From Alistipes sp. (GTDB lineage Bacteria; Bacteroidota; Bacteroidia; Bacteroidales; Rikenellaceae): a stretch of DNA of 42,016 nt. A model generated the notes under the pieces. The model saw nothing but the letters and a program-made list of their open reading frames with translations. It did no database searches and was not told the origin of the DNA. Location of the stretch: assembly GCA_017517705.1 (NCBI GenBank), contig JAFWYM010000011.1, positions 1 to 42,016 of the forward strand. The letters are read 5' to 3'. The position numbers were made by a program, and so were the translations under genes. Shown here in pieces: positions 1 to 42,016 of this stretch; within the stretch, counting starts at the first letter, position 1; each line of letters starts with the position of its first letter.

Positions 1-519
1 CACGGGTATTAAAAATAATACCCGCAATATGAGGGGCGGCGTGAGGATGAGGGGGGGGGCGGGGGGTGTAGCTGTGGGTATACTTTTATATACCCGCAAG
101 TGCGTGTGGCGGTGTGTAGTGTAAGGGCGAGGGGGTGGGGCTGGGTAAGCGCGGATTTGTCATGCTGAGCGGAGTCGAAGCATCTGCCCGAAAGGTCGTT
201 ATCGTCTCTGTAGCCCCTTTTTGAGATCCTTCACTACGTTCAGGATGACAAAGTGCCTTATAGTAACTCATCACCCACATCATACCTTCCCTAAACATCA
301 CGGGTATTAAAAATAATACCCGCAAGACGGTATGTGTGGGTGTCACCCTGAGCGGAGCAGCAGCGGAGCCGAAGGATCTGAGTGTGGTGAGTGAAGGTAG
401 TATGGGTAGTATGGGTGGTACTTTTGCTCCGCAAAAACACGCGACAACGTACCAGCACAGCAGAGCGCAACGACATCTCGGATTGCACGCATTGGAAAAA
501 AGTATTACCTTTGCGCGCT
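1..519. repeat. Repeat-rich intergenic stretch before the MATE gene
   Basis: No gene is supported here; the open frames are short and lie across repeats. A hairpin unit with arms CGGGTATTA/TAATACCCG and an AAAA loop occurs at 1-27 and again, identical, at 299-325. A related hairpin (GGGTATA/TATACCC) lies near 77-97. Copies of a unit of the form GTCATnCTGAGCGnAG..GAAGnATCT lie at 156-185 (forward), 224-252 (inverted, so the pair can fold into a long hairpin) and 341-379 (forward, with an internal GCGGAGC duplication). G-rich runs occur at 51-66 and 125-145, and GTAGTATGGG repeats at 397-419. These look like dispersed non-coding repeats. The window edge cuts the first unit. Confidence 0.7.
483..513 (+). 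promoter_or_regulatory. Bacteroidetes-type promoter of the MATE operon
   Basis: A TTGC (-33) at 483-486 is separated by 19 bases from TACCTTTG (-7) at 506-513. The expected transcription start, about 6-7 bases further on, falls on or next to the ATG at 520, so the message may be leaderless. This placement also argues for the start at 520 over the longer open frame beginning at 391. Confidence 0.65.
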
Positions 520-1923
520 ATGTTAACGTTAAAGAGATACACCCCCTACTACAAGCAGATATTTCATCTCGCTCTACCCGTGGTGCTGGCACAAGCAGGA
601 CAGCTGACAACGCAGTTTGCCGACACCGCGATGGTGGGCAACTACGGTGGCAACGACCCCGTGCCCCTGGCGGCAGTGTCGCTCGGCAGCTCGCTATTCC
701 TACTCATATACCTTGCAGCATTAGGCCTCGCGCTGGCCATAACACCCTTGGTAGGTGAGCACTACGCACGTGGCGATAGGCGCATGGTGGCAATACTATT
801 TGAAAATGGCGTGTCGTACTGCTCGATAATAGGCGTCGTAGCTACCGCAGCAGCACTCGCCCTACGCCCCTTTATAGGTGTATTAGGTGAGTGGATGTCA
901 TCACCGGGAGAGGATATAACCGCCGTGGTTGATATAGCTCTACCCTACTACGATATGCTCGTATGGAGCATAATGCCACTAATGCTATTCCTCGCCGTGA
1001 AGCAGTTTCTCGAGGGCATAGGCAACACCTCGACAGCGATGTGGATAACCCTTGGTGGCAACGTAGTAAACATCGTGCTCAACTACGTATTCATCTTCGG
1101 CAACTGGGGTGCCGAGGCGATGGGCGCCGAGGGTGCCGGCCTGGCAACACTCCTTGCGCGTGGGGGACAGATGGTGGCCATCGTAGCCTACTTCTTCCTT
1201 TCGCGCAGGCTACGCATATACCGAGCACTCTTCGATGCCAAGCCTCTAAGAAAGAGGCATCTACGCAAGTTGTTAAACATAGGCTATCCAATATCGTTTC
1301 AGATGGTTCTCGAGTCGGCAGCCTTCATCCTAACATCTATCTTAGCACTATCCTTCAGCACAGTGGCGGGAGGGGCTATGCAGGTATCATTCAGCATTGC
1401 CAACGTGGCGTGGATGATAACTGTGGCCATAGGCTCCGCCTCGACAATACTCGTATCACACATCTACGGCGCCAAGGAGCGCGAGCAGCTGCGCCCCACG
1501 GTGATGGCAACATACCACCTCGGACTGGCTTGGGGCATCCTCATGGCCGCAGTATTCGTAGTATTCCGCGAGCCCATAGCCTCGCTCTTTACCGACAACA
1601 GCGAGGTCATAGCCCTAAGCGCCGAGCTTATGCTCCTCATAGCAATATATCAGCTCTCGGATGCCGTGCAGGGTCTCTCGATAAGTATGCTCCGCGGCAT
1701 TCAGGATGTGCGCATTATTATGCCCATAGTGCTGTGTTCATACCTTCTAATAAACATACCTGCCGGGATTCTCTTAGCCTACACCTTTGGTCTCGAGTCT
1801 CACGGCTTGGTTATAGGCCTCATCCTCGGCCTCTCGACAGCAGCGCTCCTCACGTCACTGCGCCTACGCCATAGGATTAGGCTATGGGAGATGCACACGG
1901 TAACAACCACAAACAAACAATAA
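520..1923 (+). CDS. MATE family multidrug efflux transporter
   Basis: Predicted inner-membrane exporter of the MATE family, which expels cationic drugs or metabolites in exchange for Na+ or H+. The protein is about 467 residues, normal for the family, with about 12 hydrophobic segments. The N-terminus contains the family pattern LPVVLAQAGQLTTQFADTAMVG and an internally repeated second half (ISFQMVLESAAF...). The open frame continues upstream to 391, but those 43 residues run through repeat DNA and over the promoter at 483-513, so the start at 520 is preferred. Six bases separate its stop from the SMR gene, so the two exporters are probably co-transcribed. The substrate cannot be told from sequence. 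Confidence 0.9.
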   Translation: MLTLKRYTPYYKQIFHLALPVVLAQAGQLTTQFADTAMVGNYGGNDPVPLAAVSLGSSLFLLIYLAALGLALAITPLVGEHYARGDRRMVAILFENGVSYCSIIGVVATAAALALRPFIGVLGEWMSSPGEDITAVVDIALPYYDMLVWSIMPLMLFLAVKQFLEGIGNTSTAMWITLGGNVVNIVLNYVFIFGNWGAEAMGAEGAGLATLLARGGQMVAIVAYFFLSRRLRIYRALFDAKPLRKRHLRKLLNIGYPISFQMVLESAAFILTSILALSFSTVAGGAMQVSFSIANVAWMITVAIGSASTILVSHIYGAKEREQLRPTVMATYHLGLAWGILMAAVFVVFREPIASLFTDNSEVIALSAELMLLIAIYQLSDAVQGLSISMLRGIQDVRIIMPIVLCSYLLINIPAGILLAYTFGLESHGLVIGLILGLSTAALLTSLRLRHRIRLWEMHTVTTTNKQ

Positions 1924-1929
1924 CAGACT

Positions 1930-2262
1930 ATGAAGCAGTATATATATCTACTCCTTGCCATTATCTTCGAGGTGGCATGGGCGCTATTGCTAAAGTATAC
2001 CGATGGTTTCACGCGACTATGGCCTACGGTGGCAACACTCACGACATATCTCGCGGCGCTCTACTTCCTCAACCTCACCGTGCAAAGTATGCCCGTGGGT
2101 ATTGCCTATGCCGTATGGGCAGGTACGGGCATGGTGCTCATTGCACTCTTGGGTGTTGTAGTGCTAAAGCAGCAACTCGACCTTCCCGCGATCATAGGCC
2201 TCGCACTCATCGTCGCGGGCGTACTCGTACTTAACCTATGTTCTAAAAGCGTAACACACTAA
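1930..2262 (+). CDS. Small multidrug resistance (SMR) family transporter
   Basis: A 110-residue, four-helix membrane protein of the EmrE/SugE type. The essential membrane-embedded glutamate is E14 (sequence IIFEVAW), and the conserved GIAYAVWAGTG segment sits in the third helix. SMR proteins work as dual-topology dimers exporting quaternary cations or guanidinium with proton exchange. Only one SMR gene is present, so it would be a homodimer and not a paired EbrAB type. It lies 6 bases after the MATE gene and 2 bases before the hydrolase, which implies one transcript. Whether it is drug-type or guanidinium-type is undecided. Confidence 0.9.
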   Translation: MKQYIYLLLAIIFEVAWALLLKYTDGFTRLWPTVATLTTYLAALYFLNLTVQSMPVGIAYAVWAGTGMVLIALLGVVVLKQQLDLPAIIGLALIVAGVLVLNLCSKSVTH

Positions 2263-2264
2263 CT

Positions 2265-3527
2265 ATGAGAGATAACACACGTGTATCGCTATCCATCGTC
2301 GTATGGACGATGCTATTTATCGGATTCGTCGCCGCAGGCATCTTCGGCATATCGCGCATGGTGGAAAACAAGGCGGTAACAACGGTTGTCGTTACCCAGG
2401 AGCGCATCGAGAGGGTCATACCCGATAGCGTGGGGCTTGATGGTCGCGACCTTCAGCGCATAGCGTCGTTGGTCGATGACTACGTCGAGCGTGGCACTAT
2501 TCCGGGTGCCGTCGTTGCCATTGTGCGTGGCGACAAGCTCGCCTACATCGAGGCCTTTGGCTCTCGCGATGATGGCATTGCCATGACCGAGGATGCGCAC
2601 TTCGACCTCGCCTCGCTTACGAAGCCCGTGGTCGTCGCCACAGCAGTGATGCAGCTTGTGGAGCGTGGCGAGCTACGCCTAAGTGAGCGCGTGAGCGGCA
2701 TCATCCCCACATTTGAGGGGTGGCGCGACGCTAAGGACGAGGAGCACGACATCACCATCCTCGACCTCATAACACACACATCGAAGCTCCCGGCATACGT
2801 GTCATTGGAGCGTCTGCATAGAGAGTACCCTGACTCTGCGACATTGGGACGCGAGGAGCTGATGCACTACATCGCCCACTGCCCGAGGGAGCTCCCCGAC
2901 GTGGAGGGTGCAAGCCACTACAGCTGCCTAAACTACATAACCTTAGGAGTGATCGTCGAGAGCATTGCGGGCATGTCGCTCGAGGAGTATGCCCAGAAAA
3001 ACATCTTTGAGCCACTGGCGATGCACAACAGCTGCTTCGCTCCTACGGCGGAGTACGCCTCGCAATGCGTACCCACGGCCAAGGACCTCCGTGGCGTTGT
3101 CCACGACCCCTTAGCTCGCGAGGTGATGAGTGGCATCTCGGGCAATGCGGGTCTCTTCTCCACAGCTGAGGATATGGCCATATTCACGGCTATGCTCTTA
3201 GGCGGTGGCTCATGGCGTGGCGTGGAGGTGCTCTCACCCTTAGCCGTAGATGCGATGTTCGAGGTACCCTATGGCTACGAAGTGGCAGAGCGCACAATAG
3301 GCTGGCGAGCGGCACACTCGGTATATGTCGCTGCGGGCGACCTCCTTGCGGGTGCGGATACCATCGTACACACGGGCGCAACGGGGACATCCTTAGTTGT
3401 GGATAGGGAGCACAACATAGCCATCGTGATACTCACGAACCGCACATCGGGCTCAGCCACAGCGACAGACATTCACGACCTACGCTCGAAGATATGCAAC
3501 ATCGTGGCAGCAGCTTTGCGCATATAA
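2265..3527 (+). CDS. Membrane-anchored serine hydrolase, class C beta-lactamase-like
   Basis: A 420-residue protein with an N-terminal hydrophobic anchor (about residues 9-30) and a serine beta-lactamase/EstB-type domain facing the periplasm. The catalytic SxxK motif is S117-L-T-K120, the KTG-equivalent is H369-T-G371, and GISGNAGLFST (about 290-300) is typical of the family. The second motif, usually YxN or YSD, reads Y219-S-C221, so the third position is a cysteine. Members include esterases, D-amino-acid peptidases and some beta-lactamases; the true substrate is unknown. As the last gene of the exporter operon it may take part in envelope protection, which is inference. A G-rich repeat and a bidirectional hairpin follow. 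Confidence 0.85.
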   Translation: MRDNTRVSLSIVVWTMLFIGFVAAGIFGISRMVENKAVTTVVVTQERIERVIPDSVGLDGRDLQRIASLVDDYVERGTIPGAVVAIVRGDKLAYIEAFGSRDDGIAMTEDAHFDLASLTKPVVVATAVMQLVERGELRLSERVSGIIPTFEGWRDAKDEEHDITILDLITHTSKLPAYVSLERLHREYPDSATLGREELMHYIAHCPRELPDVEGASHYSCLNYITLGVIVESIAGMSLEEYAQKNIFEPLAMHNSCFAPTAEYASQCVPTAKDLRGVVHDPLAREVMSGISGNAGLFSTAEDMAIFTAMLLGGGSWRGVEVLSPLAVDAMFEVPYGYEVAERTIGWRAAHSVYVAAGDLLAGADTIVHTGATGTSLVVDREHNIAIVILTNRTSGSATATDIHDLRSKICNIVAAALRI

Positions 3528-3551
3528 CAATGAGTAGTGAGTAATTTTTAT

Positions 3552-3599
3552 GGGGAGTGTGGGGAGTGTAGGGAGTATGGGGAGTGTGGGTAGCATGGG
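3552..3599 (+). repeat. G-rich repeat with G-quadruplex potential
   Basis: Six runs of three or four G are separated by 5-6 base linkers of the form AGTGT, AGTAT or TAGCAT. This satisfies the usual G3+N1-7 quadruplex pattern on the plus strand. The same unit (GGGGAGTnTGGG) recurs at 38944-38973 (reverse strand) and in the palindrome at 11063-11119. Confidence 0.7.
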
Positions 3600-3636
3600 T
3601 AATAATCCCCAATCTACCTGTGCCGCTGACATGAAA

Positions 3637-3681
3637 TCAACCCGAATGGGACATACTAAACGTATTTCCCATTCGGGTTGA
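3637..3681. terminator. Bidirectional terminator between hydrolase gene and aspS
   Basis: A perfect 15-bp stem (3637-3651 with 3667-3681) encloses a loop with a second short stem, ATAC/GTAT. It lies between two convergent genes, so it probably ends both transcripts. The core CCCGAATGRGA...TCYCATTCGGG and the inner ATAC/GTAT stem are shared with the hairpin at 22462-22503. Confidence 0.8.
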
Positions 3682-3707
3682 TGATTGAAAGGCTGAGAAT
3701 AACCTCT

Positions 3708-5465
3708 TTACTCGGGCTTAACAAGCGAGAGATATAGCTCATCAAGCTGCGCCTGGGCCACAGGCGATGGGCCATCGAGCATAACATCGCGGCCGGCATT
3801 ATTCTTCGGGAAGGCGATGTAGTCGCGGATAGAGTCAGAGCCACCAAAGAGCGAGCATAAACGGTCGAAGCCGAAGGCAAGACCACCGTGAGGAGGTGCA
3901 CCATACTTAAAGGCGTTCATCAAGAAGCCAAACTGCTCCTCAGCAGCCTCGGGAGTGAAGCCGAGGGCGTTGAACACCTTAGCCTGAAGCTCTGCATCGT
4001 GGATACGGATAGAGCCACCGCCAATCTCTGTGCCATTACATACAAAGTCGTAGGCGTTAGCACGCATCTTACCCAGCTCGCCGGTATCGAAATACTTGGC
4101 ATCCTCGGGCTTGGGCGAGGTGAAGGGGTGGTGCATGGCGTAGAAGCGCTGTGTCTCCTCGTCCCACTCGAACATCGGGAAGTCGACAACCCAGAGGGGT
4201 GCAAACTTCTTGGGATCACGAAGGCCAAGGCGCTCGGCAACCTCCAGACGGAGGGTACAAAGCTGCGTGAGCGTCTTAAACTTATCGCCACAGAGGATAA
4301 AGACCATATCGCCAGCCTTAGCGCCCGTGCGCTCAGCCATAGCCTTAACCTCCTCGGGTGTGAAGAACTTGTCGATAGATGACTTAACGCCACCCTCAGC
4401 ATCCACACGGATCCACACGAGGCCCTTGGCACCCACCTGCGGACGCTTCACGAACTCCGTGAGCTCGTCAATCTGCTTGCGCGTATACGATGCGCAGCCC
4501 TCGGCCGCGAAGCCTACGACATACTCTGCCGAGTCGAAGACGACGAAGTTGTGACCATGGGCGAGATCGGTGATGTCGCTGAAGGCCATACCGAAGCGCA
4601 GGTCGGGCTTATCCGAGCCATACTTCTCCATAGCCTCGATCCACGGCATACGACGGAAGGGCTCGGCAAACTCTACATCCATAACCTCCTTGAACATATA
4701 ACGTGCCCAGCGCTCGAAGATCTCGAGGACATCCTCCTGCTCGACAAACGACATCTCGCAGTCTATCTGCGTGAACTCGGGCTGACGGTCGGCACGTAGA
4801 TCCTCATCGCGGAAGCAACGTACAATCTGGAAGTAGCGGTCGTAGCCCGCAACCATAAGGAGCTGCTTAAGCGTCTGGGGGGACTGTGGCAGGGCGTAGA
4901 ACTGGTTGGGGTTCATACGCGAGGGCACGATGAAGTCGCGGGCACCCTCGGGCGTAGACTTGATAAGGTAGGGAGTCTCGATCTCGAGGAAGCCCTCCTT
5001 GTCGAGGAACTGACGTACGGCCTGCGCCATGCGGTGGCGCAAAATCATTGCGCGCTGGAGCGGTGGACGGCGTAGATCCAAGTAGCGGTACTTCATACGC
5101 AGGTCGTCGCCACCATCCGACTCCTCCTCGATAGTGAAGGGGGGTGTGACAGCACGATTCAATATCTTAAGTTCCGAGGCCGAGATCTCGATGTCGCCGG
5201 TGGCTATCTTAGAGTTCTTCGACGAGCGCTCGACAACGGTACCCGTCACCTGCAATACAAACTCACGTCCCACCTCGGCAGCGGCAGCCTTGACAGCCTC
5301 CGACGAGTGCTCCTCAACCGTAATCTGCGTGATGCCATAGCGATCGCGCAGGTCGATGAAGGCCATAGCTCCGAGGTTACGTACCTTCTGCACCCAGCCA
5401 GCAAGGGTAACACTCTGGCCTACATTCTCTATGCGGAGTTCTCCGCAATTATGTGTCCTGTACAT
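3708..5465 (-). CDS. aspS: Aspartyl-tRNA synthetase
   Basis: A 585-residue class II synthetase that charges tRNA-Asp in the cytoplasm. An N-terminal OB-fold anticodon-binding region (about 1-105) is followed by the catalytic core. Motif 2 reads [18 protein letters not shown] and motif 3 GLAFGFDRL. The GAD-type insertion between them (about 290-420) marks the bacterial form, and the length is normal. The start [11 protein letters not shown] is the usual N-terminus of bacterial AspRS. It diverges from tadA with overlapping promoters and converges with the serine hydrolase gene at a shared terminator. Whether it is discriminating or non-discriminating was not determined. Confidence 0.97.
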
Positions 5466-5507
5466 AGCGTTATATATTATAGATTTTATATTCTTCGCGC
5501 TTTTTTA

Positions 5508-5530
5508 TATCTTTGCAACTCACAAAGGTA
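5508..5530. promoter_or_regulatory. Overlapping divergent promoters for tadA (+) and aspS (-)
   Basis: TATCTTTG at 5508-5515 is a plus-strand -7 element for tadA. CAAAGGTA at 5523-5530 is the reverse complement of TACCTTTG and would serve aspS. The two -7 elements are 7 bases apart, so each predicted start site falls at the edge of the other element. Together they form the imperfect palindrome CTTTG-N7-CAAAG. No good -33 is seen for aspS. Confidence 0.6.
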
Positions 5531-5558
5531 ATAATTTTTCAACGAAGATAGACTTTCT

Positions 5559-6020
5559 ATGGAGAAAAAAAATGGTTTTGACGCCTCAAAAGATGAAAAA
5601 TATATGCGTATGGCAATAGCCGAGGCAGAACGAGCGTTAGCCAAGAGAGAGGTGCCCATAGGTGCTGTTGTCGTGGCGGGCGATAGGATCATTGGGCGTG
5701 GTCATAACCTTGTGGAGACACTCGCCGATGCTACGGCACATGCCGAGATGCAGGCCATAACGGCGGCAATGTCAACACTCGGGGGTAAGTACCTCTCGGA
5801 GTGTACGCTATATGTCACGGTCGAGCCCTGCGTGATGTGCGGTGGAGCATTGGCCTGGAGCCAGATAGGGCGCGTGGTATATGGCACGGCAGACCCCAAG
5901 CGCGGCTACAACGTATATTCCGAGCATATTATGCACCCTAAGACACGGGTAGTACAGGGTGTATTGAGGGAGGAGTGCGAGGCGCTGATGACACGTTTTT
6001 TTGCCGAGTTACGTAAATAA
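5559..6020 (+). CDS. tadA: tRNA-specific adenosine deaminase
   Basis: A 153-residue zinc deaminase that converts adenosine-34 to inosine in the anticodon of tRNA-Arg(ACG). The catalytic motif H61-A-E63 and the zinc ligands in P90-C91-V-M-C94 are intact, and the VPIGAVVV segment is typical. The first 12 or so residues (MEKKNGFDASKD) form a short extension before the conserved KYMRMAIAEAE helix, so an internal start such as M16 is possible. Other members of this fold deaminate guanine or cytosine, but the sequence matches TadA best. It stands alone on the plus strand with its own promoter at 5508. Confidence 0.93.
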   Translation: MEKKNGFDASKDEKYMRMAIAEAERALAKREVPIGAVVVAGDRIIGRGHNLVETLADATAHAEMQAITAAMSTLGGKYLSECTLYVTVEPCVMCGGALAWSQIGRVVYGTADPKRGYNVYSEHIMHPKTRVVQGVLREECEALMTRFFAELRK

Positions 6021-6056
6021 GTGGCCACGCAAGCATTAATATTAAAAATATTGTAG

Positions 6057-6064
6057 TAACTTTG
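6057..6064 (+). promoter_or_regulatory. -7 element before the TPR gene
   Basis: TAACTTTG matches the Bacteroidetes -7 consensus and lies about 58 bases before the start at 6122. A convincing -33 is not seen. Confidence 0.5.
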
Positions 6065-6121
6065 TAGTTGGTTTTGACCTTAACAGCGAAAACTAATTAA
6101 ACAACTATACTAAAAACTATT

Positions 6122-7066
6122 ATGAAAAGACTTATTATGACGGTTGTTGCTCTGATGGGTGCAACGACACTTTTTGCTCAGACAGACGTAGTGGCTACCT
6201 TCCAGCAGGGCGTAGGAAATGCTAAGGCTGGTAACTTCACCGAGGCCATCGAGCAGTTCCAGAGCGTTATCGACGCAGGCTGGGATATCGAGGAGCCCGA
6301 TGCTAACCAGCTCAAGGCCATCGCCGGCTCAAAGAAGTTCATCGTTACCTGCTACAACAAGATGGGTGTTGCTGCAATCAACGCTAAGCAGTATGAGGAG
6401 GCCGTGGCCAACTTCACTGAGGCTGCCAACCTCGCAGAGCTCTATGAGGATGTTGCCTCGATGAACAAGAACCGCACACTTATAGGTCAGGTATACCAGG
6501 TGCAGGGCGCCGATGCCTTCAACGCTGAGGACTATGCTACCGCCATTGCCGTATTCTCTAAGGGCTACGAGGCTGACCCCCGCAATACCGAGATGGCACT
6601 GAATCTCGCTGAGAGCCACTTCAAGAGCGAGCAGTATCAGGAGGGCATGAAGATCTGCGCAAAGATTGCAGCGTTGAACCCCGACAAGTTTGCTGAGGCT
6701 ATCGCCGAGGCTCAGGCTAAGATGGATATGTACACCAACAACGAGGTTGCTAAGCTCCAGATGGCCAACGACTACGACGGCATCATCGCTATGGCCGAGC
6801 AGCTCGAGGATGCTGCCATGGCTGCCAAGATCACCATGCAGGCATACTACGGCAAGAAGGACTTCAACAAGATGATCGAGCTCTCAACTGCTGCCCTCGA
6901 GGCACAGACAACGGACGAGGGACGTAGCGACATCTACTACCTCCTCGGCGTGGCATACAACGAGAAAGAGTTGTTCGACCAGGCTATCGCTGCAATGAAG
7001 AATGTGACAGCAGGCAACAACGTGGCTAACGCCCAGGCCGTAATCACAGCCCTCAGCGCTCAGTAG
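6122..7066 (+). CDS. Secreted tetratricopeptide-repeat protein
   Basis: A 314-residue protein with a signal peptide (MKRLIMTVVALMGATTLFA, cleavage probably near residue 19) followed by alternating amphipathic helices rich in A, E and N. Several TPR-like units are visible, for example GVAAINAKQYEEAVANFTEAANL (about 83-105), GADAFNAEDYATAIAVFSKGYEADP (about 130-155) and a C-terminal YLLGVAYNEKELFDQAIAAMKNV. Such proteins are common in the Bacteroidales periplasm as scaffolds, but no specific role can be assigned. It is probably transcribed alone. The base composition is unremarkable, with strongly biased codons (GAG, AAG, GCT) suggesting good expression. Confidence 0.8.
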   Translation: MKRLIMTVVALMGATTLFAQTDVVATFQQGVGNAKAGNFTEAIEQFQSVIDAGWDIEEPDANQLKAIAGSKKFIVTCYNKMGVAAINAKQYEEAVANFTEAANLAELYEDVASMNKNRTLIGQVYQVQGADAFNAEDYATAIAVFSKGYEADPRNTEMALNLAESHFKSEQYQEGMKICAKIAALNPDKFAEAIAEAQAKMDMYTNNEVAKLQMANDYDGIIAMAEQLEDAAMAAKITMQAYYGKKDFNKMIELSTAALEAQTTDEGRSDIYYLLGVAYNEKELFDQAIAAMKNVTAGNNVANAQAVITALSAQ

Positions 7067-7089
7067 TAGACATTAAGCGGAATATTAAT

Positions 7090-7309
7090 GGAGACCGAAT
7101 AAAAGTCTATTTTGGCGTTCTGTGCCGTGATAAGGCATCATCTGCTACTGCTAACGAATCATCTGAGCAACGGGCCGTACGCCTAAGTACAACCCATCGC
7201 TGCGAAATTCGCCGAGCGTGAGCGGTGAAAAGGAACTTAAGCCTAAAGCCACATCTTTTTATTCAACCTCCAAACAGAAGGGGATGACAAACAAAAATTT
7301 GTCATCCCC
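7090..7309 (-). repeat. Copy 1 of the terminator plus AGAGGTTGAATAAA element (after greA)
   Basis: Read on the minus strand, a hairpin GGGGATGACAAA/TTTGTCATCCCC (7280-7309) is followed by a 182-base element that runs from GGAGGTTGAATAAA (right edge 7271) to an inverted related end at 7090. The element holds a hairpin at 7170-7197 with arms ATGGGTTGTAC/GTACGGCCCGT. It closely matches copy 2 at 35105-35392, with a short block replaced, and more distantly copy 3 at 41112-41266. It fills the gap between the convergent TPR and greA genes. The hairpin arm probably terminates greA; the T-rich run at 7311-7316 also suits plus-strand termination. Confidence 0.75.
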
Positions 7310-7359
7310 ATTTTGTTTTGGATAAAGAATCGTCGCCGCTAAGGCTCGCCACCTCACCT

Positions 7360-7836
7360 TTAGATCGAGATGTTCAATATCTCGAGTTTGAGAAGTCCTG
7401 CGGGCACCTGCACCTCGACAACATCGCCCACCTTCTTGCCCAGAAGGGCCTTGGCTATAGGCGTGCCTATGGCGAGCTTACCCTCGCGCAGGTTAGCCTC
7501 GTTCTCCGATACGATGGTGTACTCCACCTCGCGCTTTACGTTATGGTTAAGGAGCTTCACGCGGCTGAGAATCTGCACCTTCGAGGTGTCGATCTTAGTC
7601 TCGTCGATGATACGCGCCTTCGAGAGGGTGCTCTCGAGCTGGGCTATACGCATCTCCAAAAGTCCTTGTGCCTCGCGTGCAGCATCGTACTCGGCATTCT
7701 CCGAGAGGTCACCCTTATCGCGCGCCTCAGCAATGGCCGCAGCGGCAGCAGGACGCTCCACAGAAACCATGTGGTGGAGCTCCTCCTTCAGTTTGTTCAT
7801 TCCCTCAGCTGTGAGGTAGATAATCTCTTTGCTCAT
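7360..7836 (-). CDS. greA: Transcription elongation factor GreA
   Basis: A 158-residue cleavage factor that rescues backtracked RNA polymerase. The N-terminal coiled coil (about 1-75) carries the acidic tip motif GDLSENAEY, residues 42-50. The C-terminal FKBP-like domain ends with the typical GTPIAKALLGKKVGDVVEV segment. The length is that of the family, and MSKEIIYLTAEGMNKLKEEL is a standard GreA start. It has its own promoter with a leader of about 120 bases, and the copy 1 repeat module lies directly after its stop. Confidence 0.97.
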   Translation of the reverse strand: MSKEIIYLTAEGMNKLKEELHHMVSVERPAAAAAIAEARDKGDLSENAEYDAAREAQGLLEMRIAQLESTLSKARIIDETKIDTSKVQILSRVKLLNHNVKREVEYTIVSENEANLREGKLAIGTPIAKALLGKKVGDVVEVQVPAGLLKLEILNISI

Positions 7837-7964
7837 AATATCGTTGTTTAAATTAATTTACGCTTTTTCGGTTGTCAGCATCGGTTATCTCGGAACATAA
7901 AAAAATAATGAATCCCAATCCTTACGAGATTAGAACCCTTGATAAACCGCGCTGTAACGCACTA

Positions 7965-7995
7965 CAAAGGTAGCCCATTTTTTTTAATCGGCAAA
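7965..7995 (-). promoter_or_regulatory. greA promoter
   Basis: On the minus strand TTTG (7992-7995) and TACCTTTG (7965-7972) are separated by exactly 19 bases, a very good match to the Bacteroidetes consensus. The start site would be near 7958, giving a leader of about 120 bases. Confidence 0.75.
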
Positions 7996-8057
7996 TTTTT
8001 TTGGCATAAAGTGTGCCCGAGGGAGAGGATAAGGTAGAATAAATATAGTTTTTGACG

Positions 8058-9110
8058 ATGATTCATAATATTAGGGCAATGAGGCACAGCACGACGCTCC
8101 TCACAACACCCTCGTCGATATTCGCGAGCCTCATCCGTGACCTCCATCGAGCACGTCGCAGCATCGATATGGAGTACTACATCTTCGAGGCAGACCGCAT
8201 AGGCAGTACCATTATCGACATCCTCACACGCAAGGCCCATCAGGGTGTTGTCGTGCGCCTGCTCATAGATGGCTATGGCTCGCGGAGGATGCCACACGCG
8301 ATGCTCGCGAGGTTGCTCGCTGCAGGTGTTAAAGTGCAACGCAACACTCTTCTTAGCCACAGCCGCAACCACCGTAAGATGGCCATCATAGACAAGAGCA
8401 TCGCGCACGTCGGTGGCGTAAACATCGCCGACCGCTACGTTGTGGGCAATGGCCTCGGCCTATGGCACGACGTCGAGCTGCGCTTCACAGGTGAGGCTGT
8501 GGCTACGCTCGCTATGCTCTTCGAGCACGACACTAATGTGGCTATGGGCAAGAGCATGGAGCCGCCGCATAGCCAAAAGAGACACGGCCTACAACTATAC
8601 TGGTCGGAGGCCGAGGGTGGCAAGGCAATAGGTAGACTGCTGAGCGATATTATCACCACGGCAGAGCAGAGCATAACCCTCACCACACCCTACTTTATGC
8701 CCCCGCGCGACACGCTCGAACTTCTCGCCGCAGCCGTAAGCCGTGGCGTGAGAGTCGAGGTCATCATCCCCGAGCGCTCCGACATCTGGGCTCTCGACGA
8801 GCTTACACGTCGCTTCGTGGCGCGTGCCGAGACTCGAGGCATAGAGCTGCGCATCCTCCGTGGCGCCTTTCTCCACGCCAAGCTCGCCCTCGTCGACCAT
8901 CGTCGCACCATCCTTGGCAGCGCCAACCTCGACGCCCGAAGCCTCCATATCAACCGCGAACTTATGCTCTCGACGTACGATCGTGGCGTTAGTCGCGCTG
9001 CCGAAAATTTCCTGCACGAGATGCGCTCCAAGAGCACCTCACCACGTCGTGACGACCTTCGTAGCGCCATCCCCGCCATCGTAACAAAGCTCCTCGAGCC
9101 TGTACTATAA
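8058..9110 (+). CDS. Phospholipase-D family cardiolipin synthase-like protein
   Basis: A protein of about 350 residues with two HxK(x)4D active-site motifs: H105-R-K107...D112 and H273-A-K275...D280. This is the cardiolipin synthase/phosphatidyltransferase arrangement, which joins two phosphatidyl groups or transfers one to a glycerol acceptor. Unlike the common ClsA type it has no N-terminal membrane helices and is about 130 residues shorter, so it resembles the ClsB/ClsC group. The frame can also begin at a TTG at 8052 or a later ATG at 8079; 8058 is a compromise. A weak TAGTTTTTG at 8046-8054 could be its -7 element. The exact lipid substrate is not known. Confidence 0.82.
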   Translation: MIHNIRAMRHSTTLLTTPSSIFASLIRDLHRARRSIDMEYYIFEADRIGSTIIDILTRKAHQGVVVRLLIDGYGSRRMPHAMLARLLAAGVKVQRNTLLSHSRNHRKMAIIDKSIAHVGGVNIADRYVVGNGLGLWHDVELRFTGEAVATLAMLFEHDTNVAMGKSMEPPHSQKRHGLQLYWSEAEGGKAIGRLLSDIITTAEQSITLTTPYFMPPRDTLELLAAAVSRGVRVEVIIPERSDIWALDELTRRFVARAETRGIELRILRGAFLHAKLALVDHRRTILGSANLDARSLHINRELMLSTYDRGVSRAAENFLHEMRSKSTSPRRDDLRSAIPAIVTKLLEPVL

Positions 9111-9182
9111 GGGGGCAAAGTGAAATTGTAAAAAAATTTAAAAATATTTGTGTTAAAACTTTCACACTCGGAAAATATTTCC

Positions 9183-9190
9183 TAACTTTG
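9183..9190 (+). promoter_or_regulatory. pckA promoter -7 element and long leader
   Basis: TAACTTTG at 9183-9190 is followed by a leader of about 155 bases before pckA. The leader starts with a small hairpin GCAAC/GTTGC (9190-9205) and a second GCGG/CCGC. The rest is G-rich with no riboswitch class that I recognise. A TTTC at 9159 is a weak -33. Confidence 0.55.
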
Positions 9191-9353
9191 CAACGTTTTT
9201 GTTGCGTCGCGGTACGATTCCGCACCTATCACAAAGGGGTGTGTGGGTGGTTATCCGAGGGCCGGAGGCACGTCGTGGCGATGGCCAAAGGCGTGGCAGG
9301 ACGAGAATAAAAGAGATGATGTGATTTTAATAATAAAACTTTAAGGTAAAATT

Positions 9354-10958
9354 ATGGCTACTATTGATTTGTCAAAGTACGGTATTACCGGTGTTGAGGA
9401 GGTTTTGTACAACCCCTCGTATGAGACATTGTTTGAGGAGGAGACCAAAGAGGGTCTCACTGGCTACGACAAGGGTGTCGTAACAGAGATGGGTGCTGTG
9501 AACGTGATGACAGGTGTTTACACTGGCCGTTCGCCCAAGGATAAGTTCTTCGTGATGGATGAGACTACGAAGGATACCATCTGGTGGACGTCGGAGGAGT
9601 ATAAGAACGACAACAAGCCTGTAACGAAGGAGACTTGGGCTGAGCTTAAGAAGCTCGCATCGAAGGAGCTCTCAAACAAGAAGCTCTACGTTATGGATAC
9701 CTTCTGTGGTGCCAACGAGAACTCACGCCTCAAGATTCGCTTCATCATGGAGGTGGCATGGCAGGCACACTTCGTAAAGAATATGTTTATCCGTCCCACA
9801 GAGGAGGAGCTTGCTAACTATGGCGAGCCCGACTTCGTGGTGCTCAACGCCTCAAAGGCTAAGGTTGAGAACTATAAGGAGCTCGGCCTCAACTCAGAGA
9901 CTGCCGTTGTGTTCAACCTCACTGAGAAGATGCAGGTGATCATCAACACATGGTATGGTGGTGAGATGAAGAAGGGTATGTTCTCATACATGAACTACCT
10001 CCTCCCCTTGCAGGGTATGGCCTCAATGCACTGCTCGGCAAATACCAACGAGAAGGGTGAGACAGCCATCTTCTTCGGCCTCTCGGGTACGGGTAAGACT
10101 ACCCTCTCGACAGACCCCAAGCGTCAGCTTATCGGTGACGACGAGCACGGCTGGGACGATGATGGCGTATTCAACTTCGAGGGTGGCTGCTACGCTAAGG
10201 TTATCAACCTCTCTAAGGAGAACGAGCCTGACATCTGGAACGCTATCCGTCGCGATGCTTTGCTCGAGAACGTAACGGTAGACGAGAACGGCAAGATCGA
10301 CTTCTCGGATAAGTCGGTAACGGAGAACACACGTGTGTCGTACCCCATCTACCACATCAACAACATCGTGAAGCCCGTATCTAAGGCTCCCGCAGCAAAG
10401 AAGGTTATCTTCCTCTCGGCTGATGCCTTCGGCGTGTTGCCTCCCGTATCGGTGCTCACACCCGAGCAGACGAAGTACTACTTCCTCTCAGGCTTTACCG
10501 CTAAGCTCGCAGGTACCGAGCGTGGCATCACCGAGCCTACACCTACATTCTCGGCATGCTTCGGCGCTGCCTTCCTCTCACTCCACCCCACAAAGTATGG
10601 CGAGGAGCTCGTTAAGAAGATGGAGGCATCGGGGGCTACTGCATACCTCGTGAACACAGGCTGGAATGGTACAGGCAAGCGTATATCTATCAAGGATACA
10701 CGTGGCATCATCGATGCTATCCTCGATGGCTCTATCGATAAGGCTGAGACCAAGCAGATTCCTATCTTCGACTTCAAGGTGCCCACATCACTCCCCGGTG
10801 TAGATCCCGCAATCCTTGATCCTCGTGACACTTATGCCGATGCAGCAGAGTGGAACACTAAGGCCGAGGATCTCGCAGGTCGCTTCATCAAGAACTTCGC
10901 GAAGTTCACCACCAACGAGGAGGGTAAGGCTCTTGTGGCTGCCGGCCCCCAGCTTTAA
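9354..10958 (+). CDS. pckA: Phosphoenolpyruvate carboxykinase (ATP)
   Basis: A 534-residue cytoplasmic enzyme interconverting oxaloacetate and PEP with ATP/ADP. In gut Bacteroidales it usually runs towards oxaloacetate, fixing CO2 on the way to succinate. The P-loop is G242-L-S-G-T-G-K248-T249, followed by the metal-binding [21 protein letters not shown] segment. The N-terminal GRSPKDKF motif binds substrate. The length and motifs are those of the ATP form, not the GTP form. The biased codon use fits high expression. A hairpin terminator at 10998-11046 and the 27-bp palindrome follow. Confidence 0.97.
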
Positions 10959-10997
10959 TTTCTTGTGATAGCGGCGCATTAGCGACGCTTCAATCAA

Positions 10998-11046
10998 AGC
11001 CATGAATGGAATGTACTTTAAGTACTATCCATCCATGGCTTTTTTA
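10998..11046 (+). terminator. pckA terminator
   Basis: A 13-bp stem with one mismatch (10998-11010 with 11028-11040) encloses an inner GTACTT/AAGTAC stem and is followed by a run of T. This is a standard intrinsic terminator just after pckA. Confidence 0.85.
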
Positions 11047-11062
11047 TGTCAGCGCCACGAGA

Positions 11063-11119
11063 GATTAAGTGGACTGGGGAGTATGGGTAAAATACCCATA
11101 CTCCCCAGTCCACTTAATC
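11063..11119. repeat. 27-bp perfect palindrome between pckA and the acyl-CoA ligase
   Basis: The arms 11063-11089 and 11093-11119 are perfect reverse complements around a 3-base AAA loop. The arms contain the unit GGGGAGTATGGGTA, which is also seen in G-rich repeats at 3552-3599 and 38944-38973. It lies between convergent genes and could end the minus-strand ligase transcript, but it lacks a clear T-run. Confidence 0.85.
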
Positions 11120-11141
11120 CTTAATCTTCCTATCACTGCGT

Positions 11142-13055
11142 CTATCCCAGCAGCTCCTTCAAAGCTGCGATATTACGCTCATTGTCTACGCTCTTACCCT
11201 CGGGCGTATAAGCGTGCTCGATGGCCGAGGCAAAGTGCTTCTCGACCTTATTACGCACAACCTTCATTGTGCTATTAACAAGACCGTTCTGCTCCGTGAA
11301 GGGCTCATTCGCCAAGGCTATGACCGCAGGTACCCAGCGGTCGGGGAACTCGTCGGCATAGATGCCTCCCGCGCGATACTTAGCAACCTCCTCGGCAACA
11401 ATCTTCGCTGCCGCCCTATATCGCTCCTCGCCCTTCAAGTCCATCTCGTCGAGGCGCTGGTTGAGGCGCTCCTTAGAGGCTACAACAAGGGCGATAGTAT
11501 AGGGGTTTTGGTTGTTGTAGACGATAACCTGATCGATATATGGCGATTTGTCGACCATAGCCTCCTCCATACCCTCGGGGCTATACTTCTCGCCGTCGCT
11601 CGATATGAGAAGGCTCTTAAAGCGGCCAAGGACGTAGAGGAAGTTATCCTTAGACATATATCCCATATCTCCAGTATGCAACCAGCCGTCGCGTACCGTG
11701 TCGGCCGTAGACTCCGGATTCTTCCAATAGCCCGCCATCACGTTCTCACCCTTGATGACAATCTCGCCCTTCTGTCCTGTGGGTAACTCGCGCCCCTCCT
11801 CATCGAGAATCTTTATCTCCAACGGCTGCACCAAGCGACCGGATGAACCGAAGCGGTGGTTGCGCTTCGTGGGGGCATTTGTTGAGATTACGGGGGTAGC
11901 CTCCGAGAGGCCATAGCCTTGGAACATAGGGATGCCTATGGCGTAGAAGAAGCGCTGAAGCTCGCTGTCGAGGAGCGCACCACCACCGATGAAGAACTGC
12001 AATTCGCCACCGAAGGCTACGCGCACCTTGCTATACAATATCTTGTCGAAGAGCGCCACGGCGGGCTTCAACATACATCGCCAGCCGCGTCCCTTCGTGT
12101 AGCCATCGGCCTGATAGGCATACGACGTGCGTAGCGCGAGGTTGAACAAGCGCTCCGTAGTCTTGCCCTTCTTGCGTATGGTTGTCTCGATGCTCTTGCG
12201 GAAGTTCTTGGCAAGGGCGGGCACCGAGAGTAAGAAGTGGGGACGTACCTCCTTGATATTTATAGGTATATTCTTGAGTGTCTCCATAGGCGTGCGACCC
12301 ACCTCCGTCGTAGCCACCGAAGCACCGCAGGCAATCATGATATAGAAGCCTACGACGTGTGCAAAGCAGTGGTCGAGGGGGAGGATTATGAGTGTACGCC
12401 ACGTGGAGGGTATAGATACGACAGAGAGCGCCTGCTCCACGTTGGCCGTATAGTTGCGGTGTGTGAGCACCACGCCCTTGGGGTCGGCCGTAGTACCCGA
12501 GGTATAGGTTATGGTAGCTATATCGTTGTTCTGAAGGCACTGACCTATGGCAAGAAATTCATCTCTATGCTCTACAAGATAGCCTTCGCCCATCGTCTCC
12601 AGCGCCTCGAGCGACATCTCGCCCTCCGCAAGGCCGCCATCCACATCGCCCCATACAACGATATGTTTAAGGTCGGCAAGTTCAGCGACGATATTACGTA
12701 TCTTCCTCAACTGATGCTTCGACACGAAGATGAGCTTGGCATCGGAGTGGCGCAGGCGGAAGAGGAGGTCGTTAGACTCCTCAAGCTTGATAGAGAGGGG
12801 CACGCTTATGGCTCCTGCGTAGAGGAGGCCGAGCTCCGAGATTATCCAGTTGTTGCAGCCCTCGGCCAGAATCGACACCCTATCGCCACGCTCTATGCCC
12901 AAAGCTCTAAGGCCCGCACCTATCTTTAGCGCACGGCGCTTTGTCTCGTCGTATGTCGTGGGCTCAAACTTACCATTATGCTTCTCCAGAAGGAACTCCT
13001 TGGTTCCATACTTCACTACCGACTCCTCAAAGAGGTCTATAATTGTACGTTTCAT
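11142..13055 (-). CDS. AMP-forming long-chain acyl-CoA ligase
   Basis: A 637-residue adenylate-forming enzyme, most likely activating fatty acids to acyl-CoA (FadD/FACL type) at the inner face of the membrane. The AMP-binding P-loop TSGTTADPKG is at residues 185-194. GYGLSEATPVIS and the WLHTGDMGYMSKDNFLYVLGRFKSLL region supply the later ATP- and hinge-binding motifs. The length fits the bacterial long-chain ligase/AMP-dependent synthetase group. A -7 element at 13082-13089 gives a short leader. The acyl chain it prefers cannot be read from the sequence. Confidence 0.9.
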   Translation of the reverse strand: MKRTIIDLFEESVVKYGTKEFLLEKHNGKFEPTTYDETKRRALKIGAGLRALGIERGDRVSILAEGCNNWIISELGLLYAGAISVPLSIKLEESNDLLFRLRHSDAKLIFVSKHQLRKIRNIVAELADLKHIVVWGDVDGGLAEGEMSLEALETMGEGYLVEHRDEFLAIGQCLQNNDIATITYTSGTTADPKGVVLTHRNYTANVEQALSVVSIPSTWRTLIILPLDHCFAHVVGFYIMIACGASVATTEVGRTPMETLKNIPINIKEVRPHFLLSVPALAKNFRKSIETTIRKKGKTTERLFNLALRTSYAYQADGYTKGRGWRCMLKPAVALFDKILYSKVRVAFGGELQFFIGGGALLDSELQRFFYAIGIPMFQGYGLSEATPVISTNAPTKRNHRFGSSGRLVQPLEIKILDEEGRELPTGQKGEIVIKGENVMAGYWKNPESTADTVRDGWLHTGDMGYMSKDNFLYVLGRFKSLLISSDGEKYSPEGMEEAMVDKSPYIDQVIVYNNQNPYTIALVVASKERLNQRLDEMDLKGEERYRAAAKIVAEEVAKYRAGGIYADEFPDRWVPAVIALANEPFTEQNGLVNSTMKVVRNKVEKHFASAIEHAYTPEGKSVDNERNIAALKELLG

Positions 13056-13081
13056 TATCTATAGTGTTTTTATGTTTTTCG

Positions 13082-13089
13082 CAAAGATA
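13082..13089 (-). promoter_or_regulatory. -7 element of the acyl-CoA ligase gene
   Basis: CAAAGATA on the plus strand reads TATCTTTG on the minus strand, about 27 bases before the start codon. The -33 is not convincing. Confidence 0.5.
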
Positions 13090-13114
13090 CGAATTAAACT
13101 ACCAATTATATAAA

Positions 13115-13139
13115 AGAGAGCCCTAAAAAGAGCTCTCTC
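13115..13139 (-). terminator. Probable terminator of the glycogen enzyme gene
   Basis: A 7-bp stem AGAGAGC/GCTCTCT with an A-rich loop lies about 25 bases after the stop of the minus-strand glycogen enzyme gene and ahead of the ligase promoter. Confidence 0.55.
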
Positions 13140-13163
13140 TGTCAACATTGTTATACTTTTAAC

Positions 13164-16100
13164 CTATGCCCACTTAACGAGAGCGAAGTCCATACGGTGC
13201 TCGAGTTTGTCGTTTGTCGGGAACACACGCATAGCCACGTCGAACATACCCGTATGCTCGGGGGTGTAGTCCAAGGCGAGCGTTACGGTGTTACCCTCCG
13301 TAGCAACAACCTCCAAGCGGCGTGTCTCGATGACATTAGCAGCCTGGCCTGCCTCAATCTGCGTAGCCACAACCAACTCAGCACCTATATCCTCCTTCTG
13401 TAGGCCTGCGAGGTCGAGGGTAAGCTCGAAGTGGTACTTCTTACCTACGTAGATAGCCTCCGACTCAATCTCGGCACGCTTAACATCGAGGATGGCTACA
13501 TTATCCCACGCAGCCGACACCTTACGCTTCCAAGCAGCAATCTCGCGAGCCATCATGTAGTTGTTCTCGAGCATCATACCCTTGCGCACTGCAAGCTTAT
13601 TGTAGAAGCGCTCCTCGTAGTCTATAAGCATACGGTTTGTAGTGAAGTTCGAAGCGATATCCGCAACGCACTTCTTAACCGAGTTAACCCAGCGGTGAGG
13701 TACGCCATCCTCGGCACGGTCGTAGTACAAGGGTACGATCTGCTCCTCGATGGTGTTGTATATCATCTCGGCATCAAGCTCATCCTGGAAGCGCTGGTCG
13801 GCATAGGTACGCTCCATAGGAAGCATCCAGCCGGCACCCTCCTTGTAGCCCTCGACCCACCAGCCGTCGAGCACAGAGAACTGCATAACGCCATTCATCA
13901 CACACTTCTCGCCCGAGGTACCCGAAGCCTCAAGAGGACGGGTAGGCGTATTGAGCCATACGTCGACACCCTGAACCATACGGCGGGCAAGCTCCATATC
14001 GTAGTTCTGCAAGAATACAATCTTACCTACGAACTCGGGCATTGCCGACACCTCGACGATGCGCTTGATGAGATCCTGACCCGGCTTATCGTTGGGGTGA
14101 GCCTTACCTGCGAAGATGAACTGCACGGGGCGCTCCTTGTTGTTTACCAATGCTGAGAGACGCTCGAGGTTGGTAAACAATAGGTATGCACGCTTATACG
14201 TAGCGAAGCGACGTGCGAAGCCGATAGTGAGCACATCGGGCTTAATGCTCTCGACAACCTGCACCATCTGGCGAGGTGACTGCAGGCGTACCTGCGTAGG
14301 ATCGCTATAGCGCTTGCGGATGGTCTTTATAAGGCGCTCCTTGAGGAACATACGCTCCTGCCAGAGCTCCGTATCGTCGATCTTATGTACGTTCTGCCAC
14401 TCGGGGATGTTGTAGGTGTGACCCTCGAAGGCCTTGCCGAAGTACTTGGCATACAAGCGGCGAAGGTTAGATGCCACCCACGTGGGGAAGTGAACGCCGT
14501 TTGTCACATAGCCTATGTGAAGCTCATTCTTGAAGTAGCCGGGCCACATATTACCGAGGATATCCTTCGACACCTCGCCATGGAGCCACGACACGCCGTT
14601 AACCTCCTGCGAGAGGTTACATGCGAGTACCGACATCGAGAACTTCTCGTTGGGGTCGTTGGGATTTGTCTTACCGAGGTTGATAAACTGATCCCAGGTG
14701 ATGCCCAAAACATCGGGATAGTGCGACATATACTGACGTATCATCGACTCAGGGAAGGCATCGTGACCTGCAGGCACGGGGGTGTGCGTCGTGAACAACG
14801 ACGACGAGCGGATAACCTCCATAGCCTCCGAGAACGAAAGGTGCTTCTTAGCAATGAGGTTGCGTATGCGCTCGATGCCGATGAATGCGGCATGACCCTC
14901 GTTGCAGTGGTATACCTGCTGCTTGATACCCATCTTCACCAGAGCACGGATACCACCTACACCCAACAATATCTCCTGCTTCAAGCGGTTCTCCCAGTCG
15001 CCACCATAGAGGTAGTATGTAACCTGGCGATCCTCCTCGAGGTTTGCCTCATAGTCGGCATCCAAGAGGTAGAGGTCTGTACGACCTACCTGACACTTCC
15101 ATACGCGAGCTGAGAGCGTACGACCGGGGAGTGCCACCTGCGTAGTAATCCAGTTACCAAACTCGTCACGCACGGGAGCAATGGGGAGCTTAAAGAAGTT
15201 CTGTGCCTCGTACGTAGCCTCCTGAGCACCCTGTGCCGAGAGACGCTGAGTGAAATAACCGTAACGGTACAAGAGACCTACGGCAACCATAGGCACGTTA
15301 CGATCTGATGCCTCCTTGAGGTAGTCACCTGCCAAGATACCGAGACCGCCAGAGTATATCTTCAACGACGAGTGCAAGCCATACTCCATAGAGAAGTATG
15401 CCACCTTAGCATGCTCGGGCGAGGGCTTCTCGCTCATATATTCGGTGAACTCCTTATACACAGCATCCATACGCTTGAGGAACGCCTTATCGGCACAGAG
15501 CTCATCGCAGCGCGACGCTGAGAGCTTATCCAACAGAGCGATAGGATTGCGGTCAACCTTTACCCAGAGCTCCTCGTCTACCGACTCGAAGAGGTCGCGA
15601 GCAGCTACCGTCCAGCACCACCATAGGTTGCGCGAGAGCTCCTCCAGAGGCTTCAAACGCTCAGGGATACCCTTCTCCACCATCATGCGGTGCCATGAGG
15701 GGCGATTCGATGTGAGCTGCTGACGCACGAAGTTAATCTGCTCGGCACGGTCACCACCATCGATAAGCACACGGTTGGTGCGCGACACAGAGTTATCCAG
15801 CGCCTCCTCGTATGCCTGCTTATACTCGTTGAAGAGCTTCTTCCAGAGGGCTGTCGACGATACCTCCTGCGCTGCCTCGCGTGCCTCGGCCATAGCCTCA
15901 GCATCCATATCGATATACTTCTTAATCACCTCAGTGATCTGAAGTACAACCTCACGCTCGTTGTAGTCGTCGCGACGTACGATGTCTACGCCCTCATGGT
16001 TAGAGTGCTTAGCCACCCACATACCGAAGCCCGCGAGCGTCGTTGTTACCGTAGGCACACCGTAGGCTACCGACTCAAGCGGCGTGTAGCCCCAAGGCTC

Positions 16101-17411
16101 GTAGTACGACGCAAAGACCGTGAGATCCACGCCTGCCAACATATCGTAGTAGGGCATATTGAAGATGCCATCGTGACCATTGAGGTATGTAGGTACAAAC
16201 AATACCTTAACCTTCGATGCCGAAGTCGAGAGAATGCTACCCTCGATGCTCTGCGACACGAGATCCCACGCCTCCGACTCGAGGTAGTGTGTGAGATAGC
16301 GCTTCTGTGCGGGGTCGATGGCCGACTCCTTGTTCTCAAGGTGATGTATAAGATCCTGACGAGCACCTACCGTAGCTGCGGGAACGGCAACAACGGCCAA
16401 GATGTCGCGCTCAGCGTTCGATGCTGCAAGCTGCTTCAACGACTCGAGGAACACGTCGATACCCTTGTTGCGATACTCGTAACGACCACTTGTAGCCACA
16501 ATAAGAGGCTCACCGCGGAACTCATAGCCCCATGTAGCCTCTGCCACCTCGATAATCTTCTTACGTGCCGCGGCACGCTTCTCGGCGAGCTGCTCGCCTA
16601 CGGGCACAAAGCCATTCTCGAAGCCGTTGGGCGTAATGCGCGTAACCTCACGGCCGAGCAGATACTTACACTCGTTGGCCGTGATGTCACTTACGGTGAG
16701 GAAGGCATCGGCGAAAGTTGCTGCCGACTTCTCCAACGAGTGCTTTGCCGTCACGTTGAACTGACGTGCAAGCTCATCGGCATTGAACTTGTGAAGGTCG
16801 TTATATAGGGGCAGGCGGTTGCCGGCAATCGAGCGACCGATAACCGTCGCGTGTGTCGAGAATACGGTAGCCACATAGGGTGCATTGTCGCGCAAGTAGA
16901 GCGAGCCTGCTGCCGCCATCCACTCGTGGAAGTGGGCCACAACCTTATCCGTAGGCGCACACATCTGCTCTACGAACGATGCGATAACCACACCGGCAGC
17001 GTGACCAAAGAGCACGGGCTCGACATAGTCCCACTGACCCGAGAGCGAGTCTACGTGGTACGACTCCCACAACTGCTTAAGAATCTCATCCTTCTCGCGT
17101 ATGAACGACTTAAAGTCGATAAGTATGGCTATAGGGCTGCTCTCGATGTTCCAGCGACCGATGCGTACACGCACACCGCGGTCATTGTAGAGCGACTGGC
17201 GCCATGCAGCCATAAGCGTATTGTCCTCCTTAAATTCGGGATTTGCAGCATCCTGAGAGAAGTCGGGGCCGATGGTGATATACTTGTCGCCCAGCATCTT
17301 CTTTACGGTAGGAGCCTTCGATGCGATGACCGTATGAATGCCACCCACCTTGTTGCACACCTCCCAACTCACCTCAAACAGATGGTCGGGGGTTAGATTT
17401 ACAGTACTCAT
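13164..17411 (-). CDS. Glycogen synthase (GT3-like) / alpha-glucan phosphorylase (GT35) fusion
   Basis: A 1415-residue two-domain enzyme. The N-terminal part (about 1-560) resembles eukaryote-type GT3 glycogen synthase, with the opening pattern FEVSWEVCNKVGGIHTVI at residues 13-30 and the donor-site segment EPWGYTPLESVAYGVPTVTT. The C-terminal part (about 570-1415) is a GT35 phosphorylase of the short bacterial type. It shows VAYFSMEYGLHSSLKIYSGG, the CNEGHAAF segment, and EASGTSGEKCVMNG near residue 1160, where the lysine should bind pyridoxal phosphate. One chain would therefore both build and break down glycogen. Such fusions are known in Bacteroidetes. A -7 element at 17514-17521 gives a leader of about 95 bases. 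Confidence 0.92.
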   Translation of the reverse strand: MSTVNLTPDHLFEVSWEVCNKVGGIHTVIASKAPTVKKMLGDKYITIGPDFSQDAANPEFKEDNTLMAAWRQSLYNDRGVRVRIGRWNIESSPIAILIDFKSFIREKDEILKQLWESYHVDSLSGQWDYVEPVLFGHAAGVVIASFVEQMCAPTDKVVAHFHEWMAAAGSLYLRDNAPYVATVFSTHATVIGRSIAGNRLPLYNDLHKFNADELARQFNVTAKHSLEKSAATFADAFLTVSDITANECKYLLGREVTRITPNGFENGFVPVGEQLAEKRAAARKKIIEVAEATWGYEFRGEPLIVATSGRYEYRNKGIDVFLESLKQLAASNAERDILAVVAVPAATVGARQDLIHHLENKESAIDPAQKRYLTHYLESEAWDLVSQSIEGSILSTSASKVKVLFVPTYLNGHDGIFNMPYYDMLAGVDLTVFASYYEPWGYTPLESVAYGVPTVTTTLAGFGMWVAKHSNHEGVDIVRRDDYNEREVVLQITEVIKKYIDMDAEAMAEAREAAQEVSSTALWKKLFNEYKQAYEEALDNSVSRTNRVLIDGGDRAEQINFVRQQLTSNRPSWHRMMVEKGIPERLKPLEELSRNLWWCWTVAARDLFESVDEELWVKVDRNPIALLDKLSASRCDELCADKAFLKRMDAVYKEFTEYMSEKPSPEHAKVAYFSMEYGLHSSLKIYSGGLGILAGDYLKEASDRNVPMVAVGLLYRYGYFTQRLSAQGAQEATYEAQNFFKLPIAPVRDEFGNWITTQVALPGRTLSARVWKCQVGRTDLYLLDADYEANLEEDRQVTYYLYGGDWENRLKQEILLGVGGIRALVKMGIKQQVYHCNEGHAAFIGIERIRNLIAKKHLSFSEAMEVIRSSSLFTTHTPVPAGHDAFPESMIRQYMSHYPDVLGITWDQFINLGKTNPNDPNEKFSMSVLACNLSQEVNGVSWLHGEVSKDILGNMWPGYFKNELHIGYVTNGVHFPTWVASNLRRLYAKYFGKAFEGHTYNIPEWQNVHKIDDTELWQERMFLKERLIKTIRKRYSDPTQVRLQSPRQMVQVVESIKPDVLTIGFARRFATYKRAYLLFTNLERLSALVNNKERPVQFIFAGKAHPNDKPGQDLIKRIVEVSAMPEFVGKIVFLQNYDMELARRMVQGVDVWLNTPTRPLEASGTSGEKCVMNGVMQFSVLDGWWVEGYKEGAGWMLPMERTYADQRFQDELDAEMIYNTIEEQIVPLYYDRAEDGVPHRWVNSVKKCVADIASNFTTNRMLIDYEERFYNKLAVRKGMMLENNYMMAREIAAWKRKVSAAWDNVAILDVKRAEIESEAIYVGKKYHFELTLDLAGLQKEDIGAELVVATQIEAGQAANVIETRRLEVVATEGNTVTLALDYTPEHTGMFDVAMRVFPTNDKLEHRMDFALVKWA

Positions 17412-17513
17412 ATTCGTCTTATTATAATAGTATTTTCCAACTCTTTAGTAGTGTCCGTGCCACATCGGCTGTAAGTATCTATAGTTCACGTCCGAAAATA
17501 GCATATCACGGTG

Positions 17514-17521
17514 CAAAGTTA
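17514..17521 (-). promoter_or_regulatory. -7 element of the glycogen enzyme gene
   Basis: CAAAGTTA reads TAACTTTG on the minus strand. Transcription would begin near 17507, about 95 bases before the start codon. No clear -33 is seen in the AT-rich DNA upstream. Confidence 0.5.
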
Positions 17522-17610
17522 ACACAATTATTTAATTACGGGAAATAATTTTAAATTATTTTAATAAATGGCATTGTTATATCTCCGAATGGTAGTTTTT
17601 CAGACCTGAG

Positions 17611-17768
17611 TGGTAAGAATTACAAGACAGGGAGTCAACTTTCGCAACGTCCCTAAGCTAAACAAGGAGACTAAGAGATTGGCGAAGATCATATCTCTCG
17701 ACACCACATTTCGCCACCACTTAGTCTCTTTGTCGCTTAACTCCCAAACCGCATTTGGAGCGTCACCA
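17611..17768. repeat. Long imperfect inverted repeat after prfC
   Basis: The 405-base gap between the glycogen enzyme gene and prfC holds no supported gene. Its centre can fold into a long imperfect hairpin. The pairings are GTGGT/ACCAC outermost, then GGGAGT (17630-17635)/ACTCCC (17740-17745), CAAGGAGACTAA (17663-17674)/TTAGTCTCTTTG (17721-17732) and TGGCGAA/TTCGCCA near the tip. It could be a prfC terminator, a small RNA or the relic of a mobile hairpin element. No T-run directly follows on the minus strand. Confidence 0.5.
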
Positions 17769-17817
17769 CGGAATCACACACAAGACCCAAGGTACTACGC
17801 TCAAGAGATACTCCAAT

Positions 17818-19401
17818 CTACACCTCCGATGTGAACTTGAAGCGTATATCCTTGAAGTTCTCCTCGGCCAATGCCAATGCGTAGCTTGTGTCGGCAAGGA
17901 ATACGTCGCGACCATGCTTGTCGACAGCCATATTCGTGTGCTTACGACGCTTGAAATCGCTCAGCTGCGCCTCATTATCGGACTCTATCCAGCACGCCTT
18001 ATGTATCGAAATAGGCTCCCAGCGACACTTGGCACCATACTCGTGCTCCAAGCGATATTGTATAACCTCAAACTGAAGCGCACCCACCGTGCCGATAATC
18101 TTGCGTCCGTTGAGCGACGAGGTGAAGAGCTGTGCCACACCCTCATCCATAAGTTGGTCGATACCCTTAGCCAACTGCTTGAACTTCAAGGGGTCGGCAT
18201 TCTCGATATAGCGGAAGTGCTCGGGCGAGAATGAGGGAATACCCGTAAATTTAAGTTTCTCACCCTCGGTGAACGTATCGCCAATCATAAACGTTCCCGT
18301 GTCGTGGAGACCTACAATATCACCGGGAAAGGCCTCGTCGATAATCGACTTCTTCTCGGCCATGAATGCCGTTGGCGACGAGAACTTAAGCTGCTTGCCA
18401 CTACGGACGTGCAGGTAGTTCTTGTTACGCTCGAAGCGTCCCGAACAAATCTTCATAAAGGCGATACGGTCGCGGTGGTTGGGATCCATATTGGCGTGTA
18501 TCTTGAAGATGAAACCCGAGAGTTTAGCCTCCGATGGATCCACCATTCGTGTCTCCGTTGTGGCACTACGCGGCGAGGGCGCTATGCTGATGAAGCAGTC
18601 GAGCAACTCTCTAACGCCGAAGTTGTTAACCGCCGAACCGAAGAATACGGGGGCAACCTCGCCACGGAGATACTCCTCGCGACTGAAGGGGTCGTAGACA
18701 CCCTCAACAAGGTCTATGTTCTCGCGAAGTTGCGAGGCGAACTTCTCGCCGATATAACCATCGATATCGCTCGACAAGAGGTCGTTAATCTCCACCGTCG
18801 AGGCATCGGCCGTCTGTCGTTCGTCAGACGTAAAGAGCGAGAGGTTCTTCTCGTAGATGTTGTACACGCCCTTGAACGTATCGCCCGAAGATATGGGGAA
18901 TGCCAAGGGACGCACCCTAATCTTCAGTTCGCGCTCCACCTCATCCAAGAGATCGAAGGGATCCTTCGAGGGGCGGTCGAGCTTGTTGACAAAGACAATC
19001 ACCGGAGTCTTACGCATACGGCACACCTCCATCAGTCGGCGCGTCTGCGTCTCCACACCCTTAGCGCCATCGATGACAATGATTACGGAGTCTACAGCCG
19101 TAAGCGTGCGGTAGGTATCCTCGGCGAAGTCCTCGTGACCCGGGGTGTCAAGGATATTAATCTTCCTACCCTTATACTCGAAGCCCATTACAGATGTAGC
19201 CACCGAGATACCACGCTGACGCTCAATCTCCATAAAGTCGGACGTCGCGCCCTTCTTAATTTTGTTACTCTTCACAGCTCCGGCCACGTGGATGGCACCA
19301 CCAAAGAGTAGCAACTTCTCGGTAAGCGTGGTCTTACCTGCATCAGGGTGGGCAATAACTGCGAACGTACGTCGTCGTGTAATTTCATCTATAAGAGCCA
19401 T
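17818..19401 (-). CDS. prfC: Peptide chain release factor 3
   Basis: A 527-residue translational GTPase that removes RF1/RF2 from the ribosome after termination. The G1 motif AHPDAGKT is at residues 17-24. It is followed by the switch segment with [20 protein letters not shown]3 DTPGHEDF and G4 NKLD. Its length and the EFSEVIQYRL-like C-terminal region ([18 protein letters not shown]) separate RF3 from EF-G. It is monocistronic, with a good promoter at 19428-19457. The long inverted repeat at 17611-17768 lies after it. Confidence 0.97.
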
Positions 19402-19427
19402 AGTTCAATATATAATGTTTCGGGCAA

Positions 19428-19457
19428 CAAAGGTACTCAAAAAAGCCGTAATAGCAA
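19428..19457 (-). promoter_or_regulatory. prfC promoter
   Basis: On the minus strand, TTG (19455-19457) and TACCTTTG (19428-19435) are spaced by 19 bases. The start site would be near 19421, leaving about 20 bases of leader. Confidence 0.65.
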
Positions 19458-19495
19458 GATTATGGCAGATAATTACTAAAATATCTGTGATAGTA

Positions 19496-19525
19496 TTGTT
19501 AATATCGCTTTTTTAACTACCTTTG
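19496..19525 (+). promoter_or_regulatory. Promoter of the HSH-motif protein gene
   Basis: TTG at 19496-19498 and TACCTTTG at 19518-19525 are spaced by 19 bases, with a start site near 19532. The leader before 19550 would be under 20 bases. Confidence 0.65.
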
Positions 19526-19549
19526 TCGCGCAAATAGAGATAATTACGA

Positions 19550-19900
19550 ATGATGCGATTGGGCGGATATAGTCGTAGAGTGCTTATTGGATGGATGCTC
19601 CTTGTGCAGGTGCTCTTCCATCTGTGTAGCTCAACACTCTTTATCCACAGCCATATTATCGATGGCAATGAGATTGTCCACTCGCATATCTTCGCAGGCC
19701 CCATCACGGAACATAGCCATACCTCGTCGAGTGCCGACAGTATCGAGCGCTCCACCTACTACGATGCCGTAGCTGTGTCCGTAACACCACTCTCGAATCC
19801 TACGCTCTACATCCCCGTAGAGCACGTACAATATGCTGACAATGAGATTCTAACACTCATCATCAGCAACTCTCTTCGCGCACCTCCTGCGCATGCATAA
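19550..19900 (+). CDS. Small secreted protein with three evenly spaced HSH motifs
   Basis: I do not recognise a named family. The 116-residue product has a hydrophobic N-terminal segment (about residues 10-30, VLIGWMLLVQVLFHLCSS) that reads as a signal peptide or membrane anchor. After it come three His-Ser-His motifs at H33/H35, H44/H46 and H55/H57, exactly 11 residues apart, in a pattern like IHSHIIDGNE-IVHSHIFAGP. HxH pairs often bind transition metals, so a zinc or copper role is a reasonable inference, though unproved. The remaining sequence is polar with no motif. It has its own promoter and precedes the TonB receptor gene by 150 bases on the same strand, which suggests a shared metal-related task. 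The start could also be M2. Confidence 0.7.
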   Translation: MMRLGGYSRRVLIGWMLLVQVLFHLCSSTLFIHSHIIDGNEIVHSHIFAGPITEHSHTSSSADSIERSTYYDAVAVSVTPLSNPTLYIPVEHVQYADNEILTLIISNSLRAPPAHA

Positions 19901-19924
19901 CACTCCCTTAGAAGAGTTCATCCT

Positions 19925-19963
19925 ACGACATCATCCCGCATTGTTGGGGTGATGACTGTCGTA
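19925..19963 (+). promoter_or_regulatory. Hairpin between the HSH gene and the TonB receptor
   Basis: ACGAC-TCATCCC pairs with GGGTGATGA-GTCGT across an 8-10 base loop. It is not followed by a T-run, and it lies just upstream of the receptor promoter. It may be a weak terminator for the small gene or a binding site for a regulator. Confidence 0.45.
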
Positions 19964-19982
19964 ATATACCGCATAATGGCGA

Positions 19983-20013
19983 TTGACGTAGACACCAATA
20001 GAGTCTACCTTTG
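19983..20013 (+). promoter_or_regulatory. TonB receptor promoter
   Basis: TTGA at 19983-19986 and TACCTTTG at 20006-20013 are spaced by 19 bases. Transcription would start near 20020, about 30 bases before the receptor start codon. Confidence 0.7.
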
Positions 20014-20050
20014 TACCCAGATTTAAATACCGCAAACAGTTATAAAATAC

Positions 20051-22396
20051 ATGAGACGCATTCTTGCTACACTATTTTTGATGCTACCCTTGGTAGCTAT
20101 GGCTACACCCGAGAGCCCCAAGAAACCTATCGTCGAGATAGTGAGACGTGAGGTCATCACACACCCCGACATCAACATCTTTGGCCATGTCCTCGATATT
20201 GCTACAGGCGAGCACCTACCCTACGCTACCGTAGCCATAAAGGGCACAACCATAGGCTGTGCGGCAAATAGCACAGGACACTATCAGCTGAACAACATCC
20301 CCGAGGGAGTACACACCATCGTTATCTCAGCCATAGGCTATGAGACCATCGAGGCAGAGTTCGAGGCAGAGATACGCACCTCCACGGAGCTAAACTTCTC
20401 GCTCACGGAGTCTACGACGATGGTCGATGAGGTTGTTGTCTCGGCTACGCGCAACGAAACAAACCGCCGTCAGACATCTACCGTCGTGAATGTCGCATCT
20501 GCAAAGTTGTTCGAGGGTACAGCCTCGGCCAACCTATCGGAGGCTATGAGCTTCCAGTCGGGTCTGCGCGTGGAGAACACGTGTGGCAACTGCGGAGCTC
20601 CACAGCTACGTATCAATGGCCTTGAGGGTCAGTATTCGCAGATATTGCTCGACAGCCGCGCCATATTCTCGTCGCTGGCGGGCGTCTATGGCCTCGACCT
20701 TATGCCCGTGGCCATGGTCGAGCGCGTGGAGGTTATTCGTGGCGGTGGCTCGGCGCTCTTCGGCTCGTCGGCCATTGGCGGTGTAGTGAACATTATCACC
20801 AAGGATCCCGTACGCAACACCCTCTCGCTATCGAACACGTCGAATATTATGGAGGATGGCACACCCGACATCAACACCTCGCTCGGTGGCGCCTTCGTCT
20901 CGGACGACTATCGACTCGGAGCATACATCTTCGGCCAGGTGAAAAACCGCGGCGCCTACGACCGCAACGACGACGGCTTCTCGGACATCACCAAGCTACG
21001 CTCGGAGACGGCCGGCTTCCGTGCCTACTATAAGACCTCGACACACTCGCGTCTGACGGCCGAGTACCACCATATCCACGAGTTCCGCCGTGGCGGCGAT
21101 AACCTTGACGAGGCACCGCACTCCGCGATGATATGCGAACAACTCGACCACAACATCGATGGCGGAGGTCTTAAGTTCGACTACTTTCCCAACACCAAGC
21201 ATCGCTTGTCGGTATACACCTCGGCACAGGGCATCAGCCGCTCGAGCTACTTCGGCGCGAATATGAACCCCAACGCCTATGGTACGACATCGGATTTGAC
21301 GCTCGTGGGTGGTGCTCAGTATACGCTAAACTACAAGGCAGGCCTGCCATCGGAGCTCACCGTGGGCGCGGAGTACAACTACAACGCCCTCAATGACATA
21401 TATCACGCAACGGGACGTCGTCTTGAGCAGGAGACATCGATATACGGTCTCTTCGCACAAAATGAGTGGAAGAGCGATAAGGTCAACGTACTTATCGGCT
21501 TCCGCCTCGATAAGCACAATATGATCGACCGCCCGATCTTCGCACCACGTGCCAACGTGCGCTATAGCCCCATCGATAACCTCGGCCTTCGCCTCTCATA
21601 CTCGAGTGGCTACCGAGCGCCGCAGGCCTACAACGAGGATCTTCATATCGACGCACTGAACCACTCGGTGTCGATAATCGAGATAGACCCCAACCTGCGC
21701 CCCGAGTTCTCGCACTCGTTCAGTGCCTCAGCCGACTACTACCATAACTTCGGACGCCTGCAGACCAACATCCTCGTCGAAGGCTTCTATACTATGCTCA
21801 ACGACGTCTTTACCTTGGAGAATACGCGTGAAGAGAGCGATGCGGAGGGTAACAACTATATATATAAGGTACGTCGCAATGCTGCAGGTGCCCGCATCGG
21901 AGGTATCACCGCAGAGGTTAAGCTCGGCATTCCCGGCATCTTCGACGTTCAGCTCGGCTACACCTTCCAGAAGAGCACGTATGTCGAGCCCGAGGCTTGG
22001 AGCGAGGATGTCGAGGCTCAGCGCACGATGTTCCGCTCGCCCGACCACTATGGCTACCTCAACTCCAACTTCTACATCACGAAGAATCTCAATGCCTCAA
22101 TCTTCGGCACCTTCACAGGCCCTATGCTTGTGCAGCACGCAGCCTACACCGACATCCTCGGCATTGAGCACCCCGACTCGGAGGTTATGACACCCTCGTT
22201 CTGGGACTTCGGCTTCAAGGTGGGTTACACCTTCCGCCTCTCGAATGTTGTTAACCTGGAGGTAAATGCCGGTATCAAGAACCTGTTCGACTCCTACCAG
22301 CGCGATATAGATGTGGGTGCCGGCCGTGACTCGGCATATATCTACGGCCCCTCGCTACCGCGTACCTACTTCGTTGGCGTGAAGCTCTTCTTGTAG
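20051..22396 (+). CDS. TonB-dependent outer-membrane receptor with carboxypeptidase-regulatory-like domain
   Basis: A 781-residue receptor that would import a scarce nutrient across the outer membrane using TonB energy. Its order is: signal peptide (about 1-18), a CarboxypepD_reg-like beta domain (about 40-115, FGHVLDIATGEHLPYATVAIKG), a TonB-box-like VDEVVVSATR (about 127), a plug (about 130-240, ending in VEVIRGGGSALFGSSAIGGVVNIITK) and a 22-strand barrel ending in FVGVKLFL. The plug carries a paired-cysteine segment, TCGNCGAP. No SusD partner is encoded next to it, so a glycan substrate is unlikely. The HSH-motif protein upstream suggests a metal, cobalamin or siderophore ligand, which is inference. 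Two hairpins follow. Confidence 0.9.
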   Translation: MRRILATLFLMLPLVAMATPESPKKPIVEIVRREVITHPDINIFGHVLDIATGEHLPYATVAIKGTTIGCAANSTGHYQLNNIPEGVHTIVISAIGYETIEAEFEAEIRTSTELNFSLTESTTMVDEVVVSATRNETNRRQTSTVVNVASAKLFEGTASANLSEAMSFQSGLRVENTCGNCGAPQLRINGLEGQYSQILLDSRAIFSSLAGVYGLDLMPVAMVERVEVIRGGGSALFGSSAIGGVVNIITKDPVRNTLSLSNTSNIMEDGTPDINTSLGGAFVSDDYRLGAYIFGQVKNRGAYDRNDDGFSDITKLRSETAGFRAYYKTSTHSRLTAEYHHIHEFRRGGDNLDEAPHSAMICEQLDHNIDGGGLKFDYFPNTKHRLSVYTSAQGISRSSYFGANMNPNAYGTTSDLTLVGGAQYTLNYKAGLPSELTVGAEYNYNALNDIYHATGRRLEQETSIYGLFAQNEWKSDKVNVLIGFRLDKHNMIDRPIFAPRANVRYSPIDNLGLRLSYSSGYRAPQAYNEDLHIDALNHSVSIIEIDPNLRPEFSHSFSASADYYHNFGRLQTNILVEGFYTMLNDVFTLENTREESDAEGNNYIYKVRRNAAGARIGGITAEVKLGIPGIFDVQLGYTFQKSTYVEPEAWSEDVEAQRTMFRSPDHYGYLNSNFYITKNLNASIFGTFTGPMLVQHAAYTDILGIEHPDSEVMTPSFWDFGFKVGYTFRLSNVVNLEVNAGIKNLFDSYQRDIDVGAGRDSAYIYGPSLPRTYFVGVKLFL

Positions 22397-22461
22397 TTAC
22401 GTCCCCTATCACTCGAATTTATCGCCAGAAGGGGGTTTAGATACTGCCTCGATAAAGAGAG

Positions 22462-22507
22462 AGCCCGAATGAGACATACGTGCGCGTATTTCTCATTCGG
22501 GCTTTTG
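22462..22507 (+). terminator. TonB receptor terminator (same family as 3637-3681)
   Basis: A perfect 13-bp stem (22462-22474 with 22491-22503) holds an inner ATACG/CGTAT stem and ends in TTTT. The core is shared with the hairpin at 3637-3681, with a G-C pair there replaced by an A-T pair here. Confidence 0.8.
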
Positions 22508-22520
22508 ATTGGTGCATCAC

Positions 22521-22578
22521 AAAAGTAGACTACCACGGGATGGTACTTAAAACGTACAGCCCGTGGTAGTCTACTTTT
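22521..22578. terminator. Second strong hairpin, probable terminator of the PLP enzyme gene
   Basis: A perfect 19-bp stem (22521-22539 with 22560-22578) begins with AAAA and ends with TTTT, so it can work in both directions between the convergent genes. The loop carries GTAC...GTAC, as in other terminators of this window. Confidence 0.8.
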
Positions 22579-22620
22579 AGGTTTGTGCCGCAGATTGCGG
22601 TCTATCGTGAGAAATTTAAA

Positions 22621-23889
22621 TTAGCGTACTTTAAAGTCTGGATCTGCCATCTGCGGTATAGGCTTAATATACTCGCCCGCCTCGAACTTCGCGCGTACAG
22701 CCTTGAAGGTGTTGATGGTGTACTCTACATCCTCCATAGTGTGTGCCGCTGTGGGGATGACACGAAGGATAATCTCGCCCTTAGGAATAACGGGGTAGAT
22801 TACGATAGAGCAGAAGAGACCATAGTTCTCGCGAAGGTCGACGATAAGGTTTGTACCCTCCTCGTTACCACCCTTCATATAGATGGGCGTTACGGGCGAC
22901 TGCGTCACGCCGATGTTGAAGCCATTGTCGGTAAGACCCTTCTGCAGCGCGCGTGTGATCTCCCAGAGCTTCTCCTGATACTCGGGGTGCTTGCGGATAA
23001 GGTCGAGGCGCTTGAGCGCACCGATAACCATAGGCATAGGCAACGACTTAGCGTAGAGCTGCGAACGCATATTGTAGCGGAAGAGGTTGATGAGCCAGCG
23101 AGGTCCCGAAACGAAGGCACCGATGCCCGCCATTGACTTAGCGAAGGTGTTGAAGAGAACATCGATCTCATCCTGCACGCCGAAGTGGTCACCCGTACCA
23201 CGACCATTAGTACCCATAGTACCGAAGCCGTGAGCATCGTCCACGAGGAGGCGGAAGCTGAAATCCTTCTTGCACTTAACGATAACGTCGAGGAAGCCGA
23301 GGTCACCCTTCATACCGAAGACACCCTCGGTGATAACCAAGACACCACCCTTCTGCTCCTCAGCAAGCTCTGTGGCATGCTTGAGCTGCAAACGCAACGA
23401 CTCCTCGTCGTTGTGAGCATATACGAAACGCTTACCGGGGTGCATACGAAGACCATCGATGATGCAGGCGTGGCACTCCTTGTCGTAGACGACAACATCG
23501 CGGGGTGTGAGCAAGCAGTCGATGATAGAGATCATACCCTGATAGCCGTAGTTCAAAAGGAAGGCATCCTCCTTGCCAACGAACTCAGCGAGCTCGCGCT
23601 CGAGCTGCTCGTGGTACTTTGTCTGTCCCGACATCATACGCGCACCCATAGGGTATGCCATACCAAAGTCCTTACCACCCTGGGCATCAGCCTCACGTAC
23701 CTCGGGATGGTTGGCCAAGCCGAGATAGTTGTTCAAGCTCCAGTTCAACACGGGCTTGCCGCGGAAGGTCATATGAGGGCCCAACTCACCCTCAAGCTTG
23801 GGGAATGCGAAATAGCCGTGTACCGCCGACATATACTGGCCAATAGGGCCGCCGGCATTCTTCGATAAGCGATCAAAAATATCTACCAT
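22621..23889 (-). CDS. Alpha-oxoamine synthase, probable serine palmitoyltransferase
   Basis: A 422-residue PLP-dependent class II aminotransferase-fold enzyme. The lysine for pyridoxal phosphate is in NTFAKSMAGIGAF at about residue 253, and LLVDDAHGFGTMG carries the cofactor-contacting aspartate and histidine. Family members condense an amino acid with an acyl-CoA: serine palmitoyltransferase, KBL (glycine C-acetyltransferase) or BioF. The TFAKSMA active site and the N-terminal extension (MVDIFDRLSKNAGGPIGQYMSAV) are closer to the Bacteroidales sphingolipid enzyme than to KBL or BioF. No tdh or bio genes lie nearby. The start of sphingolipid synthesis is therefore the best guess. A -7 element is at 23974-23981. 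Confidence 0.8.
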   Translation of the reverse strand: MVDIFDRLSKNAGGPIGQYMSAVHGYFAFPKLEGELGPHMTFRGKPVLNWSLNNYLGLANHPEVREADAQGGKDFGMAYPMGARMMSGQTKYHEQLERELAEFVGKEDAFLLNYGYQGMISIIDCLLTPRDVVVYDKECHACIIDGLRMHPGKRFVYAHNDEESLRLQLKHATELAEEQKGGVLVITEGVFGMKGDLGFLDVIVKCKKDFSFRLLVDDAHGFGTMGTNGRGTGDHFGVQDEIDVLFNTFAKSMAGIGAFVSGPRWLINLFRYNMRSQLYAKSLPMPMVIGALKRLDLIRKHPEYQEKLWEITRALQKGLTDNGFNIGVTQSPVTPIYMKGGNEEGTNLIVDLRENYGLFCSIVIYPVIPKGEIILRVIPTAAHTMEDVEYTINTFKAVRAKFEAGEYIKPIPQMADPDFKVR

Positions 23890-23973
23890 TATTGTGTCAG
23901 TTTGGTTAAAATTGCCTTTACTATGTGTCGTGCGCGGAGCATGCGTCTCCCCTACGACATCTAAAAAACCCTA

Positions 23974-23981
23974 CAAAGATA
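23974..23981 (-). promoter_or_regulatory. -7 element of the serine palmitoyltransferase-like gene
   Basis: CAAAGATA reads TATCTTTG on the minus strand and leaves a leader of about 77 bases. A 20-bp imperfect palindrome, AGGTACAAAT/ACTTATACCT, lies upstream at 24037-24056 or so and might be an operator. Confidence 0.45.
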
Positions 23982-24092
23982 GTATTTTTTCCTCTCTTTG
24001 CACCTCCCCCAAACAACAAAAATAGCCCTCAACCGATATAAATAGGTACAAATACTTATACCTCAACACATCGGCGAAGATCTCCGGCAAGA

Positions 24093-24743
24093 CTATATCT
24101 CGACTAATTTGTTCTTTATGGCGTATACCACAAGGTTTGCCGTATTCTTACATCCCGTCTTCTCGAGGATGTTTGCGCGGTGCTTATCCACCGTGCGCTT
24201 CGAGATGAAGAGCTTATCGGCAATCTCCTGATTCGAGAGCCCGCGGCACACCTCCACGAGGATCTCTATCTCGCGATCCGAGAGGGCATCGTCGTCCTCC
24301 TCGACGCCAACAGCCAAGCGGCTCATATTGCGCGTTAGCGAGCCTAAAAGTGCCGAACTGAAGTAACTATCGCCCGCCATCGTCGTATCCACGGCGGCAT
24401 ACACCTCGTCGATGTCGGAATCCTTCAGCAGAAAGCCCGAGGCACCACACTCCATCATCAGCGTATAGTAGTGATCGTCGCCATACATCGAGAGGGTGAC
24501 AATACGCAGGTCGGGACGCAACTGCAGGGCACGACGCGTAGCCTCAGCACCATCCATACCGGGCATCGAAATGTCCATAAAGACGACATCTACATCTATC
24601 GTGGGTAGCAGGGCGAGGAACTCCTCACCACTACCTACATCGGCGACAACCTCGAAGTCGTCGCGTTGCGAGAGCAGGCCGCTGAGTCCCGTGCGAAAGA
24701 GCGTATGGTCATCAACCAAGGCGATTTTTACGTTTCTTGTCAT
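24093..24743 (-). CDS. NarL/FixJ-type response regulator
   Basis: A 216-residue two-domain regulator. The receiver domain (about 5-120) has the acidic pair D11-D12, the phospho-acceptor D57 in VVFMDISMPGMDG, and a conserved K in FLLKDSD. A C-terminal LuxR-type helix-turn-helix follows: LSDREIEILVEVCRGLSNQEIADKLFISKRTVDKH. The open frame extends 20 residues further upstream, but MTRNVKIALVDDH at 24743 is the normal start. That start lies inside the kinase gene, giving a 32-base overlap, so the pair is translationally linked. Its targets are unknown. It is the last gene of the mre-mrdA-rodA-surE cluster. Confidence 0.92.
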   Translation of the reverse strand: MTRNVKIALVDDHTLFRTGLSGLLSQRDDFEVVADVGSGEEFLALLPTIDVDVVFMDISMPGMDGAEATRRALQLRPDLRIVTLSMYGDDHYYTLMMECGASGFLLKDSDIDEVYAAVDTTMAGDSYFSSALLGSLTRNMSRLAVGVEEDDDALSDREIEILVEVCRGLSNQEIADKLFISKRTVDKHRANILEKTGCKNTANLVVYAIKNKLVEI

Positions 24744-25737
24744 TCTTAGTAGGTGTGTTATATAGTTCGTCGTATTCGCTCGTCGTAAGGTGAGCAATAG
24801 CACTATCTATCGAGACGGATATCGATGCCGACATACCGCGCCCGGGATGGCTTGTGAGCACAAACTTGCCGCTAAGCGACGATATGCGCGAGCGTATGTT
24901 CGAGAGACCCATACCCATATTCTCGACATCGCGTGGCGAGAAACCACGACCATCGTCGCGGTAATCTATGTTCAGATGGTTATCCCTAAGCTCGAGATGC
25001 AGCTCTATACTCTTACACCCCGAGTGTTTCAGAGAGTTGTTAATAAGCTCGCAGACCACACGGTAGAGTATCACCTCCACGTTAGAGTCGTAGCGCTCGG
25101 TGCGTAGCGATGTGTTGAACGTTATCCTAACATCGTGGAGCGACACCACACTTTCGATGAAGTTCTTGATGCCACGCACAAGGCCGAAGTTATTGAGTAT
25201 GTGCGGCGAGAGGTTGTTCGATATCTCGCGCAGCGAGCGTATAGCCTCGTCGATGACGGCCGAGGTGTTGGCCAGCGTGCGACGATCCTTATCGCTAAGC
25301 TCGGCACGCTGCAGTGCCGATATAGACATCTTTGCCGACGAGAGCAGGGGCCCAAGGCCGTCGTGTAGCTCGCGCGAGAAGGTGGCACGCGACCGCTCCT
25401 CGGTACGCAACACAGCCGTCATAAGCCTATTCTCGAGCATCCTACGATGGTTCGTGACGCGGTCGACATGGCGCACAAGCATGTGAGCACATACGACACT
25501 CACCGAGAAGCTCACCGAGATTATCGTTCCTACCCAGGCGAAGGTAAGGTTCGAGATGTCGACACCATCCCACTCGAAGAGTTGCAGGGCACGCTCCGTG
25601 GTAAGTGCTGCAAGGCCTATGATGCAGCACCACCATAACGCACGATATTTCGTCTGGTTGACAAGCAACAACGCCAGCACCGTAGCACCTATCTGCATCG
25701 CTATGCAGACAATCATTGCAATCTCCGCCCCGCGCAT
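24712..25737 (-). CDS. Membrane sensor histidine kinase (HisKA_3 type)
   Basis: A 341-residue kinase of the NarX/DegS/LiaS class. About three hydrophobic segments lie near residues 5-26, 34-50 and 66-90, with almost no periplasmic sensing domain. A short linker leads to the dimerisation helix with the phospho-acceptor H125 in FSRELHDGLGPLLSS, then a HATPase domain with NNSLKHSG (N-box) and DDGRGF, GMGLSNIRSR. A kinase with such a small sensing part probably senses the membrane itself, or a partner within it. It follows surE by 9 bases and overlaps the regulator gene, so it is probably transcribed with the cell-shape operon. Confidence 0.92.
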   Translation of the reverse strand: MRGAEIAMIVCIAMQIGATVLALLLVNQTKYRALWWCCIIGLAALTTERALQLFEWDGVDISNLTFAWVGTIISVSFSVSVVCAHMLVRHVDRVTNHRRMLENRLMTAVLRTEERSRATFSRELHDGLGPLLSSAKMSISALQRAELSDKDRRTLANTSAVIDEAIRSLREISNNLSPHILNNFGLVRGIKNFIESVVSLHDVRITFNTSLRTERYDSNVEVILYRVVCELINNSLKHSGCKSIELHLELRDNHLNIDYRDDGRGFSPRDVENMGMGLSNIRSRISSLSGKFVLTSHPGRGMSASISVSIDSAIAHLTTSEYDELYNTPTKNDKKRKNRLG

Positions 25738-25746
25738 GACATCACA

Positions 25747-26526
25747 CTATTTTATTACGCCATCAAGGCTATCGAGCATACGATAGTCCGTCATATCTGT
25801 CTGCACAGGCACGATGGCTACATAGCCGTGTGCCAATGCCCACTCGTCGGTATCCTCCGCCTCAGGCTCGGCATTCTGGAAGGCCCCCGTGAGCCAGAAG
25901 TAATCCCTGCCGTTGGGATCCTGACGCGCATAGAAGTCCTCACGCCAGAAGCCTCGTGTCTGTCGCGCCAGGCGTATGCCACGGATATCGGCAGCAGCCA
26001 GGCGAGGAACATTGACATTGAGACACAGCGGGCGTGGAAGCCTATCGGCAGCCTCAAGCACCGAAGCTATAATCCTGCGACCATACATCACAGCACCCTC
26101 GAAGTCGGCATCCGGAGCATGGTCATCGAGCGAGAGACCTATAGACGGCACACCGTAGAAGCTACCCTCAATGGCGGCACCCATCGTGCCCGAATACATC
26201 ACGTTGATGGCGGCATTCGAGCCGTGGTTTATGCCCGAGAGCACAAGGTCGGGCAGACGCTCCGCAAAGATATGGTCGAAGGCTATCTTGGCACAGTCGA
26301 CAGGCGTACCCGAGAAGGCGTATATCGTAGCACCCTCGGGAGCCTCAACCTCGCGCATGAAGAGCGGGCTGTTGATGGTTATTGCCTGGCTCATTCCGCT
26401 CTGCACCCTATCCGGTGCTATGGCAACAACACGACCAAACTCCAAGGCGAGCTCCACAGCTGCGCGGAAGCCCTTCGAGGCGTAGCTATCGTCGTTGGTG
26501 AGAAATATGAGACGTTCCTTATTCAT
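25747..26526 (-). CDS. surE: 5'/3'-nucleotidase SurE
   Basis: A 259-residue metal-dependent nucleoside monophosphatase, linked to survival and nucleotide recycling in other bacteria. The metal-binding N-terminal motif is T10-N-D-D-S14 (usually TNDDG or TNDDS). It is followed by SGMSQAITIN and the conserved SGINHGSNA segment. Length is typical. It lies 18 bases after rodA and 9 before the kinase gene, placing a housekeeping phosphatase inside the elongasome/two-component cluster. No lpxB or pcm is present next to it. Confidence 0.95.
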   Translation of the reverse strand: MNKERLIFLTNDDSYASKGFRAAVELALEFGRVVAIAPDRVQSGMSQAITINSPLFMREVEAPEGATIYAFSGTPVDCAKIAFDHIFAERLPDLVLSGINHGSNAAINVMYSGTMGAAIEGSFYGVPSIGLSLDDHAPDADFEGAVMYGRRIIASVLEAADRLPRPLCLNVNVPRLAAADIRGIRLARQTRGFWREDFYARQDPNGRDYFWLTGAFQNAEPEAEDTDEWALAHGYVAIVPVQTDMTDYRMLDSLDGVIK

Positions 26527-26544
26527 AGTTTAGGCGTTGTATCG

Positions 26545-27984
26545 TTAGAAATATATGTCGTTATCCGATGTCGAAGCATCGAGACGTATGGCTATCATTA
26601 TCAAGAGCGTGAAGGCCACGAGCGACGAGCCACCATAGCTCATCAGCGGCAGCGGGATACCCATCACGGGCATAATGCCTATGGTCATGCCTATGTTCAC
26701 CAGCACGTGCAACAGCAGTATTGCCGCCACGGAGTAACAATAGACCCTGCCGAAGGGCTCCTTTATGCGCTCACCCATACGCATAAGTCGCAGGATGAGA
26801 GCAATGTAGAGCGAGAGGACAATGAAGGCACCGAAGAAGCCCCACTCCTCGCCCACGATGCAGAAGATGAAGTCGGTATGTTTCTCGGGCACGAAGTCGT
26901 ACTTTATCTGCGTACCCTCCATAAAGCCCTTGCCCCACATACCTCCCGAGCCTATGGCTATCTGCGATTGGTTGACGTTGTAGCCTACACCCTGGGGATC
27001 ATCCACAAGGCCCACAAAGGTGAGTATTCGGTTCTTCTGGTGCTCCTCGAGGTGCGAGAAGAGCATATCCGTGGTGGGGACGAAGAGCATAGCGTAGACA
27101 AACATAAGTACAGGCCATAGCAACATCATCGTGCGTGTCTTGAGCGCCACAGCAGCGAGCAACACAGCACCGATGCCACAGACAATCATCAGCGAGGCGT
27201 AGCCACTAAGTGGCGTGAACATAGCGATGAGCATCGCTGCAAGCAACATACCGCAGAGGAAGCGGAAGTGACCAGCTATAGCACCCGTCTTTAGGGCGCT
27301 ATAGAGCGTGAAGAGCACCAACAGCGCAGTAAAGATCACCACAGGCGAGAAGATGAATGACACCACAAAGAGCACGATGGTGAAGATCGCCGGGAAGTAG
27401 ATATACTTCGACAACCCCTCCCTATAGAGCACAAAGAGAAAGGCGCCGAGCACCAAGCCCGAGCCCGTATCGTTCTGCAGGACGATGATGCCCAACGGCA
27501 AAAGTATCACACCCGCAACCTTGAGGAGGTCGGTGATGCGACTTATGTTGAAGGCGTAGTCGCTCATGACGCGCGCCATCATCAACGCCGTGGCAATCTT
27601 CACAAACTCAACGGGCTGTATGCGCATACCTCCAAGCTCGAACCACGCCTTAGCGCCATTAACCTCACGACCGAAGAATAGCGCTGCAAGCAACGCCAGA
27701 ATACCCAACAGATATGCCGGATAGGCAAACATGTGAAACAGACGCCTATCCAGTAGCAGCACCACCGTGGCCATAACCCACGATATTACCACCCACACAA
27801 TCTGCTTCATATAGTTATGGCTGAGCGAGAAGATGCCGCCATTGTCGGGGTCGTACGATGCCGACGTTATGCAGAAGACTCCGATAACGACTATGAGCGC
27901 ATAGAGTCCGAGTGCCACAATGTCGATCGAGCCAAAGAGTCCGTTGCCACCTCTATTTCGCGATATATTATACTCCGAAATCAT
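26545..27984 (-). CDS. rodA: Rod-shape peptidoglycan glycosyltransferase RodA
   Basis: A 479-residue SEDS-family protein with about ten membrane segments. It polymerises lipid II during side-wall growth together with PBP2. The sequence shows the SEDS hallmarks LQNDTGSGLVLG, the GVGYNVNQSQIAIGSGGMWGKG segment, and the C-terminal GIPLPLMSYGGSSL. It is somewhat longer than E. coli RodA owing to an extended central loop (about 250-310). The pairing with mrdA, 12 bases upstream, marks it as RodA and not FtsW. Confidence 0.95.
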   Translation of the reverse strand: MISEYNISRNRGGNGLFGSIDIVALGLYALIVVIGVFCITSASYDPDNGGIFSLSHNYMKQIVWVVISWVMATVVLLLDRRLFHMFAYPAYLLGILALLAALFFGREVNGAKAWFELGGMRIQPVEFVKIATALMMARVMSDYAFNISRITDLLKVAGVILLPLGIIVLQNDTGSGLVLGAFLFVLYREGLSKYIYFPAIFTIVLFVVSFIFSPVVIFTALLVLFTLYSALKTGAIAGHFRFLCGMLLAAMLIAMFTPLSGYASLMIVCGIGAVLLAAVALKTRTMMLLWPVLMFVYAMLFVPTTDMLFSHLEEHQKNRILTFVGLVDDPQGVGYNVNQSQIAIGSGGMWGKGFMEGTQIKYDFVPEKHTDFIFCIVGEEWGFFGAFIVLSLYIALILRLMRMGERIKEPFGRVYCYSVAAILLLHVLVNIGMTIGIMPVMGIPLPLMSYGGSSLVAFTLLIMIAIRLDASTSDNDIYF

Positions 27985-27996
27985 AATCCACTACCA

Positions 27997-29865
27997 TTAA
28001 TTATTTCTCTTTCGCTCTGCGTCGTACTCGCGCTGCAACTTGTCGTAACGGGCATAGTTAGGCTTGAAGTTTAGCACCCTCTCGAGCATCTCGGGACGAC
28101 ATATCGTATCGGTGAGGTATAGCTCCTCGATAAGGCTCGCTATAGGCACCGCTATCGCCGAGCCAAAGCCTCCGTGCTCGACATATACCGAGATGGCAAT
28201 TTGCGGATTATCCTTAGGTGCAAACGACAGGAATGTCGAGTGGTCGGCACCCAAGGGATTCTGTGCCGTACCCGTCTTACCACACACATCCAGACCCTCG
28301 AGGTATGCCTGACGTGAGGTACCCGAGACATTCACACTGCGCCACATACCCTCCACTATGGGGACGAAGTGTACCGAGTCGACCATAGTATAGTGACGCT
28401 CATAGAAGCGCGCATCTATCGAGTCGCGCCCCTCAATCTTCTTGATGAGATGTGGGACATAGTAGTAGCCACGATTGGCAACGATGGCAGCAAGGTTGGC
28501 CATCTGCAGAGGCGTACAACCCATCTCGCCCTGGCCTATCGAGCACGAAAGCACCGTACCCCAGTTCCATCGTCCGTTATAGCCACGGTCGTAGTACTCG
28601 GGCGTGGGAACGTAGCCCGTGCCCTCGCCATAGAGGTCGGTGCCGAGCTTACGTCCAAAGCCGAAGCTATAGACGTATTCATTCCACACACGCACACCCT
28701 CCTTCACGTTACCGTACTTGGCATTAGTGATCATATCCTTGAATACGTAGCAGAAGTAGGCGTTGCACGACTGCGCCACAGCGTCGCGCAAATCGAGGGG
28801 CGACGCATGTTGATGGCAACCCATCTTACGCGAACCATAGCTATAGCCATTGTTGCAGGGATAGCGGTCGCCGGGACGCAGCGTACCCTCCTGCAGACCT
28901 ATGAGTCCCTGCACGAGCTTGAACGTAGAGCCCGGCGGGTATCGCGACTTTACAGCACGGTTGAACTGTGGCTGGCGCTGGTCGTGGAGCATCGTGGCAT
29001 AGTTCGCCGAGCGGGCACGTCCCACCATAAGGTCGGGGTTGTACGAGGGCGACGACACCATCGCAAGAATCTCGCCCGTGGCGGGCTCAATGGCCACCAC
29101 AGCACCTATCTTTCCCTCCATCATGTGCTCGGCAAACTCCTGTAGACGCGCATCTATGGTCGACGTCAGCTGCGCACCCTTTACCGGCTGCACATCATCG
29201 GCACCGTCGTTATACGCACCCTTTACCGCGCCGTGCGTATCGTAGATGCGGTAGCTCACACCCTTCTCGCCACGTAGCAGGGTCTCGTATGCCGACTCCA
29301 CACCCTGCGTGCCTATATAGTCGCCCGCAACGTAGTAGTCGTACTCGCTCTTCTCGAGCTGTCGCGACGTTATCTCGCTCACATAACCCAGAAGGTTTCC
29401 GCCAATCTTACGCGGATACTCACGCGCCGTGCGGAAGCGCGTGTGGAAACCCGAGAAGCCACCCTCATCCAAGAGAAGCTTGCTATCCTGCGAGAGGTAG
29501 CCTACGACAAGCGTCGCAGCTCGTGGGCTGCGCGACGCCTCCTTCAGGCGCTTCATAAGCCCCTCCTTCGACATGTCGAGGATTGTCGTGAGTCGCAATG
29601 TATCGAAGCCCTCCTCGGGGAGCTCGCCATAGACAACCATAACGTCGTAGCAGACGCGGCTCTTGACGAGATACTCGCCATTGCGATCAAGCACCTCACC
29701 ACGCATCGGATACTCTATCTCCGTACGCAGCATATTCGATGTGGCACGCTCCTCGTAGTCATCGTCAACAATCTGCATAGCAAAGAGGCGCGCCAGAATA
29801 ACAAAGCCGATGCCGAGCACCACAACCCTTAATATCCTATATCTTACGTATCCGCTGTCGTTCAT
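27997..29865 (-). CDS. mrdA: Penicillin-binding protein 2 (transpeptidase)
   Basis: A 622-residue class B PBP that crosslinks side-wall peptidoglycan with RodA. An N-terminal membrane anchor (about 8-28) is followed by a dimerisation domain and the transpeptidase domain. Its motifs are S313-T-F-K316 (in YPPGSTFK), SCN (in AQSCNAYF) and KTG (in VCGKTGTAQNP). The ATG at 29865 overlaps the mreD stop by one base (TGATG), so translation is probably coupled. A GTG at 29868 is an alternative start. The order mreBCD-mrdA-rodA is the classical elongasome arrangement. Confidence 0.96.
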   Translation of the reverse strand: MNDSGYVRYRILRVVVLGIGFVILARLFAMQIVDDDYEERATSNMLRTEIEYPMRGEVLDRNGEYLVKSRVCYDVMVVYGELPEEGFDTLRLTTILDMSKEGLMKRLKEASRSPRAATLVVGYLSQDSKLLLDEGGFSGFHTRFRTAREYPRKIGGNLLGYVSEITSRQLEKSEYDYYVAGDYIGTQGVESAYETLLRGEKGVSYRIYDTHGAVKGAYNDGADDVQPVKGAQLTSTIDARLQEFAEHMMEGKIGAVVAIEPATGEILAMVSSPSYNPDLMVGRARSANYATMLHDQRQPQFNRAVKSRYPPGSTFKLVQGLIGLQEGTLRPGDRYPCNNGYSYGSRKMGCHQHASPLDLRDAVAQSCNAYFCYVFKDMITNAKYGNVKEGVRVWNEYVYSFGFGRKLGTDLYGEGTGYVPTPEYYDRGYNGRWNWGTVLSCSIGQGEMGCTPLQMANLAAIVANRGYYYVPHLIKKIEGRDSIDARFYERHYTMVDSVHFVPIVEGMWRSVNVSGTSRQAYLEGLDVCGKTGTAQNPLGADHSTFLSFAPKDNPQIAISVYVEHGGFGSAIAVPIASLIEELYLTDTICRPEMLERVLNFKPNYARYDKLQREYDAERKRNN

Positions 29866-30377
29866 CACCTTACAATCTTAGAGATAAAGAGTCGTACTAT
29901 GGGCCAGGCTATGACCAGCGATAGCAACGTGCTCATCACAATGGTAGCGACGAGTTGCCATAGGAGCGCCACGGACATAGCCTCGAGAGAGAAGAAGAGC
30001 GCATGGTGTATAAGCAACATAGCACCCACGAAGATCATCATCTGACGCATAGCTATGCGCGATAGTAGCGGCGTCTGGTCGCCAGGCTCCACACCGCGTC
30101 GCGTGGTGAGATACATTACCGAGCTACGCACCACAGCAAGCGGCAGAAGCGTTGCGGTATATAGTCCTGCGCCACCGAGCGACATATCCATCACTATGCC
30201 CACGACGAGGGCGACCATCAGCACCCATATCGTGCGCCACTCCATAGGCAAAAGTATGATTATGAGCGGGAAGATCATCGGGCGCAGCCACATTGCAATA
30301 GATAACTGGTCGAGAATGAATATCTCGACCACAATTAGCGCCAACGCCAACCAAAAATATGATGTATTCTTAAACAT
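29865..30377 (-). CDS. mreD: Rod-shape determining protein MreD
   Basis: A 170-residue integral membrane protein with about five hydrophobic segments. MreD links MreC and RodA/PBP2 in the elongasome. Sequence conservation in this family is low, so the call leans on the membrane pattern, the length and its fixed place between mreC (11 bases upstream) and mrdA (1-base overlap). The segment LRPMIFPLIIILLPMEWRTIWVL and the DMSLGG motif in the third helix agree with MreD. Confidence 0.9.
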   Translation of the reverse strand: MFKNTSYFWLALALIVVEIFILDQLSIAMWLRPMIFPLIIILLPMEWRTIWVLMVALVVGIVMDMSLGGAGLYTATLLPLAVVRSSVMYLTTRRGVEPGDQTPLLSRIAMRQMMIFVGAMLLIHHALFFSLEAMSVALLWQLVATIVMSTLLSLVIAWPIVRLFISKIVR

Positions 30378-30388
30378 TGTCTCTGCTT

Positions 30389-31228
30389 CTATTCGTTATC
30401 TACCTGCCTCATAAGCTCCTCTATCTCACCATAGTGTAGGTTTTCGACAATAAGCACATTGTCGAGTGTCGCCATGTTGGCCGCTATGCGTATCGTTGCG
30501 CTGTATGCCGACTTTGCGTTGTTTAGCACGTACTCCTCTATCGTTCCCACCGTTATGCCCGAGGGTAGACGCTCCGAGCGCACCTCAACCTCCATACCGC
30601 TCTTAGGCTCGGAGTATATCGATAGCTCCACGGCCTCAACCTCGTAGCGCGAGGCTCCGGGCCAGCGGATGACACATACGTGGTCGTTCTCTACGATGCG
30701 ACCTCCCGTCGAGAAGTCGATGTTGAGCACCGGCATCACCACAGCGTAGTGCTCCGAGCACGACACGACATATCCCACCAGCTCGTTGTCGGGAGTTATA
30801 ACACCCATATCCGGCGATATGCCATCCACAGCACCGCGATCGAGCACTATGTTGTTGCGCTTGCGATTTGTTGTCATCGACACTACACGTGCAGGATGGT
30901 AGCGGAAGTGCTGCTCGCTGTCGTCGTACATAACCATCGCCGTGGAGTCTATACCCGACGCAAGGATGTATGCCTCGCGACTATCGAGCTCCTCGCTCAA
31001 CTCTGCAATGCGCGCTGTGAGACGGCGATTCTTCTCGGGCAACGAGAAGAAGTGTCCGATGTCGGTTATCGTACCACTTATGGTACCCCCTATTGCCGTT
31101 GTGCGCGAAAGAATCTTGGCCTCAGTATATGATGATGAGGTGGCATAGCTCCACAGCGCCGCAACCTCCAAGAGGAGGAATACGACGAGAACGTATATGC
31201 GCTTTATAAACTCAATTAATCTGTGCAT
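30389..31228 (-). CDS. mreC: Rod-shape determining protein MreC
   Basis: A 279-residue protein with one N-terminal membrane helix (about 9-28), a coiled coil (about 65-95, SLPEKNRRLTARIAELSEELDSRE) and a periplasmic double beta-barrel. The domain shows VVSMTTNRKRNNIVLDRGAVDGISPDMGV, the conserved GAxDGI block of MreC. It is a periplasmic scaffold that activates PBP2-RodA. It is 151 bases after mreB and 11 before mreD. Confidence 0.95.
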   Translation of the reverse strand: MHRLIEFIKRIYVLVVFLLLEVAALWSYATSSSYTEAKILSRTTAIGGTISGTITDIGHFFSLPEKNRRLTARIAELSEELDSREAYILASGIDSTAMVMYDDSEQHFRYHPARVVSMTTNRKRNNIVLDRGAVDGISPDMGVITPDNELVGYVVSCSEHYAVVMPVLNIDFSTGGRIVENDHVCVIRWPGASRYEVEAVELSIYSEPKSGMEVEVRSERLPSGITVGTIEEYVLNNAKSAYSATIRIAANMATLDNVLIVENLHYGEIEELMRQVDNE

Positions 31229-31242
31229 AATCTTTCTAAAGA

Positions 31243-31270
31243 GAGGCTGCCCACCTATAGCGACAGCCTC
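31243..31270 (-). promoter_or_regulatory. Hairpin in the mreB-mreC gap
   Basis: GAGGCTG (31243-31249) pairs with CAGCCTC (31264-31270) around a 14-base loop, 15 bases before mreC. It has no T-run, so it could be an RNA-processing site or partial attenuator that keeps mreB above its downstream genes. Confidence 0.4.
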
Positions 31271-31379
31271 GTTACTTTACTCTTTCGCGGAGTATTGTTT
31301 GTGGGGGCCTATGAGGTTCTGAAGGTCTCTATTAACCAACCTCTACCTACCGTCCCACGCGACCTAATTTGTTGTCAGA

Positions 31380-32408
31380 TTATTTTTCTCCACCCATCAA
31401 GAACGAGAAGTTACCTATATTCTTAAGGGCTATGCAGGTACCGCGAGCAATGGCACGCAGGGGATCCTCGGCGATATGTACGGGGAGACCTGACTTCTTT
31501 GAGAGACGCTGGTCGAGACCCTTGATGAGAGCACCACCACCGGCGAGGTAGATACCGTTCTTCACAACGTCCGAGTAGAGCTCGGGGGGCATATTCTCCA
31601 GCACCTCCATGAGTGCGTTGTCGAGCTTGACGAGCGACTTATCGAGGGCATAGGCTATCTCACTATAGTTCAGAGTGACGGTCTGCGGCAGGTTGGTGAG
31701 CATATTTGAGCCTGTGAAGATGTAATCCTCGGGCTCATTCTCGAGCTCCGGCACAGCGGCACCTATGGCGCACTTGATCTCCTCAGCAGTACGCTCGCCG
31801 ATACGTATGCCGTGCTGCTGACGTATGTAGTTCTGAATGTCGTTGGTAAAGACATCGCCTGCGACGTTTATAGACTTCGAGCATACGATGCCACCAAGCG
31901 AGATACAAGCAATCTCGGAGGTACCGCCACCGATGTCGATAATAAGGTTACCCTCGGGGGCCTCAACATCGAGACCGGCACCCAGAGCTGCAGCCATAGG
32001 CTCGAAGATAAGGTATATCTCGCGGCCACCGGCATGCTGTGCAGAGTCGCGCACGGCACGTATCTCCACATTCGTAGAGCCCGAAGGGATGCAAATCATC
32101 ATACGGAGCGATGGCGCAAACATACCCTGCGTAGCACCCACCTTCTTGATAAGGCCGCGGAGCATGAGCTCCGTAGCCTCGAAGTCGGCGATAACGCCAT
32201 CCTTCAAGGGGCGAATAGTACGGATGTTAGAGTGCGTTCTACCATCCATAAGGCGAGCCTTGTGACCTATGGCCATAAGGTCGCCGGTCTTCATACTGAG
32301 GGCAACGATCGAGGGCTCGTCGACAACGACCTTGCCATTGTGCATAATAAGCGTATTGGCCGTACCGAGGTCAATAGCTAACTCTTGCGTAAATGAAAAA
32401 AGTCCCAT
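31380..32408 (-). CDS. mreB: Rod-shape determining actin homologue MreB
   Basis: A 342-residue bacterial actin that forms membrane-bound filaments guiding side-wall synthesis. Phosphate-binding loop 1 is DLGTANTLI (residues 13-21) and loop 2 is DIGGGTSEIA. The C-terminal adenosine motif is YLAGGGALIKGLD. The frame runs 25 residues further upstream, but MGLFSFTQELAIDLGT at 32408 matches the family start. It is the first gene of the cluster. A -7 element at 32583-32590 implies a leader of about 165 bases. Confidence 0.97.
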   Translation of the reverse strand: MGLFSFTQELAIDLGTANTLIMHNGKVVVDEPSIVALSMKTGDLMAIGHKARLMDGRTHSNIRTIRPLKDGVIADFEATELMLRGLIKKVGATQGMFAPSLRMMICIPSGSTNVEIRAVRDSAQHAGGREIYLIFEPMAAALGAGLDVEAPEGNLIIDIGGGTSEIACISLGGIVCSKSINVAGDVFTNDIQNYIRQQHGIRIGERTAEEIKCAIGAAVPELENEPEDYIFTGSNMLTNLPQTVTLNYSEIAYALDKSLVKLDNALMEVLENMPPELYSDVVKNGIYLAGGGALIKGLDQRLSKKSGLPVHIAEDPLRAIARGTCIALKNIGNFSFLMGGEK

Positions 32409-32582
32409 ATATAATCTATCGTTATTTGACATTTTTAGGTTACGACCACGCCCCTTGCTCCACAATGACACCACTGCAGACAAAAAAAGCGACTCTTGGC
32501 ACGCACCCGCGCCGCAGGTCGAAACATCCTAAATAACAACGAGTTACGAACACATCAGCCGGAACACGCCATTACTCACTTG

Positions 32583-32590
32583 CAAAGATA
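32583..32590 (-). promoter_or_regulatory. mre operon -7 element
   Basis: CAAAGATA reads TATCTTTG on the minus strand. The start would be near 32576, leaving about 165 untranslated bases before mreB. A TTG-like -33 lies at about 22 bases, slightly too far. Confidence 0.5.
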
Positions 32591-32636
32591 GGAAAAAGAT
32601 ATGGAGATTTTGCAAGAGTTTTCACATTTTTTTTGT

Positions 32637-32644
32637 TAATTTTG
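32637..32644 (+). promoter_or_regulatory. gpsA promoter -7 element
   Basis: TAATTTTG matches the -7 consensus and lies 17 bases before the ATG at 32662, giving a leader of about 10 bases. The -33 is weak in this T-rich stretch. Confidence 0.5.
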
Positions 32645-32661
32645 TCAATAATTTTTTGCCT

Positions 32662-33666
32662 ATGAACTCGGAAATGAGACCTAAGTGCGCTGTATTGGGC
32701 TACGGCAGTTGGGCTACGGCCATCGTAAAGACACTCACAGTCAACCATCATCACGTTGATTGGCTTGTGTTGAATGAGGATATTCGCGAGTCGTTGCACT
32801 CACGCAGCCGCAACTCCAAGTATCTGCCATGGTGCTACATCGACAAGGAGTTTATCACCCCCTCGGCAGATATTAACGCCGTTGTGCGCGATGCCGACAT
32901 AGTGTTCCTTGCAATGCCTTCGGCATTTATGAAGAAGTTTTTGGAGCCTCTCGCTGAGAGGCTCGCAGATAAGATTGTGGTGTCGGCAGTGAAGGGTATC
33001 ATCCCCGGCGACTACCTCACCATCGTCGAGCATATGAACCGCCACTACGATGTTCCGATGCAGAACCTCGCTGTAGTAACGGGCCCCTCGCATGCCGAGG
33101 AGGTGGGACAGTGCCAGCTGTCGTACCTCACGGTAGCATCGGAGGAGAGTGCCACTGCTGAGCGCGTACGTGACGTCCTGGCCAACGACTTCTTTCGATG
33201 CTCGCTATCGAACGATGTCCTGGGAGTAGAGGTTGCCGCCATAATGAAGAATGTATACGCATTAGCCGTGGGTATCGCCGTGGGTCTACGCTATGGCGAC
33301 AACTTCCTCGCCGTGCTCATTGCGGGCTGCGCTGCTGAGATGAAGCGCTTCATCGACACGGCCGTGCCCATAGATAACCGCGACATCAACTCAGCAGCAT
33401 ACATGGGCGACCTGCTCGTCACGTGCTACTCGCCACTGAGCCGCAATCGCCGCCTCGGCACGCTCTTAGGTAAGGGTTGCTCGGTGAAGAGCGCCCTCAA
33501 CGAGATGACCATGGTAGCCGAGGGATACTACGCCGCAGAGTGCATACGCCAGAGCTCTATGCGCCGAAATATAGATATGCCTATAGCCGACATGGTGTGG
33601 GAGGTGCTCTACAATCAAGCATCGGCACGCGAGTCTATGCAGGCACTAACGCAGATACTCAAGTAG
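32662..33666 (+). CDS. gpsA: Glycerol-3-phosphate dehydrogenase [NAD(P)+]
   Basis: A 334-residue enzyme reducing dihydroxyacetone phosphate to sn-glycerol-3-phosphate for phospholipid synthesis. The dinucleotide loop reads AVLGYGSWATA. It is followed by VSAVKGI, TGPSHAEEV and the C-terminal substrate helix IMKNVYALAVGIAVGLRYGDN, with the catalytic lysine in MKN. The frame can start at a TTG at 32656, but the ATG at 32662 is preferred. It diverges from the mre operon and precedes pgi by 38 bases, so the two are probably transcribed together. Confidence 0.95.
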   Translation: MNSEMRPKCAVLGYGSWATAIVKTLTVNHHHVDWLVLNEDIRESLHSRSRNSKYLPWCYIDKEFITPSADINAVVRDADIVFLAMPSAFMKKFLEPLAERLADKIVVSAVKGIIPGDYLTIVEHMNRHYDVPMQNLAVVTGPSHAEEVGQCQLSYLTVASEESATAERVRDVLANDFFRCSLSNDVLGVEVAAIMKNVYALAVGIAVGLRYGDNFLAVLIAGCAAEMKRFIDTAVPIDNRDINSAAYMGDLLVTCYSPLSRNRRLGTLLGKGCSVKSALNEMTMVAEGYYAAECIRQSSMRRNIDMPIADMVWEVLYNQASARESMQALTQILK

Positions 33667-33704
33667 AAGATATCGAAGATAATAATCTAAAAACATAACA
33701 CAAA

Positions 33705-35036
33705 ATGGAACTGATTAAATTTAATGCTGCGCACTCAGGTGTGACAGTTACTGCAGAGATGCAGGAGGCGGCACGTCGTGCCAATGCTCTTCTTCACACA
33801 GGCGAGGGTGCCGGCAACGACTTCCTCGGCTGGGTAAACCTCCCCACGTCAATCACGGATGGCGACATGGCCGAGATTAAGGCCGTTGCACAGAAGCTCC
33901 GTGAGCGTGCCGAGGTTGTTATATGTATAGGTATCGGTGGCTCATACCTCGGCGCCAAGGCCGTATTGGAGGCTATGAGCAACTCGTTCGAGAGCCTCAA
34001 GAAGAAGCACGACAACCCCGTTGTCGTCTTTGCCGGCGAGAATATCTCGGAAGACTACACCCACGAGCTTATGGATGCCGTCCAGGATTACTCTATCGCT
34101 GCCATCGTGATCTCTAAGTCGGGCACAACCACCGAGCCTGCCATCGCCTTCCGTCTTATCAAGGCCGAGATCGAGAAGCGCTACGGCAAGGCTGAGGCTG
34201 CCGAGCGCATCGTGGCCATCACCGACAAGGCACGTGGTGCTCTGAAGACCCTCGCCACACAGGAGGGCTACCCCACATTCGTTATCGAGGATAACGTCGG
34301 TGGCCGCTACTCGGTGCTCTCGCCCGTAGGACTTCTGCCATTGGCTGTTGCAGGTGTCGATGTCGAGGCCTTCGTTGAGGGCGCTCGCGACATGGAGCGC
34401 ATGACAGCCATGGATCAGCCTATCGAGAACAACCCTGCTGCACAGTACGCCATCGTGCGCAACGAGCTATATAAGGCTGGCAAGAAGATCGAGATCCTCG
34501 GCTCGTATGAGCCTAAGTTGCAGTATATCGCCGAGTGGTGGAAGCAGCTCTATGGCGAGTCGGAGGGTAAGGATGGCAAGGGCATATTCCCCGCAAGCGT
34601 AACGCTCACTGCCGACCTCCACTCTATGGGTCAGTATATCCAGGAGGGTGAGCGCACCCTGTTCGAGACAATCATCTCAGTGAAGAACTCGAAGTATGAG
34701 GTTAAGGTGGAGGCAGACGAGGCTAACCTCGACGGTCTTAACTTCCTCACCGGCAAGCGTCTATCAGAGATCAACAAGATGGCAGAGCTCGGCGTGCGTA
34801 TCGCACACGTTGATGGTGGCGTGCCCAATATGCTTATCGAGATTGAGCGTATCGACGAGCGCACCATAGGTCAGCTCCTCTATTTCTTCGAGAAGGGCTG
34901 TGGTATCTCGGGATATATGCTCGGAGTCAACCCCTTCAACCAGCCCGGCGTGGAGGCATACAAGAAGAATATGTTTGCACTCCTGGACAAACCCGGATAC
35001 GAGGAGGAGTCGAAGGCCATCAAGGCAAGACTTTAA
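33705..35036 (+). CDS. pgi: Glucose-6-phosphate isomerase
   Basis: A 443-residue enzyme interconverting glucose-6-phosphate and fructose-6-phosphate in glycolysis and gluconeogenesis. Typical segments include [34 protein letters not shown] (the phosphate-binding SKSGTT) and the SIS fold. [21 protein letters not shown] and the C-terminal [18 protein letters not shown] contain catalytic residues. The length matches the short bacterial form. It follows gpsA and is ended by the hairpin at 35105-35136. Confidence 0.97.
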
Positions 35037-35104
35037 TTCCAATGAGTAATGAGGAGTGAGGAGTGAGTAATTGAAAATACTAATTATACCAATTGTAAAA
35101 ACAA

Positions 35105-35144
35105 GGGGATGACTAAAAAGTAAATTTGTCATCCCCGTTTTTTT
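35105..35144 (+). terminator. pgi terminator (repeat family hairpin)
   Basis: GGGGATGAC (35105-35113) pairs with GTCATCCCC (35128-35136) and is followed by GTTTTTTT. The same hairpin occurs after greA (7280-7309) and, altered, after dnaK (41112-41148). Confidence 0.85.
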
Positions 35145-35392
35145 AAGAGGTTGAATAAAAAGATGTAGTTTTAGGCTTGCGAAGCCCGAAAAAGCGCAGT
35201 TTACTTGGCGTAAATGAGCATTTTGAGGGCGAGCATTTTGTTGCGATAAGGTATTAGATACAACGCTCGGCGAATTTCGAGGCGATGGGCTGTACTATGG
35301 CGTACTGCCCATTGACGAGATAATTCGTTAGCGGAAGTAGATGATGCCTTTTCACAACAAAGAACGCAAAATACACCTTTTATTCAGCCTCT
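35105..35392 (+). repeat. Copy 2 of the terminator plus AGAGGTTGAATAAA element (after pgi)
   Basis: This copy is the most complete. After the pgi terminator hairpin comes an element of 247 bases (35146-35392). Its left end, AGAGGTTGAATAAAA, is matched in inverted form at the right end (TTTTATTCAGCCTCT), with one mismatch in 15. The interior shares long blocks with copy 1: CGCTCGGCGAATTTCG, TTCGTTAGC and AGATGATGCC. It has a hairpin at 35285-35312 with arms ATGGGCTGTAC/GTACTGCCCAT. About 84 bases near 35176-35260 replace a 19-base block of copy 1. The right end lies directly against the 3' end of rnpB. It contains no protein gene. Confidence 0.8.
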
Positions 35393-35398
35393 GTTTTT

Positions 35399-35743
35399 GG
35401 ATACGCTATAAGCCGAGTTCTGTACTCTGCCGAGACAGAGCCTCCATCATTTATCTACGACGGCAATCACTTGCCGCCTCCAGCAACCTACCCCCCGACA
35501 TTGGACGAGCAGCCCTTAGTTGTCGGTATACACGGTCTTGCAACCCACGAGACGTACAGCCGAGGAGTATTGCTACCCTCGCGGTGGGCTCTTACCCCGC
35601 CTTCTCACCCTTACCCTTGCGGGCGGTCATTCTCTTCTACGCTACTATACACTTACGCATATCAAGCCGTTAACTTGCGCGGTGCTCTATGTTGCTCGGA
35701 CTTTCCTCCCCCACATAAAGTGGCAGCGATGGAGCGCATATCC
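35399..35743 (-). ncRNA. rnpB: RNase P RNA
   Basis: This is the catalytic RNA of RNase P, which trims 5' ends of tRNA precursors. On the minus strand the highly conserved GAGGAAAGTCCGAGC block lies near the 5' end and ACAGAACTCGGCTTATAG near the 3' end. The P1 helix pairs GGATATGC (35743-35736) with GCGTATCC (35406-35399), fixing the ends to within a few bases. The length of about 345 is normal for a type A-like RNA. A TTG-N19-TACCTTTG promoter lies just upstream. Open frames across this interval are not genes. Confidence 0.95.
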
Positions 35744-35747
35744 GCGA

Positions 35748-35777
35748 CAAAGGTACGAAAAAGATGCGACACTGCAA
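35748..35777 (-). promoter_or_regulatory. rnpB promoter
   Basis: On the minus strand, TTG (35775-35777) and TACCTTTG (35748-35755) are spaced by 19 bases. The start is predicted at the first base of helix P1, near 35743. Confidence 0.7.
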
Positions 35778-35877
35778 CACTTGAGAGAATATTTCCGCCT
35801 CACGTCGTTGCGCGACTAACACACCGCCATCCTTATAATTGAATTTGTACGATACGTCAATTGTCCAGTTTCTACTT

Positions 35878-37155
35878 CTATTTCTGATACTTCTCGCCCC
35901 AGAGCGCGCGCATACGCTCGGCGATCTTTGCCTCCTGAACATTCTGCTCATTGGGGGTGTAGAAGCGTGTGCCGCTAAGGCTCTCGGGGAGGAACTCCTG
36001 CTGCACGAAGTTGCCCGCATAGTCGTGGGCATACTTATAGTCGGCACCATAGCCAAGCTTATCCATAAGTTTCGTGGGAGCATTACGCAAATGCAGGGGC
36101 ACGGGGCGGTTGGTGGTGTCGTGCTCGACCATCTGCAGCGCCTTATTGATAGCCGTGTATGCCGAGTTGCTCTTGGGGCTCGTGGCGAGATATATCGTCG
36201 TCTCAGCCAGCGTGATACGTGCCTCAGGCATGCCTATCTTATGCACCGTGTCGAAACATGCGTTAGCCAAGAGCAGGGCATTGGGGTTGGCCAAGCCCAC
36301 ATCCTCCGAGGCGAGGATGACAAGCCTACGAGCGATGAAGCGTGGCTCCTCGCCACCGGCGAGCATGCGCGCGAGGTAGTATATCGCAGCATTGGGATCA
36401 CTGCCACGCACCGACTTGATAAAGGCCGAGATGACGTCGTAGTGTTGCTCGCCCGACTTATCGTAGAGGGCTATATTTTGTTGTAGGCAGTCGGTGACAC
36501 GCTCATCGTCGATGATGATGTTACGATCCGAGGCCCCCACAACGATGTCGATGATGTTTAATAATTTCCTCGCATCGCCACCCGAGAAGCGAAACAGAGC
36601 CTCCGTCTCGCGCACCTCGATATTACGTCCCTTGAGCTCCACGTCGGTAGTGAGCGCACGGTCGAGGAGCGTCTGCAACTCGCCATCGTCCATGGGCTTA
36701 AGGACATATACCTGACAGCGGCTCAACAGTGGCGAGATAACCTCGAACGATGGGTTTTCTGTCGTGGCGCCTATGAGCGTGACAATGCCCTGCTCCACAG
36801 CACCGAGCAACGAGTCCTGTTGCGACTTATTGAAGCGGTGGATCTCATCGATAAAGAGGAATGCAGGGCGGGCATTGAAGAGGTGCTGGTTCTTGGCCTT
36901 CTCGATAACCTCCCTTACATCCTTCACGCCGGAGGTCACGGCCGAGAGCGTATAGAAGGGTCGGTCGAGGGTGTTGGCCACAATCTTTGCCAACGTCGTC
37001 TTACCCACACCCGGAGGGCCCCAGAGGATAAACGAGGGCACACTCCCCGTGGCGATAAACTTACGAAAGACGCCATTATCGCCAACCAAGTGTTTCTGTC
37101 CTATGTAGTCGTCGAGGCTCTGTGGACGCAGACGCTCGGCTAAGGGTTGTGACAT
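35878..37155 (-). CDS. rarA: Replication-associated recombination protein RarA (MgsA)
   Basis: A 425-residue clamp-loader-like AAA+ ATPase that acts at stalled replication forks. The Walker A motif GPPGVGKT is at residues 46-53 and Walker B DEIH at 103-106 (FIDEIHRFNKSQQD). The sensor region is TTENPSFEV. The C-terminal tetramerisation domain has LARMLAGGEEPRFIARRLVILASEDVGLANP. It starts 22 bases after the transporter gene upstream and is probably read from the same promoter. Confidence 0.95.
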   Translation of the reverse strand: MSQPLAERLRPQSLDDYIGQKHLVGDNGVFRKFIATGSVPSFILWGPPGVGKTTLAKIVANTLDRPFYTLSAVTSGVKDVREVIEKAKNQHLFNARPAFLFIDEIHRFNKSQQDSLLGAVEQGIVTLIGATTENPSFEVISPLLSRCQVYVLKPMDDGELQTLLDRALTTDVELKGRNIEVRETEALFRFSGGDARKLLNIIDIVVGASDRNIIIDDERVTDCLQQNIALYDKSGEQHYDVISAFIKSVRGSDPNAAIYYLARMLAGGEEPRFIARRLVILASEDVGLANPNALLLANACFDTVHKIGMPEARITLAETTIYLATSPKSNSAYTAINKALQMVEHDTTNRPVPLHLRNAPTKLMDKLGYGADYKYAHDYAGNFVQQEFLPESLSGTRFYTPNEQNVQEAKIAERMRALWGEKYQK

Positions 37156-37177
37156 ATATTATATGTTGCTTTACCTC

Positions 37178-38527
37178 CTAATGGTTTACCTCCGCCATCT
37201 TCGAGCGGTCGTGCTTATAGCGGAAGAGTATCATAAACATCAGCGCCACAACCAAGGCATAGCCCGCGAAGATAAACCATGTGGTCTGCCAACCATTGGC
37301 AAACTCAGGACGCGAAACGAGGTGACCACCCTCCCATGTACAGAAGTGGTCGACAATCTTGCCTGCGATATATGTACCTACCGAGGCGCCAATGCCGTTG
37401 GTCATAAGCATAAACAATCCCTGAGCACTACCCTGCATGCTCTTGGGCGCCTCCTGCTGCACGAACATAGCACCCGAGACGTTGAAGAAGTCGAAGGCTA
37501 CGCCATATACCAAGCACGAGCATACGAGGGCGACGATGCCCATGATGCTCTCCGTCGTACCCACGCCAAAGAGCCCGAAGCGCAATACCCATGCAAACAT
37601 AGCTATGAGCATAACGTTCTTAATACCAAAGCGTAACAGGAAGAACGATGTGAGTAGTATGCAGAGTGCCTCAGATATTTGCGATAGCGACACGAGCATC
37701 GTGGGGTTGCTTGCAAACCAGCTATCGGAGGTTGCCGAGAAGCTCTCTATATATGGCGTGGCATAGCCATTGGTTATCTGTAGAGATACGCCAAGGAGCA
37801 TAGAGAAGATGAAGAACATCGCCATCTTTTTGGTCTTGAAGAGCACGAAGGCATCGAGGCCGAGGCGCTCGGCAAGGCTCTTCTTGCCCTCGCTCTGACT
37901 CAGCGGGCACGCAGGTAAAGTAAACGAGTAGAGTCCGAGGAGTATGCCCAAGCCGCCACTCATGACAAGCTGCATATATGTCTGCTGTGCCGTGAGCTCC
38001 AAGCCAAACGATAGGCTGTTTACGAGCCACATCGAGGCGATGAAACCTACGGTGCCAAGCGTACGTATCGGCGGGAAGGCCTTGACGAAGTCCAAGCCTG
38101 AGCGCGTGAGCGTACCGAAGGCCACGGTATTAGATAGCGCTATCGTAGGCATGTAGAATGCCACGCTAAGAACATAGGGTATAAACACTGGCCATATATC
38201 GGCTACATACTCTGCATTGCCGGCATTAGCCTCGGCAAGCTGCGTAGCCTCGTAGCCGAAGTATGCCGCGATGAGCATAAAGCCACCAGCCAAGAGGTGC
38301 GACAAGCCCAAGAGACGCTGCGGCTGAATGTACTTATCGGCAATGATACCCATAATCGCAGGCATAAATATAGATACTACACCCTGCGCAATGTAGAACC
38401 ACGAGATGTAATCGCCGAGGCCTACCTTGCCTAAGAACTGACCCACACAGGTCAGGTACGCTCCCCACACGGCAAACTGCAGGAAGTTCATAACTATCAA
38501 ACGCGACTTGATATTCTTCATAATCAA
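37178..38527 (-). CDS. MFS transporter, nucleoside:H+ symporter (NupG-like)
   Basis: A 449-residue major facilitator protein with about 12 membrane helices. Its opening, RLIVMNFLQFAVWGAYLTCVGQFL, and the motifs GIIADKYIQPQRLLG and RTLGTVGFIASMWL match the NupG/XapB nucleoside permease group found widely in Bacteroidetes. It would import nucleosides with protons, but the true ligand is unproved. The start may be the ATG at 38527 or the one two codons later at 38521. A TACCTTTG -7 element is at 38572-38579. rarA follows in the same direction. Confidence 0.85.
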   Translation of the reverse strand: MIMKNIKSRLIVMNFLQFAVWGAYLTCVGQFLGKVGLGDYISWFYIAQGVVSIFMPAIMGIIADKYIQPQRLLGLSHLLAGGFMLIAAYFGYEATQLAEANAGNAEYVADIWPVFIPYVLSVAFYMPTIALSNTVAFGTLTRSGLDFVKAFPPIRTLGTVGFIASMWLVNSLSFGLELTAQQTYMQLVMSGGLGILLGLYSFTLPACPLSQSEGKKSLAERLGLDAFVLFKTKKMAMFFIFSMLLGVSLQITNGYATPYIESFSATSDSWFASNPTMLVSLSQISEALCILLTSFFLLRFGIKNVMLIAMFAWVLRFGLFGVGTTESIMGIVALVCSCLVYGVAFDFFNVSGAMFVQQEAPKSMQGSAQGLFMLMTNGIGASVGTYIAGKIVDHFCTWEGGHLVSRPEFANGWQTTWFIFAGYALVVALMFMILFRYKHDRSKMAEVNH

Positions 38528-38571
38528 CGAGTTTTATATTTTGTTTTATATATGCGCAGCAAAAATCTTAA

Positions 38572-38579
38572 CAAAGGTA
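38572..38579 (-). promoter_or_regulatory. -7 element of the transporter-rarA unit
   Basis: CAAAGGTA reads TACCTTTG on the minus strand, giving a leader of about 40 bases. It lies back-to-back with the tRNA-Gln promoter on the plus strand. Confidence 0.55.
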
Positions 38580-38601
38580 TGAAAAATTTTTCACATTTTT
38601 C

Positions 38602-38632
38602 TTTGTAATTAAAAAATAATATCCTACTTTTG
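38602..38632 (+). promoter_or_regulatory. tRNA-Gln promoter
   Basis: TTTG at 38602-38605 and TACTTTTG at 38625-38632 are spaced by exactly 19 bases, a textbook Bacteroidetes promoter. The start would be about 12 bases before the mature tRNA. Confidence 0.75.
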
Positions 38633-38650
38633 CACCGTCAAAACAAATAT

Positions 38651-38721
38651 TGGGCTATGGTGTAATGGTAACACTACAGATTCTGGTCCTGTCATTCTTG
38701 GTTCGAATCCAGGTAGCCCAA
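38651..38721 (+). tRNA. tRNA-Gln (anticodon CTG)
   Basis: The acceptor arms TGGGCTA/TAGCCCA pair fully. The anticodon loop TTCTGGT gives CTG, which reads CAG codons. The T-arm is CTTGG-TTCGAAT-CCAGG. The anticodon stem has one A-C mismatch next to the loop. CCA is not encoded. A terminator follows at once, so it is a single-tRNA unit. Confidence 0.93.
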
Positions 38722-38727
38722 CTAAAG

Positions 38728-38755
38728 CGACTCTCAGTGCGAGGGTCGTTTTTTT
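38728..38755 (+). terminator. tRNA-Gln terminator
   Basis: CGACTCTC pairs with GAGGGTCG (one G-U) around a 5-base loop and is followed by seven T. Confidence 0.85.
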
Positions 38756-39191
38756 GTTGTATGTTTTGCAATATGGTAGTGGATTATAAATATACTCGTC
38801 ATGCCGAGGCGGGGCATCCGTGGCGGTGCGGAGTGTTGATTGCTACCATGCCCCAACGTGGGCATCTACCACTGATTATACTTCGTTGCGGAGAGCGACG
38901 ATGCAGGCATGGATATCGTGGGTAGTTATTTGATAGCGCTTTACCCAGTTTACCCAATCTCCCCAGACTCCCCATAACTGCGCAGAGAGGCTTTGGTGTC
39001 AATCAAGTGTCATTTTGTCAGTCATGAGCGGTGTCGTGTGTCACTTTTGTCATACTTTTTGGAATATACGCGTCACTTTTGTCGTATTTTTTTGTTTGGT
39101 ATGCCGTTTGCCCTGCTCTCTTTCGTCGAGCGCAAAGGTGCTTCGACCACAAAAGTGCAAGATATTAGTTAACAAAATAAAATTTTAGATT
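38756..39191. promoter_or_regulatory. Long intergenic region upstream of dnaK
   Basis: No gene is seen in these 436 bases. They hold a GTCATGCCGAG..GGGGCATCC unit at 38797-38820, related to the repeats at 156-379, and a small hairpin ATGCCC/GGGCAT near 38848-38865. A C-rich run at 38944-38973 has quadruplex potential on the minus strand (GGGGAGTCTGGGGAG..). Three direct repeats of GTCAC(T)TTTGTC lie at 39009-39020, 39040-39052 and 39072-39084, with a related inverted copy at 39146-39155 or so. No CIRCE element (TTAGCACTC-N9-GAGTGCTAA) is present. No perfect -7 was found; TACTTTTTG at 39053-39061 is one base too long. Confidence 0.6.
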
Positions 39192-41087
39192 ATGAGCAAG
39201 ATTATTGGTATTGACTTAGGTACGACAAATTCGTGCGTGGCAGTAATGGAGGGTAACGAGCCCGTAGTTATTCCTAACGCTGAGGGTCACCGCACAACGC
39301 CTTCGGTTGTAGCATTCACCGAGGGTGGCGAGCGCAAGGTGGGCGACCCTGCAAAGCGTCAGGCTATCACCAACCCCAAGCGTACGGTGTTTTCTATCAA
39401 GCGCTTCATGGGTGAGCGCTACGACAACGTGGCTGCGGACATTCAGCGTGCTCCCTACACCATCGTCAAGGGCGACAACAACACTCCCCGCGTGGAGATC
39501 GACGGTCGTCAGTATACTCCTCAGGAGATCTCGGCCATCACGCTCCAGAAGATGAAGAAGACAGCGGAGGATTACCTCGGCCAGGAGGTTACGGAGGCCG
39601 TTATCACCGTGCCCGCATACTTCTCGGACTCGCAGCGTCAGGCTACGAAGGAGGCAGGTGAGATTGCAGGCCTCAAGGTGCGCCGTATCATCAACGAGCC
39701 TACGGCTGCAGCCCTCGCCTACGGTCTCGACAAGAAGCAGAACGACATGAAGATTGCCGTATACGACCTCGGTGGTGGTACCTTCGATATCTCTATCTTG
39801 GAGCTCGGCGACGGTGTATTCGAGGTTAAGTCTACCAATGGTGACACGCACCTCGGTGGTGACGACTTCGACCACGTGCTTATCGACTACATGGCCGAGG
39901 CGTTCAAGGCTGAGCACCACATCGACCTTCGCCAGGATCCCATGGCATTGCAGCGCTTGAAGGAGGCTGCCGAGAAGGCCAAGATTGAGCTCTCATCGGC
40001 CACGACCACGGACATCAACCTTCCCTACATCATGCCCGTAAACGGTATTCCTCAGCACCTTGTGATGTCGCTCACGCGCTCTAAGTTCGAGCAGCTCTGC
40101 GACCACCTTGTGCAGAAGACCATCGAGCCCTGCCGTATCGCTCTGCGCGATGCCGGTCTCTCGGCAAGCCAGATCGACGAGGTCATCCTCGTGGGTGGCT
40201 CTACACGTATCCCTGCGATACAGAAGGTTGTCGAGGAGTTCTTCGGCAAGACGCCTAACCGCTCGGTTAACCCCGACGAGGTTGTCGCTGTAGGTGCTGC
40301 CATCCAGGGTGGTGTCCTCACAGGCGAGGTTAAGGATGTGCTCTTGTTGGATGTGACACCTCTGTCACTCGGTATCGAGACCCTCGGTGGCGTGATGACG
40401 AAGCTCATCGATGCTAATACCACCATCCCCACACGCAAGAGCCAGGTATTCTCTACGGCTGTAGACAACCAGCCCTCGGTGGAGATCAACGTATGCCAAG
40501 GCGAGCGTGCCATGGCCGCAGATAACAAGTCTATCGGCCGCTTCCACCTCGACGGCATCCCCGCAGCTCCGCGTGGCGTTCCTCAGATTGAGGTTACGTT
40601 CGACATCGACGCCAATGGTATCCTCAACGTGTCGGCTAAGGATATGGGCACGGGCAAGGAGCAGAAGATCCGCATCGAGGCCTCGAGCGGTCTTACCGAC
40701 GCCGAGATCCAGCGTATGCGCGACGAGGCTAAGGCTAACGAGGAGAAGGATAAGAAGGAGCGCGAGCGCATCGAGAAGATCAACGCTGCCGACTCTAACA
40801 TCTTCGCCACGGAGAAGCAGCTCAAGGAGTATGGCGACAAGCTCCCTGCAGATAAGAAGAGCGCTATCGAGGATGCCCTCGGCAAGCTCAAGGAGGCACA
40901 CAAGGCTCAGGATATCGCTGCCATCGATACAGCCATCGAGGCTCTGAATGCAGCATGGCAGGCAGCCTCGCAGGATATCTACGCCCAGCAGCAGGCACAG
41001 CAGGCACAGGGTCAGGGTGGCGCACAGCAGGATCCCAACCAGACGCAGCAGCAGCCCGAGGACGTGGAGTTCGAGGAGGTTAAGTAA
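39192..41087 (+). CDS. dnaK: Chaperone protein DnaK (Hsp70)
   Basis: A 631-residue cytoplasmic Hsp70 that binds exposed hydrophobic peptides under ATP control. The ATPase domain opens with [16 protein letters not shown] (residues 5-20) and shows [12 protein letters not shown] and [13 protein letters not shown]. The interdomain linker reads [16 protein letters not shown]. The substrate domain and helical lid end in a Q/G-rich tail with the C-terminal EEVK. Length and motifs are normal. grpE and dnaJ are not adjacent, and the gene appears to be transcribed alone. The unusual upstream boxes may be its control region. Confidence 0.97.
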
Positions 41088-41111
41088 CATACTTACATAG
41101 CTACAATCAGA

Positions 41112-41266
41112 GGGGGGGGGACAAAATGTAAATTTGTCATCCCCCCCCTTTGTTAAGAGGTTGAATAAACGACATAATTGCCGTCGATGGATAGTGCTTA
41201 GACGCACATTCCATTGGCGGCACTTTTTGTTAGTGAGGCTGACTATAAAGCAACTCAGTCAGCCTC
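41112..41266 (+). repeat. Copy 3 (divergent) of the terminator plus AGAGGTTGAATAAA element (after dnaK)
   Basis: A hairpin of nine G (41112-41120) plus ACAAA pairs with TTTGT..CCCCCCCC (up to 41148) and probably terminates dnaK. The next bases, AAGAGGTTGAATAAA (near 41154-41169), match copies 1 and 2. The core hairpin at 41187-41214 (ATGGATAGTGC/GCACATTCCAT) is homologous but has different, compensating bases. The copy ends with an extra perfect 10-bp hairpin, GAGGCTGACT/AGTCAGCCTC (41235-41244 with 41257-41266). The inverted right end of copy 2 is not found. Confidence 0.65.
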
Positions 41267-41370
41267 CGACACTGATGGAGAATGAATAAATAAAAGCACA
41301 CCACACATTGCCAAATCATCAAAAAAAATCACCACCAATCGTAATTTTATTATAACAAATCACAAAAAAG

Positions 41371-41402
41371 TTTGTGTATAAAGTTTTTTTCATATATATT
41401 TG
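41371..41402 (+). promoter_or_regulatory. Candidate distal promoter of the fimbrillin-like gene
   Basis: TTTG at 41371-41374 and TATATTTG at 41395-41402 are spaced by 20 bases. Transcription would begin near 41409, over 300 bases before the start at 41718. No equally good promoter was found closer. Confidence 0.6.
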
Positions 41403-41408
41403 CATTAT

Positions 41409-41717
41409 ATGAGCGTGTGTATTAACGCCTGGTGTGCAATGAGTTATGGTATTTTTCTTGCAAGGCACTCACGATGTTAACCACGCTGTATAACCACGCA
41501 ACTCGCTGAGGGGGGGGGAATTACGGTTCCCACCTCCCCTTGGTCACAATAATAGAGCCATCCCCCTAAAATGGTATTTTGGGAAAGGGGATGGTGTCTA
41601 TATTGGTGAGGTAAAAGTAGCGATAGTGCGGTGAATTTTAAGCGCAAAGCGATGTTATTTGACACTTTATAATGATGTAAGAAAACTTTACACACAACTT
41701 TTTAATTATTAATTTTT
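41409..41717 (+). other. Long putative leader with G9 tract and hairpin
   Basis: This stretch has no supported gene. It contains a run of nine G at 41510-41518 and a strong hairpin, CCATCCCC (41558-41565) with GGGGATGG (41587-41594), extended by CTAAAAT/ATTTTGGG. A possible 23-codon frame begins at 41409, right at the predicted start site, but nothing shows it is translated. The hairpin could work as an attenuator ahead of the surface-protein gene. Confidence 0.45.
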
Positions 41718-42016
41718 ATGAAAGCAAGATTTTTAGCTTTGGCGGCATTGGTGCTTGGTTTAGCATCGTGCCAGAAGGACTTCGACGCTGCCAATCCTGT
41801 TGGCGGTGGTGAGGTCGACTTCCAGCTCTCGGTCGGCGCTGCTGAGCTTGCAACACGTGCAAGTGAGGATCAGGTTGACGACGGAGTGTCGGGTTTGAAT
41901 AGTGCCTATGGTGCTATTGACTATCTCCAGGCTGAGGACAATGGCGATGCCACCCTCCGCGTTGACTGGAATGATGTTAACCTTCGTTACACCTTGGAGG
42001 TGTACGACAAGGCTGC
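41718..42016 (+). CDS. Fimbrillin-like surface lipoprotein (5' part, cut by window end)
   Basis: The visible 99 codons begin with a lipoprotein signal, MKARFLALAALVLGLASC. The lipobox is L15-A-S-C18, followed by QKD, so the mature protein would be lipidated at C18. The next segment, VDFQLSVGAAELATRASED, has the 'F.LSV...ATRA' pattern of Bacteroidales fimbrillin/Mfa-type proteins, in which a protease cuts after the arginine during pilus assembly. The gene runs off the window, so its length and neighbours are unknown. Fimbrillin is therefore a tentative call; other Bacteroidales surface lipoproteins share this N-terminus. Its leader appears to be about 300 bases long. Confidence 0.75.
   Translation, partial: MKARFLALAALVLGLASCQKDFDAANPVGGGEVDFQLSVGAAELATRASEDQVDDGVSGLNSAYGAIDYLQAEDNGDATLRVDWNDVNLRYTLEVYDKA

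Follow-up and report, generated by a model that had tools for sequence, protein, structure and literature searches.

Why should the same stem-loop, T-rich stretch and repeat element stand behind three different genes of one contig? The window analysed here is 42,016 nt long and makes up the whole of contig C24 in a 48-contig, 1.99-Mb draft genome of Alistipes sp. A preliminary description of its sequence had reported this arrangement after the stop codons of greA, pgi and dnaK, and had proposed either a mobile hairpin element that brings or targets terminators or a family of 3'-derived small RNAs. The three copies are present where it placed them. The exact 13-mer GAGGTTGAATAAA lies at 7258–7270 (−), 35147–35159 (+) and 41157–41169 (+), each time preceded by a stem-loop (7280–7309, 35105–35136 and ca. 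41112–41148). With up to two mismatches it has 8 sites in the window against 0.54 expected, a number reached in none of 100 shuffles and thus well above chance. In our preferred reading, to which we assign a probability of roughly 0.55, the unit belongs to an ERIC-like superfamily as a non-autonomous mobile palindrome, carries or is joined to a terminator stem-loop, stands at gene 3' ends in place of terminators, and spreads by exchange.

The layout of the unit is a stem-loop (T), a spacer of about 10 nt, and then an imperfect palindrome of 121–122 bp (B). The features around the pgi copy are as follows.

33741..35036, +, pgi, from the ORF list and a codon-based gene call; the start is uncertain (the ORF opens at 33705) and the name is that of the preliminary description
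35105..35136, +, T, terminator-type stem-loop GGGGATGAC..GTCATCCCC with a 9-bp stem and a 14-nt loop
35137..35146, +, T-rich spacer GTTTTTTTAA from T to B, 10 nt; in other copies commonly GTTTTGTTAR
35147..35236, +, left part of B with the conserved core hairpin GCGAAGCCCGAAAAAGCGCAGTTTAC..GTAAATGAGCATTTTGAGGGCGAG; copies in the same genome match positions 1–92 of the query; 83.1 bits with structure model R1
35237..35362, +, C, a second palindrome with ends TTTGTTG..CAACAAA, inserted in B and absent from the 122-bp copies
35363..35391, +, right inverted end of B, ..CTTTTATTCAGCCTC
35393..35745, −, rnpB (RNase P RNA), the convergent neighbour of the pgi copy; Rfam RF00010, 219.8 bits

The last 150 residues of pgi are 80–99% identical to those at 7 relative loci. 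B ends in GAGGTTGAATAAAAAG..CTTTTTATTCAGCCTC in this copy, and C (query positions 93–217) is nested in its predicted fold. C (AATTTGTTGTCAAAAGG..CCTTTTCACAACAAATT) is also repeated on its own elsewhere in the genome; it is found alone, in tandem at a spacing of ca. 115 bp, or within B, examples being 35237–35362 of the window and C7:66077–66436 (L007, L025). T has the form of an intrinsic terminator, a stem-loop and then a U tract after the stop codon, with a long loop (14 nt) and a tract that is often interrupted in the family. A simple terminator scan, which permits loops of 3–8 nt only, did not report T at pgi. From its form, the unit is predicted to terminate transcription.

The other two copies in the window are mosaics.

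7280..7309, −, T stem-loop after greA
7091..7271, −, mosaic B after greA, made of the left end, C-type sequence and the right end; R1 25.0 bits
41112..41148, +, T stem-loop formed by a G/C run, after dnaK
41157..41169, +, left end of B only, after dnaK
41180..41221, +, a further hairpin GCCGTCGATGG..CCATTGGCGGC of the dnaK mosaic; related hairpins adjoin composites elsewhere
41235..41266, +, hairpin GAGGCTGACTATAAAGC..AGTCAGCCTC at the end of the dnaK mosaic, of the same type as the GGCTGACT hairpins

Past the hairpin and the initial 13–36 bases of the element, the greA, pgi and dnaK copies diverge. They are members of one family with a complete B at pgi only, since T and the left end are common to them and little else is, and their R1 scores differ. 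The dnaK copy has the left end of B and then two different hairpins, and its sole R1 match (20.2 bits) falls on the stem-loop, not on B; the noise level of R1 in the window is 15.7 bits (3638–3681). The GGGGATGAC/GTCATCCCC hairpin that had been described for all three copies is found at greA and pgi, but the stem at dnaK is mostly a run of G and C.

The family is far larger than these three. BLAST of the pgi copy against its own genome gave 96 matching pieces; the 13-mer with at most one mismatch has 78 sites (0 for a reversed control), and the exact GGGGATGAC..GTCATCCCC hairpin has 33 (0 in the control). After reverse-strand and duplicate matches were dropped, there were 39 distinct B matches among the loci examined in this genome. 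Four contigs of the assembly end within a unit (C5, C27, C45 and C48). A query of T and B together (162 nt) matched 33 of 61 genomes, including 27 of 36 relatives of the same genus. The preliminary description had suggested a search for further copies with a structure model, and R1 matched 22 of 37 genomes – 17 of 23 from the same genus (the own genome included) and 5 of 14 from other families – though its match counts per genome may take in both strands of one palindrome. Among the matches listed, genomes with the core are labelled Alistipes sp., Rikenellaceae bacterium and once Bacteroidales bacterium, and the source, where named, is ruminant gut. The genomes compared are mostly draft metagenome assemblies.

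In RNA folding T forms a single hairpin and B a single long one. T and B together have a z score of −8.15 and the pgi copy, with C nested, one of −9.06, and in both cases none of 200 shuffles was as stable. In an alignment of 21 diverse copies of B (23 chosen from 142 at a 93% identity limit, with L099 and L158 left out), 96.3% of the cells pair, and in 17 of the 40 pairs both sides vary but remain paired. Shuffled alignments gave 9.1 ± 1.4 such pairs, with none of 500 reaching 17, and partners slid by 1–3 columns gave 1–6; structure and test come from one alignment, which favours the structure. With ten elements from five other families of the order added, in an alignment that left out 10 of the 23 chosen copies and one of 11 order-level matches (L277), two-sided change is seen in 27 of 33 predicted pairs. 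A framework of internal loops (AGGC.., C-G-N-A-G.., ..UGA.., ..AAC) is almost fixed across the families. B keeps one long hairpin through compensatory change.

A codon-based gene caller placed 17 of the 39 B matches between convergent genes, 9 in a tandem context in which both genes face the T side, so that the B end follows a gene, 5 in the opposite tandem context with the T side after a gene, and 1 between divergent genes; 7 were not assigned. One locus of the first tandem kind (L027) is actually convergent, with a tRNA-Met gene before T, so that the 32 assigned contexts become 18 convergent, 8 B-first, 5 T-first and 1 divergent. Among the 28 gene junctions of the window, to which the comparison is confined, 5 are convergent and 5 divergent. 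The context counts place most units at gene 3' ends, some in one orientation and some in the other. The identical orientation relative to the preceding gene that had been reported for the three window copies is real for those three but does not extend to the family, and it is little informative even there, because the gaps that hold the greA and pgi copies are convergent, and a unit placed there either way round comes after a gene.

Within the 60 nt upstream of B, 71 of 114 copies (a number that includes orthologues) have an uninterrupted stem of 8 bp or more, against 64 of 617 upstream control segments and 9 of 112 downstream segments, and in 66 of the 71 the gap from this stem to B is 2–11 nt. 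An earlier hairpin detector was useless, as it fired at 110 of 114 copies and at 379 of 404 controls, and the rule of an uninterrupted stem was used instead. A strict link between terminator and repeat, as first described, is not supported: T occurs without B, and B also follows other hairpins or an IS.

The genome of isolate RGIG5460 (G061) is near enough for a site-by-site comparison. It covers 29 loci of the own genome: 8 locus pairs, 19 loci placed by anchors, pgi and dnaK. There were 27 anchors, and the 8 that were not placed in G061 are outside the count of 29. At 7 of the 29 loci (pgi, L012, L024, L028, L047, L050 and L181), G061 has a short stem-loop that exactly replaces the unit, with both flanks alignable (40-nt flank identities of 0.68–1.00) and the limits of the stem-loop read by eye. 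One more swap (L015) is seen from one side only. In 2 cases G061 has a solo GGCTGAC-type hairpin (L048, read from one flank, and L190), and in 3 it has T but no B (L057, also from one flank, L002 and L014). The unit is present in the same direction at 6 loci (L019, L021, L003, L023, L027 and L039; L021 and its partner L020 are two contig ends) and inverted at 2 (L192/L152 with both flanks alignable, L184/L137 with one flank only). Other palindromes are found at 2 (L054 and dnaK, both read from one flank), while the last 6 (L013, L016, L044, L053, L060 and L188) fall in no class. There is also a swap in reverse, L187/L108, with the stem-loop in the own genome and the unit in G061.

At the pgi site the sister genome reads ..AAACAAA GGTGTCGGCCGTGATGGCCGACACC TTGTTTTTT.. 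and the own genome ..AAAACAA (unit) TGTTTTT... G025, which is more distantly related, has a GGTGT..ACACC stem-loop there as well, and this indicates that the unit is the newcomer and the stem-loop was lost; pgi is the one site at which the polarity of a swap is established. At L012 another relative, G035, itself has the unit after the same gene. The sister hairpin at L028, 44 nt long, has arms that resemble B (GAATAAAAG..CTTTTATTC); it may thus be a related element that has been shortened and not an unrelated terminator. The A-tract is kept at all seven swap sites and the T-tract is kept or, at L012 and L047, shortened. No target duplication flanking the unit was seen by eye at these seven sites. 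Plain insertion is therefore disfavoured there, since neither the old stem-loop nor a duplication is present and either would be expected. The B-bearing stretch of L014 lies between direct repeats of GTTAG, which might stem from a target duplication or from slippage.

Parts of the unit are also gained or lost separately, as T stands without B at three sites. Turnover at these sites may be general, given the 6 loci without a class and the 2 with unrelated palindromes. As a control, 5 of 23 ordinary stem-loops of the own genome were placed in G061; four are conserved, the remaining one being the L187/L108 swap, numbers too few for a base rate. The original suggestion of a mobile hairpin element that brings terminators is borne out by dozens of nearly identical copies, which mostly lie at the 3' ends of genes, by the stems upstream of B, and by the short stem-loops in place of the unit at some sister-species sites. 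Neither observation that the preliminary description had named as a refutation, an absence of further copies or of any link to gene ends, was made. Across the genus the unit is widespread without being universal; it is a mobile palindrome under structural constraint and is coupled to terminators.

We propose that the unit serves as a substitute for terminators and that this is why it is found at gene 3' ends. It would spread by exchange at terminator stem-loops, and the exactness of the exchange, with tracts kept or shortened, suggests a process whose substrate is the hairpin itself. The simplest route would be strand or template switching between extruded or single-stranded hairpins; an enzyme acting at hairpin bases would be an alternative. 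Gene ends would remain terminated after every exchange, plausibly in both directions. A Y1 transposase (PF01797; RAYT) was found in none of the 23 genomes of the genus, the own genome included, and in 12 of 14 genomes of other families. In 1.15 Mb of sequence, a biased sample, no pair of unit ends 0.5–3.6 kb apart with at most one further end inside spans an ORF of at least 200 codons, and so no transposon with matching ends was found. Exact exchange is a specific and testable sign of the way one such family may move. It would account both for harmless insertions at gene ends and for differences in terminators between close species.

The unit could instead be an ordinary MITE, with an IS transposase of matching ends moving B, or T and B, into poorly constrained 3' gaps, where the old terminators would later decay as redundant. 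Inverted ends, both orientations, near-identical copies and the 18 convergent loci among 32 would all fit, as would the GTTAG repeat at L014, and the pneumococcal repeats have a convergent bias too in the available sections of PMC3049150. We hold it to be rather unlikely, since the old stem-loop is exactly missing at the seven sites, with no flanking duplication by eye, and the 1.15-Mb sample, biased as it is, has no ORF-spanning pair of such ends. Less probable in our judgement is homologous gene conversion, in which units and hairpins that share end sequences (GRGGCTGAxTAAAAAGT) are exchanged by ordinary recombination. The T arms score 10.43 of 16 against the B ends in type 1 (shuffled arms, 7.47) and 9.33 in type 2 (shuffled arms, 6.49), two solo GGCTGAC-type hairpins (L048 and L190) and the hairpin with B-like arms (L028) are the counterparts of composites, and the inversion at L192 fits recombination between inverted ends. 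Against this, several of the replaced stem-loops (GGTGTCGG.., AAGTGCATC.., GTCCTCAG.. and ATGGCGCAACC..) have no such ends. With the two types of end interchanged the T arms score nearly as high (9.18 and 8.78); a shared descent of T and B is thus only possible, as the arms resemble B ends little more than they do those of the other type.

The small-RNA proposal would have B kept for its transcript, as a stable 3' RNA or an mRNA-stability element, with its spread secondary. Strong compensatory change and almost invariant internal loops across families speak for it, the related elements of family f42 discussed below match the Rfam sRNA sX9 in 5 of 7 loci (all below the cut-off), and an ERIC at a 3' end alters mRNA decay in Yersinia according to the sections available of PMC2229807 and PMC10969869. 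Yet the unit takes either orientation relative to genes, its dozens of copies are varied and mosaic, and the window element has no Rfam match, so we consider a retained RNA function quite improbable as the main explanation. Misplacement of a common repeat into gaps by short-read assemblers would explain why several own contigs end inside a unit, but it is hardly credible: the flanks at the two-flank swap sites, pgi–rnpB for example, are in the same order in the sister genome, and the family occurs in many assemblies. Readings as a group II intron or an integron attC site lacked support and were set aside.

Is the unit related to anything already named? Comparison of the window with Rfam gave only RNase P and a tRNA above the gathering cut-off; the stretch of the element had nothing above 13.5 bits, and permissive thresholds on the own and order-level loci were also without result. 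R1 has 1–6 matches in each of five genomes from other families of the order, with a best E of 1.6e-10 to 2.6e-14 in four and 2.6e-9 in G046, and 6 of 11 order-level elements start at most 11 nt from the stop of a raw ORF. R2 matched 31 of 296 genomes of the phylum (the own genome included, 12 candidates scored per genome), and 28 of these are in f42. The f42 genomes, the source of most of the loci L280–L308, are ca. 2–3 Mb, have 1–12 matches each among the 12 scored, and have a G+C-richer core hairpin. The sX9 matches of f42 score 26.9–35.8 bits (cut-off 44; E 0.0029–0.29), a hint that sX9 is a repeat of the B superfamily.

An f42 consensus made by eye finds a repeat of ca. 130 bp in 18 records from Escherichia, Salmonella, Klebsiella, Yersinia, Aeromonas and Comamonas. 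In E. coli, Yersinia and Comamonas (L309–L312) its core hairpin is the same as that of B; the repeat differs in its outer stem sequence, and no T hairpin was noted with it. R2 matched 3 of 4 stretches of the repeat (E 2.6e-7 to 1.1e-3), the Comamonas stretch being the exception. As an intergenic repeat (L309, L310 and L311) it matches 5375 of 5426 E. coli genomes, at a median of 5 places, and the ten E. coli places among the matches listed have no annotation.

ERIC (also IRU or RU-1) is an intergenic imperfect palindrome of ca. 125–127 bp that forms one long stem-loop and is present in many copies, and B (121–122 bp) is likewise. The ERIC consensus was taken up first, and the kinship test came afterwards. 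With filters off, R2 matched 5 of 5 ERIC loci, one locus being represented twice from different strains, at the position of ERIC, with 18.5–22.6 bits and E of 0.0015–0.013; the next best match had 9.8 bits. The core – G-N-A-G stem, loop, and stem TGA, with a perfect 5-bp stem – is shared by the own copy and 2 of 5 ERIC copies. In pairwise comparison with ERIC the own copy is weak (12 of 500 shuffles reach its score), one order member and the E. coli repeat do better (0 and 1 of 500), f42 is modest (18 and 24 of 500), and five others are not significant (100 to 373). B is probably kin to ERIC within an ERIC-like superfamily, though we do not class it as ERIC. The earlier remark that the element was not recognised as a named family is right in that no Rfam family covers it, but it needs qualification for this probable kinship, which connects repeats classified separately. 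That enterobacterial ERIC is one branch of a phylum-crossing superfamily, and that hairpins of the ERIC type need no transposase of their own to spread but take the place of resident terminator stem-loops in hairpin-templated exchange, so that terminators themselves would be a mobile, exchangeable currency in the genus, is a wider view that we offer tentatively and regard as doubtful.

The sections available of PMC2229807 and PMC10969869 describe ERIC as a 127-bp element of Enterobacteriaceae and Vibrionaceae that has target duplications, affects mRNA decay and occurs at gene 3' ends; a review table in the former gives TA at the termini along with the duplications. The termini of B are GAGG..CCTC, GAGA..TCTC or GAAG..CTTC, without TA, unlike ERIC. 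The hosts of B among the matches listed are labelled Alistipes, Rikenellaceae or Bacteroidales, in contrast to the Enterobacteriaceae and Vibrionaceae of ERIC (PMC10969869, in the same sections), and the descriptions of ERIC in these parts of the two papers do not include a terminator hairpin as a component, unlike the unit.

Three other systems are comparable. REP palindromes, associated with RAYT (IS200-like), are extragenic, as is the unit. They are 20–40 bp long in the part of PMC3733652 at hand, while B is 122 bp and T alone 32 bp, and the Y1 (HUH) transposase of REP/RAYT is the one found in 0 of 23 genomes of the unit's genus. YPAL (RU-2) of Yersinia is a mobile palindrome whose targets span or adjoin dyad symmetry, though it is 168 bp long with target duplications of 3–26 bp (PMC2229807, section 11), and its sequence (PMC2759123) has no B-type core as judged by eye. 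SPRITE of Streptococcus pneumoniae is a terminator-like repeat enriched near the 3' ends of convergent genes; it differs in its 18-bp stem and long U-rich tract, no ERIC-like partner is described in the accessible portion of PMC3049150, and its authors report there that they had no comparable empty site. Among the matches listed, the open-access literature has no recognisable report of the T and B element or of terminator exchange. The unit is a new variant among small palindromic repeats, with an unusual exchange signature.

A few further features of the copies were seen. An IS end, TGACCCC(A/G)AAAGTTTGGAC, which we take to be IS3-like, adjoins B (L015, L026) or T (L067) near the starts of contigs C5, C47 and C6. 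One anchor of L041 is 100% identical in G035 (L252, G035:C19), while the other anchors in G035 are 74–91% identical, which is either a recent transfer or contamination in one of the drafts. There is also a third mosaic module, in which B is cut near TTTACTTGGC and is followed by CTACCTTAAAG and another hairpin – AAGTCCTCCTTTTCAAAGGAGGATTTAGG in L032, L004 and L107, and others in L060 and L035.
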